Positions 1-64,000 of a stretch of DNA of 64,000 bases are shown here, piece after piece. Position numbers and translations under genes: made by a program. Numbering within the stretch: the first letter of the stretch is position 1; every line of letters begins with the position of its first letter. Source of the stretch: Prevotella sp. (GTDB lineage Bacteria; Bacteroidota; Bacteroidia; Bacteroidales; Bacteroidaceae); assembly GCA_022511065.1 (NCBI GenBank), contig JAFLSG010000002.1, forward strand, positions 1-64,000. Direction: 5' to 3'. The notes beneath the pieces were generated by a model. That model searched no databases. It saw nothing but the letters and a program-made list of their open reading frames with translations, and was not told where the DNA came from.

Positions 1-286
1 AGAGGTGTCGCCTCGACGCACCCGCACTCTCCAACGAGGCGTAGAAGATGCCCAGGCCGTCGAGCTTCACGGGCTTCGACTCGAGCGTCAGCTCACGGAT
101 GCAGGAGGTCATCTCCGTCAGCACGCCGTAGATCGTACCCACCGAGTAGGGGCAGTTGTGCTCCGACATGTGCTGCGCCAGTTCGCGGAGGCTCATCGGC
201 TTGTCATTATCTACTCGCCCGTACCACTTGCCGAATGCGGGGCTATACTGATTGTTGTTCTGCGTCAAATAAATTCGTAATGCCAT
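1..286 (-). CDS. HU-like DNA-binding protein (partial, runs off the window)
   Basis: The reverse strand encodes a protein starting MALRIYLTQNNNQYS at 286, open to the window edge (about 95 residues seen). The opening, the K-[WF]-[YF]-x(0-1)-[GV] stretch and the later 'VKLDGLGIFY' strand match the two HU-like proteins at 34817 and 35328, so this is the Bacteroidetes HU/IHF-related family whose members bind DNA as dimers. In this phylum such genes often neighbour VirE_N/DUF3987 genes, as here. A promoter lies at 351-382. The C-terminus lies outside the window, so completeness cannot be judged. Confidence 0.8.
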   Translation of the reverse strand, partial: MALRIYLTQNNNQYSPAFGKWYGRVDNDKPMSLRELAQHMSEHNCPYSVGTIYGVLTEMTSCIRELTLESKPVKLDGLGIFYASLESAGASRRHL

Positions 287-350
287 GTTTCTTTTTCCTT
301 TCTTTGTTTTTGAGGGTTAAACTTTTTTGATTTGTTTTGTGATCACGCTG

Positions 351-382
351 CAAAGATACAACGAAAACCGCCGCTTTGCAAA
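351..382 (-). promoter_or_regulatory. Bacteroidetes-type promoter for the HU-like gene
   Basis: On the minus strand a TATCTTTG -7 element (351-358) is preceded by TTTG (379-382) with 20 bp between them, close to the TTTG-N19-TAnnTTTG consensus. Transcription would start near 345, leaving a leader of about 60 nt before the ATG at 286. Confidence 0.65.
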
Positions 383-550
383 TCCGACCCCTCATGCAGC
401 GTTAAAATCTGTTAAGGATGTGTAAACCCATCTGTTTCAGCCACAAACCGACACCTTCCCATCCTTACCCTCCCCACGCGCATAAAAAGGCATATTATTG
501 CAGTAAAAATACATTTTATTCTAATAACCACCCTGAAAGAGACTTATGAA

Positions 551-728
551 AATGTCACATTGCTACATGCTACATTGCTACATTAAGGAGGTTCAGCATG
601 TCCGCATCCTATAGATTATAATAATATATTATACATAATATATTATTATAATATTATATTATTTACAATCCGAAACCAACTACTCTGCACAATGGAAGTG
701 CCTTAATGTAGCAATGTAGCATGTAGCA
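551..728. repeat. Nested palindrome: 28-bp inverted repeat around a 17-bp AT palindrome
   Basis: Bases 561-588 are perfectly inverted at 701-728 (28 of 28). The arms are built from short tandem TGCTACATT-like units ending in TTAAGG. The 112-bp spacer contains a second perfect palindrome, AT-only arms of 17 bp at 616-632 and 635-651 with AC at the centre. The left arm plus the preceding 10 bases (551-588) is nearly identical to 7301-7339, the 3' end of the VirE-like gene. The rest of 287-804 holds only the HU promoter and no gene that I can support. Confidence 0.85.
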
Positions 729-804
729 TTGTAGCAACGACGCCATATAATAATGTTACCTATTACCTGTGGATTTCCAGCGAACTGGCCAATAATAAGG
801 CGGT

Positions 805-1755
805 TCACACAACCTTACTTTTGGCAAAATAGCGCACCTGATTACAGGTCTTTCCGCTATACCACTCTAAATTGTTTGATATCAACAGTTCCTCTTTGGT
901 TACGAGGTGTGTAGTTTGCATCGGTATAGCCATGTATGCCAGTCCATATTCTTCAGCCCAGTCGCGTATTTCTTGCGTATCATCATATGTAAGCAGGAAC
1001 TGCCCACGCATTTTGGTGGCAAGCTCGAAAATACGCCGATGATCGACTTCAAAATGGTTATAGAGCCTTCGGCCAGCAACGGTGTATGGAGGGTCTATGA
1101 AAAAGAATGCGTTTTCATCGTCAAGACTCTGCTCCATGATGTCGAAGGCATCTCCGTGGACAAAAGATATCCTATCCGCCATTTTGTTAATCTCGCGAAT
1201 ACGCTTTACCAATGTGGCTGGATACCATCGGGAGGATAAGCCATGTCCTTTCTCTCCCGTCTTTATTGTGCCAGATCCCTTTGCCAATATTCCTCCGTGG
1301 TTTGTACGATTGCGTACAATCGTTGCAAAAGCACGTTCTTTGACACCATCTTCGGCATGGGAGATGGCATTACTTATGTCCTCTGCCGTCACATTAAACT
1401 TCGAAATCTGTTCTGCAAGCCACTGACAATTCTCGTCGAGTATGGTCTGCCATACCGCAGCCACATCATCATCCAGTTCTACCATCATGACCCTCTCGAA
1501 ATAGTGTTCAGCAGCAGCGGTCAGACTGATGATACCGCCACCCGCAAAGGGTTCTATCAAGCAGGTTCCCGCCCACGCTTTCGCAAACCACTTGCGGGCA
1601 GTAGGTACCAGCCATGTCTTTCCACCCGGATAGCGAAATGGGCTGCGCTTAGGAACAGAAGCGACATTGACGACTTGGCGCTTTGTAGCCACTGCGTTAA
1701 TTTCCTCTGGAGGGAACAGACTTAACTGCTGTTCTTGTAATCTCTGTAGTCTCAT
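805..1755 (-). CDS. DNA N6-adenine methyltransferase, Dam/D12 class
   Basis: A 316-residue methyltransferase of the D12 (alpha) class. It has PFRYPGGK at residues 39-46, the SAM-binding loop IEPFAGGG at 67-74 and the catalytic FFFIDPPYT with DPPY at 221-224, in the order expected for Dam-like enzymes that methylate adenine N6. Its start overlaps the stop of the upstream NotI-like nuclease by 4 bp (ATGA type), so the two are translationally coupled as a type II restriction-modification pair. Base composition is more AT-rich than the flanking genes at 2.7-7.8 kb, suggesting separate acquisition. The recognition sequence cannot be read from the protein. Confidence 0.92.
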   Translation of the reverse strand: MRLQRLQEQQLSLFPPEEINAVATKRQVVNVASVPKRSPFRYPGGKTWLVPTARKWFAKAWAGTCLIEPFAGGGIISLTAAAEHYFERVMMVELDDDVAAVWQTILDENCQWLAEQISKFNVTAEDISNAISHAEDGVKERAFATIVRNRTNHGGILAKGSGTIKTGEKGHGLSSRWYPATLVKRIREINKMADRISFVHGDAFDIMEQSLDDENAFFFIDPPYTVAGRRLYNHFEVDHRRIFELATKMRGQFLLTYDDTQEIRDWAEEYGLAYMAIPMQTTHLVTKEELLISNNLEWYSGKTCNQVRYFAKSKVV

Positions 1756-2618
1756 AGCAATTCGTAAGCAGAATGAACACAGGGGTCGTTACTAATGCGT
1801 TCATCAAGTTTCCCTTGCAAAAGCGAAACAAAATCAGCAATCTGTCCCGGTTGCGTGTAAATGACCTTTTGCAATGCAGCCTGAAATTCAGTATAGATAG
1901 TATCAACCAAGACAAGATGGTTCTGCCCGTCGCGCTCATCATATTTCAAATCATAGAGGAACCATGCAATGTCTGCCTTTTCCTTGATGGTTTGCGGAAG
2001 CATGGGCAACGTATCGAAAAAGCTTTTCTGAATGACCACGCACTGCTTCTTATTCCAAGCCTTGAAGATTCCACCCTTATAGAGCATCTGGGGGATCAGC
2101 CTTTTTCTTGACGAGGACAAATAGTCAGGATGGGGAAAGTTTTTGCCATTCCAGTCAAAGTCTATAGACGGGTTCTTCATAAATTCCAGAAAAGGATTAC
2201 GAAGATTGCCGCTGATATATACGCCCTGGACTTCAATTGAAGCAAAATCAGTTATACGCCCTTCCTGGTCGTAACTGACTATTACGTAATCAACATTTCC
2301 TGCCGACTGGCCGTTTGCATCCACAAGCTTTATTTCCGGCAACGAAGTCCACTTAGTTCCTTTTGGCCATACAAAAGAGGCCGCGTTGCGCAATATCTTC
2401 CAGTCTTCACGGAAACGCGAAGGACACGTGATTACTTTGCAATCACCATGATTCACACTACACACTCCCAGCGGATCATCTGCCTTGTCTTTAGTACAGT
2501 TAGGAAATCTGTTGTGAAAAGGGCAGAGCCTGTTTTCACGGTAATATTTAGCTTTTTCCGATTCGTTTGAAACAGGAAACCCAAAAACTTCGGCAATAGG
2601 ATTATTTCTCGGCATCAT
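1752..2618 (-). CDS. NotI-family type II restriction endonuclease
   Basis: A 288-residue protein aligning by eye with NotI. The N-terminal 'AEVFGFPV' resembles NotI 'AEFFGHRV', and cysteines at 32, 41, 53, 60 and 65 (LCPF...VCSVN...CP) correspond to the Cys4 metal site of that enzyme. D110 (NVDYVIV) and E129-x-Q131 (ASIEVQGVY) resemble the NotI form of the PD-(D/E)XK nuclease motif. It would cleave DNA not methylated by the downstream adenine methyltransferase, with which it overlaps by 4 bp. NotI itself recognises a sequence with no A, so this enzyme should have a different specificity. The nuclease precedes the methylase in the operon. Confidence 0.85.
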   Translation of the reverse strand: MMPRNNPIAEVFGFPVSNESEKAKYYRENRLCPFHNRFPNCTKDKADDPLGVCSVNHGDCKVITCPSRFREDWKILRNAASFVWPKGTKWTSLPEIKLVDANGQSAGNVDYVIVSYDQEGRITDFASIEVQGVYISGNLRNPFLEFMKNPSIDFDWNGKNFPHPDYLSSSRKRLIPQMLYKGGIFKAWNKKQCVVIQKSFFDTLPMLPQTIKEKADIAWFLYDLKYDERDGQNHLVLVDTIYTEFQAALQKVIYTQPGQIADFVSLLQGKLDERISNDPCVHSAYELL

Positions 2619-2642
2619 TGACCTTATTTATAATTAGTGGTG

Positions 2643-2701
2643 CAAAAATACAAAAAAAACCTCTTTTCCTACCAAAAGGAATGGGATTTTTTGTACCTTT
2701 G
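2643..2701. promoter_or_regulatory. Divergent promoters between RM operon and gene at 2733
   Basis: Leftward: TATTTTTG at 2643-2650 with TTTG at 2673-2676 (22 bp apart, slightly long), serving the nuclease at 2618. Rightward: TACCTTTG at 2694-2701 serving the ATG at 2733; no clear -33 element is seen for this one. The two elements lie back to back within 60 bp. Confidence 0.5.
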
Positions 2702-2732
2702 GACGCTGAAAATAAAAAATCCATACTAAACA

Positions 2733-3725
2733 ATGACTATATTCGCGATTTACAAGTACGTCTTCACATTAGCCGATGAGGGCGACCTCTTTGTGGAGGG
2801 AACGACGGAGAGGCTATTGGACAAGGCGCAGGAGATTTTCGACGGCATGATAACGGGCGACAAGCCCTTCCCGGTCAGCCTGCCGAAGCGGGACAACACC
2901 GCGACGAGACTCGACAACGAGGTGGTGTGCAAGCGCGGCAGGGTGAGCCTGCTGATGATATGCAACGAGAAGTCGAAGAAAATCATGGAGAAGAAGGATG
3001 AGCAGGAGATAACGTATCACCCGGGCTGCTACGTGGTCATAGACAACCGGGAGGGCGTGGCGAACGTGGCCATTGAGCGCCCGCCCGCGTTCGACGGCAA
3101 TCCTGACCGGGTGTGCCGCCTGTTGGAGAAGGCCATCAACGATAAGTTCGTCATGGAGCATATCAATCTGAAAGTGGAGCTCAGGAGCAAGGTGCGCGAG
3201 ACCACGCTCTGGCAAATGGTGGATAACCAGACGACCAACTATCGCGACAAAGTCACCAAGGTATCATTCTCGTTTCCCAACCCGAAGAAGGTGGCGGGCA
3301 TAGATGCCGACGGCAAGATGAAGGGCAAGCTGAAGGTGCTGTCGGCGATAGCCAACGCCCTGAACGCGGCGAAGGGAACATTCCATGTGGAAGCGAACAA
3401 GAACGATGCCCTGCGGTTGGAGCGCACGCAGGAGGACTTGGCACAGATGGTGCACCTCTGCTCGCGCAACGCGTATGACATTGCCGTGCATTTCAAACAC
3501 TACGGCCTCTATCGGTTTGGCGCGGACGAGAAGGCGCTGAGCCTGTTGGACGACGAGATTATCAAGGACTTCTGCAACGGTCATCTGGCGATGCTGAAAG
3601 ACGGGAGCCAAGGGTTTGGGCTGGAGGAGTGGCTCGACGAGGTAAGACACACGACGGAAAAGGACTTTAAGGATGCGACACCGGCTAAGAAGACACGAAA
3701 AAGAAGAAATAAGGAGGCGGTATAA
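2733..3725 (+). CDS. Conserved hypothetical protein, first gene of an overlapping pair
   Basis: A 330-residue soluble protein I do not recognise. It begins MTIFAIYKYVFTLADEG, is rich in charged residues, has no signal peptide or membrane segment, and ends in a basic tail (KKTRKRRNKEAV). A beta-rich first half (VSLLMICN, YHPGCYVVID, NVAIERP) is followed by an alpha-helical second half. The general layout vaguely recalls phage-exclusion proteins such as RexA, but no diagnostic residue supports that. It overlaps the next gene by 53 nt, implying co-expression. Location between a restriction-modification pair and a VirE-type locus makes a defence or mobile-element role possible, but this is inference from position. 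Confidence 0.65.
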   Translation: MTIFAIYKYVFTLADEGDLFVEGTTERLLDKAQEIFDGMITGDKPFPVSLPKRDNTATRLDNEVVCKRGRVSLLMICNEKSKKIMEKKDEQEITYHPGCYVVIDNREGVANVAIERPPAFDGNPDRVCRLLEKAINDKFVMEHINLKVELRSKVRETTLWQMVDNQTTNYRDKVTKVSFSFPNPKKVAGIDADGKMKGKLKVLSAIANALNAAKGTFHVEANKNDALRLERTQEDLAQMVHLCSRNAYDIAVHFKHYGLYRFGADEKALSLLDDEIIKDFCNGHLAMLKDGSQGFGLEEWLDEVRHTTEKDFKDATPAKKTRKRRNKEAV

Positions 3726-4530
3726 GGACAACGCCATCTACAAGGCATTTGCCGCTCCCTGCAAGAAATACGAGGCGCAGGCAACGGGGTTCAGACTCTC
3801 GCCCGAGGAATTGTTCTGGGAGTGCATGGCGGTGCTTGATGACATCAAGGAGGCCTCGGAGGATGCCCGTTTCGCGTTGCAGGAGTTCTGGAGCGGGCGG
3901 GTGGTTGATTACGGCGAGTTGAACGGTGGCGTTGAGCGCGAGCGCATCGAAGAGGCGGCAAGCATGGTAACGCTAAGCGTCGTGTTGTGTCTTAGTACGC
4001 TTGACCTTTCGACATACAACACGCTGAGCATGGTGCTTGCCGGGCAACTGAACTGGGACTCGCCGGCGATGGTGGAAATGCGTGAGCACCTGACGTCGAA
4101 CATCTATCGCTTGGGCGAGGACGTGTTCAGTAGCGCCGTCGAGGCGTATATGGATAGCGACGAATATGTGTCGGACGACATCGAAGAATTGTTGGATGAG
4201 TTGCCCCTGACGCAGGTTGAAGTGGCTGACGATGACGAACAACCCGCGAAATCCGCCGACCAGCTGACCGTGCGCCAGTTGATTATCCTCTTTGAGCAGC
4301 TGCTCAACGTGTCGCTCGACTCCTCTTTCACCAATATATCGGCTTTGGCGACGCTCATCGAGAAGGTGTCTGGCTACAAGGCTTCCAGCATCAGGACCAC
4401 TATCAACGACCTCGCCCGGCGGGGCTACGACTCCGCCCCGGTGAGGAGCGACATCGAGCGGCTGGCAACGCTGGTGAAGAAGGTAAAACCGCAACTATCC
4501 GAACAATTAAGAAATAGCGTAAAGGAGTGA
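3673..4530 (+). CDS. Hypothetical protein with conserved C-terminal helical module
   Basis: A 285-residue protein starting MRHRLRRHEKEEIRRR, in another frame over the last 53 nt of the preceding gene; the next internal Met would remove most of the conserved helix, so the long start is kept. The N-terminus is strongly basic, the middle is acidic (DDDEQPAKSADQ). The last 85 residues (LIILFEQLLNVSL ... SSIRTTINDLARRG ... VKKVKPQLSEQLRN) form a predicted all-helical module resembling the C-termini of Bacteroidetes RteC-like regulators. That resemblance is weak. No enzyme motif is seen. Confidence 0.65.
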   Translation: MRHRLRRHEKEEIRRRYKDNAIYKAFAAPCKKYEAQATGFRLSPEELFWECMAVLDDIKEASEDARFALQEFWSGRVVDYGELNGGVERERIEEAASMVTLSVVLCLSTLDLSTYNTLSMVLAGQLNWDSPAMVEMREHLTSNIYRLGEDVFSSAVEAYMDSDEYVSDDIEELLDELPLTQVEVADDDEQPAKSADQLTVRQLIILFEQLLNVSLDSSFTNISALATLIEKVSGYKASSIRTTINDLARRGYDSAPVRSDIERLATLVKKVKPQLSEQLRNSVKE

Positions 4531-4544
4531 TTTTTTGTAGTGGG

Positions 4545-4618
4545 GTGTAGTCACTACACACCCCCTGCACCCCCTATACTTTTGCCCACGGATTCCCACG
4601 AAGGGGGTCCGTGGGCAA
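4545..4618 (+). promoter_or_regulatory. Palindrome, promoter element and strong hairpin ahead of the VirE-type locus
   Basis: The gap before 4667 contains three signals. A 7-bp palindrome GTGTAGT-C-ACTACAC lies at 4545-4559. A TACTTTTG -7 element lies at 4577-4584. A hairpin with a perfect 11-bp stem (4582-4592 with 4608-4618, TTGCCCACGGA pairing with its complement) surrounds a 15-nt loop. No T-tract follows, so it is not a standard terminator. If the -7 element is used, the hairpin forms the 5' end of the transcript or overlaps an operator. Confidence 0.5.
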
Positions 4619-4666
4619 CTCTTGTATTACCCGCTTGGTTTCACAATTTTAAAAAAGTAAGGCAAT

Positions 4667-4984
4667 ATGGAAATTAGATTGCAACTTTCAGACAAAGTCT
4701 ATCAGCAACTGGTAGCAAGTGGCAAACGCATTCAAGGCTCGTTAGGGTTGGTCAGCCCGACGGAGGGAAACTTTAATGCACATGTGCGGCACGCCGTGCC
4801 GGATGACGACGACATGACGCACAAGATGGCGCACGGGCGCATCCGCATCTCCAACCGCCGCACGTCGGTGCGCCTGTGGTTCGACCACGAGCAGGAGCTT
4901 ATCGACGTGCCGATGGCCATCGAGCGCGAGGGACGCGAGGCGAGCGGGTTCGCCTATCAGATTGAGATGATTAACGCTATCTAA
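4667..4984 (+). CDS. Small conserved hypothetical protein of the VirE-type locus
   Basis: A 105-residue soluble protein (MEIRLQLSDKVYQQLVASG...) with alternating strands and helices and a stretch of Arg/His around RIRISNRRTSVRLWFDHEQ. No known motif is seen. Its stop lies 13 nt before the ATG of the VirE-like gene, whose Shine-Dalgarno overlaps this stop codon, so the two are an operon. It could be a small DNA-binding partner of the primase-like protein, but nothing in the sequence proves this. Confidence 0.65.
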   Translation: MEIRLQLSDKVYQQLVASGKRIQGSLGLVSPTEGNFNAHVRHAVPDDDDMTHKMAHGRIRISNRRTSVRLWFDHEQELIDVPMAIEREGREASGFAYQIEMINAI

Positions 4985-4997
4985 GGAGGGGGTGACT

Positions 4998-7337
4998 ATG
5001 GCATTCGGAATAGCATTGTCAGTAAAGAGCAGGGTACGGGAGTGTACCCCTGCCCTTCTCAGCATGGCACTCGACTCGGGGCAGACGGGGCGCGTATGCG
5101 CGGAGATTGAGGACGCATTAGAGAGCGTGAGGCGGGGCGAGATGTCGCGCGAGGACTTCGAGACGTTCAAGGGTGAGCGGAAGCGTCAGTTAGCGATTCT
5201 CACGCCTCACGCCACGTTCCCGAGTGGCAGGAGGCGGAACGAGGAGGCGGTGCCGTCGGGACTGAGCATGTACGACATCGACCACATCAGCGACCCGCGC
5301 GGATATTTCGCATCGATGGTTGCCGACAGGGTGTCGGAGCTGGGCATCGTCTTCGCGCACATCACGCCGTCCACGGAGGGCTTGCGGTTAGTGTTCGTCG
5401 TGCCCGACGGTATGTCGCTCGAGGAGGCGCAACGGTGGATGAGCGGCCAGTTGGGCGATGACCACTACGACGATTGCGTGAAGGACTGGGCGCGGTGCTC
5501 GTTTGTCGTGCCGAGGGACTACGTGCTCTATCTTGACGAGGAGGAGCTGTTTGCGGAGCGGGGGATTGATGTTTCAGTAGTCAAGAAGTTAGAAGAAGAC
5601 TCTTCGGTAGCATCCTCCGCAAATGTTACCGCAGATGCCACCGACGAAAGTAATGGCTTAACTACTCCTAACTACTCTAACTCCTTAACTTCTAACGGAA
5701 AGCCCAAGGCTTTCAAAAACCTCCCCTACGCCGAAATCATCGCGGAGTATTGGCGGAGGACTGGCGGCGAGCCTACTGAGGGGGAGCGCAACAAGCGGCT
5801 ACACCAGTTGGCGGCCAACCTCCGCGCCATCTGCGACAACTCGGAGGAGTGGCTTTTGGAGGTGATGCCCAGCTACGGCCTCTCGGCGCAGGAGATGCGC
5901 TCCATCGTCCACTCCGCCTGCAAGGAGCCCACCAAGGGGTCGCGCATCATCGACCAGATAGTCAAGGCGTTGGAGCAGGGAAGGCCCTCGGACGAGATAG
6001 AAAATGATGAGGAAAGCCCGGAGGATAGCGCGGGCATGAGCATGCGTCTTGGGGCATTGCCCGTCGGATTGAGAGAGTCGTTGGCTGGTGTGCCGGCGGC
6101 GATGCGGATGCCCGTGCTTTGTGCGGTGCTCCCGATAGCGGCGGCATACGCTGACCAGGTGGAGGTGGACTATTGTGACGGCAATAGGCAACGACTGGGG
6201 CTGATGTCGATTATCCGCGGCGACCAGGCATCGGGCAAGAGTGTTTGCAAAAATGCGGTGGATGTATGGAAGCGGCAACTTGAAGAGGAGGACGCGCTTG
6301 CGCGCAAACGTGAGGAGGAATGGAAGGAGCGGAAAAAGGCGAGAAAGGCGAATGAGAAAGCACCCGACGACCCGAAGGTGCTCATCCGCATGGTGCCCGT
6401 TACGGTGAGTTGTTCCACTTTGCTGAAGCGATTCAAGAATGCCAATGGGCATACGCTCTACTCGTTTGGGGAGGAGTTAGACACGCTTCGCAAGACGAAT
6501 GGTGCGGGCTCTTGGTCGTCAAAATACGACATATACCGCCTTTCGTTTGACAACGGCGAGTGGGGGCAGGACTATAACTCTGACGCGGCGGAATCAGGCG
6601 TCGTGAAGGTGGCGTATAACTGGACGTTGCTCGGCACGAACGGCGCGCTTCGCAAGTGCTTCAAGGCAGACAACATCGAAAACGGACTATCGTCAAGAAT
6701 CCTTGTGGCGGAGATGCCTGATTCGAGTTTCGCCAAGATGCCCCGGTTCGGGCGCAGGTCGGTGAATGACGAGGCGCGCATACAGGAGGCGGTGTCGAGG
6801 CTCAGAAGTTGTAGCGGATTTGTAGATACCCCTCGGTTGCGTAAGGCCGTTGAGGAATGGGTGGAGCAGAAGCGTGTGGAGGCGGCGAAGGACATCGACC
6901 ATGTGAAGGACACGTACCGAAAACGTGCGGCGGTGATTGGATTCCGTTGTGGGGTCATCTTCCATTTACTCACGGGGAAAGAACGCGAGACGAAGCAATG
7001 CCTCGATTTTGCGCTGATGATGGCAGACTATTGTTTGGAGCAACAAATCAGCACATTTGGTGAGGCATTATTGAATCAGTATGTGGATGCGAGCAATGAA
7101 TGCCGTCGCTATGGGGCAAATCACTCGGTGTTCGACCAACTTCCACCCATATTCACGATAGGCGATTTGCGCGCTTTGAAGCACGGGTATTGTGGCGAAT
7201 CGGCTCTGCGCACAATCATTACCCGATGGCGACGCGACGGATGGATTGAAAAGACCGACGCAAGACACTGGCAGAAGAAATCAGCGGAGGAATCACCCGG
7301 AATGTCACATTGCCACAATGCTACATTGCTACATTAA
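4998..7337 (+). CDS. VirE_N / DUF3987 family protein (primase-helicase-like)
   Basis: A 779-residue protein. The N-terminal 200 residues match the VirE_N (BT4734-like) domain, related to archaeo-eukaryotic primases: LSMYDIDHIS carries an acidic D-x-D pair (about 93/95), and EGLRLVFVVPDG follows. Residues about 340-700 resemble DUF3987, a P-loop domain with RGDQASGKS near 405-412. I chose ATG 4998 over GTG 4992 because a strong AAGGAGGG (4983-4990) sits 7 nt upstream of the ATG, unusual for this phylum. The last residues (NATLLH) and the stop are written in the TGCTACATT repeats also seen at 551-588. Likely acts in DNA replication of a mobile or domesticated element. Confidence 0.85.
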   Translation: MAFGIALSVKSRVRECTPALLSMALDSGQTGRVCAEIEDALESVRRGEMSREDFETFKGERKRQLAILTPHATFPSGRRRNEEAVPSGLSMYDIDHISDPRGYFASMVADRVSELGIVFAHITPSTEGLRLVFVVPDGMSLEEAQRWMSGQLGDDHYDDCVKDWARCSFVVPRDYVLYLDEEELFAERGIDVSVVKKLEEDSSVASSANVTADATDESNGLTTPNYSNSLTSNGKPKAFKNLPYAEIIAEYWRRTGGEPTEGERNKRLHQLAANLRAICDNSEEWLLEVMPSYGLSAQEMRSIVHSACKEPTKGSRIIDQIVKALEQGRPSDEIENDEESPEDSAGMSMRLGALPVGLRESLAGVPAAMRMPVLCAVLPIAAAYADQVEVDYCDGNRQRLGLMSIIRGDQASGKSVCKNAVDVWKRQLEEEDALARKREEEWKERKKARKANEKAPDDPKVLIRMVPVTVSCSTLLKRFKNANGHTLYSFGEELDTLRKTNGAGSWSSKYDIYRLSFDNGEWGQDYNSDAAESGVVKVAYNWTLLGTNGALRKCFKADNIENGLSSRILVAEMPDSSFAKMPRFGRRSVNDEARIQEAVSRLRSCSGFVDTPRLRKAVEEWVEQKRVEAAKDIDHVKDTYRKRAAVIGFRCGVIFHLLTGKERETKQCLDFALMMADYCLEQQISTFGEALLNQYVDASNECRRYGANHSVFDQLPPIFTIGDLRALKHGYCGESALRTIITRWRRDGWIEKTDARHWQKKSAEESPGMSHCHNATLLH

Positions 7338-7339
7338 GG
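7301..7339. repeat. Copy of the TGCTACATT repeat block at the end of the VirE-like gene
   Basis: These 39 bases match 551-588 except for one inserted base and two substitutions, in the same orientation. The block covers the last 12 codons and the stop codon (7335-7337) of the VirE-like gene. No inverted partner is visible downstream before the DUF5675 gene, unlike the copy at 561-728. Confidence 0.8.
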
Positions 7340-7359
7340 TCGTTTTAACATTGAAGAAT

Positions 7360-7845
7360 ATGGAATTACTTTTGAAAAGAATAGCGAAGAAAAAAGATTA
7401 CACCATCGGGCGGCTCTATAAGATAGAGCGGGTGGATGATGAGTATTTGGCGGGCACGAGCAAGGAGTATCTTTGCGACACGCTTGAGCCGCCGGTGGTG
7501 GAGATGAAGTCGAGGAGGCTGACGATGAAGAAGGTGTTGGGCAGTCATCTAAATAAGGTAAGGGCACTAAAGCCGTTTGCGATACCCGAAGGGCGGTATG
7601 CGTTGGTCATCAATAAGAGTCCGAAGTTCAAGGCGTGGCTGCCGTTGCTGCTGAACGTGCCGCTGTTTGAGGGCATCCGCATCCATGCGGGAAATACCAT
7701 GAAGGACACGGCGGGCTGCATCCTCGTGGGGCGTAACCGTGAGGTGGGTCAGGTGCTTGACTCGCGGGCGTGGACGCGGCGCATCGTCAAGATGCTGACG
7801 GAGGCGTGGGAGAAAGACCGCGCGCACTGGATCACGATTGAGTGA
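7360..7845 (+). CDS. DUF5675 family protein
   Basis: A 161-residue protein (MELLLKRIAKKKDYTIGRLYK...). The second half carries the family signature: AIPEGRY, 'LPLLLNVPLFEGIRIHAGN', KDTAGCILVG and evenly spaced Asp/Arg at the end. DUF5675 proteins occur in phages and Bacteroidetes mobile loci and are suspected of acting on cell-wall or lysis functions, although activity is not proven. A 25-residue Lys/Arg-rich insertion after CDTLEP is not typical. Start chosen at the ATG 22 nt after the VirE-like stop, since the open frame upstream overlaps the VirE gene and its repeats. A terminator-like hairpin follows at 7858. Confidence 0.8.
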   Translation: MELLLKRIAKKKDYTIGRLYKIERVDDEYLAGTSKEYLCDTLEPPVVEMKSRRLTMKKVLGSHLNKVRALKPFAIPEGRYALVINKSPKFKAWLPLLLNVPLFEGIRIHAGNTMKDTAGCILVGRNREVGQVLDSRAWTRRIVKMLTEAWEKDRAHWITIE

Positions 7846-7857
7846 ATAGAACGTAAT

Positions 7858-7885
7858 AAGCGCAACCCCGAACGGGATTGCGCTT
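7858..7885. terminator. Hairpin between DUF5675 gene and tRNA-Arg
   Basis: Arms AAGCGCAACCCCG (7858-7870) and CGGGATTGCGCTT (7873-7885) pair with one mismatch around a 2-nt loop. It separates convergent units and could terminate both the rightward DUF5675 transcript and the leftward tRNA transcript. No long T-tract follows. Confidence 0.6.
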
Positions 7886-7902
7886 ACTTCCATAATTTGT
7901 TG

Positions 7903-7976
7903 TGATCCGGTTGGGATTCGAACCCAAGACCTACTGCTTAGAAGGCAGTTGCTCTATCCAGCTGAGCTACCAGACC
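7903..7976 (-). tRNA. tRNA-Arg (anticodon TCT)
   Basis: The minus strand folds as a complete 74-nt cloverleaf: acceptor GGTCTGG/CCGGATC with two G-U pairs, D arm GCTC...GAGC, anticodon arm ACTGC-CTTCTAA-GCAGT giving anticodon TCT, T arm TTGGG-TTCGAAT-CCCAA and discriminator A; CCA is not encoded. It decodes AGA (Arg). The 3' end faces the accessory region at 1-7.9 kb, the side on which integrases usually insert elements. Confidence 0.96.
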
Positions 7977-8021
7977 CCAATCGGCTGCAAAGGTAAGCAT
8001 TATTTTAGACACAACCAAATT

Positions 8022-8855
8022 TCAGACTTGAAATCTGATGTAACTTCGGTCATCGAAGGAGTTGTAGCCTTTCAGAAATGCCTTTGTTGCCTTGAATTCC
8101 CCGATATTCAGCGGATCATTACGGCGCTGTTCCTCCAAACGGGCCTCGCTCTCTGCAAGTGTCGGTTCAAGGAAGGGGTAGCCGTCGGTGGCAAATACGA
8201 TTTCCCAAGGTTGGAAGTCGAGGGCATAGACAGGGACATACTGCTCGGGAATGCGGAAGCCGTCGATGACGGAATAGAACACATTCTGGTCTTCCATATA
8301 CTTGAGGAGTGGGGGAATGACCACCGCACGGGCGGGGTCGCTCTCCAGTTGCTGTTCTTCGGTAATACCTTCTGCAAGCAGTTCGCGGACGCGGGCGGCA
8401 CGAAGCTCGGCGAGCTGCTGCTCGTGAGGCTTCGGATTTTCATAGAACTTACCATTCACGAGGCATTGACAGTCGCCAATCATCCATATCTCACGCTGCA
8501 CCCGACTATAGATAATCGCAGAAGCGGTCAGCCGCTCCTCTGGGTGTTCCTTTAGTCGCTGAATCCTGCTCTGCGGGGTAAGGGAGGGAAAGATGGGCCA
8601 CTGATAGTGCCGATGGATATAGGCGGTGATGCCCTTGCAGAAGTCATGGCAGCTGGTCGTGGCGGGCATCTGACGGATATAGCGGCTGATGAGCTGCATG
8701 GCATAGTGCCCGTTGCTCTGCCAAGGGCAGTGGCGACGGTTGGTCTTGGAGGTGCTGCCGTCAATGACGGCGATGAAATTATTTGTTACGACGATTCCGT
8801 CCTCGCTTTTCTTTGCGGGATTCTTGGGGACGATGGCTTGTTCGATGATTTTCAT
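8022..8855 (-). CDS. PP2C-like protein phosphatase domain protein
   Basis: A 277-residue protein beginning MKIIEQAIVPKNPAKK. Motifs typical of metal-dependent PP2C phosphatases appear in order: NNFIAVIDGSTSKT (metal-binding DG), EIWMIGDCQCLVNG (GD), EIVFATDGYPFL (TDG) and SFDDRSYIRF (DD). This suggests a phosphatase-fold protein, possibly active on Ser/Thr-phosphate, but the overall sequence is divergent and its substrate is unknown. The MKII start is favoured because DGIVVTNNF follows at the expected distance. This start lies 77 nt inside the 3' end of the upstream YgiQ gene, an unusually long overlap. Confidence 0.7.
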   Translation of the reverse strand: MKIIEQAIVPKNPAKKSEDGIVVTNNFIAVIDGSTSKTNRRHCPWQSNGHYAMQLISRYIRQMPATTSCHDFCKGITAYIHRHYQWPIFPSLTPQSRIQRLKEHPEERLTASAIIYSRVQREIWMIGDCQCLVNGKFYENPKPHEQQLAELRAARVRELLAEGITEEQQLESDPARAVVIPPLLKYMEDQNVFYSVIDGFRIPEQYVPVYALDFQPWEIVFATDGYPFLEPTLAESEARLEEQRRNDPLNIGEFKATKAFLKGYNSFDDRSYIRFQV

Positions 8856-10680
8856 TGCTGTTGCCGTAAAGTTTAGATATGAGGTCTGTACGACCGATGC
8901 GACGGAGGCTTTGCTCAATGCCTCGCCGCTCCTCGGGCTTGTACCAAAAGAAATACTGTCGTTGGGCAAGCTTCTCCTTCTGGCTCTTGGCGCTGAATAC
9001 CGCTTCGAGTGTATATGGGTCGTAACCTGTGTACCACGTCTCAGTAGCGTTTGTCATGGGCGTGGGCGTGAAGTCTTGCACTTGTTCCAAATGGAAATCC
9101 AACTGCTTGGTGATGACGGCAAGCTCCGCCATGTCTTCCTCACGGCAGCCGGGATGGGAACTGATGAAGTAGGGGATAATCTGCTCGCGGAGATTTTCCT
9201 CGCGGTTGATGCGGTCGAACAGGCGCTTGAACTCATGGAACTGCTGGAAGGAAGGCTTGCGCATGAAATGAAGCACACGGTCGCTGGTATGCTCGGGAGC
9301 CACTTTCAGCCGCCCACTGACATGGTGGCAGATAAGTTCGCGGGCATATTGGCGAGCGGATTGATTGGTTTTCTCGTCCTTGCTGCGGTGCAATAGCAAG
9401 TCATAGCGTACGCCACTGCCGATGAAACTCTTCTTAATACCGGGCAGGGCATCAACGGCGTGGTAGATGTCGAGCAGCCGACTGTGGTCGGTGTCAAGGT
9501 TAGGACATATCTGTGGGTGGATGCAACTCGGTCGGTTGCACTTTTCGCAAGCCTTCAAGTTCCTGCCCGCCATACCGTACATATTCGCAGAAGGGCCTCC
9601 AAGGTCGGACAGATATCCCTTGAAATCAGGCATCTCGGTCACCTTCCTCACCTCTTTTAATATACTCTCCTTGGAGCGGCAGGAGATGAATTTACCTTGA
9701 TGGGCAGAGATTGTGCAGAAGGCGCACCCTCCGAAGCAGCCCCGATGGATATTGACCGAGTGCTTAATCATATCGTAGGCAGGGATGCGCTTGCCTTTGT
9801 ATTTGGGGTGGGGCTGCCGGGTGTAAGGCAAATCGAATGAGGCATCCATCTCCTCCGTGGTCATCGGAGGGTAGGGGGGATTGACCACGGCAACCTTTCC
9901 ACTCACCTCTTGCAGGATGCGCTGAGCGTGCATCTTATTGGATTCTTCCTCGATATGCCGGAAATTCTCCGCCTGTGCCCGCTTGTCGCGCAGACATTCC
10001 TCGTGGCTGTGGAGCAATATGTCATTGTCGCTGATTCCTCCTGGGATGTCCTGTCTTCGGGAGAGATAGACCGTCTGGGGAATGTCGCGGATGCTGCCGA
10101 TAGGTTGTCCCTCCTCAAGCTGACGGGCAAGCTGCACGATAGGCTTCTCACCCATGCCGTATATCAGCAGGTCTGCACCGCTGTCGCAAAGGATGCACTT
10201 GCGCAGTTCGTCTTGCCAATAGTCATAATGGGTGAGTCGGCGCAGCGATGCCTCAATGCCGCCGAGGATGACGGGCACATCGGGGAAAAGCTGTTTGAGT
10301 ATCTTGGAATAGACGATGGTAGGATATTCCGGCCGCATATCGTGCCGTCCGTCAGGGCTGTATGCGTCTTCGGAACGCAACCGGCGGTTGGCAGTATATT
10401 TATTGACCATGGAATCCATGCAGCCTGGCGCGATGCCAAAGAACAGACGGGGGCGACCAAGTTTCTTGAAATCACGGAAATCGCCATGCCAGTCGGGCTG
10501 CGGAACAATCGCCACCCGATAGCCCGCCGCTTCGAGTGTCCGCCCGATGACGGCTGCACCAAACGACGGATGATCCACGTATGCGTCACCCGAAAACAGG
10601 ATGACATCAACCTCCGTCCATCCCCGGAGGTCGAGTTCTTTTTTCGTTGTCGGCAGAAAATCCGTGAGTCTGTATTCCAT
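8779..10680 (-). CDS. ygiQ: YgiQ family radical SAM protein
   Basis: A 633-residue radical SAM protein of the UPF0313/YgiQ family. The N-terminus (FLPTTKKELDLRGW, VDVILFSGDAYVDHPSFG) is the conserved cobalamin-binding-like segment, and NIHRGCFGGCAFCTISAHQG supplies the three cysteines for the [4Fe-4S] cluster. A second cysteine set (CEKCNRPSCIHPQICPN) is also family-typical. Its reaction is not established. It lies 3 nt after the 114-residue protein at 10684. The last 25 residues (basic, KEKRGRNRRNK) are encoded by DNA also used for the start of the PP2C-like gene. Confidence 0.93.
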   Translation of the reverse strand: MEYRLTDFLPTTKKELDLRGWTEVDVILFSGDAYVDHPSFGAAVIGRTLEAAGYRVAIVPQPDWHGDFRDFKKLGRPRLFFGIAPGCMDSMVNKYTANRRLRSEDAYSPDGRHDMRPEYPTIVYSKILKQLFPDVPVILGGIEASLRRLTHYDYWQDELRKCILCDSGADLLIYGMGEKPIVQLARQLEEGQPIGSIRDIPQTVYLSRRQDIPGGISDNDILLHSHEECLRDKRAQAENFRHIEEESNKMHAQRILQEVSGKVAVVNPPYPPMTTEEMDASFDLPYTRQPHPKYKGKRIPAYDMIKHSVNIHRGCFGGCAFCTISAHQGKFISCRSKESILKEVRKVTEMPDFKGYLSDLGGPSANMYGMAGRNLKACEKCNRPSCIHPQICPNLDTDHSRLLDIYHAVDALPGIKKSFIGSGVRYDLLLHRSKDEKTNQSARQYARELICHHVSGRLKVAPEHTSDRVLHFMRKPSFQQFHEFKRLFDRINREENLREQIIPYFISSHPGCREEDMAELAVITKQLDFHLEQVQDFTPTPMTNATETWYTGYDPYTLEAVFSAKSQKEKLAQRQYFFWYKPEERRGIEQSLRRIGRTDLISKLYGNSNENHRTSHRPQESRKEKRGRNRRNK

Positions 10681-10683
10681 TGC

Positions 10684-11028
10684 TTAGTGGAAAGGTGTTC
10701 CCTGGAAGGCGCGGGTGGTCATACCGAGATTCCCGTTGCCCGCATTCTTCCAGTTGATATAGAGAATCACAAGCTGCTGCAGGCCGAATGCCTTCATGTT
10801 GGGATGGTAAATCACGTCGAGACAAAGGTCGAGCAGAGCCTTGTCCTTACCCGCATCACCTTCAAGTAATGAGCGGACATTCAGCTTCAGTTTGTCGAGT
10901 ACCTGCTCATCCACATAGCCTGTGGAGTCAATCAAGTCGCGGAACAGCTGATACTTCTCGATGGTGGCGAGGTGTTCTTCGGACACTTCCATGTTTCTTG
11001 TGCCGGATGAATTGGTCTGAATCTTCAT
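10684..11028 (-). CDS. Conserved hypothetical protein
   Basis: A 114-residue soluble, mostly helical protein (MKIQTNSSGTRNMEVSEEHLATIEKYQLFRDLID...) ending GMTTRAFQGTPFH. No signal peptide or membrane segment; no motif that I recognise. It sits 26 nt after the amidase-like gene and 3 nt before ygiQ, within the same leftward operon. Confidence 0.65.
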   Translation of the reverse strand: MKIQTNSSGTRNMEVSEEHLATIEKYQLFRDLIDSTGYVDEQVLDKLKLNVRSLLEGDAGKDKALLDLCLDVIYHPNMKAFGLQQLVILYINWKNAGNGNLGMTTRAFQGTPFH

Positions 11029-11054
11029 TTTGTTTGTAGGTTTTTAGTGAATAT

Positions 11055-13997
11055 TTATAACGATTGTAATAGGAATCGCAGAATGCCGTGCATCAGTGTG
11101 TGGCGCTTGGTCTCAGACTTGATGCACTCAAACGGGAAGCCGAGCGTCATCGCCTTGTAGTCCGTTCCGTCGTAGGCAACGCAGGCACTATAGTCATCAC
11201 CGTACATCATGGCGGAATAAGCGGGAGCCACGGGCTGCAGGATATCGGGATGAGTGGCAGCATAGTGGGTCTCGTTCAGCAGACGGTAGAACTCGAAGGT
11301 AGTGCCGAGTCCTCTGATGGTTTCGCTATTGAGGCTGTCGGCATCCGTTCCCTGATAGTCGCACTTGAGCACACTCTCCAGAAACCTGCGGTCTGAGGGC
11401 ATGTTCATATCTGCCCCCACGTAAGAACCGCTAACGAGTAGCGCACCTCCCTTAGAGGTAAAGAGTCGCAGATGTTCCCGCAACATGGGAGAGAACGCCT
11501 GATATTTGCGGAGCGAATAGCCGTCGTTTTTCTCTAATCCGAGAATCAAATCCACCATATTATATTGTGTGGGTCGCACTTCGTTGGTCTCCAAAGCCTC
11601 GGAAGAACAACTGACGATGCTGTATCGCTGAACAGAAGCAATGGCCTCCGCGTGTGTGCGTATATAGTTAAAGTCATTACCTGCAATGAACTGCCCCATC
11701 AGAGAGTCGTTTGTATAGCCGAGTCCCGACGGACTTTCCCTGCCCATCGTCGCTTTGTTGAAGCAAGTCTGATAACCGAGCCAGCCTGCAGTCCTGCCGT
11801 ATGTAACGCCGGGATCGGTCTCAAGGTCAAATCCTTGTTCGGCTGCGTTATCTCGAACATGGGGAGAGGCAAGGCGATGGAAACCATTTACGATAAGCAC
11901 CGTCTTCTGCGCTTCAGGGATATAACAAGTGGAAACAACCTCAGTGGGGAAACTTTCGCCACCCTCATTAACCGCTGACACGCGAAAAGAATAGAGTTCT
12001 CCCGGCTCTATCTTTAGGACTGCGCTTGTTTCATTGCCTTTGATATAGCGTCCGTTGTCGAAGCCCCCTTTCCCGATGGCAGTATAAATGATATAGCCGG
12101 TAGGTCGTGCTGATGCTTCATCCGGGTCTTTTACTTCCGCCCAACTGATTTTTGCCTCCCCATCATCCGTCAGTTCCACACGCAAACGGTTTGGTGTCAG
12201 CGGACTGACGGTATAGGTTGTGTTGTGCATACGGCTGACATATCGAAGCAGAACCTTGTAAATACTACGCGCCAGATTGAAGCGGAAGTTGGGGTCTTGG
12301 CCTTTGCGCATATCGGCAAAGTTCTGGTGCGACATCGTTTCAAGGATAGCACTCGGCACTTCAGGCACTCGGCTCTCCGAATAGTTGCGGTCGAATAGCT
12401 CTCGCATCTGCCAGTCACCATACAACCGTCGCATATCATTAGATACGGATACGAGCAGTTCATCTGCAAGGTCGCGTGAAGCAAGGCGTGAGCGACCTGT
12501 GCTTAAGATGCTGTCATTCAGATAGCTTGTGCAGATAGCAAGTGTACCCGTGTGGCTCTTCCCATCGCGTGTGTAGCCTGCATCACTGTGTATGGCGAGC
12601 GAAAGTTCCATCGGTACACCTCTGCCAGTCGTGTCGGGCATGTAGCAAGAACCACCTGCCAATAGGTTCATCATGTAGCTGCGGGCATTGATGTCATCGC
12701 CATAGTCGTCCTCACCGTTCTTTGTGCTATAGACGGAATAGGGCATTCCCGCCCACTGCGCATAGTAGCGTGCGCCCTCCATGCAACGGGGTAAGCCGCT
12801 GACCTCCCTGCCGCGTGCGATGTTTCCCATGCCACCGCCGAAGCGCACGGCATCTGCCGTGACCACCCCGTCGTGGTTTTCACTGCGGTTGCTCAACACC
12901 ACGCGATTTCGCTCGCTGCTTCCTTCGTCGAAATCGAAAGTACCGAGATACACCCAAGTAGAGCCACCCATTTGCTGATTGACCCGAAACTCCGTGGGAA
13001 CACCCTGATGCCAGACGGTGTAGTGAGCATCGTCAATGCTTCCCGCTACGGTCTGATAACTGACATAGACGGCATATTTGCCCGCTTCGGGAATGGTGGG
13101 CTGATAGGATATAAGACTTTGATGACGGTTGTTTTCCACGGTTTTGGCTTGTCGTGCCGTGCCCGCCAAAAAGGGATTCTCACCATCTGTGTAATATCCG
13201 TCATGGAAAGCAAAGCCTGCCGAGTCAGTCTGCTGCCAGGCATGACTGCCATTGGTCTCTTGATAGCGCGCGGAAACGGATGAAGGCGTATCGTTATCCA
13301 CGATGATTTCATGCCGCTGCCAGTCACGTTCACGTGGCGTGAAAACAATGGCTCCCGCCTTTTCAAGCATAGGAATCAGATATGGAACGACGATGGTCTG
13401 CGTGAAAAGGTCTTCGCGCGTTCCGAACAATGGGGGGCGCTGCCATTTCCATACGCTGTCGCGGATGTGGAAATAACGCCCGTGGCTTGCCCAAAGCGTG
13501 AGGTGGCGGTTCTGCAAACCATTGGTAATCCGATAGGGCAGGGAAGCATTGCTCACCCACGGCTTGCCTTTATAGTCGATTTCTCCCCATACTCTGTCAG
13601 GGTTTGGCGTTTGTCTCAGTCGGATAGGCACAAGGTCTCTGATGTCCCATCCGCCCGTCTTGACCGTCAGTTGACATTCCCTGCACGTGTCGGGGAGCAA
13701 ATTCAAGACACTTTGGTAGATGTCTTCTGCCGACTGCGGAGTGAACAACTGTTCCCCAAAGTGTGTGTCAGCACAGACGGTGATAGTCTGCAAAGTGTCA
13801 TTTATCTCTAAATTTTGTAGTCTGGAGGCTGTCCGTATGCGCTGTCCTGCGGGGCGATAGCCATTGAAGTAGCGGTCTAATCGGTTCTTTATTTCCCTTT
13901 GAGGGTCTGCGGGTTTCGCCGGTCTCCTCACGGGTTGATGGGCATTGGCAGACAACAACAGGCATAAAGCCATGCAGATGGTAATGATGCTTCTCAT
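11055..13997 (-). CDS. Secreted amidase-like protein with golvesin-type and fibronectin III domains
   Basis: A 980-residue exported protein with a signal peptide (MRSIITICMALCLLLSANA). An N-acetylmuramoyl-L-alanine amidase-like fold appears split: LTLWASHGRYFHI near 170, then LSLAIHSDAGY near 470 and AILETMSHQNFADM near 555. A golvesin/xanthan-lyase-type beta domain (about 250-395; YQPTIPEAGKYAVYVSY, STWVYLGTFDFDEG) is inserted between. A fibronectin III domain follows (VELTDDGEAKISW ... YSFRVSAVNEGGES, about 605-690), then a 290-residue C-terminal domain. Proteins like this are often labelled xanthan lyase; peptidoglycan hydrolysis is a better guess. One base separates it from the acyltransferase upstream. 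Confidence 0.75.
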   Translation of the reverse strand: MRSIITICMALCLLLSANAHQPVRRPAKPADPQREIKNRLDRYFNGYRPAGQRIRTASRLQNLEINDTLQTITVCADTHFGEQLFTPQSAEDIYQSVLNLLPDTCRECQLTVKTGGWDIRDLVPIRLRQTPNPDRVWGEIDYKGKPWVSNASLPYRITNGLQNRHLTLWASHGRYFHIRDSVWKWQRPPLFGTREDLFTQTIVVPYLIPMLEKAGAIVFTPRERDWQRHEIIVDNDTPSSVSARYQETNGSHAWQQTDSAGFAFHDGYYTDGENPFLAGTARQAKTVENNRHQSLISYQPTIPEAGKYAVYVSYQTVAGSIDDAHYTVWHQGVPTEFRVNQQMGGSTWVYLGTFDFDEGSSERNRVVLSNRSENHDGVVTADAVRFGGGMGNIARGREVSGLPRCMEGARYYAQWAGMPYSVYSTKNGEDDYGDDINARSYMMNLLAGGSCYMPDTTGRGVPMELSLAIHSDAGYTRDGKSHTGTLAICTSYLNDSILSTGRSRLASRDLADELLVSVSNDMRRLYGDWQMRELFDRNYSESRVPEVPSAILETMSHQNFADMRKGQDPNFRFNLARSIYKVLLRYVSRMHNTTYTVSPLTPNRLRVELTDDGEAKISWAEVKDPDEASARPTGYIIYTAIGKGGFDNGRYIKGNETSAVLKIEPGELYSFRVSAVNEGGESFPTEVVSTCYIPEAQKTVLIVNGFHRLASPHVRDNAAEQGFDLETDPGVTYGRTAGWLGYQTCFNKATMGRESPSGLGYTNDSLMGQFIAGNDFNYIRTHAEAIASVQRYSIVSCSSEALETNEVRPTQYNMVDLILGLEKNDGYSLRKYQAFSPMLREHLRLFTSKGGALLVSGSYVGADMNMPSDRRFLESVLKCDYQGTDADSLNSETIRGLGTTFEFYRLLNETHYAATHPDILQPVAPAYSAMMYGDDYSACVAYDGTDYKAMTLGFPFECIKSETKRHTLMHGILRFLLQSL

Positions 13998-13998
13998 G

Positions 13999-14553
13999 TT
14001 ACAGCTCCCCGATTGTGAACTTTTCGGGCTTCTTGCCTTTGAAATCCTTGAAATATAACTTGATTTCCCGCATATCCTTGTCTATATCCCCTGAAGGAAC
14101 AACGGCTTTCGTGCATTGAATTAGTTTTCGTTCATAGTCAAGACCATAAAGCAGAATGGGGAGATTCGCCTTCAAAGCAATGTAGTAAAAACCTTTTTTC
14201 CACTCTGGATTCTTGGAACGTGTCCCTTCGGGCGTGATGCACAGGCAAAATGTCTTGGCTGACTTTGCTACTTCCGCCAAGCTGTCGGTGAGGCTGTTGT
14301 GTTTCTGCCGATGCACGGTGATTCCCCCCATCTTCCTGAAAATGGTACCTAACGGCCAGAAGAACCACTCTTTCTTCATCAGGAAGTTGCATCGCATTCC
14401 CTTTGCACCAATGTATAACTGACCGATGAAGAAATCCCAGTTGCTCGTGTGAGGAGCCAGACAGATGATGAATTTCCCGGGGTGCGCCTCAGTCACTTCG
14501 GCTGTCCACCCCATGCATTTGTATAGCAGCCAGTTGCAGAACTTTTTCCACAT
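13999..14553 (-). CDS. 1-acyl-glycerol-3-phosphate acyltransferase family protein (PlsC-like)
   Basis: A 184-residue protein with the acyltransferase motifs: APHTSNWDFF (HxxxxD, catalytic His and Asp) near residue 33 and ITPEGTRSK near 108, plus a hydrophobic N-terminus (FCNWLLYKCMGW) suited to membrane association. It is shorter than typical PlsC (about 240), which is common for this Bacteroidetes subgroup. It would transfer acyl groups to lysophosphatidate or a related acceptor at the inner membrane. It lies 6 nt after the small gene at 14560 and 1 nt before the amidase-like gene. Confidence 0.88.
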   Translation of the reverse strand: MWKKFCNWLLYKCMGWTAEVTEAHPGKFIICLAPHTSNWDFFIGQLYIGAKGMRCNFLMKKEWFFWPLGTIFRKMGGITVHRQKHNSLTDSLAEVAKSAKTFCLCITPEGTRSKNPEWKKGFYYIALKANLPILLYGLDYERKLIQCTKAVVPSGDIDKDMREIKLYFKDFKGKKPEKFTIGEL

Positions 14554-14559
14554 GGTGCC

Positions 14560-14826
14560 TCAAGAATTGATTTGGTCTAAGACTTCACTCACCTGTGCGC
14601 AGTATTTCTCGCGCAAATCCTTGTAGTAGGCGCGCGGAGACATACCAGGTTCGGGGTGAGATACACGGCGGACATGCTCGTCGCCCATCTTTACGATGGA
14701 GGAAAGCAGTGCCTTGGCAGTCTCGCGATTACTTTCGGGGCCGTAGAGTGAAACCGCCACACATTCAGCAAAAAGGGCTTCGCAAATCATGTTGATGCTT
14801 TTTTTCAATGCTCTTTTGTTTGCCAT
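14560..14826 (-). CDS. Small conserved hypothetical protein, first gene of the ygiQ operon
   Basis: An 88-residue helical protein (MANKRALKKSINMICEALFAECVAVSLYG ...), with no export signal. The ATG at 14826 is chosen because a longer frame would read through the promoter at 14867. It is followed after 6 nt by the PlsC-like gene and leads a six-gene leftward operon ending at the PP2C-like gene. Function unknown. Confidence 0.7.
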   Translation of the reverse strand: MANKRALKKSINMICEALFAECVAVSLYGPESNRETAKALLSSIVKMGDEHVRRVSHPEPGMSPRAYYKDLREKYCAQVSEVLDQINS

Positions 14827-14866
14827 AAAATTTTCAGTTTTAATGGTAATTGCTATTTTGACTGAA

Positions 14867-14894
14867 CAAAGATAATAAAAAAACTGGGACTGCA
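14867..14894 (-). promoter_or_regulatory. Promoter of the leftward ygiQ operon
   Basis: TATCTTTG (minus strand, 14867-14874) with a TTG at 14892-14894 in the -33 region. Start of transcription near 14861 gives a leader of about 35 nt. Confidence 0.6.
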
Positions 14895-14945
14895 ACCTTT
14901 TCACCTTCAAAAAAAATATTAAAAAGGCGATTTTGACCGCTTTTC

Positions 14946-14977
14946 TTTCGTAATTTTAAGGAAAAAGCGTAATTTTG
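14946..14977 (+). promoter_or_regulatory. Promoter of pfp
   Basis: TAATTTTG at 14970-14977 preceded 20 bp upstream by TTTC at 14946-14949. The ATG of pfp follows at 15026. Confidence 0.55.
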
Positions 14978-15025
14978 CGGTCAATTTGATAAAGAATCAT
15001 TCATTTTACAAACATTCAATAGATT

Positions 15026-16663
15026 ATGGAAAAAAGCGCATTGCAGATTGCGAGAGCCGCCTATCAGCCAAAGCTGCCGAAGGCTCTTCAGGGTGCAGTA
15101 AAAGTAAAGGAAGGCCAGCCTACGCAGAGCGTGGGTGACCAGGAGGAAATCAAGAAGTTGTTCCCCAACACTTACGGAATGCCCATCGTGGAGTTTGAAC
15201 CTGCCACGGAAGCAAACACGAAGAAGATGAACGTGGGTATCATCCTTTCCGGCGGTCAGGCCCCCGGCGGACATAATGTCATCACCGGTCTGTTCGACCA
15301 GATTAAGAAACTCAACCCGGAGAACCGTCTGTTCGGTTTCATCCTCGGCCCTGGCGGTCTGGTGGATCATAACTATATGGAACTGACTGCCGATATTATC
15401 GACGAGTACCGCAACACGGGCGGCTTCGACATGATTGGTTCTGGCCGTACAAAGCTTGAGAAAGTTGAGCAGTTTGAAAAGGGTCTTGAGATTATCCGTG
15501 AGTTGGATATCAAGGCTATCGTGATTATCGGTGGTGATGATTCTAACACCAACGCTTGTGTACTTGCAGAGTATTATGCTGCCAAGAATTATGGCGTACA
15601 GGTGATTGGCTGCCCCAAGACCATTGACGGTGACCTGAAGAACGACCAGATTGAGACCAGTTTCGGTTTCGATACGGCTTGCAAGACCTATTCCGAGTTG
15701 ATTGGAAACATTGAGCGCGACTGTAACTCTGCCCGCAAATACTGGCATTTTATTAAAGTGATGGGTCGCTCTGCATCTCACATCGCATTGGAGTGCGCCT
15801 TGCAGACACAACCGAACATCTGCCTTGTGTCAGAGGAAGTAGAAGCCAAGGAGCAAAGTCTCGACGAGGTTGTGGAGTACATTGCAAGTGCAGTAGCTGT
15901 TCGTGCCGCTGAGGGTAACAACTATGGAACGGTTATCATCCCCGAGGGACTGATTGAGTTCATCCCTGCCATCAAGAAGCTTATCGCACAGTTGAACGAC
16001 GTGCTTGCCACGCCGGAGGCTCAGAATCTCAGCCGCGACGAGCAGATTGCCTTCGTGAAGAGCCATATCTCCAAAGAGAATCTTGCCGTGTTTGAGTCAC
16101 TTCCCGAGAGTGTTGCCGCACAGCTTGCCCTCGACCGCGACCCGCATGGAAACGTGCAGGTGTCTCTCATCGAGACGGAGAAGCTGCTTTCGTCGATGGT
16201 TGCCGTAAAGCTTGATGCTTGGAAGAAGGAGGGCAAGTTTGCGGGTAAGTTCTCCGCACAGCACCACTTCTTTGGTTATGAGGGTCGTTGCGCCGCTCCT
16301 TCTAACTTCGATGCAGACTACTGCTATGCCCTCGGTACGAGTGCAGCACAGTTGATTGCCAATGGCAAGACGGGTTACATGGCCATCGTGAAGAACACGA
16401 CGGCTCCCGCAGAGCAGTGGATTGCCGGTGGTGTGCCCATCACGATGATGATGAACATGGAGCGTCGTAACGGTGAGATGAAGCCCGTTATCCGCAAGGC
16501 ACTCGTAGAACTCGATGGCAAACCGTTCAAGGCGTTTGCTGCTCAGCGCGAGAGATGGGCCAAGGAGACTGCCTACGTTTATCCGGGTCCGATTCAGTAT
16601 TGGGGTCCGACCGAGGTGTGCGACCAGCCCACCCGCACGTTGGCACTCGAACAAAGCAAGTAA
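15026..16663 (+). CDS. pfp: Diphosphate--fructose-6-phosphate 1-phosphotransferase
   Basis: A 545-residue PPi-dependent phosphofructokinase of the long type. It phosphorylates fructose 6-phosphate with pyrophosphate in a reversible glycolytic step in the cytoplasm. Motifs seen: [16 protein letters not shown] near 73, [12 protein letters not shown] near 172 (the GGDD of PPi enzymes), [10 protein letters not shown] near 199 and [11 protein letters not shown] near 248. Length is as expected for the Bacteroidetes enzyme. It has its own promoter and terminator (16678), so it is a single-gene unit. Confidence 0.97.
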
Positions 16664-16677
16664 CACAAATGCATAGA

Positions 16678-16716
16678 GGCACGGATGAACGCATTTCTGC
16701 GCATCCGTGCCCTTTT
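16678..16716 (+). terminator. Intrinsic terminator of pfp
   Basis: A perfect 10-bp stem GGCACGGATG (16678-16687) with CATCCGTGCC (16702-16711), with a further CGCA/TGCG pairing inside the loop, followed by CTTTTC. It ends only 4 nt before the ATG of the lysozyme gene. Confidence 0.8.
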
Positions 16717-16720
16717 CAAT

Positions 16721-17620
16721 ATGTCGCAGAAGAAGAGAGTAGTTCGCCGGAAAGGTGTTGGCACGACCCGCACTTATCATGGGCCTGGTCAGCGGAAGCG
16801 CCCTAATTTCATCATCCGTCTTCTCCAGAAAGTTCCCTCATGGGGCTGGTGGATTGGTGGCGGGTGCATCGTACTCGGCTACATCTGGTTCTTCTATTAT
16901 TTCTTCGTTGGGCCTTTCGGTTTCCGTTGGCGTGCGCTGTACGGCGAGATCAACTATCCCGAAGGCTACGAGATTCACGGTATTGATATTTCCCACCATC
17001 AGGGACGCGTCAATTGGGGCGACCTGAAAGACAAGGGAAGCATCAACAAGTGCCCCATCAGTTTTGTCATGATCAAGGCGACTGAGGGAGCTACGCAGAC
17101 CGATGAGAACTTCCACGACAACTTTTTCCAGGCTCGGGAGTACGGCTTTACCCGCGGTGCCTACCACTTTTATAGTGTGCATACGCCCGCCAATGAACAG
17201 GCGCGCCACTTCATAGAGACCGTCCGTTTGGAGAACGGCGACCTGCCGCCCGTGCTCGATGTGGAGCATAAGCCCAAGCAGCAGACCGACGAGCAGTTCA
17301 AGAATTCCCTTCTTCAGTGGCTTGACATCGTGGAGAAGCATTACCAGGTGAAGCCTATCATCTATACCTATCATAAGTTTAAGATGCGCTACCTCAATGA
17401 TTCCATCTTCGATCAATACCCCTATTGGATTGCGCACTACTATGTGGATTCCGTGGAGTACAAGGGACGCTGGAAGTTCTGGCAGCACACGGATGCAGGT
17501 CGCTTGCCGGGCATCAAGGGCAATGTGGATTTCAATATCTACAATGGTTCTTACTATGACCTCCGTCAGATGACCATCGGCTCGCAGGAGACTATCGGGG
17601 AGAAGGCGTATAGTCAGTGA
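16721..17620 (+). CDS. Membrane-anchored GH25 lysozyme-like muramidase
   Basis: A 299-residue protein: short basic cytoplasmic segment, one membrane span (WWIGGGCIVLGYIWFFYYFF, about 39-60), then a GH25 domain with GIDISHHQGRVNW, FVMIKATEGAT, YHFYSV, PPVLDVEH (catalytic D-x-E) and FWQHTDAGRLPG. It would cleave the MurNAc-GlcNAc bond of peptidoglycan in the periplasm or outside. I start it at 16721 rather than an in-frame ATG at 16685, because 16685 lies inside the terminator stem of pfp. No independent promoter is obvious, so it may depend on read-through. Confidence 0.9.
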   Translation: MSQKKRVVRRKGVGTTRTYHGPGQRKRPNFIIRLLQKVPSWGWWIGGGCIVLGYIWFFYYFFVGPFGFRWRALYGEINYPEGYEIHGIDISHHQGRVNWGDLKDKGSINKCPISFVMIKATEGATQTDENFHDNFFQAREYGFTRGAYHFYSVHTPANEQARHFIETVRLENGDLPPVLDVEHKPKQQTDEQFKNSLLQWLDIVEKHYQVKPIIYTYHKFKMRYLNDSIFDQYPYWIAHYYVDSVEYKGRWKFWQHTDAGRLPGIKGNVDFNIYNGSYYDLRQMTIGSQETIGEKAYSQ

Positions 17621-17702
17621 GCAGACCTCCTTATCCTGTTTATGTGTACTTAACTATCTGTCATTTGCATGTACTTAACTATTTATTAAAACTTAAAACG
17701 AT

Positions 17703-20700
17703 ATGAACAGAAAACTATTTCTCTCCATGCTGCTGCTTGTGTCGGCAGTTGTGGCAAATGCCGAAGAGGCGCGACTGCTGCGCTTCCCGGCGACCAACGG
17801 AAATGAAGTGGTGTTCACCTATGCCGGTGATCTCTACACGGTTCCCATCAAGGGCGGCGAGGCCAAGCGCCTTACCTCGCATGTAGGTTATGAGATGTTC
17901 GCCCGCTATTCTCCTGACGGCAAGAGCATTGCCTTTACGGGTGAGTATGATGGCAACCGCGAAGTGTATGTCATTCCGGCTGCGGGTGGCGAGCCACGGC
18001 GACTGACTTACACCTCTACCAACTCGCGCGATGACTTGGGCGACCGCATGGGGCCCAACAATATGGTGATGACTTGGACGAATGACGGCAAGCAGGTGCT
18101 CTACCGCAACCGTATCAGCGACGGCTTTGCCGGTCAGCTCTGGACGGTTTCCGCTGAGGGTGGCATGCCCGACAAGCTGCCATTGCCCGAGGGTGGATGG
18201 GCAAGTTATTCTCCCGACGGCAAGCAGATGGCTTACAACCGTGTGATGCGTGAGTTCCGCACGTGGAAATACTATCGTGGCGGTATGGCAGATGACATCT
18301 GGATTTACGACCCGCAGCAGGGGGAAATCAAGAACATCACGAACAATGTGGCACAGGATATCATGCCTATGTGGATTGGTGATGAGATTTTCTATATCTC
18401 CGACCGCGACATGATTATGAACATTTTCGTGTATAATGTCAAGACCGGGCAGACGGAGAAGGTGACCAACTACACGGACTACGACGTGAAATTCCCGAGT
18501 TCAAACGGGCAGTTGATTGTCTATGAGAATGCCGGTTACCTTTATAAGTTAGACCCCAAGACGCGCCAGACGGAGAAAATCAGCGTTACGCTGACCTCTG
18601 ACAATATCTATGGCCGCCCCGAACAGCGCAATGTCTCCGACCGCATCTCGTCGGTAAGTCTTACGAATGACGGTCAGCGGTTGGCCATCACCGCCCGTGG
18701 CGAGGTGTTCGACGTGCCGGCATCCACAGGTGTAGTGAAGAATATCACCCGCACACCGGGCGCTAACGAGCGTGGTGCCGTATGGAGTCCCGATGCCAAA
18801 TATATTGCCTACATCAGCGACCGCACGGGTGAGACGGAGGTTTATCTTCAGCCGGCTGACGGCGGGGAGGCTATCCAACTCACCAAGAACAACGACACTT
18901 ACATCCGCTCGCTCTCTTGGACACCCGACAGCAAGCAGGTGTTCTACACCGACCGCAAGAACCGTGTCGTGGCTGTGGATGTTGCAACGAAGAGCAAGCG
19001 CACGGTATTGGAGAATCCCGAATCGGAGTTCCGTGGCTTGGAGTTCTCTCCCGACAGCAAGTGGATGACCTACACAAAGCCCGCTGCCAACGACATGAGC
19101 GTGGTCTATGTGTGCAATCTTGAGAACGGCAAGGAATATCCCGTGACCGAGAAGTGGTATAACTCCTCATCGCCGGTGTTCAGTGCCGACGGCAAATATC
19201 TTATCTTCACCTCCGAGCGCGACCTGAATCCGACTTACAGTCGCGTGGAATGGAACTTCGCTTACACGGATATGAGTGCCGTCTATATGGCGATGCTGAC
19301 TGCCGACACGCCGTCACCGCTGCTGCCAAAGGATGACAAGGCGGGCGAAAAGGGCGGAGACAAGCCCAAGGGAGAGAAGGCATCGGCAGATAAAACCGAG
19401 GCTGTAAGCGTGCAGATAGACCCGGAGGGCATCTTTGGTCGCATCATCAAACTGCCCATTCGCCCAGGCCGCTACTTCGGATTCTATTCTGATGGCAAGA
19501 AACTCTACTATTCTGGTATGGGCAGTACCCGCGTGTTTGATTTCGCCACGCAAGAGGATAAGACCGTATTGGAAGGTGGTCGCGTGACCTATCGCAGCGG
19601 TGCGAAGAAGGCATTGGTCAATCAGCGTGGCAAGATGTATGTGGTAAACTTCCCTGCCGATCGCGTGACACTCGACAAAGCAGTAGATACCGACAACTTG
19701 GTGGCAACGGTGGATTTCACCGAGGAGTGGCCGCAAATCTATGATGAAGTGTGGCGTGCTTTCCGCGATGGCTACTATCTTGAGAATATGCACGGCCGCG
19801 ATTGGAAGGCGTTGAAGGAAAAGTATGCCGTGCTTTTGCCTTACGCCAAGACCCGCCTCGACCTGAACTATATCATCGGTGAGCTTATCGGTGAGTTGGC
19901 AAGTGGTCACGCCTATGTCAATACCGGCGAGAAGCCCGAGGCTCCGCGCATCCCGATGGGACTGCTGGGTGCTGAGGTAAGCCGTGATAAGAGTGGATAT
20001 TACCGTATCGACAAGATTCTGGAGGGCGCTCCGTACAGCCAGACACTGCGCTCACCGCTCACGGAACCGGGCATCGGTGTGCAGGAAGGTGACTATATTA
20101 CAGCCATCGACGGCATCTCTACCCAGACGGTTCAGAACATCTATGAACTGCTTGTCGGCAAGGCTGACGTGCTGACAGAGCTGACGATAAACAACAAAGC
20201 GGCTGCCGGCGGTCGTCAGGTGGTTATCAAACCAATTGACAACGAATATCCGCTCTACCACTATGCGTGGGTGCAGAACAACATCCGCAAGGTGGAAGAG
20301 GCAACCAACGGTCGCGTGGGTTACATCTACGTTCCCGATATGGGTGTTGAGGGTCTGAACGAGTTCGCTCGCTACTACTATCCGCAGCTCGACAAGGAGG
20401 CGCTGATTATCGACGACCGTGCCAATGGCGGCGGCAACGTATCGCCCATGATTATTGAGCGACTGCTGCGCAAGCCTTATCGTATGACGATGAGGCGCAC
20501 CTCTACGCGCACAAGTCCTATACCTGAAGGTACGCAGATTGGCCCGAAGGTGCTGTTGATTAACAAGTATTCGGCTTCCGACGGCGACCTCTTCCCGTGG
20601 AGCTTCAAGGCCAACAAGTTGGGTAAAGTCATCGGTACGCGCACTTGGGGCGGTATCGTGGGCATCAGTGGTTCGCTGCCTTACATGGACGGTACGGATG

Positions 20701-20939
20701 TACGCGTGCCTTTCTTCACGAACTATTCCTATGAGACTGGAGAGTGGATTGTGGAGAATCACGGTGTGGATCCCGACATTCTGATTGACAATGACCCAAT
20801 CAAGGAGTATGCCGGTGAGGATCAGCAGCTCAACAAAGCCATCGAAGTGGCGCTTGAAGAGCTGAAGACCCGTCAGGCTCCCCCGAAGGTTCCCGCTCCG
20901 CGCACCTTCAAAGATCTCGGTCTTCCGCAGTTGCCGTAA
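17703..20939 (+). CDS. Tricorn-like S41 family protease
   Basis: A 1078-residue exported protease. A signal peptide (MNRKLFLSMLLLVSAVVANA) precedes two WD40-like beta-propeller regions with repeated blades (FARYSPDGKSIAFTGEYDG, WASYSPDGKQMAYNR, AVWSPDAKYIAYISD, FSADGKYLIFTSER), a Lys/Glu-rich linker near 545-565, a PDZ domain near 760-840 (GVQEGDYITAIDGIS) and an S41 catalytic domain with the nucleophile in YSASDGDLFPWSF near 957. Likely degrades peptides in the periplasm. Two copies of TGTACTTAACTAT (17645, 17670) precede it. A strong terminator follows. Confidence 0.93.
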   Translation: MNRKLFLSMLLLVSAVVANAEEARLLRFPATNGNEVVFTYAGDLYTVPIKGGEAKRLTSHVGYEMFARYSPDGKSIAFTGEYDGNREVYVIPAAGGEPRRLTYTSTNSRDDLGDRMGPNNMVMTWTNDGKQVLYRNRISDGFAGQLWTVSAEGGMPDKLPLPEGGWASYSPDGKQMAYNRVMREFRTWKYYRGGMADDIWIYDPQQGEIKNITNNVAQDIMPMWIGDEIFYISDRDMIMNIFVYNVKTGQTEKVTNYTDYDVKFPSSNGQLIVYENAGYLYKLDPKTRQTEKISVTLTSDNIYGRPEQRNVSDRISSVSLTNDGQRLAITARGEVFDVPASTGVVKNITRTPGANERGAVWSPDAKYIAYISDRTGETEVYLQPADGGEAIQLTKNNDTYIRSLSWTPDSKQVFYTDRKNRVVAVDVATKSKRTVLENPESEFRGLEFSPDSKWMTYTKPAANDMSVVYVCNLENGKEYPVTEKWYNSSSPVFSADGKYLIFTSERDLNPTYSRVEWNFAYTDMSAVYMAMLTADTPSPLLPKDDKAGEKGGDKPKGEKASADKTEAVSVQIDPEGIFGRIIKLPIRPGRYFGFYSDGKKLYYSGMGSTRVFDFATQEDKTVLEGGRVTYRSGAKKALVNQRGKMYVVNFPADRVTLDKAVDTDNLVATVDFTEEWPQIYDEVWRAFRDGYYLENMHGRDWKALKEKYAVLLPYAKTRLDLNYIIGELIGELASGHAYVNTGEKPEAPRIPMGLLGAEVSRDKSGYYRIDKILEGAPYSQTLRSPLTEPGIGVQEGDYITAIDGISTQTVQNIYELLVGKADVLTELTINNKAAAGGRQVVIKPIDNEYPLYHYAWVQNNIRKVEEATNGRVGYIYVPDMGVEGLNEFARYYYPQLDKEALIIDDRANGGGNVSPMIIERLLRKPYRMTMRRTSTRTSPIPEGTQIGPKVLLINKYSASDGDLFPWSFKANKLGKVIGTRTWGGIVGISGSLPYMDGTDVRVPFFTNYSYETGEWIVENHGVDPDILIDNDPIKEYAGEDQQLNKAIEVALEELKTRQAPPKVPAPRTFKDLGLPQLP

Positions 20940-20958
20940 CTGCTTAACACACAAGGCA

Positions 20959-21000
20959 AAGCCGCACAACCCTGATGATTGTGCGGCTTCTTTATTTTTT
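20959..21000 (+). terminator. Intrinsic terminator of the tricorn-like gene
   Basis: Perfect 11-bp stem AAGCCGCACAA (20959-20969) / TTGTGCGGCTT (20979-20989), 9-nt loop, then CTTTATTTTTT. Confidence 0.9.
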
Positions 21001-21018
21001 AGTAGGTTGAATCCGTTT

Positions 21019-21078
21019 CGTTTGGAGGCTGAATTCATGCCGTTTGGAGGCTCCAAACGATGCGTTTGCAGCCTCCAA
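21019..21078. repeat. REP-like interspersed repeat (copy 1)
   Basis: Three copies of a CGTTTGGAGGCT-type motif, two direct and the last inverted, giving a palindrome around CCAAACGATGCGTTTGC. The 28 bases 21051-21078 are identical to 55994-56021. Located between the convergent tricorn-like and prmA genes. Confidence 0.8.
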
Positions 21079-21079
21079 T

Positions 21080-21934
21080 TCAAATACCAAATATTAGACA
21101 TACCCAATCATTCTCCTGTTGCTGCCCTTTGAGATGTAAGCCGAGGGATTCAGCTTTGCTGACGAGCATGGGGCTGTCGGCGGTGTAAAAACCACTTAAA
21201 ATAAGGGTTGCACCAGAAGCCATGCGGGCGCGGAAGGCAGGGAGGTCGTTCAATAGAATGTTACGATTGATGTTCGCAAGTACGATATCGAATGTTTCGG
21301 TAATCTCGTTGGTAAGCAGGGAGGCATCGCCTAAAAGGGAAGTGAAACGGTCATCCACGCAGTTGATGATGGCATTATGGCGGGCATTGTCTGCTGACCA
21401 CTCATCGATGTCGTAACCCGTAGCGGCGGCAGCACCGAACTTGAGGGCGCAGATGGAGAGGATACCCGTGCCCGTGCCACAGTCAAGGATACGCTTGCCG
21501 GTGAGATTGAGGTCGAGTAGGGCGGCGCAGACCATTCGCGTGGTCTCGTGCGTACCCGTGCCGAAGGCGAGACGGGCGTCTATCTCGATGGAGATACCCT
21601 TGTAATCCGCAGGGATGGGATGCCGCCCATCGTGGATGATGAGGCGGTCGGCGACGGTGATAGGCTCGAAACCCTCTTGTTCCCACTGCTCATTCCAGTC
21701 GCGGTCTTCCGCCTCGCGCACTTCATAGCTGATGGAAACATCTTCGATGGGGAAATCGGCGAGTGCCTCGCGGAGCGCATCGTCAGCAAATAGTTGCTGC
21801 TGAACATAACCTTTGAGTCCCATTTCCGTCTCCTCAAAAGTGTCGAAACCCGCTTCTCCGGCGAGGGCAGCCACAAGGTCGGCAGCATCCTCGGAGTAGG
21901 GGGCAATGGAGAATTCTACCTCGTAATATTTCAT
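21080..21934 (-). CDS. prmA: Ribosomal protein L11 methyltransferase
   Basis: A 284-residue SAM-dependent methyltransferase. The family pattern is clear: N-terminal ferredoxin-like domain (MKYYEVEFSIAPYSEDAADLV), then FGTGTHETTRM near 124, the SAM loop ILDCGTGTGILSICAL near 149 and DIVLANINRNILLNDLP near 218. It trimethylates amino groups of ribosomal protein L11 in the cytoplasm. Monocistronic; TAATTTTG lies upstream at 21955-21962. Confidence 0.95.
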   Translation of the reverse strand: MKYYEVEFSIAPYSEDAADLVAALAGEAGFDTFEETEMGLKGYVQQQLFADDALREALADFPIEDVSISYEVREAEDRDWNEQWEQEGFEPITVADRLIIHDGRHPIPADYKGISIEIDARLAFGTGTHETTRMVCAALLDLNLTGKRILDCGTGTGILSICALKFGAAAATGYDIDEWSADNARHNAIINCVDDRFTSLLGDASLLTNEITETFDIVLANINRNILLNDLPAFRARMASGATLILSGFYTADSPMLVSKAESLGLHLKGQQQENDWVCLIFGI

Positions 21935-21954
21935 AAGGATGTTAAATTTGGAGG

Positions 21955-22035
21955 CAAAATTACAAAAAATAGGGAAAAACCTATCGGGGTTTAGGGTTTT
22001 TCCCTAAATTTGCAGTAAAATTGGCTGTATTTTTG
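21955..22035. promoter_or_regulatory. Divergent promoters of prmA and the 22064 operon
   Basis: Leftward: TAATTTTG at 21955-21962 for prmA. Rightward: TATTTTTG at 22028-22035, with a second TAAATTTG at 22005-22012, ahead of the ATG at 22064. No convincing -33 element is seen for either, so this call rests on the -7 elements alone. Confidence 0.5.
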
Positions 22036-22063
22036 CAGCGTGAATCATTAAATACATGAGAAG

Positions 22064-22999
22064 ATGAAAAGACTGTTCTTAATCTCAATGCTTATCGGAA
22101 TGCTGCCGATGACCATCATGGCGCAGGATGATGACCTTTACTTCGTGCCGAAAAAGAAGGCGGCGGGAGGTGTGAAAGACAACTATGGTATGCCTGCCGA
22201 GACTTACTATGCGGGGAGCGACAGAAGCATCGACGACTATAACCGCAGGGGAAGTTCGTATGAAATCATCGCCGGCGACTCTGCCCAGAGCGACATCATC
22301 GACTTCAGCAGCGTGCAGGGTGTCTATCCCGACGCGCAGCAGGGTGGCGACTATGAACTGACGAGGCAGATGAGCCGCTTCGACGATTACGACATTTCCA
22401 CCAACGAAGCCTTCTGGGCGGGCTACCGTGCAGGGCGCGACGACTGGGGTTGGCACTCACCTTGGTATTATAATCGCTATGGATGGTATGGCGGTTGGTA
22501 CGACCCGTGGTATTGGGACAGCTGGCATTACGGTTGGTATGACCCTTGGTATTACGGCTATGCAGGTTGGTACGGCGGTTGGTACTCCCCTTGGCGCTAT
22601 GGCTACTATGGTTGGGGCTATCCCTATTACTGGGGCGGCTACTATGCTTGGGGATGGAATGGCATCGGAAGCGGGCGCGGCCACATCTATGCCCGCAACG
22701 GCAACACGGGAACCATCAATCGCAACGGCTCGACGCACGGGCGCTTCTCTGGCTATCGCGGCAACACGGCGGCTGACAACAACGGGCGCTCAAGCAGCCT
22801 GCGTAACCGCACGGTGACCAACCACAGCACCTATAATAATAGTGGTAACACGAACCGCAGCAACAGCGGAAACTTCGGTGGCAACCGCAGTTCGTCGGTT
22901 GGCTCGTTCGGCGGGAGCAGCGGAGCCCGTGGCGGTGGTAGCTTCGGCGGTGGCGGAGGCGGTCGCTCAGGTGGCGGCGGCTTAGGTGGCAGACGGTGA
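22064..22999 (+). CDS. Exported Tyr/Trp/Gly-rich low-complexity protein
   Basis: A 311-residue protein with a signal peptide (MKRLFLISMLIGMLPMTIMAQ). The first 125 residues are ordinary; residues about 125-205 are dominated by W, Y and G in repeats such as YGGWYDPWYW, YGWYDPWYYG and YGGWYSPWRYG; the last 90 residues are Ser/Asn/Arg then Gly-rich (GGGSFGGGGGGRSGGGG). No enzyme motif. Such composition suggests a surface or matrix structural protein. It is 59 nt upstream of an outer-membrane protein gene and probably cotranscribed with it. Confidence 0.8.
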   Translation: MKRLFLISMLIGMLPMTIMAQDDDLYFVPKKKAAGGVKDNYGMPAETYYAGSDRSIDDYNRRGSSYEIIAGDSAQSDIIDFSSVQGVYPDAQQGGDYELTRQMSRFDDYDISTNEAFWAGYRAGRDDWGWHSPWYYNRYGWYGGWYDPWYWDSWHYGWYDPWYYGYAGWYGGWYSPWRYGYYGWGYPYYWGGYYAWGWNGIGSGRGHIYARNGNTGTINRNGSTHGRFSGYRGNTAADNNGRSSSLRNRTVTNHSTYNNSGNTNRSNSGNFGGNRSSSVGSFGGSSGARGGGSFGGGGGGRSGGGGLGGRR

Positions 23000-23058
23000 G
23001 CGTAAGCAGCCATGTTAGCAGAATAAGATTACTGGTTAGCAACATAAAATTACTGATT

Positions 23059-24675
23059 ATGATGAGAAGATTATACATGGCAGCGCTTGCCGTGGCAATA
23101 GGACTGCCGGCAGCTGCACAGGATACTTATGAGAGTGCCCGCTTACTGGGCAATGACCTGAACGGAACAGCCCGCTACGTTGGTATGGGCGGCGCGATGG
23201 ATGCGCTTGGTGCAGACCTATCGACCATCGGCAGCAACCCTGCGGGCATCGGACTCTTCCGCCACTCCACGGCGAGTTTCTCCTTTGGCGTGGTGTCGCA
23301 GCAGGATGCGAAGCGTTTCGACGGGCTTGGCAAGACGAACATGAGCTTCGACCAGTTGGGTTTCGTCTATTCGTCGCGCATCAGCCGCACCTCGTTTGTG
23401 AACTTCAGCTTCAACTATCACAAGAGTCGTAACTTCGACCAGATACTCTCGGCGGCGAACTCAATGAGCAATGTGTCGTCGATGGGACTGAGCTATCACA
23501 AGGCGACTTTAGGCTCTTCGCGCAAGGGTGGCTATGACCTCGGACTGAACAAGCAGGATGAGTGGGTAGGCTTTGAGGATGCCAACTCCGACAGGCGTGC
23601 ATTGACTTTCAGTCAGGTGGACTACTTGAATGCCAACGTTTTGCTGGAAGATCCCAACGACGGTAACCTTTACTACACCAATGCCGATGCCTATGAGTTC
23701 GATCGCGCTACCCGCGGCTGGATCAGCAACTACGACTTCAACATCAGCGGAAATGCAAACGACCGCTTCTATTGGGGTATCACTCTGGGGCTGCACGACG
23801 TGAACTATAAAGGTTACAGTGAATATGCCGAAGGGCTTGCCTTCTCCAATGGCTCTGATGCGGGCATCGTGGCTTACGGCGATGAGCGCAAGATTGACGG
23901 AACGGGTATTGACCTGACGGCGGGAATCATCGTGCGCCCGGTGGAGGACTCTCCTTTCCGCTTCGGACTTTCAGTGAAGACTCCGACGTGGTATGATCTC
24001 ACGACAACGAACTATACAGAGGTGGCCAACGAGAGTGCCGTAGGTTCTTACGACTGGGGAAAGAGCGCCGAGAGTTATGATTTCAAGTTCTACACGCCGT
24101 GGAAGTTTGGCGTGAGCCTCGGACACACCTTTGGCACGCAGGTTGCGCTTGGTTTGGGCTACGAGTATTCGGACTATGGTGCCAGTCAGAACCGCATCAA
24201 TGACGGCTATGACTATTACGGCAACGAGAGTTCATATACCGACGAGGTGATGAAAGCCAATACGGAGCAGGTGCTGAAGGGCGTATCTACCCTCAAGGCG
24301 GGTATCGAGCTGAAGCCCGTTCCTGAGTTCGCTGTGCGTCTCGGTTACAACTATGTGACGGCTGCCTACGATGAAAATGGTGTGCGCGATATGACACTCG
24401 ACTCTCCCGGTGTGATGTATGCTTCCACGACCGACTACACGAACTGGAAGGATACCCATCGCATCACCTGCGGACTCGGTTACAAAGTCGGTGGTTTTAA
24501 TATCGACTTGGCATATCAGTATAGCGCCACAAACGGTGATTTCCACCCGATACAGTATTATGAAACGCCTGTATCAATGGATGCTTGGCACGGAGGTCGT
24601 AGCAACGGAGACGGCACGGTGAGTGTGAGCAATAAGCGCCATCAGTTGCTGCTGACGCTGGGTTATACTTTCTAA
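23059..24675 (+). CDS. Outer-membrane beta-barrel protein, OmpP1/FadL-like
   Basis: A 538-residue exported protein: signal peptide MMRRLYMAALAVAIGLPAAAQ, then SARLLGNDLNGTARYVGMGGAMDALGADLSTIGSNPAGIGLFR, the N-terminal signature of the Bacteroidetes FadL/toluene-transporter-like barrels, followed by alternating aromatic strands and a C-terminal strand ending HQLLLTLGYTF. FadL-type proteins carry hydrophobic compounds across the outer membrane. Start taken at 23059, just before the signal peptide. It ends 6 nt before iorA, an operon arrangement that suggests import of aromatic or fatty substrates. Confidence 0.85.
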   Translation: MMRRLYMAALAVAIGLPAAAQDTYESARLLGNDLNGTARYVGMGGAMDALGADLSTIGSNPAGIGLFRHSTASFSFGVVSQQDAKRFDGLGKTNMSFDQLGFVYSSRISRTSFVNFSFNYHKSRNFDQILSAANSMSNVSSMGLSYHKATLGSSRKGGYDLGLNKQDEWVGFEDANSDRRALTFSQVDYLNANVLLEDPNDGNLYYTNADAYEFDRATRGWISNYDFNISGNANDRFYWGITLGLHDVNYKGYSEYAEGLAFSNGSDAGIVAYGDERKIDGTGIDLTAGIIVRPVEDSPFRFGLSVKTPTWYDLTTTNYTEVANESAVGSYDWGKSAESYDFKFYTPWKFGVSLGHTFGTQVALGLGYEYSDYGASQNRINDGYDYYGNESSYTDEVMKANTEQVLKGVSTLKAGIELKPVPEFAVRLGYNYVTAAYDENGVRDMTLDSPGVMYASTTDYTNWKDTHRITCGLGYKVGGFNIDLAYQYSATNGDFHPIQYYETPVSMDAWHGGRSNGDGTVSVSNKRHQLLLTLGYTF

Positions 24676-24681
24676 GGAAAA

Positions 24682-26301
24682 ATGAAAAGATTATTATTAG
24701 GTGACGAAGCAATAGCCCAAGGGGCGATTGATGCAGGCTTGAGTGGGGTGTATGCATACCCGGGTACTCCCTCTACGGAGATTACGGAATACATTCAGGA
24801 TTCCCCTCTTGCCAAGGAAAGAAAGATACATAGCCGATGGTCCACGAATGAGAAGACGGCAATGGAGGCTGCGCTTGGTATGTCGTTTATGGGCAAACGG
24901 GCAATGGTGTGCATGAAGCATGTAGGACTGAACGTCTGCGCAGACCCATTCGTGAACTCGGCAATGACGGGCGTGAATGGTGGTCTGGTGGTATTAGTAG
25001 CCGACGACCCCTTCATGCATTCCAGTCAGAACGAGCAGGACTCGCGCTTTTATGCGAAGTTCGCCATGATTCCGATATTGGAACCAAGTTCTCAGCAGGA
25101 GGCATACGACATGATGCAGGAAGCATTTGACATGTCGGAACAGCTTTGTCTGCCGATACTGATGCGTGTCACAACCCGTATGGCTCACTCTCGTGCAGTA
25201 GTGGAAGTAAAGGATGAGGCACGGTCACAAAATGAGTTGAATTATAACGCCTTACCAAGCAACTGGGTCTTACTGCCTGCTCCTGCACGCAAGCGCAACA
25301 TCATTGTAACGGGGCAGCAGCCTTTGTTGGAGCAAATGGCGGTAGATAGCAAGTATAACCAATACGTGGATGCGGACAATCATAGGTTAGGAATTATTGC
25401 AAGTGGCATCGCCTATAACTATCTGATGGAGTGCTACCCGGATGGTTGTCCGTTCCCGGTGCTGAAGATTAGTCAGTATCCTATCCCAAAGAAACTGATT
25501 CGGCGAATGACAGACGATTGTGAGTTCGTACTGATTGCTGAAGAAGGACAACCGTTCATAGAAGATCAGGTGCGTGGCGTAATGCCTGGAAATGCAGTTA
25601 TCCAAGGTCGTTTGACGGGTGAACTGCCCCGTACAGGTGAGTTGAATCCCGATTTACTGAAAAAGGCACTTGGTATAGAACGCGGGGAAGGCTATGCAGC
25701 CTGTGAGAATGTAGTGCCTCGTCCACCGGCACTTTGCCAAGGTTGCGGGCATCGTGATGTGTATGTTGCATTGAACGAGGTGCTGCGTGACTATCCCAAT
25801 GCGCGTGTCTTTGGAGATATTGGTTGCTATACGTTGGGCTTCCTACCGCCCTACAAGGCAATTCATGCTTGTGTGGATATGGGCGCTTCCATAACGATGG
25901 CAAAGGGAGCAGCTGATGCAGGTCAGTGGCCTGCTGTTGCCATTATTGGAGATTCCACGTTCACACACTCAGGAATGACGGGATTATTGGATGCCGTGAA
26001 TGAACAGGCAGACATAACCGTCATTATCAGTGACAACCTGACAACAGCCATGACGGGTGGTCAAGACTCTGCAGGCACGAATAAGTTTGAGGCAATCTGC
26101 CGTGGGCTTGGTGTGGCTGATGAACACTTGAAGGTCGTGAATCCCATCCCGAAGAATATTCCGGAAATCATGCAGACGCTTCGTGATGAGATCAACTATC
26201 ATGGTGTGAGTGTGATTATTCCGCGCCGTGAGTGTATGCAGACGTTATGCAAACATCTGAAACAGAAGAAAGTAAAGGAGCAAAAGGAAGCGAAACAATG
26301 A
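24682..26301 (+). CDS. iorA: Indolepyruvate ferredoxin oxidoreductase, alpha subunit
   Basis: A 539-residue thiamine-diphosphate enzyme that interconverts arylpyruvates and arylacetyl-CoA with ferredoxin and CoA. Seen: GDEAIAQGAIDAGLSGVYAYPGTPSTE at the start, CQGCGHRDVY near 353 and the TPP-binding GDSTFTHSGMTGLLDAVNEQ ... ISDN near 417. The usual C-terminal ferredoxin domain with two CxxCxxC clusters is absent; the protein ends soon after IPRRECMQTLC with a Lys-rich tail. Its stop overlaps the start of iorB by 4 bp. Confidence 0.93.
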   Translation: MKRLLLGDEAIAQGAIDAGLSGVYAYPGTPSTEITEYIQDSPLAKERKIHSRWSTNEKTAMEAALGMSFMGKRAMVCMKHVGLNVCADPFVNSAMTGVNGGLVVLVADDPFMHSSQNEQDSRFYAKFAMIPILEPSSQQEAYDMMQEAFDMSEQLCLPILMRVTTRMAHSRAVVEVKDEARSQNELNYNALPSNWVLLPAPARKRNIIVTGQQPLLEQMAVDSKYNQYVDADNHRLGIIASGIAYNYLMECYPDGCPFPVLKISQYPIPKKLIRRMTDDCEFVLIAEEGQPFIEDQVRGVMPGNAVIQGRLTGELPRTGELNPDLLKKALGIERGEGYAACENVVPRPPALCQGCGHRDVYVALNEVLRDYPNARVFGDIGCYTLGFLPPYKAIHACVDMGASITMAKGAADAGQWPAVAIIGDSTFTHSGMTGLLDAVNEQADITVIISDNLTTAMTGGQDSAGTNKFEAICRGLGVADEHLKVVNPIPKNIPEIMQTLRDEINYHGVSVIIPRRECMQTLCKHLKQKKVKEQKEAKQ

Positions 26302-26870
26302 AGACGGACATTATATTGTGTGGAGTTGGCGGACAGGGTATCCTCTCCATTGCGACTGTTATCGGAGAGGCTGCCATGAAGGAAAATCTCTATATCAAGC
26401 AGGCTGAGGTGCATGGAATGTCACAGCGTGGAGGCGATGTGCATTCAAATCTGCGCATTTCAAGTAACCCTATCTGTAGTGATCTGATTCCATTAGGTAA
26501 GGCGGATGTGATAATTTCGATGGAGCCGATGGAGGCATTGCGTTACTTGCCCTATCTTTCAAAAGACGGATGGCTTATCACTTCCAGTACCCCTTTTGTG
26601 AACATCCCCAACTATCCAGACATTGAATTGATTCAGGCGGATTTGCAAAGTGTGAAGAATGTAATCGTGCTTGATATACTGCAGACGGCTAAGGAGAATG
26701 GAGTGCATCGCTCCGCCAACATGATATTATTAGGTGCTGCCCAAAAAGCCATAGGAATTGAATATAGTAAGTTAGAGGAGGCAATCCGACGCATATTTAG
26801 CAGGAAAGGCGAGGCGGTAGTGGAGGCTAATATCAAAGCTCTCGCGATAGGGAAAGGAGCCCAGAAATAA
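26298..26870 (+). CDS. iorB: Indolepyruvate ferredoxin oxidoreductase, beta subunit
   Basis: A 190-residue subunit beginning MKTDIILCGVGGQGILSIATVIGEAA, with KQAEVHGMSQRGGDVHSNLR, the signature of the gamma-type domain of 2-oxoacid:ferredoxin oxidoreductases. It completes the IorAB heterodimer. Translation starts at the ATG that overlaps the iorA stop (ATGA). The aminotransferase gene follows after 1 nt. Confidence 0.94.
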   Translation: MKTDIILCGVGGQGILSIATVIGEAAMKENLYIKQAEVHGMSQRGGDVHSNLRISSNPICSDLIPLGKADVIISMEPMEALRYLPYLSKDGWLITSSTPFVNIPNYPDIELIQADLQSVKNVIVLDILQTAKENGVHRSANMILLGAAQKAIGIEYSKLEEAIRRIFSRKGEAVVEANIKALAIGKGAQK

Positions 26871-26871
26871 T

Positions 26872-28194
26872 ATGGGCGCAAAGATGGATACTCCAATCAG
26901 GAAGGAAATTGTGGACGGGCTCATCCAAGAGTTCGGTATTCAAGACTTTGCGAAAGCGACAATCCGTGAGGTGCAACTTGTGGCTTCTGTTTCGGAAAAG
27001 AAATCAGGAGTGGAATTCATCAAGATGGAGATGGGGATTCCTGGTCTGCCTGCTGCTCAAGTAGGTGTTGATGCACAGATTAAGGCATTGCAGAATGGTA
27101 TCGCGCATTCTTATCCCAATGTTCAAGGAACGCCAGAGCTGAAAGAGGCGGCTTCGCAATTCGTGAAGGCTTTTGTTGGCGTGGATATAAGTCCTGAGGG
27201 GTGTGTGCCTGTCAGTGGATCGATGCAAGGTACGTTTGCTGCATTTCTTACCTGTTCCCAATGTGACCCGAAAAAGGACACCGTCTTGTTTATCGACCCA
27301 GGATTTCCCGTTCAGAAAATGCAGTTGCAGGTGATGGGCATAAAGTATGCGACATTTGACGTATATGATTTTCGCGGTGAAAAACTAAAGGATAAACTGG
27401 AAAGCTATTTGAAGCAAGGCAATATTTGTGCAATCATCTATTCCAATCCGAATAATCCCTCATGGATTTGTTTGCGTGAGGAAGAATTGAAGATTATCGG
27501 CGAATTGGCAACTGAATATGATGCCGTCGTGATGGAGGACCTTGCCTATTTTGCGATGGATTTCAGAAAAGACTTGTCCGTTCCTTATGAACCACCTTAT
27601 CAAGCTACCGTTGCTCGTTATACGGACAATTACCTGTTGCTAATCAGCGGGTCGAAGGCTTTCAGCTATGCGGGGGAACGAATTGGGGTAACTTGCATCG
27701 GTGATGCGTTATTCCGTCGTAAATACGAAGCATTGGCAAATCGGTATGAGGGCTTGGCGTTTGGGCCTGTATTTTCTACCCGCATGTTGTATGCGTTGTC
27801 ATCAGGAACAAGCCACAGTGCGCAGTTTGCTATGGCTGCAATGCTGAAGGCTGCTGTTGATAGGACTTATGATTTCCGTAAGGAAGTCAGTGCGTATGGT
27901 AAGCGGGCTAAGAGGTTAAAGGAGATCTTCTCCCGGCATAACTTCTATATCGTGTATGATAAAGATCTTGATGAACCAATTGCCGATGGTTTTTATTTTA
28001 CCATTGGTTATCCGGGTATGAGCAGCGGGCAATTGGCCCATGAACTTATGTATTATGGTGTTTCTGCCATTTGTCTTGTTACATGTGGAAGCCATCAAGA
28101 AGGGCTTCGGGTTTGTACATCATTCATTGAAGAGCATCAATATGACTTGTTGGAGGAACGGATGAAAATATTTGAAGCAAATAACCCTCAGTAA
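26872..28194 (+). CDS. Class I/II aminotransferase (probably aromatic or aspartate type)
   Basis: A 440-residue PLP enzyme. SYPNVQGTPELKEAASQFV, IIYSNPNNPSW and the Schiff-base lysine in LISGSKAFSYAGERIG are fold type I aminotransferase motifs. Two starts, 26872 and 26884 (MDTPIRKE), are possible. Coupled directly to iorAB, it would transaminate aromatic amino acids and arylpyruvates, so the operon could either degrade these amino acids or build them from arylacetates, a capacity known in rumen Prevotella. The direction is inference. Confidence 0.88.
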   Translation: MGAKMDTPIRKEIVDGLIQEFGIQDFAKATIREVQLVASVSEKKSGVEFIKMEMGIPGLPAAQVGVDAQIKALQNGIAHSYPNVQGTPELKEAASQFVKAFVGVDISPEGCVPVSGSMQGTFAAFLTCSQCDPKKDTVLFIDPGFPVQKMQLQVMGIKYATFDVYDFRGEKLKDKLESYLKQGNICAIIYSNPNNPSWICLREEELKIIGELATEYDAVVMEDLAYFAMDFRKDLSVPYEPPYQATVARYTDNYLLLISGSKAFSYAGERIGVTCIGDALFRRKYEALANRYEGLAFGPVFSTRMLYALSSGTSHSAQFAMAAMLKAAVDRTYDFRKEVSAYGKRAKRLKEIFSRHNFYIVYDKDLDEPIADGFYFTIGYPGMSSGQLAHELMYYGVSAICLVTCGSHQEGLRVCTSFIEEHQYDLLEERMKIFEANNPQ

Positions 28195-28441
28195 TACCAT
28201 AAGAAACTTCCCCCTTCCTCGTCATGCCCCCGGCGTAGGCGGACATCGTTCCTCTTTTGCGCTGTCCGTCACTTCTTCCTGTGCATTAGCAGTGTCCGCT
28301 TGCTGATGACATGAACAGATTGTTACCACCAAACTCATGAAAATGGTACAAAACCCATGCTTACCCATTGCTCTTTTTAACACCGAATTGTAAATGATAA
28401 AATTCATTTTGTCATTGCTCTTCAATAGAATTGCTTTACCG

Positions 28442-29017
28442 CTATTGGCAACAGTTGCAATGGCTTTGTGGATAGGTAAGACCAGAGGTGAGGAGTTCAA
28501 GTTGAAATCCCTCTTTGTACAATGTTGTTGCCAACCGCTCCCTCACAGCCATTTCAAAACTGTCCCTTTTGGAGATTATCTCCTCGGAAGTCAGTTTATT
28601 AATCTCGCTTCTGAACGTGTCTTTTACATACTCAAACACGATTCCGCCGATGACATCATACAGTGTTTCCTTCCTATACTTTCTAAAGATGGGAGCAGAT
28701 TGTCCCTCAATAATCTTCAGCGAGACACGGGCTTCAACGGTAAACGGCAATCCGTCTTTTGCAGGGATTTCAAATGCAGGGTAGTCCACGGTCTGCACAA
28801 ACGTGGGATATTCATAGACTGCTTGTGTAAGCGGATTAAACCATGTGACCCTGACCCAAGGAACAACTATTGACACATCATTGTATCCCTTATCAGAGCC
28901 ATAGAGATAAACCAAGATACCTTCATGTCCCGCCGTAATTCTTTTGCACGAACAGAATCCTAAACTTATTAATAACATTACCAATGTAATGGTAATCATT
29001 ATAAAATACTTTTTCAT
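28442..29017 (-). pseudogene. SPFH/Band 7 (prohibitin-like) gene, frameshifted and truncated
   Basis: The frame encodes a lipoprotein-like N-terminus (LISLGFCSCKRITAGHEG) and a Band 7 core (VEYPTFVQTVDYPA-type, LTSEEIISKRDSFEMAVRERL, FQLELLTSGLTYPQ), then stops after SHCNCCQ. Homologues continue after 'GLTYP' with a helical SI..A.N.KNKAI segment. Removing one base near 28462 restores SIATVANSGKAILLK in the neighbouring frame, so a single-base insertion probably broke the gene; the later sequence to about 28222 has decayed. SPFH proteins form membrane ring assemblies. It is the last gene of the leftward AT-rich operon. The remaining gap 28195-28441 holds nothing else that I can support. Confidence 0.65.
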
Positions 29018-29047
29018 AGGCTTTGGTTCATGCTCTTATCCTTTTTA

Positions 29048-30211
29048 TTATTCAATCTCTAGCCCAAATGTTTTTATCAAATTGTTTAGGACACAATTGT
29101 TTTTTAATTCTGCCATAATTTGCTCTTTGCTTTGTGGTTGGTCAGATGAAAAATGTACCATTGATTTATATTCATCTGGTAAGCATTCGGCAATAGTCAT
29201 GCGAAACATATTCCAACATTGAGAGTCGTCATACAGTTCTGCTTCATAAATATTTCGAATGACTTTTTTCTGTACCAAATCATCCCACACCGCATAATCT
29301 ATTAGTTCTTCAGCTAATCCTAACCTTCCCATGCACCAAAGAATTCGAGTCACCACATCGAAGTGTTTTGTAGATAAGTTGTCGTCCTTTGAATAGTACC
29401 ATGGTAATTGATTGACAGACGGGGCATCTTCCAATAGCAACCGTCCGTCAATTTTCTTTATGGGACTTGTTTGTTGGTAGTTAATATATCTCACAATTTG
29501 CTCATATAATATCTGGGTAGCCATTCCTTTTTCGCATTGACTGTTTGACAGCGCCAAAATAAATAGATATTCCACATCAGCACTTTCATCAAATAAAGAT
29601 GAAAATTTGCTTTTATCTATATGGAATAAAGGGTGATGTATTAGCTTGATACAAAGATGTGTGTAATTACTTTCTGAATCCAAGAATTTTAGATTTTCAT
29701 ACACATATTCCATTGGAAAATGCTTAATGATTACTAACTGGCAATCTTTTTCGTGATACAATTCCCATAGATATTTTACATCTTCATGAAAATATTTATC
29801 CCAATGCTTTCGTAAATACCAAAATGTTCTAATCCTATCACCTCTGCAACCATATAGGAATGCTTTCAGAATCTGTTTTTGAACATTATAAGGCTGTGTT
29901 TCAAACCTTTTCTTCAATTCTTTCCGAGCATAGATGACACGACCACTTTTTCTATTCGTGTATAGTCGCAATAGTGCAGAAATCGATTCCGTTTTGTGAG
30001 GGAGATATTTCTTTAGAGCTTTATCTATTTCCTTACGTAAATCATTCTCTATTTTCCATTTTGAGCTTCCTTGTTTAAGTTCTTTGTTCAATAACTTTAG
30101 TTCATCTTCATTCAAAGTATGCACCAAAGCCCTTAAAACACTTCTCTCACTAAAATACCTCTGAACTGATGGTTTCCAATAGTTTGAAAGTATGTATTCC
30201 AATGCACGCAT
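29048..30211 (-). CDS. Hypothetical helical protein
   Basis: A 387-residue soluble protein (MRALEYILSNYWKPSVQRYFSERSVL...) made of helical segments with many Lys, Tyr and Leu, possibly a repeat (HEAT/TPR-like) scaffold; repeat boundaries cannot be placed by eye. No catalytic motif or export signal. AT-rich with codon use unlike the core genes. It follows the DnaB-like ATPase gene by 28 nt and may act with it. Confidence 0.65.
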   Translation of the reverse strand: MRALEYILSNYWKPSVQRYFSERSVLRALVHTLNEDELKLLNKELKQGSSKWKIENDLRKEIDKALKKYLPHKTESISALLRLYTNRKSGRVIYARKELKKRFETQPYNVQKQILKAFLYGCRGDRIRTFWYLRKHWDKYFHEDVKYLWELYHEKDCQLVIIKHFPMEYVYENLKFLDSESNYTHLCIKLIHHPLFHIDKSKFSSLFDESADVEYLFILALSNSQCEKGMATQILYEQIVRYINYQQTSPIKKIDGRLLLEDAPSVNQLPWYYSKDDNLSTKHFDVVTRILWCMGRLGLAEELIDYAVWDDLVQKKVIRNIYEAELYDDSQCWNMFRMTIAECLPDEYKSMVHFSSDQPQSKEQIMAELKNNCVLNNLIKTFGLEIE

Positions 30212-30239
30212 GTGTTTCCTTGTTATTGGTTACTTATTT

Positions 30240-31160
30240 TTAATTCGAATTAACAATCTCGTCTTCTATTATCAAATCAAACGCATCAATAAGAGAATCT
30301 ATCTTACCCCCACTTGATTTCCTAATCTCATCCTGTGTTTTTTCTGTATTGTTTCTTAAATACAGATGTTTCTTTGGCAACAAGTATTTTCGTTTCTTAT
30401 TCCCACCTTTTTGTTTCAGGATCTCAACTCCTATGGTATCATGCAAATCTTGTCCTCGCTCATCACAACAAATATCAAATTGTTCGTAGTTGGTTAGACC
30501 GATAACAACATCTTCCCCACGAACATCATTTTGAAACAAATCACATAATGCAGGCTTTACTCTGTCTATCCCTTCACGCCAAGACCATGTGCAAGAGGTT
30601 GCAACCATAGGAATATTTAATTTCATGACAAGACTTTTCCATGATGTTAATATGACCTCATGCTTTTCAGAATACACAGGAACGATTTCATCAATAAAGA
30701 GTATTTGAATACCATTTGATGTAATCAACTCTTTAAGTCTATTTAGGAAATTCCCATCCCGACTTTCTATATTGACAACGTATAAGGGTGCTTCTTTCAA
30801 CAATTTAAAGTAATCTTTAATTGCATTCTGATATTCCTTCTTATCTAAAAGTGTATTGATATTATTAGTTTCTATTCCACAATAATATGCTGCCATACAC
30901 GAGAGAAAAATCCTTTTTGACATATTGCTTAAAACAAGTAGTGTCGGGATATGCAAATTAACTGCAATATGATTTATCTGCGAGATAACAAATGCAGACT
31001 TTCCACTATTCTCTGCTCCGCATATTGTTGTCATTGACCCCGGGTAATATCCGCCAATTGCCTTATCTAAAAACTGAAATCCTGTAGAAATTGGTTCTGC
31101 TTTTAGCCTAACAGCTCCTTTTATTACATCACTAATATGTTCCATTGCAGATTTCATCAA
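30240..31160 (-). CDS. RecA/DnaB-type P-loop ATPase
   Basis: A 306-residue protein equal to the C-terminal ATPase half of the DnaB replicative helicase without the N-terminal primase-interaction domain. 'ISTGFQFLDKAIGGYYPGSM' is the DnaB entry motif, GAENSGKS (48-55) the Walker A loop and ILFIDEI (about 153-159) the Walker B. The DnaB arginine-finger region and loop are not clear. It could be a motor or a signalling ATPase and need not be a helicase. Lies within the leftward operon, 37 nt after the 31198 gene. Confidence 0.75.
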   Translation of the reverse strand: MMKSAMEHISDVIKGAVRLKAEPISTGFQFLDKAIGGYYPGSMTTICGAENSGKSAFVISQINHIAVNLHIPTLLVLSNMSKRIFLSCMAAYYCGIETNNINTLLDKKEYQNAIKDYFKLLKEAPLYVVNIESRDGNFLNRLKELITSNGIQILFIDEIVPVYSEKHEVILTSWKSLVMKLNIPMVATSCTWSWREGIDRVKPALCDLFQNDVRGEDVVIGLTNYEQFDICCDERGQDLHDTIGVEILKQKGGNKKRKYLLPKKHLYLRNNTEKTQDEIRKSSGGKIDSLIDAFDLIIEDEIVNSN

Positions 31161-31197
31161 AAGGTTTCTTGTTCATCATTTGTATTACACAACTTCT

Positions 31198-31587
31198 TTA
31201 TGGGCGCAGTTTATCCTTAATATCAAGAGATAAAAGGTGGCTTACATCGTTGTAGGCTTGATTGCCTTCCATAATGCCATCGATATATACTTGCTGCCGT
31301 TCTGATAATTGGTTTGTCTCTTTCACAATTTTAGATGTAGCAATCATGATTGCTTCATTAAGAGTTATCCGCCCCAACATTTGATAATCGGGAATGGAAA
31401 TCTTTGCATACAAGGACCAATTCCATTTTTCAAGAGAATCTGCAACCCCAAATTTATAAATCCAAGCAGCTTTATATAGACAATCTATGTCATAATTCAA
31501 TTGATAAAGACGTAAATTGTCTAATATCTCCTTCAATGACTTCGCCAATCGATTAAAGGCAAAACCAGCTTTTAATACTCGTAACAT
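31198..31587 (-). CDS. Hypothetical protein
   Basis: A 129-residue helical protein (MLRVLKAGFAFNRLAKSLKEILDNLRLYQ...) with no recognised motif; the first 20 residues are amphipathic rather than a signal peptide. It starts 1 nt after the upstream gene stop and is clearly part of the operon. Confidence 0.6.
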   Translation of the reverse strand: MLRVLKAGFAFNRLAKSLKEILDNLRLYQLNYDIDCLYKAAWIYKFGVADSLEKWNWSLYAKISIPDYQMLGRITLNEAIMIATSKIVKETNQLSERQQVYIDGIMEGNQAYNDVSHLLSLDIKDKLRP

Positions 31588-31588
31588 A

Positions 31589-31990
31589 TTATTGGTATCT
31601 TTCCATTAATGATTGCATCTTTTTATTTATATCATCATTCATTTTCATGAGCATGTGCTCTTGATTCATTGATTCTGGAAACTGCCATTCCATATTTATG
31701 TTACCCAACAAAGGATTGTTACTTACTTTCATTTGGATAGTAACCGTCCCAAAAGTAGCTTGTATATTAAATATCTGTGAGCCGGCAACGCCAGAAATGC
31801 CAACGGAAACGAAAGTATTAGTTTCTTGAAATATTTTATTTCTTGGGTCTGCTGCTAAGAGTGAATCAACAAGAACCTTGTATTTCTTACGCACACCTCC
31901 TTCTGATTTCATTTTGTCAGACTGTTGCATGCTGTCAAATAGGAATTTGCCAACAATCAAAATGATGACAAGAATTATAAATGTAACCAT
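31589..31990 (-). CDS. Small membrane-anchored hypothetical protein
   Basis: 133 residues: one N-terminal membrane span (VTFIILVIILIVGKFLFDSM) then a soluble domain with beta strands (TFVSVGISGVAGSQIFNIQATFGTVTIQMKV). Resembles its upstream neighbour in layout (membrane span plus small domain), not in sequence. Separated from neighbours by 1-2 nt, so tightly coupled. Confidence 0.65.
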   Translation of the reverse strand: MVTFIILVIILIVGKFLFDSMQQSDKMKSEGGVRKKYKVLVDSLLAADPRNKIFQETNTFVSVGISGVAGSQIFNIQATFGTVTIQMKVSNNPLLGNINMEWQFPESMNQEHMLMKMNDDINKKMQSLMERYQ

Positions 31991-31992
31991 CT

Positions 31993-32358
31993 TTAGTTTA
32001 CTTTCCCTATTTCATAAATAATATGATTTGGCATCTCGTCTCGCTTAAAGTGCCACTCTTTCACTACGGAAGAATAGCGCACGAATGCAATTGCTACACC
32101 ATCGCTGAAATTGCTAATGGCATAGTATTCGTTTCCGTCTTTTAAGCCTATCTTAATCATATCCGCCCGTTCGAATAGTATTTGATAATTTGGCTTGTTC
32201 TCAACAAATGTAATAACATCTTGATAATGCTCTCTTAAAAAGTTGGCACGTCCAGGGGTGGATAGTGCTTTCTTTTCATGTTCATCTATTTTATTAAAGA
32301 TAAAGTTCTTAATACAAAGAAGTATAATGGCTGCAATAATTAATATAATCCAATTCAT
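31993..32358 (-). CDS. Small membrane-anchored hypothetical protein
   Basis: 121 residues: N-terminal membrane span (NWIILIIAAIILLCIKNFIF) followed by a basic linker and a small domain (YAISNFSDGVAIAFVRYSSVV). No known motif. Two nt before the next membrane protein gene of the operon. Confidence 0.65.
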   Translation of the reverse strand: MNWIILIIAAIILLCIKNFIFNKIDEHEKKALSTPGRANFLREHYQDVITFVENKPNYQILFERADMIKIGLKDGNEYYAISNFSDGVAIAFVRYSSVVKEWHFKRDEMPNHIIYEIGKVN

Positions 32359-32384
32359 AATAGTGACTCTTCTATATATAGTTT

Positions 32385-32813
32385 TTAAAACAAATTCTTA
32401 ACGAGATACCAGGGAAAGAGCAATAATGCTATAATGCACCCACTGGATGAATGTCTCCTCATTCCACCACGAGTGTTTACACAATTCTGACAAATCTGAA
32501 AATGATAATCAGGGTCATAACCACTGGTAAATCTTCCAGGATTCCCATAAATAGAAGCACCGCACATCGGACATCTACCATTGTTCAATAAACCGAGTTT
32601 TTTAAGATACGATATTGCACAACTGTCTTCTATTGTTCCTAAAACAAATAATTTAGGCTCATTTCCAGCTGAATACTGACCTGTTTTTGTCCATCGGCCT
32701 ACTTCTTTATTAAATTCTTTGGCCTTAAAGCCCCCATCATTTAATTCTTTAGCCATGACTTCATTCCATTGTTGCCATGACATCTTTCCAATTTCTTCTG
32801 TTGTGTACTTCAT
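32385..32813 (-). CDS. Zinc-ribbon protein with C-terminal membrane segment
   Basis: 142 residues. An N-terminal helical region (MKYTTEEIGKMSWQQWNEVMAKELNDGGFKAKEF has an SPOR/restriction-like look but no firm match) is followed by a zinc ribbon: GRCPMCGAS and, 30 residues later, QICQNCV. The C-terminus is hydrophobic (GCIIALLLFPWYLVKNLF), probably tail-anchored. Function unknown. Confidence 0.65.
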   Translation of the reverse strand: MKYTTEEIGKMSWQQWNEVMAKELNDGGFKAKEFNKEVGRWTKTGQYSAGNEPKLFVLGTIEDSCAISYLKKLGLLNNGRCPMCGASIYGNPGRFTSGYDPDYHFQICQNCVNTRGGMRRHSSSGCIIALLLFPWYLVKNLF

Positions 32814-32852
32814 ACTAATACTAATTTAAAATGTAATTTTTAGAAAGTTCTA

Positions 32853-33518
32853 TTAGTACCCCATAACCTTATCAACGATTTCATTAGAAAAACTTATTCT
32901 TAAGATATTGGGAGTATCGTCGTTCATTGCATTAAAAGTCCAATTCTTGCCGTTATTGGATGATACAGCCAACGTAAGATCTGGTGTAGTGTGAAGTTGG
33001 AGATTATCATTGACCATATTGGAAACAATCTCAAAGACATAAAAAATATTTTCTCCATACGTTACTTTTCTGATAAGTCGGCTAACCACAATGTTTATTT
33101 CTATGCCGTGATTTTCAAAGCGTTTTACTTGCTCAATTGCATGCATGGAAAACTCCTCAAACAGTTTACGCATAACTCCATCATTACTTTCGCCGGGATA
33201 ATATTCCTTGAAATACTTTGCTGCATCTGGGTATTGATAGTGAATGGCATTGTCTATGTCACCCCGTAAAAGAGCCAGATTATACGACCGAAACTGACTG
33301 AGCATGTTCTCTTCTTCTTTGTTATGTCCCTTACATTCCATAACTTTCCCCAAAGTAAAACCATCAGGAATCTTTTTGTCAGTTATGCACTCAATGACCT
33401 GTATAGAGTCGTTGAACTCCTCTACCATTACATCTGACTTCGTGTTTGCATTCCCACATCCAATGAGAAAAGGGAAGAGAATCGCCCAAATAAAGGCAAA
33501 GCATTTTACTGTTTTCAT
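32853..33518 (-). CDS. Lipoprotein of unknown function, first gene of the AT-rich operon
   Basis: 221 residues from the ATG at 33518 (an in-frame ATG at 33545 would add nine hydrophilic residues before the signal). MKTVKCFAFIWAILFPFLIGCGN is a lipoprotein signal with the Cys at the cleavage site. The body (residues 65-120, LLRGDIDNAIHYQYPDAAKYFKEYYPGESNDG) resembles in theme the YARHG lipoprotein at 59847 (both describe 'YPDA' after a helical pair), which may be distant homology. It lies directly downstream of a structured RNA (33585-33757) with a good promoter. Confidence 0.7.
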   Translation of the reverse strand: MKTVKCFAFIWAILFPFLIGCGNANTKSDVMVEEFNDSIQVIECITDKKIPDGFTLGKVMECKGHNKEEENMLSQFRSYNLALLRGDIDNAIHYQYPDAAKYFKEYYPGESNDGVMRKLFEEFSMHAIEQVKRFENHGIEINIVVSRLIRKVTYGENIFYVFEIVSNMVNDNLQLHTTPDLTLAVSSNNGKNWTFNAMNDDTPNILRISFSNEIVDKVMGY

Positions 33519-33584
33519 ATTCTGTTGGTTATTACTTCGCTTCATTTTAATGGTGAGTAAGCACCAACTTATACAAAGAAAGCG

Positions 33585-33757
33585 CAGACCCTAATCCATA
33601 CTCCTCTCAGGCCTTGCACTGCCTCATACATCCTATGGAAGGAACCTACGCTGTTGCGTATGCTCCACGGATGTATGAAATGCTCTTAATTCTTTTTCGA
33701 GGTGCAAGTTCGAGAGGAATCTGAGCAAATAAAATGTTTGTGCCCTATGAAAGGAAC
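33585..33757 (-). ncRNA. Structured RNA, possibly leader of the lipoprotein operon or 6S-like
   Basis: The minus-strand transcript folds into a rod. Paired segments are 33602-33608 with 33712-33718 (7 bp), 33614-33619 with 33702-33707 (6 bp), 33624-33633 with 33669-33678 (10 bp perfect) and 33647-33651 with 33656-33660 capped by a 4-nt loop. CAGA/TCTG (33585/33720) extends the base. A 23-nt A-rich bubble lies on the 5' side, against 4 nt on the 3' side. A perfectly spaced promoter starts it and the lipoprotein ATG lies 67 nt after its base. Size and bubble recall 6S RNA, but a cis-acting leader is equally possible. No coding frame is supported here. Confidence 0.65.
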
Positions 33758-33763
33758 ACGATG

Positions 33764-33794
33764 CAAAATTACGAAAAAATATTGTATCACCAAA
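33764..33794 (-). promoter_or_regulatory. Strong promoter of the structured RNA / AT-rich operon
   Basis: TTTG (33791-33794, minus strand) and TAATTTTG (33764-33771) are separated by exactly 19 bp, the Bacteroidetes consensus spacing. Confidence 0.75.
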
Positions 33795-33843
33795 TTTTCA
33801 TCAATTTTTTCATGTCGTGGTATTAACTTTTTATGGGGGCTAT

Positions 33844-33998
33844 GTCATTTTAAGTTTGACTTGCTATTATATTCTGCGTGACCTACAGTCATTTTTCGTC
33901 CGACTTGCAGTCATATTTCAGTGAAAAATGATAGCAAGTCAAACAAAAAATAGCTTAAAGTCAAATGAAAAATGGCTGCAAGTCAAAGAGAAAATGAC
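33844..33998. repeat. 155-bp mirror-symmetric array of six 22-bp sites
   Basis: Three sites of the form ATGAnnGCAAGTCAAACnAAAA read rightward with their GTC cores centred at 33939, 33961 and 33983. Three read leftward with cores at 33859, 33881 and 33903. The spacing is exactly 22 bp within each half and the two halves mirror each other about 33921. The ends are GTCAT (33844) and ATGAC (33994). The arrangement resembles iterons or a repressor/nucleoid-protein array. The rest of 33546-34251 holds the structured RNA, its promoter, a GC-alternating tract (TGCGCGTGCGTATGTGCGCG, 34002-34022) and the promoter at 34133. Confidence 0.85.
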
Positions 33999-34132
33999 CC
34001 TATGCGCGTGCGTATGTGCGCGTGTTCATTTATTATTTATATGCAGAGGCAAGGAAATATGTCCATGAGCCGTCAATGGAATGGGGGAGTTAAGGATTTG
34101 AATTAGAAACCCTAAGGATTTGACTTATGCTA

Positions 34133-34163
34133 TTGCAGGGGTGATTTTTTCTTTGTACCTTTG
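34133..34163 (+). promoter_or_regulatory. Promoter ahead of the gene at 34252
   Basis: TACCTTTG at 34156-34163 with TTG at 34133-34135, 20 bp apart. A GGTGAT/ATCACC inverted repeat (34139-34144 and 34165-34170) brackets the -7 element and could be an operator. Confidence 0.6.
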
Positions 34164-34251
34164 TATCACCAAAGATAAATTTTGGTTTATATATTTTTTA
34201 GACTTAATAACTTTAGGTGTGCTATGCCCGCCTTTATTACTAAATTAAACT

Positions 34252-34788
34252 ATGATACACAATGGTAAAAAAACGATGAGATTAAAGGACATCGTCAGGT
34301 ATGACGATGTGGAGACGGGACGGTTGGAGCTGATTGTCGGGAGTGTGACTCACTGTTGGAAGGTGGTGTGGCTTTCCAACTTGCGCTGCAACATTCGTGG
34401 CAGGAGCTGCCTTCCGTATGGAGAATTGCCACTCTCCATCCGTTCCAACGAGCAGTGGATTGACTGCCCGATGCTTCGCTTCAACAGCCGAATCTGTATG
34501 TGGCTTATTCCTTTGAATACTTCAAAGTGGACGGATTTCGGCTTGGATATGTATTTGTGTGACGATGGCGATGAGCTTGCCCCGCTTTCCACGGAGGAGT
34601 ATAAGCAGTTCGTGGAGTGTGTGCGCAGCAATCGCGTCACAGGTATTTCAGTCGAGCCTTTCCGCCAGACGGTTTCAAGCGACTACTTGAATCACGAAGG
34701 CGGGGAAAGTTTCGATGCAGAACTCTCAATGAATCTTCAGTCATTGAAGAAAATGATTAAGAAAATGATTGAGGAGGAGTCTATTTAA
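34252..34788 (+). CDS. Hypothetical protein preceding the HU-like pair
   Basis: A 178-residue soluble protein (MIHNGKKTMRLKDIVRYDDVETGRLELIVGSV...), with a later ATG (MRLKDIV, 34276) as an alternative start. Cys and Trp are frequent in the first half (THCWKVVWLSNLRCNIRGRSCLPYG); the C-terminus is a Met/Lys/Glu helix (LQSLKKMIKKMIEEES). No recognised family. It leads a rightward group with two HU-like genes 28 nt apart. Confidence 0.65.
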   Translation: MIHNGKKTMRLKDIVRYDDVETGRLELIVGSVTHCWKVVWLSNLRCNIRGRSCLPYGELPLSIRSNEQWIDCPMLRFNSRICMWLIPLNTSKWTDFGLDMYLCDDGDELAPLSTEEYKQFVECVRSNRVTGISVEPFRQTVSSDYLNHEGGESFDAELSMNLQSLKKMIKKMIEEESI

Positions 34789-34816
34789 TATTGGTATTTT
34801 TTAATCACTTAAAATT

Positions 34817-35299
34817 ATGTCTAAAATTACAATTAATGTTATGCAGAACAATAACCAGTATTCTTCTGCATACAAAAAGTTTTATGGAAGAGTTCAGCAT
34901 GGCGAGACGATTAGTTCGAAGACACTATGCGCCCATGCAGCGAAGGACTCGGGTATAGAGGAGTCTTCAATCTCCTTGGTGTTTGATGCTTTCCTAAAGC
35001 AGTTTGAGGAGCAGCTTTGCGGAGGTCACCCCATCAAAGTGGACAATCTCGGGACATTCAAAGTTGGCATCCATTCCAGTGGCATCGGAGTAAACGACGT
35101 GAAGAAATCGCACCCAGAGTTTGACCCAGAGAAGGATGATATACAAAAGTATGTGTCCGCCAAACAAGTGAAGAGTGCACACCTGCTCTTCACGCCCTGC
35201 GAGGAGATTAAGGAGCTGCTTCGTGCGGTGAAGTTTGAGACCGACAAGTCGCATTGGGAGCAAGCAACAAAGGATGAAGAAGAGGAGGATATACCATGA
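34817..35299 (+). CDS. HU-like DNA-binding protein
   Basis: 160 residues: MSKITINVMQNNNQYSSAYKKFYGRV then a helical pair and GHPIKVDNLGTFKVGIHSSG, the strand-turn of the HU/IHF arm region, ending in an acidic tail (DEEEEDIP). This is the Bacteroidetes HU-related family, larger than true HU (about 90 residues). It would bend or coat DNA. Lacks the classical HU signature, so sequence specificity is unknown. Followed by a paralogue 28 nt downstream. Confidence 0.85.
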   Translation: MSKITINVMQNNNQYSSAYKKFYGRVQHGETISSKTLCAHAAKDSGIEESSISLVFDAFLKQFEEQLCGGHPIKVDNLGTFKVGIHSSGIGVNDVKKSHPEFDPEKDDIQKYVSAKQVKSAHLLFTPCEEIKELLRAVKFETDKSHWEQATKDEEEEDIP

Positions 35300-35327
35300 A
35301 TGTTAATTTATTAAATAATAAAAAAGT

Positions 35328-35741
35328 ATGGATAGTAGAATTCGTGTAACCCCGTGGCAGAATCAGAATGATTTTACCACAGCATTCGGGAAGTGGTTTG
35401 TAAAGGTGCTCTACGACAAACCCTTCGACATGACGGAGTTGGTAGCCCATATCGCAAAGGATTCGGGCGTGGAGAGAGGCATGGTGACAGCTTGCCTACA
35501 AGCCATCATCAAGCAGATTGGGGAGTTGCTGTGCAACGGGCATCCCATCCGCGTGCCCCATCTCGGATTACTGAAGTTGGGCGTGGCGTCTGCCGGTGCG
35601 CAGACTTTGGAGGAGTTCAATGCAAGGATTCACATCAAGAACCTCTATGTAAACCTTGTTCCGGACAAGGAAATCAAGAAGGCGATTGCGAATGTGAACT
35701 TTGTGAAGTACATTCCGAAGAGGAGGATACGCATAGAGTGA
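35328..35741 (+). CDS. HU-like DNA-binding protein (paralogue)
   Basis: 137 residues: MDSRIRVTPWQNQNDFTTAFGKWFVKV, AHIAKDSGVERGMVTACLQAIIKQIGELLCNGHPIRVPHLGLLKLGV. Same family as the upstream gene, with a basic C-terminus (KYIPKRRIRIE) in place of the acidic tail. The opposite charges of the two tails suggest that they might pair. Ends at a strong terminator. Confidence 0.85.
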   Translation: MDSRIRVTPWQNQNDFTTAFGKWFVKVLYDKPFDMTELVAHIAKDSGVERGMVTACLQAIIKQIGELLCNGHPIRVPHLGLLKLGVASAGAQTLEEFNARIHIKNLYVNLVPDKEIKKAIANVNFVKYIPKRRIRIE

Positions 35742-35756
35742 TGATCACTGCATTCA

Positions 35757-35786
35757 AAAAGAGGGGAGTTTTCACTCCCCTCTTTT
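35757..35786. terminator. Bidirectional intrinsic terminator
   Basis: Perfect 13-bp stem AAAAGAGGGGAGT (35757-35769) / ACTCCCCTCTTTT (35774-35786), A-rich on one side and T-rich on the other, between convergent genes ending at 35741 and 35804. Confidence 0.9.
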
Positions 35787-35803
35787 CTTTCTGTTCGGTA
35801 GAT

Positions 35804-36301
35804 TTATTTCTTGTTCTTCTGCTTTTTATTCTTCTTTGCTTTCTTGTCGTTCCTGGTAGCCTTCGGCTTTTCTACCTCTCCACCGCCCATGTTCACAGCC
35901 TTGAAACGGAAGTCGGCATCGGTGAGATTACGGACATCGTACTTACCGGCATTCTTCACCGTATATTGGCGCTTCATCTTCAGGTATTTCTTTTCCACAT
36001 CCTGGCGCTTCAAGGAACTGATAACTACGCAGGTGCGATGCGGCTGGTCAAGCTTTTGAGAGAAATAGTCGCGCAGCTGATACGAATAGTTGCTTCGTCC
36101 GAGTAAGAAACCGTTCTTGGGATCTACCCATACGCTGTCCATCTCCTGAATACCTGTGAAATAAACCGTAGAGTCATTGAACGACGCGGCAAAGCCGAAT
36201 ATGTACGCCTTGGGCGCTAACAGGGACTTTGCAGATACAGATTGGCTGGCGGCACAAGCCGCCAGCGCAATCGCGAGTGTAATGTTTCTGATAAACTTCA
36301 T
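35804..36301 (-). CDS. Small exported protein, Bacteroidetes-specific
   Basis: 165 residues with a signal peptide (MKFIRNITLAIALAACAASQSVSA), an ordinary domain (IFGFAASFNDSTVYFTGIQEMDSVWVD, YSYQLRDYFSQKL, RTCVVISSLKRQDVEKKYLKMKRQY) and a Lys-rich tail (KKAKKNKKQKNKK). Similar proteins occur widely in Bacteroidales with unknown role. It lies 17 nt after htrA and could be cotranscribed. Confidence 0.75.
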   Translation of the reverse strand: MKFIRNITLAIALAACAASQSVSAKSLLAPKAYIFGFAASFNDSTVYFTGIQEMDSVWVDPKNGFLLGRSNYSYQLRDYFSQKLDQPHRTCVVISSLKRQDVEKKYLKMKRQYTVKNAGKYDVRNLTDADFRFKAVNMGGGEVEKPKATRNDKKAKKNKKQKNKK

Positions 36302-36318
36302 TATTCCGAAATGTTTGA

Positions 36319-37815
36319 TTAGTCATTCTCCAAAGGAACGGCGAAATAGCCCTTCTTGCCGGTGGGATAGATTCCCTGAATGTAGAGCACAGGCTCCTTA
36401 CTGGTAGAGGCTTCTTTCACGACGGACTGCAAGTCTTCAATGGACTTGATGATTTGGTCGTTGGCTTTCTGGATGATGAAGCCCTTGGGGATGCCGGCAT
36501 CCTTCAGTTTACCACCGTTAATCTTGAGCACCTCAAGACCGTAGCCGATGTTCAGCTGTTCTTTCTGTGCATCGGTGATGGCACGGAAGTTGGCACCGAG
36601 TACATCGAGGTCTGCATTCTTGACAACCTTTGTGTTGCCCTGCTCGTTCTTCAGCGTAGCCGAAACGGTGTGGCTCTTCTTGTTGCGCAGGTAAGTGATG
36701 CTTACTTTATCACCGGGGCGCTTCTTGGCAAGGATTCCTTGCAGCTCACCGAACTTGGTAACCTTTTGGCCGTCCACGGCGGTAATCACGTCACCCTCTT
36801 TCAAGCCGGCAGCCTCTGCGGCACCATCCTCTATGACCTTTGCCACATAGATGCCCTCCATCGTGCCGAGGTCAATCTCCTTATCTTTCTCCTTCTCGGC
36901 ATCCACATAGTTCTTCACATCAGTACCTTGAATGCCGATGATGGCACGCTGTACGTTACCATACTGCTTCAGATCATCAACCACCTTATTCATAATGGTG
37001 GTGGGGATAGCGAAGCCATAGCCGATGTTAGTGCCCGTCTGCGAGTAGAGCATCGCATTGATACCTACCAATTCGCCGCGGGTATTGACCAATGCACCGC
37101 CGGAGTTGCCTTGGTTGATGGCTGCGTCGGTCTGGATGAATGACTCTACACCGTTAGCACCAAGTGTGCGGGCTTTGGCGGAGATGATGCCAGCCGTCAC
37201 GGTGTTGTTCAGTCCGAGGGGATTACCCACAGCGAGCACCCATTCGCCGACCTTCACATCATCGCTGTTGGCAATGGTGATGGCAGGCAGATTCTTGCCG
37301 TCAATCTTAATCAGCGCAAGGTCGGTTGTCTTGTCCGTTCCGATGATGCGTGCAGAATACTCCTTGTTGTCTGTCAGGCTGACAGTCAGCTCGTCAGCAC
37401 CATCCACCACGTGGTTGTTTGTCACGATGTAGCCATCGGCGGAGATAATCACGCCCGAGCCTGCCGCAGCACGCTTCGGAGTCTGCACCTGGCGCTGACG
37501 CTTACCATTGTTACCCTGTCCGCGTCCGAAGAAACCACCGAATGGGTCGCTGAAAAACTCCTCAAACGGGTCAGAATACTCAATCGTCTGCACTTTGGAG
37601 TTCTGCACGGATTTGATATAGACCACTGAAGGCAGAGATTTCTCGGCTGCGTAAGTCAGATCAACGGGCTGTCCTGCGGGGGCGGAAGTCGTCACTACGG
37701 GGGTAGGAGTGGGAGCCGCATTGGTCTTGTTGAATGCCACTACGGAGAGTGTCAAGGCAACTGCGCACACGGCGGGAGTTGCCACGTTTACAATCTTTTT
37801 CATATTCTCAGTCAT
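36319..37815 (-). CDS. degP: Do-family periplasmic serine protease
   Basis: A 498-residue DegP/HtrA protease-chaperone. Signal peptide after MTENMKK, an insertion rich in Phe/Gly/Asn (FEEFFSDPFGGFFGRGQGNNG), then the catalytic triad: His in TNNHVVDGADE, Asp in TDLALIKI and Ser in INQGNSGGAL. Two PDZ domains follow (EDGAAEAAGLKEGDVITAVDG; a second ending GFIIQKANDQIIKSIEDL). It degrades misfolded envelope proteins. Start at 37815 chosen over 37845 or 37803 by signal-peptide position; 37803 is a close alternative. Confidence 0.93.
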   Translation of the reverse strand: MTENMKKIVNVATPAVCAVALTLSVVAFNKTNAAPTPTPVVTTSAPAGQPVDLTYAAEKSLPSVVYIKSVQNSKVQTIEYSDPFEEFFSDPFGGFFGRGQGNNGKRQRQVQTPKRAAAGSGVIISADGYIVTNNHVVDGADELTVSLTDNKEYSARIIGTDKTTDLALIKIDGKNLPAITIANSDDVKVGEWVLAVGNPLGLNNTVTAGIISAKARTLGANGVESFIQTDAAINQGNSGGALVNTRGELVGINAMLYSQTGTNIGYGFAIPTTIMNKVVDDLKQYGNVQRAIIGIQGTDVKNYVDAEKEKDKEIDLGTMEGIYVAKVIEDGAAEAAGLKEGDVITAVDGQKVTKFGELQGILAKKRPGDKVSITYLRNKKSHTVSATLKNEQGNTKVVKNADLDVLGANFRAITDAQKEQLNIGYGLEVLKINGGKLKDAGIPKGFIIQKANDQIIKSIEDLQSVVKEASTSKEPVLYIQGIYPTGKKGYFAVPLEND

Positions 37816-37882
37816 TTTGTTATAGTTTATGTTCAACTTATGCAACTTGTCTGTTGCGTTAACTCACTCGAGTTTTCTTGTG

Positions 37883-37916
37883 CAAATATAAGGGCAATTT
37901 CTCGGATACTGACAAA
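37883..37916 (-). promoter_or_regulatory. Putative promoter of the htrA gene
   Basis: TATATTTG (minus strand, 37883-37890) with TTTG at 37913-37916, 22 bp apart, slightly longer than consensus. TGACAAATT occurs twice upstream (37909 and near 38003), possibly regulatory. Nothing else is seen between 37917 and 38074. Confidence 0.5.
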
Positions 37917-38074
37917 TTGTCGTGAATATTTGTCCCAATTTAACAATTTCGGCAACACGCTTAACGGCTCTTTGCGATTGGCACTTAAAATCTTAAAATG
38001 CTGACAAATTTAACATTTCCCTCTGTCACACGGATATTTTCACGCCTTGTTTCTTCATTCTTGATTTTTCTGCT

Positions 38075-38082
38075 TACCTTTG
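38075..38082 (+). promoter_or_regulatory. -7 element of rnpB promoter
   Basis: TACCTTTG, 7 nt before the first paired base of the RNase P RNA. A TTTC lies about 21 bp upstream in the -33 region. Confidence 0.65.
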
Positions 38083-38089
38083 CATCCAC

Positions 38090-38451
38090 GAAAGCATCTG
38101 CCACGGTCTGTCGCTGGTGTCTTTACGGCACGAGAGGAAAGTCCGGGCAGCACAGGGCGCTCCACTTCCGAAAGTAGAAGCTATTGGTGACAGTAGGTGA
38201 GGGCAGAAGAGAACGACCGCCCGCAAGGGCAAGGGTGAGAAGGTGGTGTAAGAGACCACCAGCCAATGGGTGATCATTGGGCTGTGCCTGCTGGAGGCTG
38301 CAAGTCCGCATATACCATCGTCTGAGGGTTGCCCGTCCGAGTAAACGATGGAGGGTAGGACGCTTGAGCCGCAGGGTGACCTGCGGTGTAGATAAATGAC
38401 AGACACCACATCATTGTGGTACAGAACCCGGCTTACAGGGGCAGTGCTTTC
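38090..38451 (+). ncRNA. rnpB: RNase P RNA (class A)
   Basis: Contains the universal cores GAGGAAAGTCCGGGC (P4 5' side, near 38131) and ACAGAACCCGGCTTA (P4 3' side, near 38421). P1 is formed by GAAAGCA-CTGCC at 38090 and GGCAG-GCTTTC ending at 38451. A T-run (38452-38457) directly follows and serves as terminator. The length of about 360 nt fits the bacterial A type. Catalyses 5' maturation of tRNA. Confidence 0.96.
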
Positions 38452-38487
38452 TTTTTTAGAATACGAATCCCAAACAAATAAAAGCGT

Positions 38488-38823
38488 ATGATTATCGACT
38501 ACGACAAAATCCAGAAAGAGGAAATCATGAACTTCAGGGGTGGTGAAGGTCTGCTGACCACTCAGAACTTCATAGACGGAAAGTGCAAGATTATGATGAG
38601 CCGTCTTGCCCCGGGGGCTTCAAGCGGCTATCACAAGCATGAGGGTAACTGCGAGATTGTGTATATCTTCTCCGGCAAGGGGCATTTTACATACGATGAC
38701 GGACGTGAAGATATTCAGGCAGGTTCCGTTCATTACTGCCCGATGGGGCACTCGCATTCCATGCACAACGACTCTGCTGACGAAGATCTCGTCTATTTTG
38801 CCATTGTGCCGGAGCATCATTAA
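38488..38823 (+). CDS. Cupin-domain protein
   Basis: A 111-residue single-domain cupin. MSRLAPGASSGYHKHEGNCEIVYIFSGKG carries motif 1 (H-x-H ... E) and GSVHYCPMGHSHSMHN motif 2 (the later His), giving a metal-binding beta-barrel. Substrate unknown; such small cupins may be isomerases, dioxygenases or sugar binders. Located 36 nt after the rnpB end. Confidence 0.9.
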   Translation: MIIDYDKIQKEEIMNFRGGEGLLTTQNFIDGKCKIMMSRLAPGASSGYHKHEGNCEIVYIFSGKGHFTYDDGREDIQAGSVHYCPMGHSHSMHNDSADEDLVYFAIVPEHH

Positions 38824-38868
38824 GAAATGCCCCGGCACAATGTAAGGATGCTACGTTGAGGGAAGAAA

Positions 38869-40173
38869 TCAACCGAGCAAGAAGCGCTTGAAGTCAGCAA
38901 AGTCCTTTGACATTGCCACGCTTTGCTTCTTGCCTTTCATGAATGCGGCCAATCGGTCAGGAATCTGCACATCGATGCCAAGTATTTCATCTACCTTTTC
39001 CTTGAACTTTGCAGGGTGGGCAGTCTCGCAGAATACACCAATCTCTCCTTCTTGCAAGCCATCAACCAGTGCCTGATATCCGCAGGCTCCATGCGGGTCG
39101 AGTATGTAGTTCGTTTCCTTGTAGCACTGCTTCATCGTTGCCTTGATTTGCTCGTCGCTGTAAGTGGCTCCGCTGATTAAGGCGGAAATCCGCTCATGAC
39201 TTTTACCATAGAGGTCATAGATGCGGGCAAAGTTGCTCGGGTCGCCTACATCCATCGCGTTGGCAAGTGTCTGCTTCGAGGGTTTGGGTTCGTATATCCC
39301 TGTTTTGAGATAGTTATAGAAGATGTCATTTGCGTTATTAGCGGCGATGAAGCGCTTCACGGGCAGTCCCATCTGATGACCGAACAAGGCTGCGCAGATG
39401 TTTCCGAAGTTTCCGCTTGGCACGCATACAACGAGTTGTTGGCTGTCGCCCAAATTCTCTTTAAGCCGTGCGTAGGCATTGAAATAGTAGAATGCCTGCG
39501 GCAGGAATCTCGCCACGTTGATGCTGTTGGCAGAGGTGAGTTTCATGTGCTGATTGAGTTCAGCATCCATGAACGCATTCTTCACCAACGCCTGGCAGTC
39601 GTCAAACACGCCATCCACCTCAATCGCCGTGATGTTCTGCCCAAGGGTCGTGAACTGACACTCCTGAATCGGACTGACCTTTCCCTTCGGATAGAGTACG
39701 TACACATGAATACCTTCCACGCCGAGGAAACCATTGGCAACGGCTGAACCCGTGTCGCCACTTGTTGCCACCAATACGTTCACCTGCTCATTCTTACCCT
39801 CCTGACGGATGAAATACTGGAGTAGCCGCGCCATGAAACGCGCACCTACATCCTTGAACGCAAGGGTAGGGCCGTGAAAGAGTTCCAGGGTGTAGATATT
39901 ATCCTTCACGTTCACGACAGGACAATCGAATGACAAAGTGTCATAGACGATCTGCCTGAGTGCATCTGCCTCCACATCTTCTCCAAAGAAAGCATCCGCC
40001 ACGGTGTAGGCAATTTCCTGAAAAGTCTTTTTCTCGATGGTGTCAAAGAATTCTTTGGGCAGAGGCTTGATGCGCTCTGGCATATAGAGTCCTCTGTCTT
40101 CTGCCAACCCCTTTACTACTGTCTTGTGCAAATCGGCTATCGGGGCTTGTTGGTTGGTGCTATAGTATTTCAT
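38869..40173 (-). CDS. thrC: Threonine synthase
   Basis: A 434-residue PLP enzyme converting O-phosphohomoserine to threonine. The PLP lysine sits in LELFHGPTLAFKDVGARF, with TSGDTGSAVANGFLG and VCVPSGNFGNICAALFG as further family motifs. Last gene of the thrA-apgM-thrC operon; it starts 2 nt after its neighbour. Confidence 0.96.
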   Translation of the reverse strand: MKYYSTNQQAPIADLHKTVVKGLAEDRGLYMPERIKPLPKEFFDTIEKKTFQEIAYTVADAFFGEDVEADALRQIVYDTLSFDCPVVNVKDNIYTLELFHGPTLAFKDVGARFMARLLQYFIRQEGKNEQVNVLVATSGDTGSAVANGFLGVEGIHVYVLYPKGKVSPIQECQFTTLGQNITAIEVDGVFDDCQALVKNAFMDAELNQHMKLTSANSINVARFLPQAFYYFNAYARLKENLGDSQQLVVCVPSGNFGNICAALFGHQMGLPVKRFIAANNANDIFYNYLKTGIYEPKPSKQTLANAMDVGDPSNFARIYDLYGKSHERISALISGATYSDEQIKATMKQCYKETNYILDPHGACGYQALVDGLQEGEIGVFCETAHPAKFKEKVDEILGIDVQIPDRLAAFMKGKKQSVAMSKDFADFKRFLLG

Positions 40174-40175
40174 TG

Positions 40176-41411
40176 TTATGCTATTTTCATTAGTTCTTTT
40201 ATGAATTCATCCAAGTGAAGCAATCCGTAACCACCTTTGGCACAGCTTGCCTCATCGTATTGCTGCACGTTGTCGGGCTTGATATTCCTATGCCAAATGA
40301 GGAATGGCACGGGCTGCCCTACGTGGATTCTCATTTCCACGGGTGTCAGATGGTCGGGAAGTACGGCGATGCAAACAGGCTCATCCCATGCCGACACCTC
40401 TTTATATATAGGGGCAATCAGCCGTTGATCGAGATATTCGATAGTCTTCACCTTCAGTTCCACATCACCATCATGCCCCGCCTCGTCGCTTGCTTCTACA
40501 TGCACGAACACGAAATCATCCTTCCGCAAGGCATCAATGGCTGCCCGTGCCTTACCTTCATAGTTGGTGTCGGCAAGTCCCGTAGCCCCTTCTACCTCAA
40601 TGGCTTTCAACCCAGCATAATGCCCGATACCACGAATCAAATCAACGGCGGAGATTACTGCGCCTGATTTTATCTGCGGATATTGCGCCATCAAGGTTTC
40701 CATCGAAGGCCGATACCCGCCACTCCAGGGCCAGATAGAGTTTGCTTGCCGCTCACCTCGTTGGGCTTTGGCAATGTTGTATGGATGCTTGGCAAGTAAT
40801 TCCTGTGAGCGGAGTATGAGTGTGTTCAGCAAGTCTGCCGTCTCTTGCGGAGAGAGTTCTGAATCCTTTGGCGCATTCTTCATCGGCTTCACCAATAACG
40901 GTTTCCACTCTTCATTGGGATGGTCATGGGGTGGGGCACACTCGATATGCTTCGAGCCACCCTTGATAATCAGCAGATGACGGTACTGGATGCCCGTGAT
41001 GAACTTCACGCGCTCATTGCCAAGATGCTCATTGAGGTATTGGATGAGTCCTCTCGCATCTTCCGTCTCCAGGTTTCCACCGTTGTGCGTGATAATCTTC
41101 CCATCCTCTAACGTGATGAGATTGCATCGGATGGCGAGGTCGTCATCCGCCATCTCATAGCCGATGGAAGCCGCTTCCAAGGGGCCTCGTCCCTCATATA
41201 CCTTATTCAAATCATATCCGAGAATGGCTGTATTCGCCACTTCCGAACCTGGGGGGAATCCTTCGGGCACAGTCACTAACATGCCTGTCCGTCCTTCCCT
41301 TGCCAACTGATCCATCATGGGCTTCTCTGCACACTGTAATGGAGTCTTGCCGCCTAACCTCTCTACGGGCAGGTCTGCCATTCCGTCGCCTAAAATAATG
41401 ATGTGCTTCAT
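40176..41411 (-). CDS. ApgM-like phosphotransferase, probable homoserine kinase
   Basis: A 411-residue member of the cofactor-independent phosphoglycerate mutase (apgM) / alkaline phosphatase superfamily: MKHIIILGDGMADLP (metal site), GSEVANTAILGYD, ITHNGGNLETED and FVHVEASDEAGHDGD. The window shows no GHMP-type homoserine kinase. Because it lies between thrA and thrC with 2-nt gaps, the accepted view for this gene order is that it phosphorylates homoserine (sometimes called ThrB2), though it is often annotated as phosphoglycerate mutase. Confidence 0.9.
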   Translation of the reverse strand: MKHIIILGDGMADLPVERLGGKTPLQCAEKPMMDQLAREGRTGMLVTVPEGFPPGSEVANTAILGYDLNKVYEGRGPLEAASIGYEMADDDLAIRCNLITLEDGKIITHNGGNLETEDARGLIQYLNEHLGNERVKFITGIQYRHLLIIKGGSKHIECAPPHDHPNEEWKPLLVKPMKNAPKDSELSPQETADLLNTLILRSQELLAKHPYNIAKAQRGERQANSIWPWSGGYRPSMETLMAQYPQIKSGAVISAVDLIRGIGHYAGLKAIEVEGATGLADTNYEGKARAAIDALRKDDFVFVHVEASDEAGHDGDVELKVKTIEYLDQRLIAPIYKEVSAWDEPVCIAVLPDHLTPVEMRIHVGQPVPFLIWHRNIKPDNVQQYDEASCAKGGYGLLHLDEFIKELMKIA

Positions 41412-41413
41412 AA

Positions 41414-43849
41414 TCAGATGTTAGCGATGGACATGATGTTAGCAAACACACCCGCAGCCGTCACCGAGGCACCTGCCCCGTAACCTTGAATCTGCATCGG
41501 GTATTCCTTATAGCGCTCGGTGGTCAGCAGCACGATGTTGTTAGAACCTTCAAGCGTATAGAATGGATGCGAGCGGCTTACTTCCTTGAGCGACACGCTC
41601 GTCTTTCCACCTTCCATCGTGGCAACGAAGCGCCACCGCTTGCCTTCTGCTTCTAATTGCTTGCGGCGTTCCTCAAAGCCAGCATCGAGTGCGGGTAGCT
41701 TCTTCCAGAAGTCCTCCACGCTCCCCTTGAAATATTCGTCAGGCACAAAAAGATGTTTTTCCACATCCGGCAAATCTATCTGATAACCCGCCTCGCGCGT
41801 CAGTATCACTAACTTACGAATCACATCCGTACCGCTCAAGTCGATACGCGGGTCTGGCTCTGAATAACCCTGCTCCTTTGCACGGTGCACGGTTTCTGAG
41901 AATGGTGTGTCGGCGGTAATCTCGTTGAAGATGAAGTTGAGCGTGCCGGATAGCACCGCCTCAATCTTCAGTATCTTGTCACCCGAGTTGCGCAGGTCGT
42001 TGATGGTGCCGATAATCGGCAGCCCCGCACCCACGTTGGTCTCATAGCGGAACCACACGCCGCGATCTCTTGCGGTGCGCTTCAGGCGTGCATAGTTATC
42101 GTAGTCGCTTGATGCGGCTATCTTATTGGCTGCCACCACCGATATATTGTGTTCGAGGAATGTCTGATAGAGTGCTGCCACTTCCTTGCTTGCGGTGCAA
42201 TCCACGAATACCGAGTTGAAAATATTCATGCCAATCACCTCGTCGCGCAGCCGCTCACAATTGCTTGGCTCCGACTGCTTTAGCAACTCCCGATAGTTCT
42301 CAAGGTCAATCCCGTCGCGGCTATAGATGCCCGCCTTCGAACTGGCGATGCCCACCACGTTCAGCTTCAGTCCGCTGCGTTGCATCAGCTCGTTATATTG
42401 CGAGCGAATCTGCTCTATCAGTCTGCCGCCCACGGTGCCTACGCCGCAAATGAATAGGTTGAGCACCTTGTATTCCGAGAGGAAAAATGAGTCATGCAGC
42501 ACGTTGAGCGATTTGCGCAGGAATCTGCCATCCACGACGAATGAGATATTCGTCTCCGAGGCTCCCTGTGCGCAGGCAATTACCGAGATACCTGAGCGGC
42601 CAAGCGTACCAAACAACTTTCCGGCGATACCCGGCGTGTGCTTCATGTTTTCGCCCACGATGGCTATCGTTGCAAGCCCACTCTCGGCATGCATGGGAAA
42701 CATGGCTCCCGTCTCTATCTCCTTGGCAAACTCGGCATTCAGCACGTTCACGGCTGCCTGCGCATCCTCATCCCGCACACCGATACTGGTGGAGTTCTCC
42801 GAAGATGCCTGCGACACCATGAACACACTCACGCCGTTCTCTGCCAGACAGGAGAAGATGCGGCGGTTCACGCCGATGACACCCACCATCGAGAGGCCTG
42901 TCACCGTGATGAGCGTCGTGCCTTTGATGCTCGAAATGCCCTTGATGGGCTTTCGGTCGTCCTCTATCTTAGCCTTGATGAGCGTACCCGGATGCTCGGG
43001 GTTGAAGGTGTTCTTCACCTTGATGGGTATGTTCTTCACGCAGACGGGGTAGATAGTCGGCGGGTAGATGACCTTCGCACCAAAGTTGCAAAGCTCCATC
43101 GCCTCCACGTATGAGAGTTGGTTGATGGTGTAGGCAGTCTTGATGACGCGAGGGTCGGCGGTCATGAATCCATCCACATCCGTCCATATCTCCAGCACCT
43201 CCGCATCGAGTGCTGCCGCGATGATGGCAGCCGTATAGTCAGAGCCGCCACGCCCGAGGTTCGTAGTCTCTCCCGTGTCTTTGTCTCTTGATATAAATCC
43301 AGGAACCACAGCCACTTGCGGCATCTCCTTGAATGCCTCCTTTACCAGCTGGTTCGTAGGTTCTGTTGCCAAGACCCGCTTGCTGCCTTTCTGTTCCGTC
43401 TTGATGAAATCGCGTGCGTTCATCCGCTTACCGCCCTTGACGAGAGCCGCCACGATGTTCGACGAGAGCCGCTCGCCATAGCTCACGATGGCATCCTGCG
43501 TCTTCTCACTCAGGTCATGGATGAGATACACACCGAAGTAGATGCTCTTCAACTGTTCGAAGAGTGCATCCACCTTATTGACTAAGTCCACGCGCTTTTG
43601 AGGGTCGGTGATGATGGTGTCTATCATCTGATGATGCCGCGCCACCATCTGGTCAAACTCTTCCCGATAGCGTTCGTCACCTTTGAGTGCCATCTGGGAA
43701 GTGGCAATCAACTTGTCCGTGATGCCGCCCAGCGCACTTACCACTACTACGACAGGTTGCGTCCGAGCCTCTGCCTCCACGATTTTCTTCAAGCTGAGAA
43801 TGCTTTTTACGGAACCTACGGACGTTCCGCCGAATTTTAATACCTTCAT
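41414..43849 (-). CDS. thrA: Bifunctional aspartokinase / homoserine dehydrogenase I
   Basis: An 811-residue fusion. MKVLKFGGTSVGSVKS starts the aspartokinase domain (to about 300), followed by two ACT domains (LITVTGLSMVGVIGVNRRIF; IAIVGENMKHTPGIAG) and homoserine dehydrogenase (LFICGVGTVGGRLIEQ, LSGTLNFIFNEI). It carries out the first and third steps of threonine synthesis from aspartate and is probably inhibited by threonine through the ACT domains. An in-frame ATG at 43906, almost on the predicted transcription start, would add 19 residues; I keep the conserved start. Confidence 0.96.
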   Translation of the reverse strand: MKVLKFGGTSVGSVKSILSLKKIVEAEARTQPVVVVVSALGGITDKLIATSQMALKGDERYREEFDQMVARHHQMIDTIITDPQKRVDLVNKVDALFEQLKSIYFGVYLIHDLSEKTQDAIVSYGERLSSNIVAALVKGGKRMNARDFIKTEQKGSKRVLATEPTNQLVKEAFKEMPQVAVVPGFISRDKDTGETTNLGRGGSDYTAAIIAAALDAEVLEIWTDVDGFMTADPRVIKTAYTINQLSYVEAMELCNFGAKVIYPPTIYPVCVKNIPIKVKNTFNPEHPGTLIKAKIEDDRKPIKGISSIKGTTLITVTGLSMVGVIGVNRRIFSCLAENGVSVFMVSQASSENSTSIGVRDEDAQAAVNVLNAEFAKEIETGAMFPMHAESGLATIAIVGENMKHTPGIAGKLFGTLGRSGISVIACAQGASETNISFVVDGRFLRKSLNVLHDSFFLSEYKVLNLFICGVGTVGGRLIEQIRSQYNELMQRSGLKLNVVGIASSKAGIYSRDGIDLENYRELLKQSEPSNCERLRDEVIGMNIFNSVFVDCTASKEVAALYQTFLEHNISVVAANKIAASSDYDNYARLKRTARDRGVWFRYETNVGAGLPIIGTINDLRNSGDKILKIEAVLSGTLNFIFNEITADTPFSETVHRAKEQGYSEPDPRIDLSGTDVIRKLVILTREAGYQIDLPDVEKHLFVPDEYFKGSVEDFWKKLPALDAGFEERRKQLEAEGKRWRFVATMEGGKTSVSLKEVSRSHPFYTLEGSNNIVLLTTERYKEYPMQIQGYGAGASVTAAGVFANIMSIANI

Positions 43850-43914
43850 ATTCCTATGCAATTTATCTTGCCCACGGTACCCCTTCACAAACGGGGCTTC
43901 CTCCATTGGCGGTG

Positions 43915-43945
43915 CAAAGGTACGATTTTCTTTTGAATTACCAAA
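43915..43945 (-). promoter_or_regulatory. Promoter of the thr operon
   Basis: TTTG (43942-43945) and TACCTTTG (43915-43922) on the minus strand with exactly 19 bp between. Transcription starts near 43909. A CCCCG...GGGG hairpin lies in the 60-nt leader (about 43876-43893), too weak to call an attenuator. Confidence 0.75.
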
Positions 43946-43991
43946 TCCGACAGGCATTAAAAAGAAAATAAGCATATTTTAATATTTTCCC

Positions 43992-44022
43992 TTGGCGTAT
44001 TCACTTTTTTTTATTATTTTTG
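43992..44022 (+). promoter_or_regulatory. Promoter of the SusC/SusD locus
   Basis: TATTTTTG at 44015-44022 with TTGG at 43992-43995, 19 bp apart. The ATG of the first SusC lies 95 nt downstream. Confidence 0.55.
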
Positions 44023-44117
44023 TGGCGGCTACTAAAACAATGAATGGCAATTACGCCAACGCAAGGTATCTTTCAACAACTAAAAACCAATTATAAATAT
44101 TATTAAACAACTTAAGT

Positions 44118-47100
44118 ATGGACAAATTTTTTAGGAAAAGATCTTATCTCTTTGGGCTATTGGCACTGCTGTGTCTGTTGCCCAGTGTGGCTTTCTCCCA
44201 GAATATCCGGGTGGAAGGTCAGGTGAAAGATGAGACAGGTGAGCCTATGATTGGTGTCTCCGTGGTAGTGGTAGGCAGCGGTACGGGTGTGATCACCGAT
44301 CTCGACGGCAATTACGTGTTGCCATCCGTTGCGCAAGGAGCGACGCTGGAGTTCTCTTACATCGGGTACATCACCCAGCGGCAGAGAGCCAGCCGTCAGA
44401 TGACCGTCACGCTGAAGCCCGACCTTCAGAGCCTTGAAGAGGTGGTGGTTATTGCCTACGGTCAGCAGAAGAAAGTGACCATCACGGGTGCCGTTTCCGC
44501 TATGGGCGGCGACGAGTTGCTGAAAGCCCCTGTTGCCAACGTGGGTAACGCCCTGCAGGGTAAGTTGCCCGGCATCTCGGTGGTGCAGCCCTCTGGTATG
44601 CCTGGCGGCGACGAGCCGGTTATCCGTGTGCGTGGTACGGGTTCGTTGAATAGTGCAGAGCCGTTGGTGCTTGTCGATGGTGTTGAGCGTCCTTTCGGCC
44701 AGCTTGACCCCAATGAGATTGAGGACATCTCCATCCTGAAAGATGCCTCTGCCACGGCGGTGTTCGGTGTGCGAGGCGCTAATGGTGTCATCCTCGTCAC
44801 AACCAAGCGCGGTACGCCGGGCAAGGCTTCCGTGACCGTCTCTGCAAGCACTGCCGTTCAGCAGATCTCCAAGTTCGTGGACTTTGCCGATTCCTATACT
44901 TACGGCAAGATGTGGAACTACACGGCAATTACCGATGCACTGCCCATGAGCCAGTGGCCCGGCACTACCGCCATTAGCGACTATACGCCTTACGCCGGCA
45001 CGGGTATCCGCTTCTCGCAGGAGGTGATGGAGCATTTCCGCACGGGTGATATGCCCGTCACGTTCCCCAACACCGACTGGATTAAGTATATGATGAACGA
45101 TGCCGCCTGGCAGGAGCAGGTGAACGTGAATGTGAATGGCGGTACGGAGCGCGTAAGATACTTCGTCTCTGCGGGTTTCCTCAATCAGAACTCGCTCTTC
45201 AAGACATTCTCGAAGAATGACGATGAGACTTTCAAGTACAACCGCTTCAACTATCGTGCCAACCTTGACATCAACGTCTCCAAGTACAGCCAGCTCTCAC
45301 TCACGCTGGGTGGTCGCGTACAGAACCGCACCACGATGGGTGGCGGTGAGGGCTTTATCTTCCGCTATCTGCAGGGTGCCACTCCCTACGCCGGTATCGG
45401 TGTTGATGACCAGGGTCGCCATATTGTTTCCGATACGAACCTCGTAGGTCCTTACGACCGCGATGCCCTTTCAAACTACTATGACCTGGGTTACGTGAAC
45501 GAGAGCACTAACGTGCTGAACCTCGACCTCCAGTACAAGCTCGACCTGAGTTTCATCACGCCGGGGCTGGACTTCAAGGTGAAGGGCTCTTATAACACAG
45601 ATTATACGGCGCAGAAGAACCGCCAGAATGGATTTGGTACGGGTGTCACCTACGTGGCAACGATTGTGGACGGGCAGGAGGTGCTTCGCAAGGAGAACAT
45701 TACCTGGCCACTTCCCTACGGCGAGAGCAGATGGGGAAACCGCAACTGGTATGCCGAGGCAAGCTTCAACTACGCTCGTAAGTTCGGCAAGCACAACGTG
45801 GGTGCGCTGCTTCTCTACAACCAGAGCAAGACCTATTATCCGTGGGATTCAGACAACAGTCTGTATATCTCGATTCCGAAGGGTTATGTAGGTCTTGTAG
45901 GGCGTGCAACCTACGACTATGACACCCGCTATATGATTGACTTCAACATTGGCTACAACGGTTCTGAGAACTTTGCCGAGGGTAAGCGCTACGGTGTGTT
46001 CCCTTCATTCTCAGTAGGTTGGATTCCCTCAAGCGAAAAGTTCTGGGAGCCCATCAAACCCGTTATCGGCTACCTGAAGCTCCGTGGTTCGTGGGGTAAG
46101 GTAGGTAACGACAACACCAATGGTGCCCGCTTCCTCTATCTGCCGGGTGCATGGCAGTTCTATCCTGGCTCGATGACGTGGAATCCGCAGGATCGAGGCA
46201 CCAACTTCGGTACGAATGGTAACTGGCTGCAGGCTGTGAAGGAGCTGACCGCTGGTAACCCGAATGTAACATGGGAGACGGCTTCCAAGATCAATGTCGG
46301 TGTGGATGCCGCTTTCATCAATGACCGTCTGACGGTGAATCTCGATCTCTTCTGGGAAGACCGTAAGGACATTCTGGTGTCTAACGGCTCTCTGCTGCCC
46401 GCCGTGACCAGCCTGCCTGCAAGCTATGTTAATGAGGGTCGCGTAAAGAATCACGGTTATGAACTGACCATGAAATGGGCTGACAAAATCGGTGACTTCA
46501 GATACAGCATCAGTCCCAGCATCGCTTTTGCTCGAAACAAGGTGATTGAGATGCTTGAAGTACCGCCCATGTATGACTATCTGAGCCGTACTGGCTTGTC
46601 GGTAGGACAACGTTTCGGTTACGACCTCTTCGAGTTCTATCAGGAGGGCACAGAGCAGCGCTATAGGGAGAAATATGGTGTGGATATGCCCGACCAGCTG
46701 ATTGACCTGAAGTATGGTGATGCCATCTATGTGGATTTGAATGGCGACGGCATCATCGACCAGAACGACCAGAAGCCGCTTGGCTATACGGACAACCCCG
46801 AAATAACCTGGTCTGTCAATGCCAACGTGAACTGGAAAGGATTTGACTTCTCGATGCTTTGGGTAGGTGCTAACAACACGAGCCGTCAGCTGAACGGTTA
46901 CTTCCGCGATCAGTTCGGTTCTACGAATACTTCGGCACTGGCACAATGGGTTGCCGATAACTCTTGGACGGAGGACAACAGGGATGCTATCCTGCCTCGT
47001 ATATCATTCACCAACCGCGTTCACAACAACCGTGATTCGCGGGCGTGGATCATCGACTCTAAGTATGTGCGACTGAAGAACCTTGAGTTAGGCTATACGT

Positions 47101-47282
47101 TCAACAAGCCCAAGTGGCTGCCGCTGCTCAACTATGTGAGAGTCTATGCTTCTGGTCAGAACCTGCTGACATTCGCAGACTTCAAGGGAAATGACCCCGA
47201 GGCTCCTGGCTCTGGATTAGACTATGGTGTACGTTACCCGATGACACGCGTGTATAACTTTGGTCTGCAAGTGAACTTCTGA
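44118..47282 (+). CDS. SusC/RagA family TonB-linked outer-membrane transporter (first pair)
   Basis: 1054 residues. Signal peptide, then a carboxypeptidase-D-like domain (VEGQVKDETGEPMIGVSVVVVGSGTG, residues about 30-105), the TonB box region (LEEVVVIAYGQQKKV), a plug domain (IRVRGTGSLNSAEPLVLVDGVER, ILKDASATAVFGVRGANGVI) and a large beta barrel ending RVYNFGLQVNF. It imports a glycan or oligosaccharide with its SusD partner 30 nt downstream. The substrate cannot be read from the sequence. Confidence 0.95.
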   Translation: MDKFFRKRSYLFGLLALLCLLPSVAFSQNIRVEGQVKDETGEPMIGVSVVVVGSGTGVITDLDGNYVLPSVAQGATLEFSYIGYITQRQRASRQMTVTLKPDLQSLEEVVVIAYGQQKKVTITGAVSAMGGDELLKAPVANVGNALQGKLPGISVVQPSGMPGGDEPVIRVRGTGSLNSAEPLVLVDGVERPFGQLDPNEIEDISILKDASATAVFGVRGANGVILVTTKRGTPGKASVTVSASTAVQQISKFVDFADSYTYGKMWNYTAITDALPMSQWPGTTAISDYTPYAGTGIRFSQEVMEHFRTGDMPVTFPNTDWIKYMMNDAAWQEQVNVNVNGGTERVRYFVSAGFLNQNSLFKTFSKNDDETFKYNRFNYRANLDINVSKYSQLSLTLGGRVQNRTTMGGGEGFIFRYLQGATPYAGIGVDDQGRHIVSDTNLVGPYDRDALSNYYDLGYVNESTNVLNLDLQYKLDLSFITPGLDFKVKGSYNTDYTAQKNRQNGFGTGVTYVATIVDGQEVLRKENITWPLPYGESRWGNRNWYAEASFNYARKFGKHNVGALLLYNQSKTYYPWDSDNSLYISIPKGYVGLVGRATYDYDTRYMIDFNIGYNGSENFAEGKRYGVFPSFSVGWIPSSEKFWEPIKPVIGYLKLRGSWGKVGNDNTNGARFLYLPGAWQFYPGSMTWNPQDRGTNFGTNGNWLQAVKELTAGNPNVTWETASKINVGVDAAFINDRLTVNLDLFWEDRKDILVSNGSLLPAVTSLPASYVNEGRVKNHGYELTMKWADKIGDFRYSISPSIAFARNKVIEMLEVPPMYDYLSRTGLSVGQRFGYDLFEFYQEGTEQRYREKYGVDMPDQLIDLKYGDAIYVDLNGDGIIDQNDQKPLGYTDNPEITWSVNANVNWKGFDFSMLWVGANNTSRQLNGYFRDQFGSTNTSALAQWVADNSWTEDNRDAILPRISFTNRVHNNRDSRAWIIDSKYVRLKNLELGYTFNKPKWLPLLNYVRVYASGQNLLTFADFKGNDPEAPGSGLDYGVRYPMTRVYNFGLQVNF

Positions 47283-47312
47283 TGGATTGTAATTATTGAA
47301 GAATTGAAGATT

Positions 47313-49340
47313 ATGAAAAAGTTATTTGGTTACATATTGGCTTTGGGGATGACAACCGGCATCTTCACTGCTTGCGTTGATGAAATCAATGTAGGTAATG
47401 GCTTCCTGGAGAAGGCACCTGGTGTGGATGTGAATATCGACACGGTATTCTCCAAGGCGGAATATACCCGCAACTTCCTTTGGAGTGCATACGGACAGCT
47501 CTATTGCACCTACACTTCAGGAAACATGATGAATGGTGCGCCCATTGATGTGCTTTCCGATTCCTATCACTGTTATGTAGGGTGGGGTGGTCCCAAGCAG
47601 AGCTACTACACAGGTGGCTTGACTGAGGATGCCCAGGATACGGAGAACAGCAACTATCAAGGTAAGTTCTCTTATTCTACCAAGAACCCGTCATCTTCAG
47701 CCGACGGTCGCGTATCTATCTATGAGACCGTACGTAAATGCTGGCAGATTATTGAGAATATTGACCGGGTGCCCGACATGAGCGACGATGAGAAGAGTCG
47801 TCTGCGTGGTGAGGCATATACAATCATGGCAAGCCGCTACTACGATGCATTCCGTAATTTCGGTGGCCTGTGCCTCGTTAAGAAGGCATACGCCGTGGGA
47901 GAGGGTTTCACGGAAGGTCGTTCCACGGCTTGGCAGACCGTTGAGTTCATCGACTCTCTGATACAGTGTGCCATCAGTGAACCTGGTTATATCTGGAGCA
48001 TTCCCAATGCTGACATTGGCCAGTGGTCAGGTCGCTTAACACGTGCATCTGCCCGCGCCTTGCGTGCCAAGGTCTGGATGTTTGCTGCATCGCCTCTGTT
48101 CAACAACTCCTCACCCTATATGGAGTATTCTGCTGACAAGACGACTGAGTTCACCAACATTGAGCATGTGTGGTTTGGTCGTGAGGATCCCACGCTTTGG
48201 ACTCGCTGCTTGCAGTATTGCAATGACTTCTTTGATGAGAATGCTGCCAATGGCAACTATTATCAGCTCGTACAGCCCGAGACACAGGATGAGGGCGGCT
48301 ATCGTATGGCTTACCGCCGTGCCTACCGCTATCGTAACAATGAGTCACGCCACGAGAAGATTTTCGATGCGCATCCCACGCAGTATCTGAGCGATGGCTC
48401 TGTGGATGGCAACAAGCAGCAGAACTGGGGATGGGGCTGGCAAGGCTTCGCTTTGGACTGCTATCGTCAGGGTGGTTCTGTTCCCACCAATGAGCTGATG
48501 GAGTGCTTCGGTATGCAGGACGGTCGTAATTTCCCGTATATGGATCTCTACGGCCCAGGCAAGAATCCTAATGGCATCGACATCTATGCTGATCGTGACC
48601 CGCGCTTGTATGAGACGATGGTAGTACCCCGTCCGTCCTTCCCCTCTGCAGTGGTTGGTGATTACAATGGCTTTACCTATATAGATACATGGTATAATGG
48701 TGCTATGAGAACCGCCCCTGATCAGTTTGGTGCTCAAGGAAACGACGATGTGGCATCAGGCTACAGGAAGTTCAAGTGGATGCTCGACTATGACAGCAAC
48801 AAGATGAATGATGAGTTTATCGGTGTTGCCTACATCCGTTTAGCAGAGATGTATCTGATACGTGCCGAGGCTCGTGCCGAGACGGGTGATTTCCAAGGTG
48901 CTCTCGATGATATTCACGTGGTTCGAAGCCGTGTGGGATTGGGTCGTCTTGAGACGATGAACCCAAGTCTGAATCTCACCTCCAATAAGGCAAACCTGAT
49001 TGATGAGATTCTTCGTGAGCGCAACTGTGAGATTGGTGCAGAGTGTGGCGATCGTCTCTATGACATGGTTCGCCGTATGCGTCAAGATCTCTTCACCAAG
49101 CCGCTTCATGAGATTGTAATCTACCGTTTGGATGAGAATGGCAATCGTATGACCGAGGGCGACACGAACTGGGATCCCAGTACACCGTGGCCCAAGTTTG
49201 AATACGAGAAGCCCCAGATTGTAAATGGTGCTCGCCGCTGGTGGGATCCCGGCTACTGGACGAACAAGTGGTATCTTGACCCTGTTTCTCGTATCGAGAT
49301 TCAGAAGGGGTACGGACTTACACAGAATCCCGGGTGGTAA
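47313..49340 (+). CDS. SusD/RagB family surface glycan-binding lipoprotein (first pair)
   Basis: 675 residues from ATG 47313 (an upstream TTG at 47304 is in frame but the signal starts at MKKLFGYILALGMTTGIFTAC, with the lipid-attachment Cys). SusD features: TPR-like helices (LRGEAYTIMASRYYDAFRNFGGLCLVKKAY), AYIRLAEMYLIRAEARAETGDF, and the closing RIEIQKGYGLTQNPGW. It caps the SusC barrel and binds the glycan at the cell surface. Longer than the usual 500-600 residues. Confidence 0.94.
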   Translation: MKKLFGYILALGMTTGIFTACVDEINVGNGFLEKAPGVDVNIDTVFSKAEYTRNFLWSAYGQLYCTYTSGNMMNGAPIDVLSDSYHCYVGWGGPKQSYYTGGLTEDAQDTENSNYQGKFSYSTKNPSSSADGRVSIYETVRKCWQIIENIDRVPDMSDDEKSRLRGEAYTIMASRYYDAFRNFGGLCLVKKAYAVGEGFTEGRSTAWQTVEFIDSLIQCAISEPGYIWSIPNADIGQWSGRLTRASARALRAKVWMFAASPLFNNSSPYMEYSADKTTEFTNIEHVWFGREDPTLWTRCLQYCNDFFDENAANGNYYQLVQPETQDEGGYRMAYRRAYRYRNNESRHEKIFDAHPTQYLSDGSVDGNKQQNWGWGWQGFALDCYRQGGSVPTNELMECFGMQDGRNFPYMDLYGPGKNPNGIDIYADRDPRLYETMVVPRPSFPSAVVGDYNGFTYIDTWYNGAMRTAPDQFGAQGNDDVASGYRKFKWMLDYDSNKMNDEFIGVAYIRLAEMYLIRAEARAETGDFQGALDDIHVVRSRVGLGRLETMNPSLNLTSNKANLIDEILRERNCEIGAECGDRLYDMVRRMRQDLFTKPLHEIVIYRLDENGNRMTEGDTNWDPSTPWPKFEYEKPQIVNGARRWWDPGYWTNKWYLDPVSRIEIQKGYGLTQNPGW

Positions 49341-49378
49341 TTTCTAATTAAGGATTAAAAGTTAAGAATTAAGAGATT

Positions 49379-52165
49379 ATGAAAATAAGAAACATATTGA
49401 TATATACCTTGGCGGGACTCTGTAGCGCCCCAATGGCGGTGAGTGCCCAGGTGACGCTGGACGATAAGGCGTCGCAAAAGGTAGATCTGGGCTTTGGTGT
49501 TGAGCAGTCGGAATTGCTTACTACTGCGGCAACGACAACCATTACCGCAGAAGAACTTCGCCGTACATCGGCCGTCAGTCTGGCGGATGCCCTGTACGGA
49601 AAGCTCCTTGGTTTGAATGCCTATCAGAACACTGGCTTTAAAGGCGAGGAAGGCCGTGGTGCATCATTTAACATCCGTGGTGTCCAGACCACTGGCGAAA
49701 AAGACATCCTGATTCTTGTCGATGGCGTGGAGCGTCCTATTGATCGTCTCACAGTAGAGGAGGTGGAGAGTGTCACCGTCCTGAAAGATGCTGCAGCCGT
49801 GGCTCTCTACGGTCATGAGGCTATCAATGGCGTACTGCTGGTGAAGACTAAGCACGGCAACAAAGACGGCAAGTATCACTTCAAGGTGGGTGTGTCGCAC
49901 AAGATACAGTTTGACCCTCAGTCGGCTGATATGGTTAGTGCCTACGATTATGCCAACGCCCTGAATCAGGCACGCCGTAACGACGGTGCCGCGGCAGCCT
50001 ATACGGATGCTGAGTTGCAGAAGTTCAGGGACGGCAGTGATCCGCTTGTCTATCCTAACATCAATTGGAAGGATGAGGTGTTCAAGAATACGGCGCATGA
50101 GTCGAATGCATATCTCTCGTTCTTTGGCGGCACGGAGAAGGTGCAGTATTATACCCAACTTGACTATACGGATGCCCGTGGACTCTACAAGAACCCTGAC
50201 CAGGGCGACTGGAATTCGCAGCTGAAGTATTCGAAGGCAAACATCCGTACCAACGTTGATTTCGAGGTGAGCAAGACCACGAGAGTAAGCGCCAACATTC
50301 TCGGTATTCTGATGGAGACGAATGGCGTGCCCAATGTGAACTCAAACGATGCCTGGTGGCATCTGTATAAAGTGCCCGCTTTGGCTTTCCCTGTTAAGAC
50401 GGCTGGTGGTGTATGGGGTGGTAACCAGACTTATGGTGATTTCAACCTCTTGGCTAAGTCGCAGGGTTCTGGCTTCATGAAGACTCATCAGCGCCAGATA
50501 TGGGCAAACATGACATTGGAGCAAGACCTTGATATCATCACGGAAGGCCTGAAATTCTATGTAGGTGCTTCCTACGACAACTCTTCCAACACTATTGAGA
50601 CACGCTCGAAGGGCTATCAGTACGGTTGGAACTGGTATGATGCCGACGGTATCATGCAGGAGACGGTGATGGGTACGGTGGAGGATAAGCTGATCTTCAG
50701 CAGATGGGTGGACTCCCAATGGCGCATCGCGACCTTCAATGCAGGTTTTAAATACGGTACGCAACTGAAGAATGGCGACAACATTGCCGCCAATGCCAAC
50801 TACAATATGAAGAGTGAGATTCGTGACGGACGGAGCAACACTTGGTATCGCGCCAACTGGCAACTCGCCCTTCATTACGACCACGCCAACAAGTTGATGG
50901 CTGATGTAGTGCTGGCAGCTAATGGTTCAAACCGCAGCTATCCTGCCAAGTGGGCATTCTCCCCGACATTGGGTCTGGGTTACATTTATGCCAATAATCC
51001 TGAAAGCACTTTCCTCAATTACGGAAAGATTCGCCTCTCGGGTGGTATTCAGCATACTGACTACGTGCCGCAGGCTGGTCTCTGGCTTGCTGCTTGGAAT
51101 AACTCCCATGGTCAGTTCTGGTATGGCAACAACTTTTCAAGTTCGTGGGGTGCATTCCTTACTCAGTTCCCCACCGATGACTTTGCACAGGAAACTGCTT
51201 ACAAGGCAAACATCGGTACCGACCTGAGAATTGCCAATGCACTTGATGTGACGCTCGATGTGTTCTATCAGCAGCGTCGCAACATCTTGGTAAGCGCCGC
51301 TTCACTCAATTCTGCAGTTGTCGGCATCCAGTCTTCTTATGATGACAAAGGTCGCGTGGCAAGCTACGGTGTGGAATTAGGTCTGCGTTACGCCAAGACT
51401 TTCGAGAACGGACTGAACCTGAATGCCGGTGCTTCGTTCTCGACAGTGAAAAGCGAAATCTTGGAATGGATTGAAGCCCCTGCTTATCCCAACCTCTCTG
51501 TTGTCGGCGGTCCTGCTGATGCAGAGCGTGGACTCATTGCCCTTGGCTTCTTCAAGGATCAGGCAGATATCGACAACAGTCCTATCCAGCAGTTCGGACA
51601 AGTGAAGGTGGGCGACATCAAGTATAAGGATGTCAATGGCGATGGTGTCATCAATGAGAATGACTATGTGGCACAGGACTATGGCAATGCCTTCCCTTCT
51701 GTGAACTATGCCTTCACGCTTGGAGCAGAGTATAAGGGCTTTGGTATCAATGCCACCCTGCAAGGGGCTGCCCACCAGGTGAAGAACCTGAGTTATGTTG
51801 ATGGTGTATGGGGCGCGCTTTCCAACAACCGCAACCTCTCTCAGGAATACTACGACAACTGCTTCGACATCGCAGGTGACAGGGCACTCTATCCGCGCCT
51901 CTCAACCGAGGATGTGGCTAACAATGCCCAGCCCTCCACCATCTGGTATCGCAACGTAAGTTGGCTGAAACTGCGCGACTGCGAAGTCTATTACAAGTTG
52001 CCCGCAAAGGTCATCGAGCCTATGAAGGTGACGGGTGTCAGGGTATTCGTACAGGGTCAGAATCTCCTCTCCTTCGACAATATCGATGCGATGGATGCCG
52101 AGAATCTCAACACGGGCTATCCCGTAATGAAAAGTGTGAATGTTGGTTTCTCAGTACAGTTCTGA
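49379..52165 (+). CDS. SusC-like TonB-linked transporter lacking the N-terminal extension (second pair)
   Basis: 928 residues. After the signal peptide (MKIRNILIYTLAGLCSAPMAVSAQ) the protein goes almost straight to the plug (TITAEELRRTSAVSLADALYGKLLGL, FNIRGVQTTGEKDILILVDGVERP, VTVLKDAAAVALYG), without the carboxypeptidase-D-like domain present in the first SusC and without a clear TonB box. The barrel ends VNVGFSVQF. It could be powered differently or depend on the first system. Second SusD follows 36 nt later. Confidence 0.9.
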   Translation: MKIRNILIYTLAGLCSAPMAVSAQVTLDDKASQKVDLGFGVEQSELLTTAATTTITAEELRRTSAVSLADALYGKLLGLNAYQNTGFKGEEGRGASFNIRGVQTTGEKDILILVDGVERPIDRLTVEEVESVTVLKDAAAVALYGHEAINGVLLVKTKHGNKDGKYHFKVGVSHKIQFDPQSADMVSAYDYANALNQARRNDGAAAAYTDAELQKFRDGSDPLVYPNINWKDEVFKNTAHESNAYLSFFGGTEKVQYYTQLDYTDARGLYKNPDQGDWNSQLKYSKANIRTNVDFEVSKTTRVSANILGILMETNGVPNVNSNDAWWHLYKVPALAFPVKTAGGVWGGNQTYGDFNLLAKSQGSGFMKTHQRQIWANMTLEQDLDIITEGLKFYVGASYDNSSNTIETRSKGYQYGWNWYDADGIMQETVMGTVEDKLIFSRWVDSQWRIATFNAGFKYGTQLKNGDNIAANANYNMKSEIRDGRSNTWYRANWQLALHYDHANKLMADVVLAANGSNRSYPAKWAFSPTLGLGYIYANNPESTFLNYGKIRLSGGIQHTDYVPQAGLWLAAWNNSHGQFWYGNNFSSSWGAFLTQFPTDDFAQETAYKANIGTDLRIANALDVTLDVFYQQRRNILVSAASLNSAVVGIQSSYDDKGRVASYGVELGLRYAKTFENGLNLNAGASFSTVKSEILEWIEAPAYPNLSVVGGPADAERGLIALGFFKDQADIDNSPIQQFGQVKVGDIKYKDVNGDGVINENDYVAQDYGNAFPSVNYAFTLGAEYKGFGINATLQGAAHQVKNLSYVDGVWGALSNNRNLSQEYYDNCFDIAGDRALYPRLSTEDVANNAQPSTIWYRNVSWLKLRDCEVYYKLPAKVIEPMKVTGVRVFVQGQNLLSFDNIDAMDAENLNTGYPVMKSVNVGFSVQF

Positions 52166-52201
52166 ACAATGCATAATTCATAATATATAATGCGTAACAA
52201 T

Positions 52202-53890
52202 ATGATTACTAATAAATATAACAAGGTAGCGGTAGGATTATCCGCAGTCCTCTTCCTCTTGTCCTCTTGTGCCAATCTTGACTACACGGAGGAGACGAGC
52301 CGCGATGAGAAGTGGACCTACGATTATTTCGGCGATGGCATCAAGAATCTGGTGTTCGACGTCTATGCACAGGTATATAATAATGAGTTTGTTTCTAACA
52401 GTGCCTACTTCCTCGCAGGTGCAACCGACGAGGCTCAGTATGCACTCGAGACGGGAGCAGTCAATAACTATGTGAATGGCGGATGGAGTCCTGCCAATCC
52501 TTATTCCAATACCTGGACGAAGTCATATACGGCCATTGCTGATGTGAACATGTATTTGGAGAAGATTGACGAGACGGATATCTCCGACTGGCAGTACAAC
52601 AGTGACTACAACAACTGGATTGCCCAGATGGAGTTGTTCCCCTATGAGTTGCGCTTCCTTAGGGCATACTTCTATTTCGAGTTGTTCAAGACCTATGGCG
52701 ACGTGCCTCTCGTGACGACCACGCTCACCAATGGTCAGGCCAACAACATCAAACGCACCCCTGCGGATGACATTGTGAAGTTCATCGTCGATGAGTGCGA
52801 TGCCGTTGCGCCTTATCTTCCGATTACCTACGGTACGGAGATTGGTGCTGAGATTGGTCGCGTTACGCGCATAGCCGCCTTTGCGCTCAAGGCTCGCACG
52901 TTACTCTATGCCGCTTCTCCGCTTCACAACCCGAGTGGCGACAAGACGAAATGGGTGAAGGCTGCCGAGGCTTGTAAGTACATCCTTGACAATGCTGCTA
53001 CCTGGGGACTGAAACTCAGTGCATACAACTCCTTGTGGGGACACGATGCGTTCTTCAATGCAGAGCTGATCTTTGGTCTCGGTCGTGGTGAGGACAACTC
53101 GTTTGAGATGGCAAACTATCCCATTGGCGTGGAGAATGGTTCTTCGGGTAATTGCCCCACGCAGAGCCTGATAGACCAGTATGAATATCAGGACAACGGT
53201 GAGACCTTCGGCCATCGTTATCCCGGCAACATCGATCTGACTGCTGTCGATCCCTACGAGGGACTTGATCCCCGCTTTGCTCTCACGGTGGTAAAGAACG
53301 GCGATGAGTGGCCCACCAACGGTGCCCAGAAGAAAGCCATCGAGACATTCACCGGCGGATTCAATGCCGCACCCAAGTATGGTGCCACCCCCACGAGTTA
53401 CTATCTTAGGAAATTCGTGGATGGCTCGTGCGTTACGACGGCGGACAATCAGACCCGTCGTCGTCACACCTGGATATTGTTCCGCTTGGGTGAGTTCTAT
53501 CTCGACTATGCCGAGGCTGTATATAATGCCACTGGCAGTGCAAACGATGCTACTTATGGTATGACTGCCAACGAGGCCGTCAATGTGCTGCGCGACCGTG
53601 CTGACATTCAGATGCCACCGTTTACGGAAGATGGTGCGGCATGGGTAGAGCGCTATGAGCGCGAGCGCCTTGTGGAACTGGCTTTCGAGAACCATCGTTT
53701 CTGGGATGTGCGCCGCTGGCAGAAGGGTGCCCAGTATTTCAAGACGATTCAGGTGGCTACCATCAACAGCAGCCTGATGCTCACACGCTCTACGGTTACC
53801 CGCCAGTGGGATGACAAGTTCAACCTGTATCCCATTCCGCAGACGGAATTGAAGAAGAATCCGAATCTTACGCAAAACCCTGGATGGTAA
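52202..53890 (+). CDS. SusD-like surface lipoprotein (second pair)
   Basis: 562 residues from ATG 52202 (ATG 52190 adds four residues). Lipoprotein signal ...VGLSAVLFLLSSC, SusD motifs ELFPYELRFLRAYFYFELFKTYGDVPLV, WILFRLGEFYLDYAEAVYN, ERYERERLVELAFENHRFWDVRRW and the same LTQNPGW ending as the first SusD. Partner of the second SusC-like transporter. Confidence 0.94.
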   Translation: MITNKYNKVAVGLSAVLFLLSSCANLDYTEETSRDEKWTYDYFGDGIKNLVFDVYAQVYNNEFVSNSAYFLAGATDEAQYALETGAVNNYVNGGWSPANPYSNTWTKSYTAIADVNMYLEKIDETDISDWQYNSDYNNWIAQMELFPYELRFLRAYFYFELFKTYGDVPLVTTTLTNGQANNIKRTPADDIVKFIVDECDAVAPYLPITYGTEIGAEIGRVTRIAAFALKARTLLYAASPLHNPSGDKTKWVKAAEACKYILDNAATWGLKLSAYNSLWGHDAFFNAELIFGLGRGEDNSFEMANYPIGVENGSSGNCPTQSLIDQYEYQDNGETFGHRYPGNIDLTAVDPYEGLDPRFALTVVKNGDEWPTNGAQKKAIETFTGGFNAAPKYGATPTSYYLRKFVDGSCVTTADNQTRRRHTWILFRLGEFYLDYAEAVYNATGSANDATYGMTANEAVNVLRDRADIQMPPFTEDGAAWVERYERERLVELAFENHRFWDVRRWQKGAQYFKTIQVATINSSLMLTRSTVTRQWDDKFNLYPIPQTELKKNPNLTQNPGW

Positions 53891-53916
53891 ATAATCAAGT
53901 TAAAAACTGAAGAATT

Positions 53917-55374
53917 ATGAAGCATATAATCAATTATTTAGGCGCGCTGCTTGCCGTGGTTCTCATCAGTGCCACTTTCACGGCGTGCTCTGACGATGAC
54001 GACAATGGTTCGGCTAACGTCGGACTTGCCATCAAGGTGTTCTCTCCGACGAAGGTAGTCACCAACCAACCGATGACCATCAATGGTTCCGGTTTCACGG
54101 ATGTTACTGAGATAGAGTTCCCCGGTGGCACGAAGGTGACCAACTTCGAGATTGTCAGTGACGATATGATCAGAGTCAATGCTCCGTCGGGGATTGCCTC
54201 AGAGGGTGGTAAGATTGTCGTGCGCACCGCTAACGATGAGGCGGAGTCTCGTCTGCCACTGACCGTTGGTCGCACCAAGGTAACAGGATTCTCCTTGCAG
54301 CCTGGCGAGACAGCCAAGGGAGGCGACCTCATTACTGTGTTCGGCTCTGACTTGGAGTTCATCAATAGTGTAGAGTTGCTTGATGCTGAGGGCGCTCCGC
54401 TGTTGATAGACCACAAGGACTTCTATCGTAAAGGCACGAGCAACCTCATCTTCCGTGTCCCCGCAAAGGATATCTACGAGGGCACTTTCGTGGGAATGCT
54501 CCACACTTACGATGCACAGAATATCCCGATGCCAGAACTGGCTTACGAACCCGCTTCTGATGGGCACTTGGAGATCGTGAAGACCACCATCTGGAAGAAC
54601 GACGGTTCGCTTGGCGAGATCAGTTGGAGTGGTGATTATCGCTTCGCTCCCGAGAGCAATTCCACGGGCGAGGAGTGCTACACCGTTCCGCAGGATGTAT
54701 GGGAGAAGATGAAGTCCGAGACATTCTATGTGACCGTCAAGGGTGCAAATCCTCAGATTCGCGTCACCTCTGGCTGGTGGAGCACCACCTGGACTGGCGA
54801 CGATATCTTCCCGGGCAATGAGTTGCTTACTGACAATGGCGACGGCACCTTCACGCTCGCTGTCACCCTCGCAGGTGATCCGCTGTTGGATGTATTAGAC
54901 CAGCAGCATCTGCTCTTCACGGGTGGTGGCTACTCCGTTGAGGAAATCTATTTTGCCGAGGAAGTCTGGGTTGGCAATCAGGAAGAAGTGAAGACCACCG
55001 TTTGGCAGAATGACGGTTCGCTCGGCGAGATCAGTTGGAGCGGTGACTACCGCTTCGCTCCTGAGAGCAATTCCACGGGTGAGGAGTGCTACACCGTTCC
55101 GCAGGATGTATGGGAGAAGTTGAAGACCCAGACATTCTATGTAGTCGTGAAGGGCGCAAGTCCCCAGATTCGCGTCACCTCTGGCTGGTGGAGTACCACC
55201 TGGACGGGCGATGACATCTTCCCGGGCAATGAGTTGCTTGCCGACAATGGCGACGGCACCTTCACGCTCACCGTCAATCTCGGGGGCGACCCGCTGTTGG
55301 ATGTGCTTGATGCCCAGCATCTGCTCTTCACGGGTGGCGGATATTCCGTTGAGGAAATCTATTTCCTCGAATAA
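53917..55374 (+). CDS. Surface glycan-binding lipoprotein with IPT/TIG domains and a duplicated C-terminal module
   Basis: 485 residues. Lipoprotein signal (LAVVLISATFTACSDDDDNG), two IPT/TIG-type immunoglobulin-like domains (IKVFSPTKVVTNQPMTINGSGF; TKVTGFSLQPGETAKGGDLITVFGS, about 38-215) and two nearly identical 137-residue modules starting KTTIWKNDGSLGEISWSGDY and KTTVWQNDGSLGEISWSGDY. Aromatic-rich faces (SGWWSTTWTGDD) suit carbohydrate binding. Position after SusC/SusD pairs makes it the SusE/SusF-like or SGBP-B protein of the locus. Terminator follows at 55427. Confidence 0.9.
   Translation: MKHIINYLGALLAVVLISATFTACSDDDDNGSANVGLAIKVFSPTKVVTNQPMTINGSGFTDVTEIEFPGGTKVTNFEIVSDDMIRVNAPSGIASEGGKIVVRTANDEAESRLPLTVGRTKVTGFSLQPGETAKGGDLITVFGSDLEFINSVELLDAEGAPLLIDHKDFYRKGTSNLIFRVPAKDIYEGTFVGMLHTYDAQNIPMPELAYEPASDGHLEIVKTTIWKNDGSLGEISWSGDYRFAPESNSTGEECYTVPQDVWEKMKSETFYVTVKGANPQIRVTSGWWSTTWTGDDIFPGNELLTDNGDGTFTLAVTLAGDPLLDVLDQQHLLFTGGGYSVEEIYFAEEVWVGNQEEVKTTVWQNDGSLGEISWSGDYRFAPESNSTGEECYTVPQDVWEKLKTQTFYVVVKGASPQIRVTSGWWSTTWTGDDIFPGNELLADNGDGTFTLTVNLGGDPLLDVLDAQHLLFTGGGYSVEEIYFLE
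54577..55374 (+). repeat. 411-bp tandem duplication inside the glycan-binding gene
   Basis: Unit 1 is 54577-54987; unit 2 starts at 54988 and is cut short by the stop codon. The units differ only by scattered, mostly silent third-position changes, so the duplication is recent or kept similar by gene conversion. Confidence 0.9.
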
Positions 55375-55426
55375 AACCTTTTGAAGAGCCCATAGCCGTT
55401 TAAGGCTATTGAACACCATTAACTTT

Positions 55427-55469
55427 CCCCCATTTTATTCTTTACATTGAATAGAATGGGGGATTTTTG
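55427..55469 (+). terminator. Terminator of the SusC/SusD locus
   Basis: Stem of 14 bp (55427-55440 with 55449-55462, one G-U pair; CCCCCATT...AATGGGGG) with an 8-nt loop, followed by ATTTTTG. A smaller ATAGCC/GGCTAT hairpin precedes it at 55392-55409. Confidence 0.85.
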
Positions 55470-55526
55470 TATGCTGAATAATGTAAAAGAAAAAACACCT
55501 CTCACCACACCGACGATCAGCGACGC

Positions 55527-55838
55527 ATGGAACTGCTCAACGCCCCCTTCCGGCTTGAGAGCGACGAGGAGCAGCTTATCCGCACCCGTCTGAGACCGCC
55601 CTGCAAGGGTGACCCCGTGAAACTGATGAACGCGGCCACCATCTGCCAACTGCTCAACGGCGGTCACATCGGTCATCCGCTCTCCTCTCGCAAGGTGGCT
55701 GCGGCGATGCGCAAGCTCGGCTTCCCCGACTGTCACACGCGTCGGGGCACGTTCTTCCGTGTGTTCGAGATACCCTATGGCAGCATACAATCCGCATTGG
55801 CGGCAGAGGTCTCCGAGGAGGAAAGTGTGACGGAGTGA
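55527..55838 (+). pseudogene. DUF3874 fragment, remnant of a VirE-family gene
   Basis: 103 residues (MELLNAPFRLESDEEQLIRTRLRPPCKGDPVKLMN ... SSRKVAAAMRKLGFP) matching only DUF3874, the C-terminal domain of certain large VirE_N/DUF3987 proteins. Family-like sequence continues upstream of the ATG (TDDQRR) until a stop near 55482, so this is the tail of a deleted gene, not a complete one. Its final codons and stop lie in GTGACGGA repeats that form the left arm of the palindrome at 55824. It may still be expressed as a small winged-helix-like protein. Confidence 0.7.
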
Positions 55839-55934
55839 CGGAAGATATACGGACTTTTATATAATATGTATTAATCTCCTACTTTAATACACTTATATAA
55901 GAAAGTTGGTTTTCTTCCGTCACTCCGTCACACT
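55824..55934. repeat. Second nested palindrome at the end of a VirE-family gene
   Basis: Bases 55824-55845 are perfectly inverted at 55913-55934 (22 of 22). The arms consist of tandem GTGACGGA units that include the stop codon of the DUF3874 frame (55836-55838). The AT-rich spacer holds an inner imperfect palindrome (TTATATAA..GTATTAA mirrored by TTAATAC..TTATATAA). Same architecture as 561-728 with unrelated arm sequence. Confidence 0.85.
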
Positions 55935-55968
55935 CAAGGAGAGAGGAGGCTGTATTCAGAATGAAAGG

Positions 55969-56025
55969 AGCCTCCAAACGGGTTGAAAACAGCCTCCAAA
56001 CGATGCGTTTGCAGCCTCCAAACGA
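55969..56025. repeat. REP-like interspersed repeat (copy 2)
   Basis: Three GCCTCCAAACG-type motifs; 55994-56021 is identical over 28 bp to 21051-21078. It lies directly after the nested palindrome and before the DUF4248-like gene. Confidence 0.8.
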
Positions 56026-56114
56026 AATGCTTGATTTTGCAGGGAGAATCCTCAATAGCAAGCAGTAAACCGATAATCATAACCGACAAACGAATAAACG
56101 AAAACAGAAAACGA

Positions 56115-56324
56115 ATGAAAGCAATGACAAGACAACAGCTCGCAGCCTGTGCAGGCGTAAGCACAAGGACGCTACGCCAATGGTTGCGCCCCTATCGGCA
56201 ACAGCTTCGCGCGATGGGTATGCCCGACGGCAAACAAACACTTCCGCCCAATATCGTGGAGTGGATAGCCCGCCGCTTCTGCATTGACATTGATTCGCAC
56301 ACTTTGCGGACTGGGCAAGGTTGA
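56115..56324 (+). CDS. DUF4248-like small helix-turn-helix protein
   Basis: 69 residues (MKAMTRQQLAACAGVSTRTLRQWLRPYRQQL ... PPNIVEWIARRFCIDID). The first 30 residues form a clear helix-turn-helix, and the layout matches DUF4248, a family found beside HU-like, VirE and amidase genes in Bacteroidetes. I start it at 56115, at the HTH; the open frame upstream crosses the REP-like repeat and has no coding character. A very strong terminator follows. Confidence 0.7.
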   Translation: MKAMTRQQLAACAGVSTRTLRQWLRPYRQQLRAMGMPDGKQTLPPNIVEWIARRFCIDIDSHTLRTGQG

Positions 56325-56350
56325 AAAATGCCAATCCTATTGTGGTATTG

Positions 56351-56390
56351 ACAGAAAGAAGGGCACTAAAAATAGTGCCCTTCTTTCTGT
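56351..56390. terminator. Bidirectional intrinsic terminator
   Basis: Perfect 18-bp stem, ACAGAAAGAAGGGCACTA (56351-56368) with its complement at 56373-56390, and an AAAA loop. Confidence 0.9.
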
Positions 56391-56409
56391 ATGGTTGGTT
56401 TAATAATGA

Positions 56410-57018
56410 TTACAATTTCTCAAATTCTTTCTTGTGTATGCACAATAAGTTCTCGATGTCGATAGATTCCATATTAGGAAAAGCATCATCGAAAACACTC
56501 TTTTTTACCCGGAAGGATATTCGAGAGGGCAAGAGGATTGCTTTTTTGTCGCGTAATACTTTGGCTCCGTCTTTAGCTCCGCATTGCAGATAGACATAGT
56601 CTTTAGGAGCTATTCCAATACAATGCCCAATACGCTTAGCGATGTCATAACGGAATAACTGACCGCTTGCAATCTGTTTTATTTCATCGTACAACTCTTC
56701 AAAGTTGTTATAGTGCTTCTTGAAGATTTTCTTTTCCACTAGTTGTTTGGCGACCTTTTCCCGAATAGATTTCTTTATACGCCACTGGTGTGGGTTGGGA
56801 CATTTGGGTTTCACCAAATCATCAATAGGGAACTCATCCCCACAACATTTAACTGCACAGATTTTTCCACAGCATTTCCTCATAAGAGTATGCCCACAGA
56901 CAAGACCTTTTACATCATTAACAGAGTATGTTTTAAGCTCTTGCTCTTGATATATCTGACCTCCTTTTTTATATCGCTCACGAATTTCTTCCAATGCGAC
57001 TCTGATGTTTTCTTCCAT
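56410..57018 (-). CDS. Cys-rich hypothetical protein
   Basis: 202 residues, soluble. A cysteine cluster near 41-60 (LVCGHTLMRKCCGKICAVKCCGD) plus KPKCPNP suggests a metal site; a helical basic middle (KKSIREKVAKQLVEKKIFKKHYNN) and a C-terminal strand region follow. No family recognised. AT-rich, like its neighbours. The 31-bp sequence just upstream of its ATG recurs inverted at 57986. Confidence 0.6.
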   Translation of the reverse strand: MEENIRVALEEIRERYKKGGQIYQEQELKTYSVNDVKGLVCGHTLMRKCCGKICAVKCCGDEFPIDDLVKPKCPNPHQWRIKKSIREKVAKQLVEKKIFKKHYNNFEELYDEIKQIASGQLFRYDIAKRIGHCIGIAPKDYVYLQCGAKDGAKVLRDKKAILLPSRISFRVKKSVFDDAFPNMESIDIENLLCIHKKEFEKL

Positions 57019-57118
57019 TATTTCGATAAATTTAGTGAATTATATACCTGTTGGTTGTAGCCCCTTATTATTTATAATACAGAAATTTGCAAGATGTTCA
57101 AATTCTTGCAGATTATTT

Positions 57119-57502
57119 TTATAACGTAAAGTGAGGGGGAGTTTTATAATGATAATAAAACCACGGATTATTTAAAATCTCTAATTGTTTATCATTTATC
57201 AAATTTCTCTGTCTAACAACTGCAAGTGGATTTGATGTGTCAAAATAGGAAATACCATCTATTTGCATCATACCACCACTTACGATGAATGATAATATAA
57301 CATTCATTTTGGGTATTATATTAATAGAATGATTGTTTATATAATCAGAAACCACCCATATTCTTGATGGATTTTGAGTATCATTTTTTCTATTAGTTGT
57401 ATCATTTTTCTTAAAACCATCAAAGACATATGCCACTGACTCACCTGAGCAAAACTCTTTAATTCTATCCTCGACTTCTTGGGTAATATACAATACGTCC
57501 AT
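57119..57502 (-). CDS. Hypothetical protein
   Basis: 127 residues (MDVLYITQEVEDRIKEFCSGESVAYVFDGFKKND...), soluble, with an Asn/Thr-rich middle and no recognised motif. TATCTTTG at 57528-57535 (minus strand) supplies a -7 promoter element about 26 nt upstream of its ATG, supporting a real gene. Confidence 0.55.
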   Translation of the reverse strand: MDVLYITQEVEDRIKEFCSGESVAYVFDGFKKNDTTNRKNDTQNPSRIWVVSDYINNHSINIIPKMNVILSFIVSGGMMQIDGISYFDTSNPLAVVRQRNLINDKQLEILNNPWFYYHYKTPPHFTL

Positions 57503-57527
57503 AATCTGATCGTTTTAAATTTGCGTA

Positions 57528-57535
57528 CAAAGATA
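57528..57535 (-). promoter_or_regulatory. -7 promoter element for the gene at 57119
   Basis: TATCTTTG on the minus strand; no clear -33 element, as the upstream DNA is all A/T. Confidence 0.5.
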
Positions 57536-57585
57536 CATCTTTTTTTTAATAAAAATGACTATTTATATAAAAAATGTGTTTGCAT

Positions 57586-57807
57586 ATGAATAAAATAGAT
57601 ATGATTGTAAATGAGTCAATCAAAAAGGTGTTAAATGAGGCAGACATACTTCCAAACAATGGTATGGTTAGGAATCGATTTGTAAATCAGTGGAGAATGA
57701 TATACAACCTGTTAGCCAATATTAAAGGATCAATGGATGCCACTAACCGAGACAATGGAGGGCGTATCACAAAGCAACACGTGGATAATATATCAATATG
57801 TCATTAA
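57586..57807 (+). CDS. Small hypothetical protein, possibly a fragment
   Basis: 73 residues (MNKIDMIVNESIKKVLNEADILPNNG...). The opening 'IVNESIKKVLNEA' resembles a short helical motif found at the ends of many Bacteroidetes phage and island proteins. The frame stops in AT-rich sequence, and a related short motif appears in a frame without a start at 57842. It may be a decayed gene. Confidence 0.4.
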   Translation: MNKIDMIVNESIKKVLNEADILPNNGMVRNRFVNQWRMIYNLLANIKGSMDATNRDNGGRITKQHVDNISICH

Positions 57808-57841
57808 ATAATATTTTAGGAAAATAATGCATAAATAATAA

Positions 57842-57919
57842 AGTTATACGATTAACGAATCTGGCCTCCACAGGATTGTGAGAAAATCCGTGGAAAGTAT
57901 CTTAATAAGATTAGCATAA
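57842..57919 (+). pseudogene. Relic encoding an INESGLHRIVRKSVESIL-type motif
   Basis: A 25-codon frame without a start codon reads SYTINESGLHRIVRKSVESIL before a stop at 57917. This is the typical C-terminal helix of small Bacteroidetes island proteins, so the rest of the gene has been lost. Upstream in-frame stops exclude a longer product. Confidence 0.45.
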
Positions 57920-57920
57920 A

Positions 57921-57956
57921 AAAATGAGCAACCAAATCAATGGTCGCTCATTTTTT
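57921..57956 (+). terminator. Intrinsic terminator
   Basis: ATGAGC-ACCA (57924-57934) pairs with TGGT-GCTCAT (57941-57951) with one bulge, 6-nt loop, followed by a T-run. Confidence 0.75.
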
Positions 57957-58029
57957 GCATAAATATTCATTTTGGTTGTTTGCTGCCAACAGGTATATAA
58001 TTCCCTAAGTTTATCGTAAAATGTTTATA

Positions 58030-59793
58030 TTAGTTTCCCCAATATCTCACACTGGACACTCTGCCATTCGTTACCCATACCGAATAAAGGAGAGCACTGT
58101 CAGAATAAGTTCTGCCAAAGTTTTTCCATCCCCATCCTCTGATACGATACAGTTTCGAATAGCCACTTTCTATCAATTCTGTTCTAAAGACAGCCAACAG
58201 CAATTCTTCTGGCATTCCTATGATGGGCTTACCTTCAAGGGCGGCATCCACATATTTCTTGCCATACTTATTACAAACCGCATTATACTCTGCTGTCAAT
58301 TCGGCTTCTTGGCGCTTCTTTTGCGCAGCAAGTTCCATTTCGCTTTTCCCGTTTTGATATTGAACTCTTGTTCCATCGGCTTTAATAAGTGTACCATAAT
58401 GTATCTTTAGTTCACGGGATTGAAGATCCCTCATTGGGAAACCATTGATAGAACCGATGATACTACCGTCTTCCCCAAGGAGATCACCTGCAAATTTATC
58501 ACCGTTTGGCCATGTCAATACTTTTGTAAGATTTCTATTTATTGTTTTAACGGTTAATATTCCGCCACTTCTGTGAATTGTGCCCGACGCAATGTAGTAA
58601 CTGCCATTCTTGTTCGTATTTATAAGATGAAGATTGTCACCGTTTGCATATTTTAGGTAAAGGCTGTCCTTGTCATAGGTTGCTTCAACGATAGTGTCAC
58701 TTTCAAGAGCACTATAAGGTACGCCATCAACGATTTGCTTATAGGAATAAAGCTCCCCATCACCACTAACAGTATATAATCTATCCCCAACTAAATAACC
58801 TCTTATTGAAAAAATATCATTTGGCAGCACCCTGCTTTTCAGGCCTGGGTCAAACCTTACATACTCTACTGGCTCTTTTTGATTAGGAAAATATAATAAG
58901 TCACCCGTTACTAAATCCAAAGATATATTTCTAAGTTTCTCATTCCTATACTCGAGGCGTGAATTTGATCTTCTTACAAGAGTAGCTCCATTGAACAATT
59001 CTGCCTTTGCCACCCCATCCTCTTTTTTTAGCACAAGCCCATTGTCCAATGTTATACGCCAATCGCCTATAGATTTACCATCTGATATATAACCACTTTG
59101 ACTGCACATGAAAGTAGCAAAGTCTCCGTTATCATATCGCAATGTCGCTACACCTTCTAAATAGTAATCACATTTATAGCCATTGAATTTTTTCGTATTA
59201 AGTAGAGTATATCCCTCTGCCTCTGGAGTTTTCAGCTTAATCTCTTCCTCTTCTTGGGGAATTGGGGTGTCTTTGATAATTTTTATTGGATCATATAATG
59301 TTGCGCTCTTACTTGCAGCCTGTGCATTCGTTGCAGAAGAGGACGATGCTTGAATTGCTCCCGGATTCTCTACGAAAAATTGTATATTTGTGAAGCAACA
59401 CTCCGAGCTGCCGGGTAATTTGAGATATGCTGGTTTGGGAAGGGTATATACGCGCCAACCGTCTTCTGCTTCCTCCATATCAACAAACTCCGTCTTTTTA
59501 GTACCTATGCTACCTCCCCAAGTCTTTACGCTGAGCTTCTTTGCGCTAATGTCACAGGCACCTTCACTATAGCTACCTCTCATATCAAATACGAGTGTAA
59601 TCTGGGTGAACAATCCCGATGTCTTTCCGCCGTTATTCTTCAACTTGATTTTGGTTATTGCCGCATCCGTTGGGAATCCCTGCTTATTTTCCACCCAACC
59701 TTGTGCCAAAGCAGGCATCACACACCATTGCAGTAGAACTGCAATCATCAAAACACCGAAATGTCTTGGAAAACTGAATAAATGTTTCATCAT
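58030..59793 (-). CDS. Exported protein with MORN-like beta repeats
   Basis: 587 residues with a signal peptide (FGVLMIAVLLQWCVMPALAQ). Residues 30-150 form a beta domain (AITKIKLKNNGGKT, ITLVFDMRGSYSEGACDI) and the rest carries repeated short strands typical of MORN-type proteins (VATLRYDNGDFATF, LTWPNGDKFAGDLLG, GTLIKADGTRVQYQNG), then a helical C-terminal part. No enzyme motif. It follows the YARHG lipoprotein gene by 53 nt and probably shares its transcript. Confidence 0.7.
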   Translation of the reverse strand: MMKHLFSFPRHFGVLMIAVLLQWCVMPALAQGWVENKQGFPTDAAITKIKLKNNGGKTSGLFTQITLVFDMRGSYSEGACDISAKKLSVKTWGGSIGTKKTEFVDMEEAEDGWRVYTLPKPAYLKLPGSSECCFTNIQFFVENPGAIQASSSSATNAQAASKSATLYDPIKIIKDTPIPQEEEEIKLKTPEAEGYTLLNTKKFNGYKCDYYLEGVATLRYDNGDFATFMCSQSGYISDGKSIGDWRITLDNGLVLKKEDGVAKAELFNGATLVRRSNSRLEYRNEKLRNISLDLVTGDLLYFPNQKEPVEYVRFDPGLKSRVLPNDIFSIRGYLVGDRLYTVSGDGELYSYKQIVDGVPYSALESDTIVEATYDKDSLYLKYANGDNLHLINTNKNGSYYIASGTIHRSGGILTVKTINRNLTKVLTWPNGDKFAGDLLGEDGSIIGSINGFPMRDLQSRELKIHYGTLIKADGTRVQYQNGKSEMELAAQKKRQEAELTAEYNAVCNKYGKKYVDAALEGKPIIGMPEELLLAVFRTELIESGYSKLYRIRGWGWKNFGRTYSDSALLYSVWVTNGRVSSVRYWGN

Positions 59794-59846
59794 TGTTTTT
59801 ATATTAAGAGTTAATAATGTAATATTTCCTTCTATTTGTTATTTCT

Positions 59847-60950
59847 TTATTCATGCTTCTTGATAAACTCAATATTGTATTTCTCTATATCAGACATATT
59901 CTTATATACCGCAGCAGCATCGCTGTTTGCGGGGGTGTACCATGAATATTTAGAGAAATAGTCTGTCAGGTCGTTTCTCTTAAACTTATATCCATATTTT
60001 GCATAAATCATGTTTCGCATGATTTCCAAATCTTTTTTCGATACACCCTCCAAGTCTGCCTCTGTGAGTTTTTTGTCAGAAAGAGAGTTGTTGTAGCTTT
60101 GCTCCTCTTCCCCGGAGCTTGTCCATTCTTTGAATCCATTATATTCATTTCCAGAAAAGGAGCCATATCTGGAAAGCATCGCAGCCTGTGACATGTTCTT
60201 GAAATGGAACTGAACAACCCAGGTCAAATTGCGTTGAGAAGCATAATAATACAGTTCGTCTTTCCAAATGGTGAACACGTGGGTTTCGTCTGGTGCTAAA
60301 TCAACACCCTTTTGAACCGAAGTTCCCTTGCGCTCCCCTGTGTCTGTTACGCCAAAAATGAACTCTACGGAATACTCATCGCCTTTGACCATGCTTCTTC
60401 CGTTGTTTGTGACAGGTTGGTCAATCTGTACCGTAGAGTAATTGCGCCAACTATACATTCCGTCATGCGAGTGCAAATTGCCATTAGCAGACTCCGGGCA
60501 ACATCTTCCAAGATACGTGATGTACTCGCTGTCATCGCGGAATAATTGTCCTTTTGTGATATCCGATAATTGGTTTACTGGTGTTCCAGTCTTTGCTGCC
60601 AGTTCATAAGAAGCAGAGTCAAGCTGCAGCACGTTATAGGAGTCGGTAATTGTTGCCGCTCCTTCCTCTGACAGTTTCACGACAAGTTTTCTTTTGGCAT
60701 CTAAGTTTGCCACATATATGCCGTCGTTATCAGCTTCGACCTTAATATCTACCTCGGCAACTTCTTTAATCGGCAGTAAGTTTGTGTAAGTCCGGGCATC
60801 GGGGTACAACTCATACATTGTCACCTTGTCGTTGTTGGCGAGAGCCTGTAAGAACTCTTGGGCAGCATCAGCAACTTTACTTTTGTTTGCATCACACGAA
60901 ACCAATGCCATGCAAATGCACAGACAATAAATTCTGCTAATTGTTTTCAT
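59847..60950 (-). CDS. Lipoprotein with C-terminal YARHG domain
   Basis: 367 residues. Lipoprotein signal MKTISRIYCLCICMALVSCDANK, a helical and then beta-rich middle (residues 20-270), and at the end a YARHG domain: LTEADLEGVSKKDLEIMRNMIYAKYGYKF ... FSKYSWYTP. YARHG domains occur in exported bacterial proteins and are thought to bind cell-surface or peptidoglycan material. Start at 60950 chosen as the signal start; 60956 adds two residues. A structured RNA lies directly upstream. Confidence 0.8.
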   Translation of the reverse strand: MKTISRIYCLCICMALVSCDANKSKVADAAQEFLQALANNDKVTMYELYPDARTYTNLLPIKEVAEVDIKVEADNDGIYVANLDAKRKLVVKLSEEGAATITDSYNVLQLDSASYELAAKTGTPVNQLSDITKGQLFRDDSEYITYLGRCCPESANGNLHSHDGMYSWRNYSTVQIDQPVTNNGRSMVKGDEYSVEFIFGVTDTGERKGTSVQKGVDLAPDETHVFTIWKDELYYYASQRNLTWVVQFHFKNMSQAAMLSRYGSFSGNEYNGFKEWTSSGEEEQSYNNSLSDKKLTEADLEGVSKKDLEIMRNMIYAKYGYKFKRNDLTDYFSKYSWYTPANSDAAAVYKNMSDIEKYNIEFIKKHE

Positions 60951-61020
60951 AATCAAATCATGTTACATTAATAAGTTGGTTTTTAATTGTTCCTTCATTC
61001 TATTTTGTAAGGGACAAAGA

Positions 61021-61264
61021 GTGTGAGCCTTCTTGACATTCTCAGTCTGAAGGTCCTGGAATACCCGTACAAGTAAGAATGAAATCAGCTCACACCTGCA
61101 GGTATATATGTGAGCCGACTCCATTACGGAATGGGCTGTATATATGCTACTGCAGGAGGAACGGCTTTCAAACTTTTCACCCTTGTACTTTGAATTTTCC
61201 AGGTTCTCAGACGGGTCAAAGCTGAACAGCTTTCCTCGATGTCGTGGTTTTTTATGAAACCACG
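61021..61264 (-). ncRNA. Structured RNA upstream of the YARHG lipoprotein operon
   Basis: Minus-strand transcript. Two 5' hairpins: CGTGGTTT/AAACCACG (61243-61250, 61257-61264) and AAAGCT/AGCTTT (61218-61223, 61228-61233). Nested long-range stems: 61197-61203 with 61055-61061 (7 bp) and 61182-61188 with 61067-61073 (7 bp). Inside: 61150-61156 with 61095-61101 (7 bp), capped by 61121-61125 with 61130-61134. At the 3' end GTGTGAGC (61021-61028) pairs with GCTCACAC (61088-61095), which can instead pair with 61109-61115, giving two exclusive folds. Topology resembles 33585-33757. The long open frame here has no coding character. Confidence 0.65.
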
Positions 61265-61267
61265 GCA

Positions 61268-61275
61268 CAAAGATA
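61268..61275 (-). promoter_or_regulatory. -7 element of the structured RNA / YARHG operon promoter
   Basis: TATCTTTG on the minus strand, 4 nt before the first paired base of the RNA. A clear -33 TTTG is not seen. Confidence 0.6.
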
Positions 61276-61390
61276 AACCATTTTTCTAAAATCCGTTCCA
61301 TTGTGAGCTGATTTTTTCTTTCAGGCGCAAAAATAATTCCTTTTTATAGAATCGGCTTGTTCCATTTTAGTCCATTTTGAAAATAATTTG

Positions 61391-61398
61391 TATCTTTG
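61391..61398 (+). promoter_or_regulatory. -7 promoter element directly before the kinase ATG
   Basis: TATCTTTG ends 8 nt before ATG 61407, so the transcript would have a leader of only a few nt or none. A TTTTAG at 61365-61370 is the best -33 candidate. Confidence 0.65.
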
Positions 61399-61406
61399 CC
61401 GTCAAG

Positions 61407-62708
61407 ATGACAGCCAACTACGACAGTTCTGCCTCCGGCTATGTGACGGAGGACTTCGAGGGAATCACCCGGACATTTACCGATATGGAGATACTACACA
61501 CATCGGAGGTGAACATCGTGGCGAAAGGAAAGCGCTACGGTCGTTGGTGGCTGCTGAAAGGTCTTCGGCAAGAGGTGGCGGGCGATGCCGGTTACAAGCA
61601 ACGGCTACGCAAGGAACTGGAAATCCTGATGCAGCTACAGCATCCGAACATCGTGAGTGCGGTGGGCATGGAGCCTGTCGATGGCTTGGGGGAGTGCATC
61701 GTGATGGAGTTCGTGGATGGCACGACGCTGAAGGAATGGCTGCGCGGCACTACGACGCGACGGCAGAGGAGAAAGGTGGCGTGGGAACTGACGGAGGCTG
61801 TGGGCTATGCGCACGCAAAAGGCATCGTGCATCGCGACTTGAAACCAAGCAACATACTGATAACGGTGAATGGCGAGAATGTGAAGCTGCTGGACTTTGG
61901 ACTGGCAGATGCAGACAGCTATGCCATTCTGAAACAGCCTGCCGGCACACTCCGCTATATCTCGCCCGAACAAGCGCAGACGGCGGTTGCGGATGTACGT
62001 AACGATATCTATAGTCTTGGTGTCGTACTGGGTGAGATGAGGTTAGGCTATGGGCGCATCGTGAAGAAATGCCTGTTGCCATTGGAAAAGCGGTATCGCA
62101 ACGTGGCGGAACTGCAAGGGGCGATGCGGGCGCAAGACAGATGGCGGGTTCGGATGGCTGTTGCTGCCGTCGCACTATGTGTGATTCTGTTGGCGGGGCT
62201 TGTCGGCATACAAACCATGCGACTGCGTGACTTTGCATCGCAAGCGACGGAAAACCGTACAGAGCAGGAGCGGCTGAATGCTACCGTCACCTTATTGACC
62301 GACAGCCTCGACCGCATGTCTGCACTCCATCATCAACTGGCGAATGACCAGGAACAGCTGAAAGATGAACAAGAGCAGCAATTATTGAAAAGGCTGCGGG
62401 TGGAAGAGGCCGTCAGCAAGGGCAAGGCGGAAATAGACCGAGTCATCAAAGACTTGGGATTGAAGCAACACTTTGACACACTTTCAAACTTTGTATATCT
62501 GGATGATGAATTGCTGACGGATTTGACGGATGCGTATGAGATTAGTAAGGCATTTGTTGAGCGGATTGAACCGGATTATACAGAGCGTGAGCTTTCGGAA
62601 ATCAGCAACCGGCTCACCGATTATTATAGTAAGTGTGCGAAATACTATCTCAATCGTTACAACCAAATGAAAGCAGAGTATGACAGAAAAATTATGCAGA
62701 GAGATTGA
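61407..62708 (+). CDS. Transmembrane Hanks-type Ser/Thr protein kinase
   Basis: 433 residues. Kinase domain: Lys51 in WWLLKGLRQ (ATP), Glu in a long alpha-C region, VHRDLKPSN with catalytic D144, LLDFGLAD with DFG at 163-165, GTLRYISPEQ and DIYSLGVVLGE. One membrane span (AVAAVALCVILLAGLVG, about 250) is followed by an extracytoplasmic coiled coil rich in Gln/Glu/Leu. The glycine loop is reduced (AKGKRYG). A longer in-frame start at 61377 is rejected since the promoter lies inside it. Overlaps the next gene by 29 nt. Confidence 0.92.
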   Translation: MTANYDSSASGYVTEDFEGITRTFTDMEILHTSEVNIVAKGKRYGRWWLLKGLRQEVAGDAGYKQRLRKELEILMQLQHPNIVSAVGMEPVDGLGECIVMEFVDGTTLKEWLRGTTTRRQRRKVAWELTEAVGYAHAKGIVHRDLKPSNILITVNGENVKLLDFGLADADSYAILKQPAGTLRYISPEQAQTAVADVRNDIYSLGVVLGEMRLGYGRIVKKCLLPLEKRYRNVAELQGAMRAQDRWRVRMAVAAVALCVILLAGLVGIQTMRLRDFASQATENRTEQERLNATVTLLTDSLDRMSALHHQLANDQEQLKDEQEQQLLKRLRVEEAVSKGKAEIDRVIKDLGLKQHFDTLSNFVYLDDELLTDLTDAYEISKAFVERIEPDYTERELSEISNRLTDYYSKCAKYYLNRYNQMKAEYDRKIMQRD

Positions 62709-63237
62709 GGAGGCCCTGTGCCGGAAGATAAAAACACCCAAGGATTTCGAGTATCTGCGTGAGCGAATCTTCGCCCGCCGTCACTTGTTGGTGAGTGCCA
62801 CCACGCTGAAACGGGTGTGGGGCTATCTTGACGATGGTGTGCAGCCGCGCATGGCCACGCTTGACATTCTGGCGCAGTTTCTCGGTTATCGGGACTATGA
62901 GGAGTATAGCCGTAGCGGGCAGACATCGGAAGAGGAATTGCCGAGCAACCCAATGATGGGCAGGAGGTTGAGCGTTGGAGAGGAACTGAGCCGTGGCGAC
63001 CGCCTGCGCCTGACTTGGCTGCCTGACAGGGTGTGCGATGTGGAATATTTAGGCGATTTGAATTTCCGCGTGATTGCCTCTGAAAACACCCGTCTGCGCA
63101 AAGATAACACATTCCAATGCAGCCTTATCGTGGAGGGAGAGCCTTTGTTTCTCGACAATCTGCGACAAGATGACCGCCCGCCCGTTGCCTATGTCTGTGG
63201 AAAGCGCACGGGAGTGGCGTTTGAAAATCTAATATAG
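62680..63237 (+). CDS. Conserved Bacteroidetes protein, partner of the kinase
   Basis: 185 residues. The N-terminal 80 residues are a helix-turn-helix-like domain (SATTLKRVWGYLDDG, RMATLDILAQFLGYRDYEEYSR), common in Bacteroidetes regulators; the C-terminal half is beta-rich (GDRLRLTWLPDRVCDVEYLGDLNFRVI). It overlaps the kinase gene by 29 nt, so the two are probably made together, and the protein may be a substrate or output regulator of the kinase. That link is inference from position. Confidence 0.75.
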   Translation: MTEKLCREIEEALCRKIKTPKDFEYLRERIFARRHLLVSATTLKRVWGYLDDGVQPRMATLDILAQFLGYRDYEEYSRSGQTSEEELPSNPMMGRRLSVGEELSRGDRLRLTWLPDRVCDVEYLGDLNFRVIASENTRLRKDNTFQCSLIVEGEPLFLDNLRQDDRPPVAYVCGKRTGVAFENLI

Positions 63238-63264
63238 GTGAGTGGGTTGCCTCTCTAATGTTGC

Positions 63265-63319
63265 TTATTCCTCTCGGTTTTATCAAAAAGTGCCTAATTA
63301 TTCCTCTCGGTTTTATCAA
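63265..63319 (+). repeat. Two 22-bp direct repeats, 33 bp apart
   Basis: 63265-63286 and 63298-63319 are identical (each begins TTATTCCTCTCGGTTTTATC). They lie between the kinase partner and the AAA ATPase gene, upstream of the TAATTTTG at 63359. Possibly an operator. Confidence 0.8.
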
Positions 63320-63358
63320 GTTTTACTAAAATTTCTTGCTATTTTCAAAACAAATCCT

Positions 63359-63366
63359 TAATTTTG
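63359..63366 (+). promoter_or_regulatory. -7 promoter element for the AAA ATPase
   Basis: TAATTTTG, 33 nt before the ATG at 63400. Confidence 0.55.
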
Positions 63367-63399
63367 CAGCCATATTCTTACATAAAGAATGAATGGCTT

Positions 63400-64000
63400 A
63401 TGTATATAGAAAGAGCGATTGACACGCTGCTTTTGGAATGGAAAAACAGCAGTAGCCTGAAGCCGCTATTGCTCCGTGGCGCACGCCAGGTCGGGAAGTC
63501 ACGGGCTGTGCAGCATTTGGGTGAGGCTTTCGACTATTTTATTGAAGTCAATTTTGAGAAACGGCCGGAGGTGAAAGATATGTTTGAGAAAGTTCATGAT
63601 GTCCATGAACTTGCCAACAATCTGGGCATGCTGTATAATAAGCCTGTAGAGGCAGGTAAGACACTGCTTTTCCTTGATGAAATCCAGAGTTCTCCCGATG
63701 CCATCAAGAGCCTTTGGGCTTTCAAAGAAGACTATCCAGACCTGCATGTTGTCGCAGCAGGTTCATTGTTAGAGTTTACGCTGAAAGAAATACCATCGTT
63801 TGGTGTCGGTAGAATACGTTCTTTGTTTGTCTATCCATTCTCTTTCGATGAGTTTCTTATGGCAGAAGGCAAATCGTCGTGGATCAAAGCCAAGCAGACG
63901 GCAGATGGCGATAACCCACTGCCCGTGGCTCTTCACGACGACTTGGTGCAGCATTACCGCACCTTCCTGATGGTGGGCGGTATGCCCGCAAGCGTTGCCG
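63400..64000 (+). CDS. AAA family ATPase, DUF4143 type (partial, runs off the window)
   Basis: About 200 residues are visible from MYIERAIDTLLLEWKN, with no stop before the edge. Walker A is LLLRGARQVGKSRAV (27-34), Walker B LLFLDEIQ near 90, then HVVAAGSLLEFTL (sensor 1) and 'GRIRSLFVYPFSFDEFL', the usual pattern of the Bacteroidetes/archaeal ATPases that carry a C-terminal DUF4143 nuclease-like domain, which would be beyond the window. Biological role uncertain. Two ATGs just upstream (63388, 63392) are in other frames that stop quickly. Confidence 0.85.
   Translation, partial: MYIERAIDTLLLEWKNSSSLKPLLLRGARQVGKSRAVQHLGEAFDYFIEVNFEKRPEVKDMFEKVHDVHELANNLGMLYNKPVEAGKTLLFLDEIQSSPDAIKSLWAFKEDYPDLHVVAAGSLLEFTLKEIPSFGVGRIRSLFVYPFSFDEFLMAEGKSSWIKAKQTADGDNPLPVALHDDLVQHYRTFLMVGGMPASVA

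Follow-up and report, generated by a model that had tools for sequence, protein, structure and literature searches.

Near one end of the window, the 64,000-nucleotide stretch of Prevotella sp. DNA analyzed here, a lipoprotein gene is preceded by a segment that a sequence-only reading had proposed to encode a structured RNA capable of two exclusive folds. This locus raises the question of whether such an RNA is conserved, from which strand it would be read, and whether alternative folding could control the gene that follows.

A leader RNA ahead of a lipoprotein gene

The sequence-only reading gave no strand; the RNA feature maps to the minus strand. Its 5' end was inferred from a -7 promoter element, and its 3' end was set where conservation stops. 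The features of the locus are as follows:

61268-61275, minus strand: -7 promoter element TATCTTTG, Bacteroidetes-type, identified by sequence
61014-61264, minus strand: leader RNA, 251 nt
61243-61264, minus strand: P1, the 5' hairpin CGUGGUUU..AAACCACG, with two-sided changes in 7 of 8 pairs
61218-61233, minus strand: H2, an alternative 5' hairpin AAAGCU..AGCUUU, supported by pairing counts (AAAGCGU..GCUUU in distant members)
61197-61212, minus strand: left strands of P2 and P3 (GUCUGA.., CUGGAA) with a conserved unpaired AA, a candidate sensor core
61140-61178, minus strand: left arm at the apex of the rod, the switching strand's first partner, with the A-rich bubble GAAAAGUUUGAAAGC inside
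61075-61096, minus strand: switching strand GGUGUGAGCUGAUUUCAUUCUU, nearly invariant within the genus
61045-61061, minus strand: right strands of P3 and P2 (UUCCAG..CUUCAGAC) with a conserved CC
61014-61043, minus strand: 3' strand GAGAAUGUCAAGAAGGCUCACACUCUUUGU, the switching strand's second partner, U-rich at its end; terminator-like hairpin
59847-60947, minus strand: downstream lipoprotein gene, an open reading frame with a YARHG domain (PF13308, E 5e-19)

On the minus strand, a hairpin comes after TATCTTTG, then the long rod and finally GGCUCACACUCUUUGU, whose end at 61014 lies 66 nt ahead of the start codon (ATG, 60947) of the lipoprotein gene. The window RNA was confirmed to have the A-rich 5' bubble GAAAAGTTTGAAAGC, and the original description of a structured RNA with its own -7 element and an A-rich bubble before a lipoprotein gene held. 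The conserved block takes in the upstream DNA box of one subtype; it covers ~61014-61317 and is slightly wider than the 61021-61264 first proposed. The promoter motif TAnnTTTG is present in 60 of 67 Prevotella relatives and in 32 of 51 distant relatives, where 5.4 would be expected; no second TAnnTTTG was found between the rod and the lipoprotein gene at the window locus. That the RNA has a promoter of its own is shown by these computations.

Conservation within the genus and choice of strand

Of 398 same-genus genomes, 72 contain homologues by DNA search. An exact pattern scan returned 64 named loci, nearly all from Prevotella/Prevotellaceae and mostly from the rumen; the few others (e.g. Treponema, Tenacibaculum) are chance matches without the remaining RNA. 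Alignment of 67 elements, trimmed to 47, yielded a consensus of 86 pairs in which 91.9% of cells are paired, compared with 35-45% when the partner is slid. Within the rod, 35 pairs have changed on both sides, giving 247 two-sided cells as opposed to 80 in shuffles, and the rod is thereby shown computationally. A first covariance model, R1, matches the window RNA at 61014-61266 with 282.6 bits.

Folding of the minus strand alone gave -82.7 against -58.7 ± 5.0 for dinucleotide shuffles, all 200 of which it beats (z -4.8). The opposite strand, folded alone, does almost as well (z -4.7) because the rod is almost palindromic, and R1 scores it at 49 bits. The consensus energy of the aligned family is -115.7 kcal/mol for the minus strand and -106.4 kcal/mol for the opposite one, while 20 column-shuffled alignments average -41.3 ± 3.8 kcal/mol. 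An RNA read from the opposite strand was rejected, since promoter, gene orientation and consensus energy all pick the minus strand. Also rejected was a coding sequence or leader peptide: one-base length differences (UUUCAUUC / UUUUCAUUC) occur inside conserved stretches and leave no frame intact. A conserved short reading frame, the criterion for a leader-peptide attenuator, was not met in the aligned Prevotella elements, and conservation of the 3' strand accounts for what looked like a conserved start (MSRRLTLF) at the 3' end.

Relatives beyond the genus

R1 gave weaker matches in other Bacteroidales families. These distant members, compared by eye and folded singly, have a common layout in which an AAAGCGU..AGCUUU hairpin is followed by P2, AAUCUGGAAAAUU lies opposite GGGUAUUCCAGAACCU, the apex is formed by GCUCACGC/GCGUGGGC, and the 3' end consists of CCCACGC and then UUUUUU. 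A second covariance model, R2, was built from 14 non-Prevotella members only and recovered the window RNA independently, at 61015-61215 with 63.9 bits and an E-value of 2e-11 in 64 kb (R2 E-values are rough, the calibration having been shortened). R2 matches occur in 131 of 150 same-genus genomes (87%), with up to 14 copies each, in 109 of 295 Bacteroidales genomes, and in 18 of 198 genomes across the phylum; searches of one Tenacibaculum and one Treponema genome gave no match. The cultured carrier Hoylesella loescheii An865 has three. Among 52 distinct matches the rod contains 526 two-sided cells, compared with 167 after shuffling, spread over 42 of 49 pairs; this alignment was fitted to the rod and hence is biased toward it. 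A single stringent exact pattern, run against viral contigs as a weak test for a virus-borne element, found no match.

The home genome contains four clear copies besides the one at 33 kb described below. Three of them lie outside the window (genome G000, contig C44 20759-20904, contig C25 26978-27174 and contig C1 1758-1939) and stand before genes for one secreted protein, one unknown protein and one lipoprotein. Tandem copies before one gene were seen in the sequence of loci L109/L136, L115/L148 and L124, and in L109/L136 the second copy is also scored by the model.

Two mutually exclusive pairings

In the window RNA, GCUCACAC can pair either with the internal GUGUGAGC, forming 8 contiguous base pairs, or with the 5' GAGG.A.AGC strand, and the GCUCACAC/GUGUGAGC pairing is standard in 46-47 of 47 relatives. 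In the genus alignment, pairing of the 3' GGCUCACAC to the internal GUGUGAGCU is possible in 46-47 of 47 sequences; a competing hairpin, CCUUC/GAAGG, contains a two-sided change. The 5' strand of H2 likewise has two roles, as it also joins the 3' strand in the closing helix.

Coevolution was assessed by a permutation in which strands were dealt among sequences. Duplexes between a switching strand and the 3' strand of the same sequence average -19.9 kcal/mol, compared with -15.1 ± 0.45 kcal/mol for permuted pairs; with the left arm of the same sequence the values are -17.8 and -14.0 ± 0.40 kcal/mol, and in neither case did any of 10,000 permutations reach the observed mean. Rows at least 85% alike were dropped, which does not fully remove relatedness. 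Since the 3' strand is unpaired in the R2 model, this is a fair test of the second pairing, and single columns of the 3' pairing contain compensatory changes (at one pair, CG in 17 and UA in 3). The family has a mean of 5.4 U within the last 8 nt. Measured against the form of an intrinsic terminator, a stable stem with a U-tract after it, distant members display a clear CCCACGC-UUUUUU; the U-tract of the window RNA, UCUUUGU, is weak. For the window RNA the rod was computed at -86.0 kcal/mol and the terminator-like alternative at -81.5 kcal/mol, and across members the rod is usually favored, by a median of 13.9 kcal/mol.

Given coevolution of the switching strand with its two partners, left arm and 3' strand, these computations show that both exclusive folds, the rod and the terminator-like hairpin, are conserved under selection. 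The folds are treated as exclusive because a pseudoknot that retains P2-P4 while the 3' strand pairs was judged sterically impossible, its connecting loop being too short; this rests on reasoning without computation. Three criteria for a riboswitch are met: location in an mRNA 5' leader, a conserved core flanked by covarying helices, and two mutually exclusive pairings.

The window holds a second RNA of this kind:

33574-33760, minus strand: second, divergent member, preceding a lipoprotein gene at 32853-33545

When R2 was run on the window at E-values up to 10, the single additional match was to this RNA (33576-33720, 24.2 bits, E 0.005); the score is weak but repeatable, and relatives of the 33 kb RNA score 21-27 bits. 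Dual pairing was also seen in it and in three of its relatives, and together these results support its assignment as a divergent member of the same architecture as the 61 kb leader. The sequence-only reading had held that the two window RNAs are alike in topology and that a two-state switch is possible. Both claims stood: R2 scores the RNAs at 63.9 and, weakly, 24.2 bits with dual pairing in each, and the switching strand coevolves with both partners. The outcome that would have refuted it, one RNA proving to be 6S RNA and the other lacking covariation or homologues, was not met. Upstream of the 33 kb RNA, at 33869-33995, lies a long AT-rich imperfect inverted repeat of TGACTTGC/CATTTTTC units, which yields spurious microRNA-family matches.

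Genes downstream of the leader

The leader position is likewise shown by computation. The next gene shares the strand of the leader at 62 of the 66 loci from Prevotella and 48 of the 49 distant ones (110 of 115 in total), a near-uniform orientation that contrasts with that of upstream genes, which in the distant set divide 33 to 14 by strand. The distance from leader to gene is usually 20-130 nt, with start codons ranging from 20 to 400 nt. First downstream genes are diverse, encoding BspA-type LRR proteins in 12 of 62 cases and also GIY-YIG, CD225, SRA and other proteins. The proposed tie to lipoprotein/YARHG operons was not supported; YARHG occurs in only 1 of 62 first downstream genes. By a simple signal-peptide rule, 50 of 100 downstream genes encode exported proteins, compared with 8 of 88 upstream genes; the leader is not specific to lipoproteins, though exported proteins are in clear excess among its diverse targets.

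Several downstream genes appeared TerB-like by eye, without Pfam support. In some genomes the leader RNA and an Rfam DUF805 RNA (RF03081) form a composite leader, the latter lying just downstream of the former and before the gene (L106/L132 1388-1456, L134 1682-1747, L141 704-773 and L154 1772-1837). The window also contains an ordinary class A RNase P RNA (38094-38451) and a tRNA-Arg (7902-7976).

An upstream box linked to a kinase and its partner

Three further features lie upstream of the leader:

61300-61314, minus strand: DNA box AAATCAGCTCACAAT that precedes the promoter and is complementary to the switching strand, found by alignment in one Prevotella subtype only
61407-62708, plus strand: divergent gene for a Hanks-type Ser/Thr protein kinase (PF00069, E 1.8e-35)
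62680-63237, plus strand: gene for the H protein, a conserved kinase partner without a Pfam match

Occurrence of the box is associated with a Hanks-type kinase gene, an H protein gene or both nearby (31 of 36, compared with 2 of 15; p 1.5e-6, uncorrected for relatedness), and the base R of the box covaries with the switching-strand base Y at one position (p 1e-4). Only two genes of the home genome score above the Pkinase cut-off, including the one at this locus. The AlphaFold model of the H protein (pLDDT 88) is helical in its N-terminal half and beta in its C-terminal half; comparison of this fold with the PDB gave no significant match, the best hits (E 0.14 and worse) including several Sm/LSm proteins. 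We infer that the kinase/H-linked box probably adds control of initiation in one Prevotella subtype. Regulation of the box by the H protein is a possibility for which there are no binding data, binding being untested.

Proposed mechanism

Although no experiment has been done, we think it likely that the RNA forms the 5' leader of the mRNA for the lipoprotein, acting as a transcription attenuator of the riboswitch or protein-responsive type. Attenuation is indicated by the shared switching strand, the 3' strand copying the left arm, and the U-tract. In the proposed sequence of events, RNA polymerase would start at ~61264 and make the 5' hairpin and then the long rod. Were the switching strand (61075-61096) kept by the left arm, the rod would persist and transcription would read through into the gene; were it taken by the 3' strand (61014-61043), a terminator-like hairpin with a U-rich tail would form, causing a premature stop. 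Around P3, the unpaired AA and CC and the UU.GG wobbles rank with the best-conserved positions of the whole family. These internal loops (AA/CC, tandem UU.GG) exist only in the rod, and binding there should therefore lock read-through; they may constitute a sensor, with the gene ON when the signal is present. Many envelope and other genes would answer to one common signal. Actual termination by the second fold, the ON/OFF polarity, the sensor role, the identity of what is sensed and the shared signal are all inferred, without experiment. No ligand can be suggested because the targets share no metabolic pathway.

Several observations speak against attenuation. The window U-tract (UCUUUGU) is weak, the terminator loop is long (~35 nt), and the rod is computed to be more stable in most members, so that what would favor termination is unclear.

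A bolder reading, which we hold only tentatively and judge a little more apt to be wrong than right, is that the leaders form an unrecognized, phylum-wide riboswitch or protein-sensing class of the Bacteroidota, in which strand-exchange termination would let one global signal switch a large number of unrelated operons, for envelope, adhesion and other functions; a genome has up to 14 copies, at times in tandem. Present in 87% of the sampled same-genus genomes and over a third of the sampled Bacteroidales genomes, the leader would be among the commonest of its kind in the phylum, although none of the RNA libraries searched contains it. It unites scattered genes (for BspA-type surface adhesins, lipoproteins and others) into a candidate regulon with a testable switch, gives a concrete search for its signal, and would allow leaders and regulated genes to be annotated in Bacteroidota of the gut and rumen.

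Alternative explanations

A free-standing small RNA gene, with the rod as mature RNA, the second fold as no more than its terminator, and leakage as the only source of downstream transcription, would account for the promoter, the U-tract end, and the ability of the 5' and 3' ends to pair into a closed rod. We consider it unlikely: in 110 of 115 loci a gene of the same orientation follows closely, whereas upstream genes divide 33 to 14 in the distant set; the RNA is multi-copy beside different genes; and no second TAnnTTTG precedes the window lipoprotein gene.

Equally improbable is a leader that governs mRNA stability or processing (e.g. as a site for a double-strand-cutting RNase) or translation, without termination. 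The very long rod, the leader position and the weak U-tract of the Prevotella subtype are in its favor, but it predicts neither the coevolution of 3' strand and switching strand nor the U-tract, and distances to start codons vary from 20 to 400 nt.

A mobile or repeated DNA element (REP/MITE/attC-like), with the hairpin acting as DNA, would explain the multi-copy, patchy distribution, the sharp boundaries and the tandems in some genomes. It is very improbable given the fixed orientation to genes, the promoter, the preference of the consensus energy for one strand, the conserved UU.GG wobbles, and the strong divergence of copies from one another.

Invertible promoters are known in Bacteroidales phase variation, and the upstream box and switching strand could constitute a 12-bp inverted repeat for one, being complementary and covarying at one position (p 1e-4); this explanation can be virtually set aside, as the inverted junction occurs in 0 of 398 same-genus genomes and many members keep the switching strand without the box. 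A divergent 6S RNA, suggested by the long closed rod with an A-rich bubble, is as good as eliminated by the absence of a match even at a relaxed threshold, the leader position, and the presence of up to 14 copies per genome, 6S RNA normally having one or two genes per genome; the Rfam 6S model finds nothing anywhere in the home genome, which limits the power of that search.

Comparison with known systems

None of the Rfam 15 families matches the window leader above its gathering cut-off, and a relaxed search of 60950-61400 gave chance-level hits only; one distant member matched only AfaR, at 31.6 bits against a cut-off of 100. No description of the family was found in the literature searched, which excluded closed-access articles and supplements, so an earlier description under another name is possible. 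As far as the literature and Rfam were searched, the family is apparently undescribed, and the suggestion of an undescribed regulatory RNA class held to that extent.

Flavo-1, Bacteroidales-1 and Bacteroides-1 are candidate structured RNAs of the same phylum (Weinberg 2010, PMC2864571), and neither the window nor the scanned distant members match them at Rfam gathering scores. The DUF805 RNA (RF03081) is likewise a cis-regulatory motif of Bacteroidota, but is a separate 68-nt motif that does not overlap the rod and is absent at the window locus. With 6S RNA (RF00013) the leader shares a long rod with a bubble, but it is unmatched by that family, multi-copy and located before genes. Terminating riboswitches and attenuators differ from the leader RNA in that the latter has no known ligand or regulator, a very long rod, targets without a common pathway, and no family match; membership among riboswitches cannot be claimed without a ligand. 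In its working, however, the leader is riboswitch- or attenuator-like, and it has in common with these systems the 5' leader position, a conserved core, one strand common to two exclusive helices, and a U-tract terminator shape, clear in distant members and weak at the window locus.
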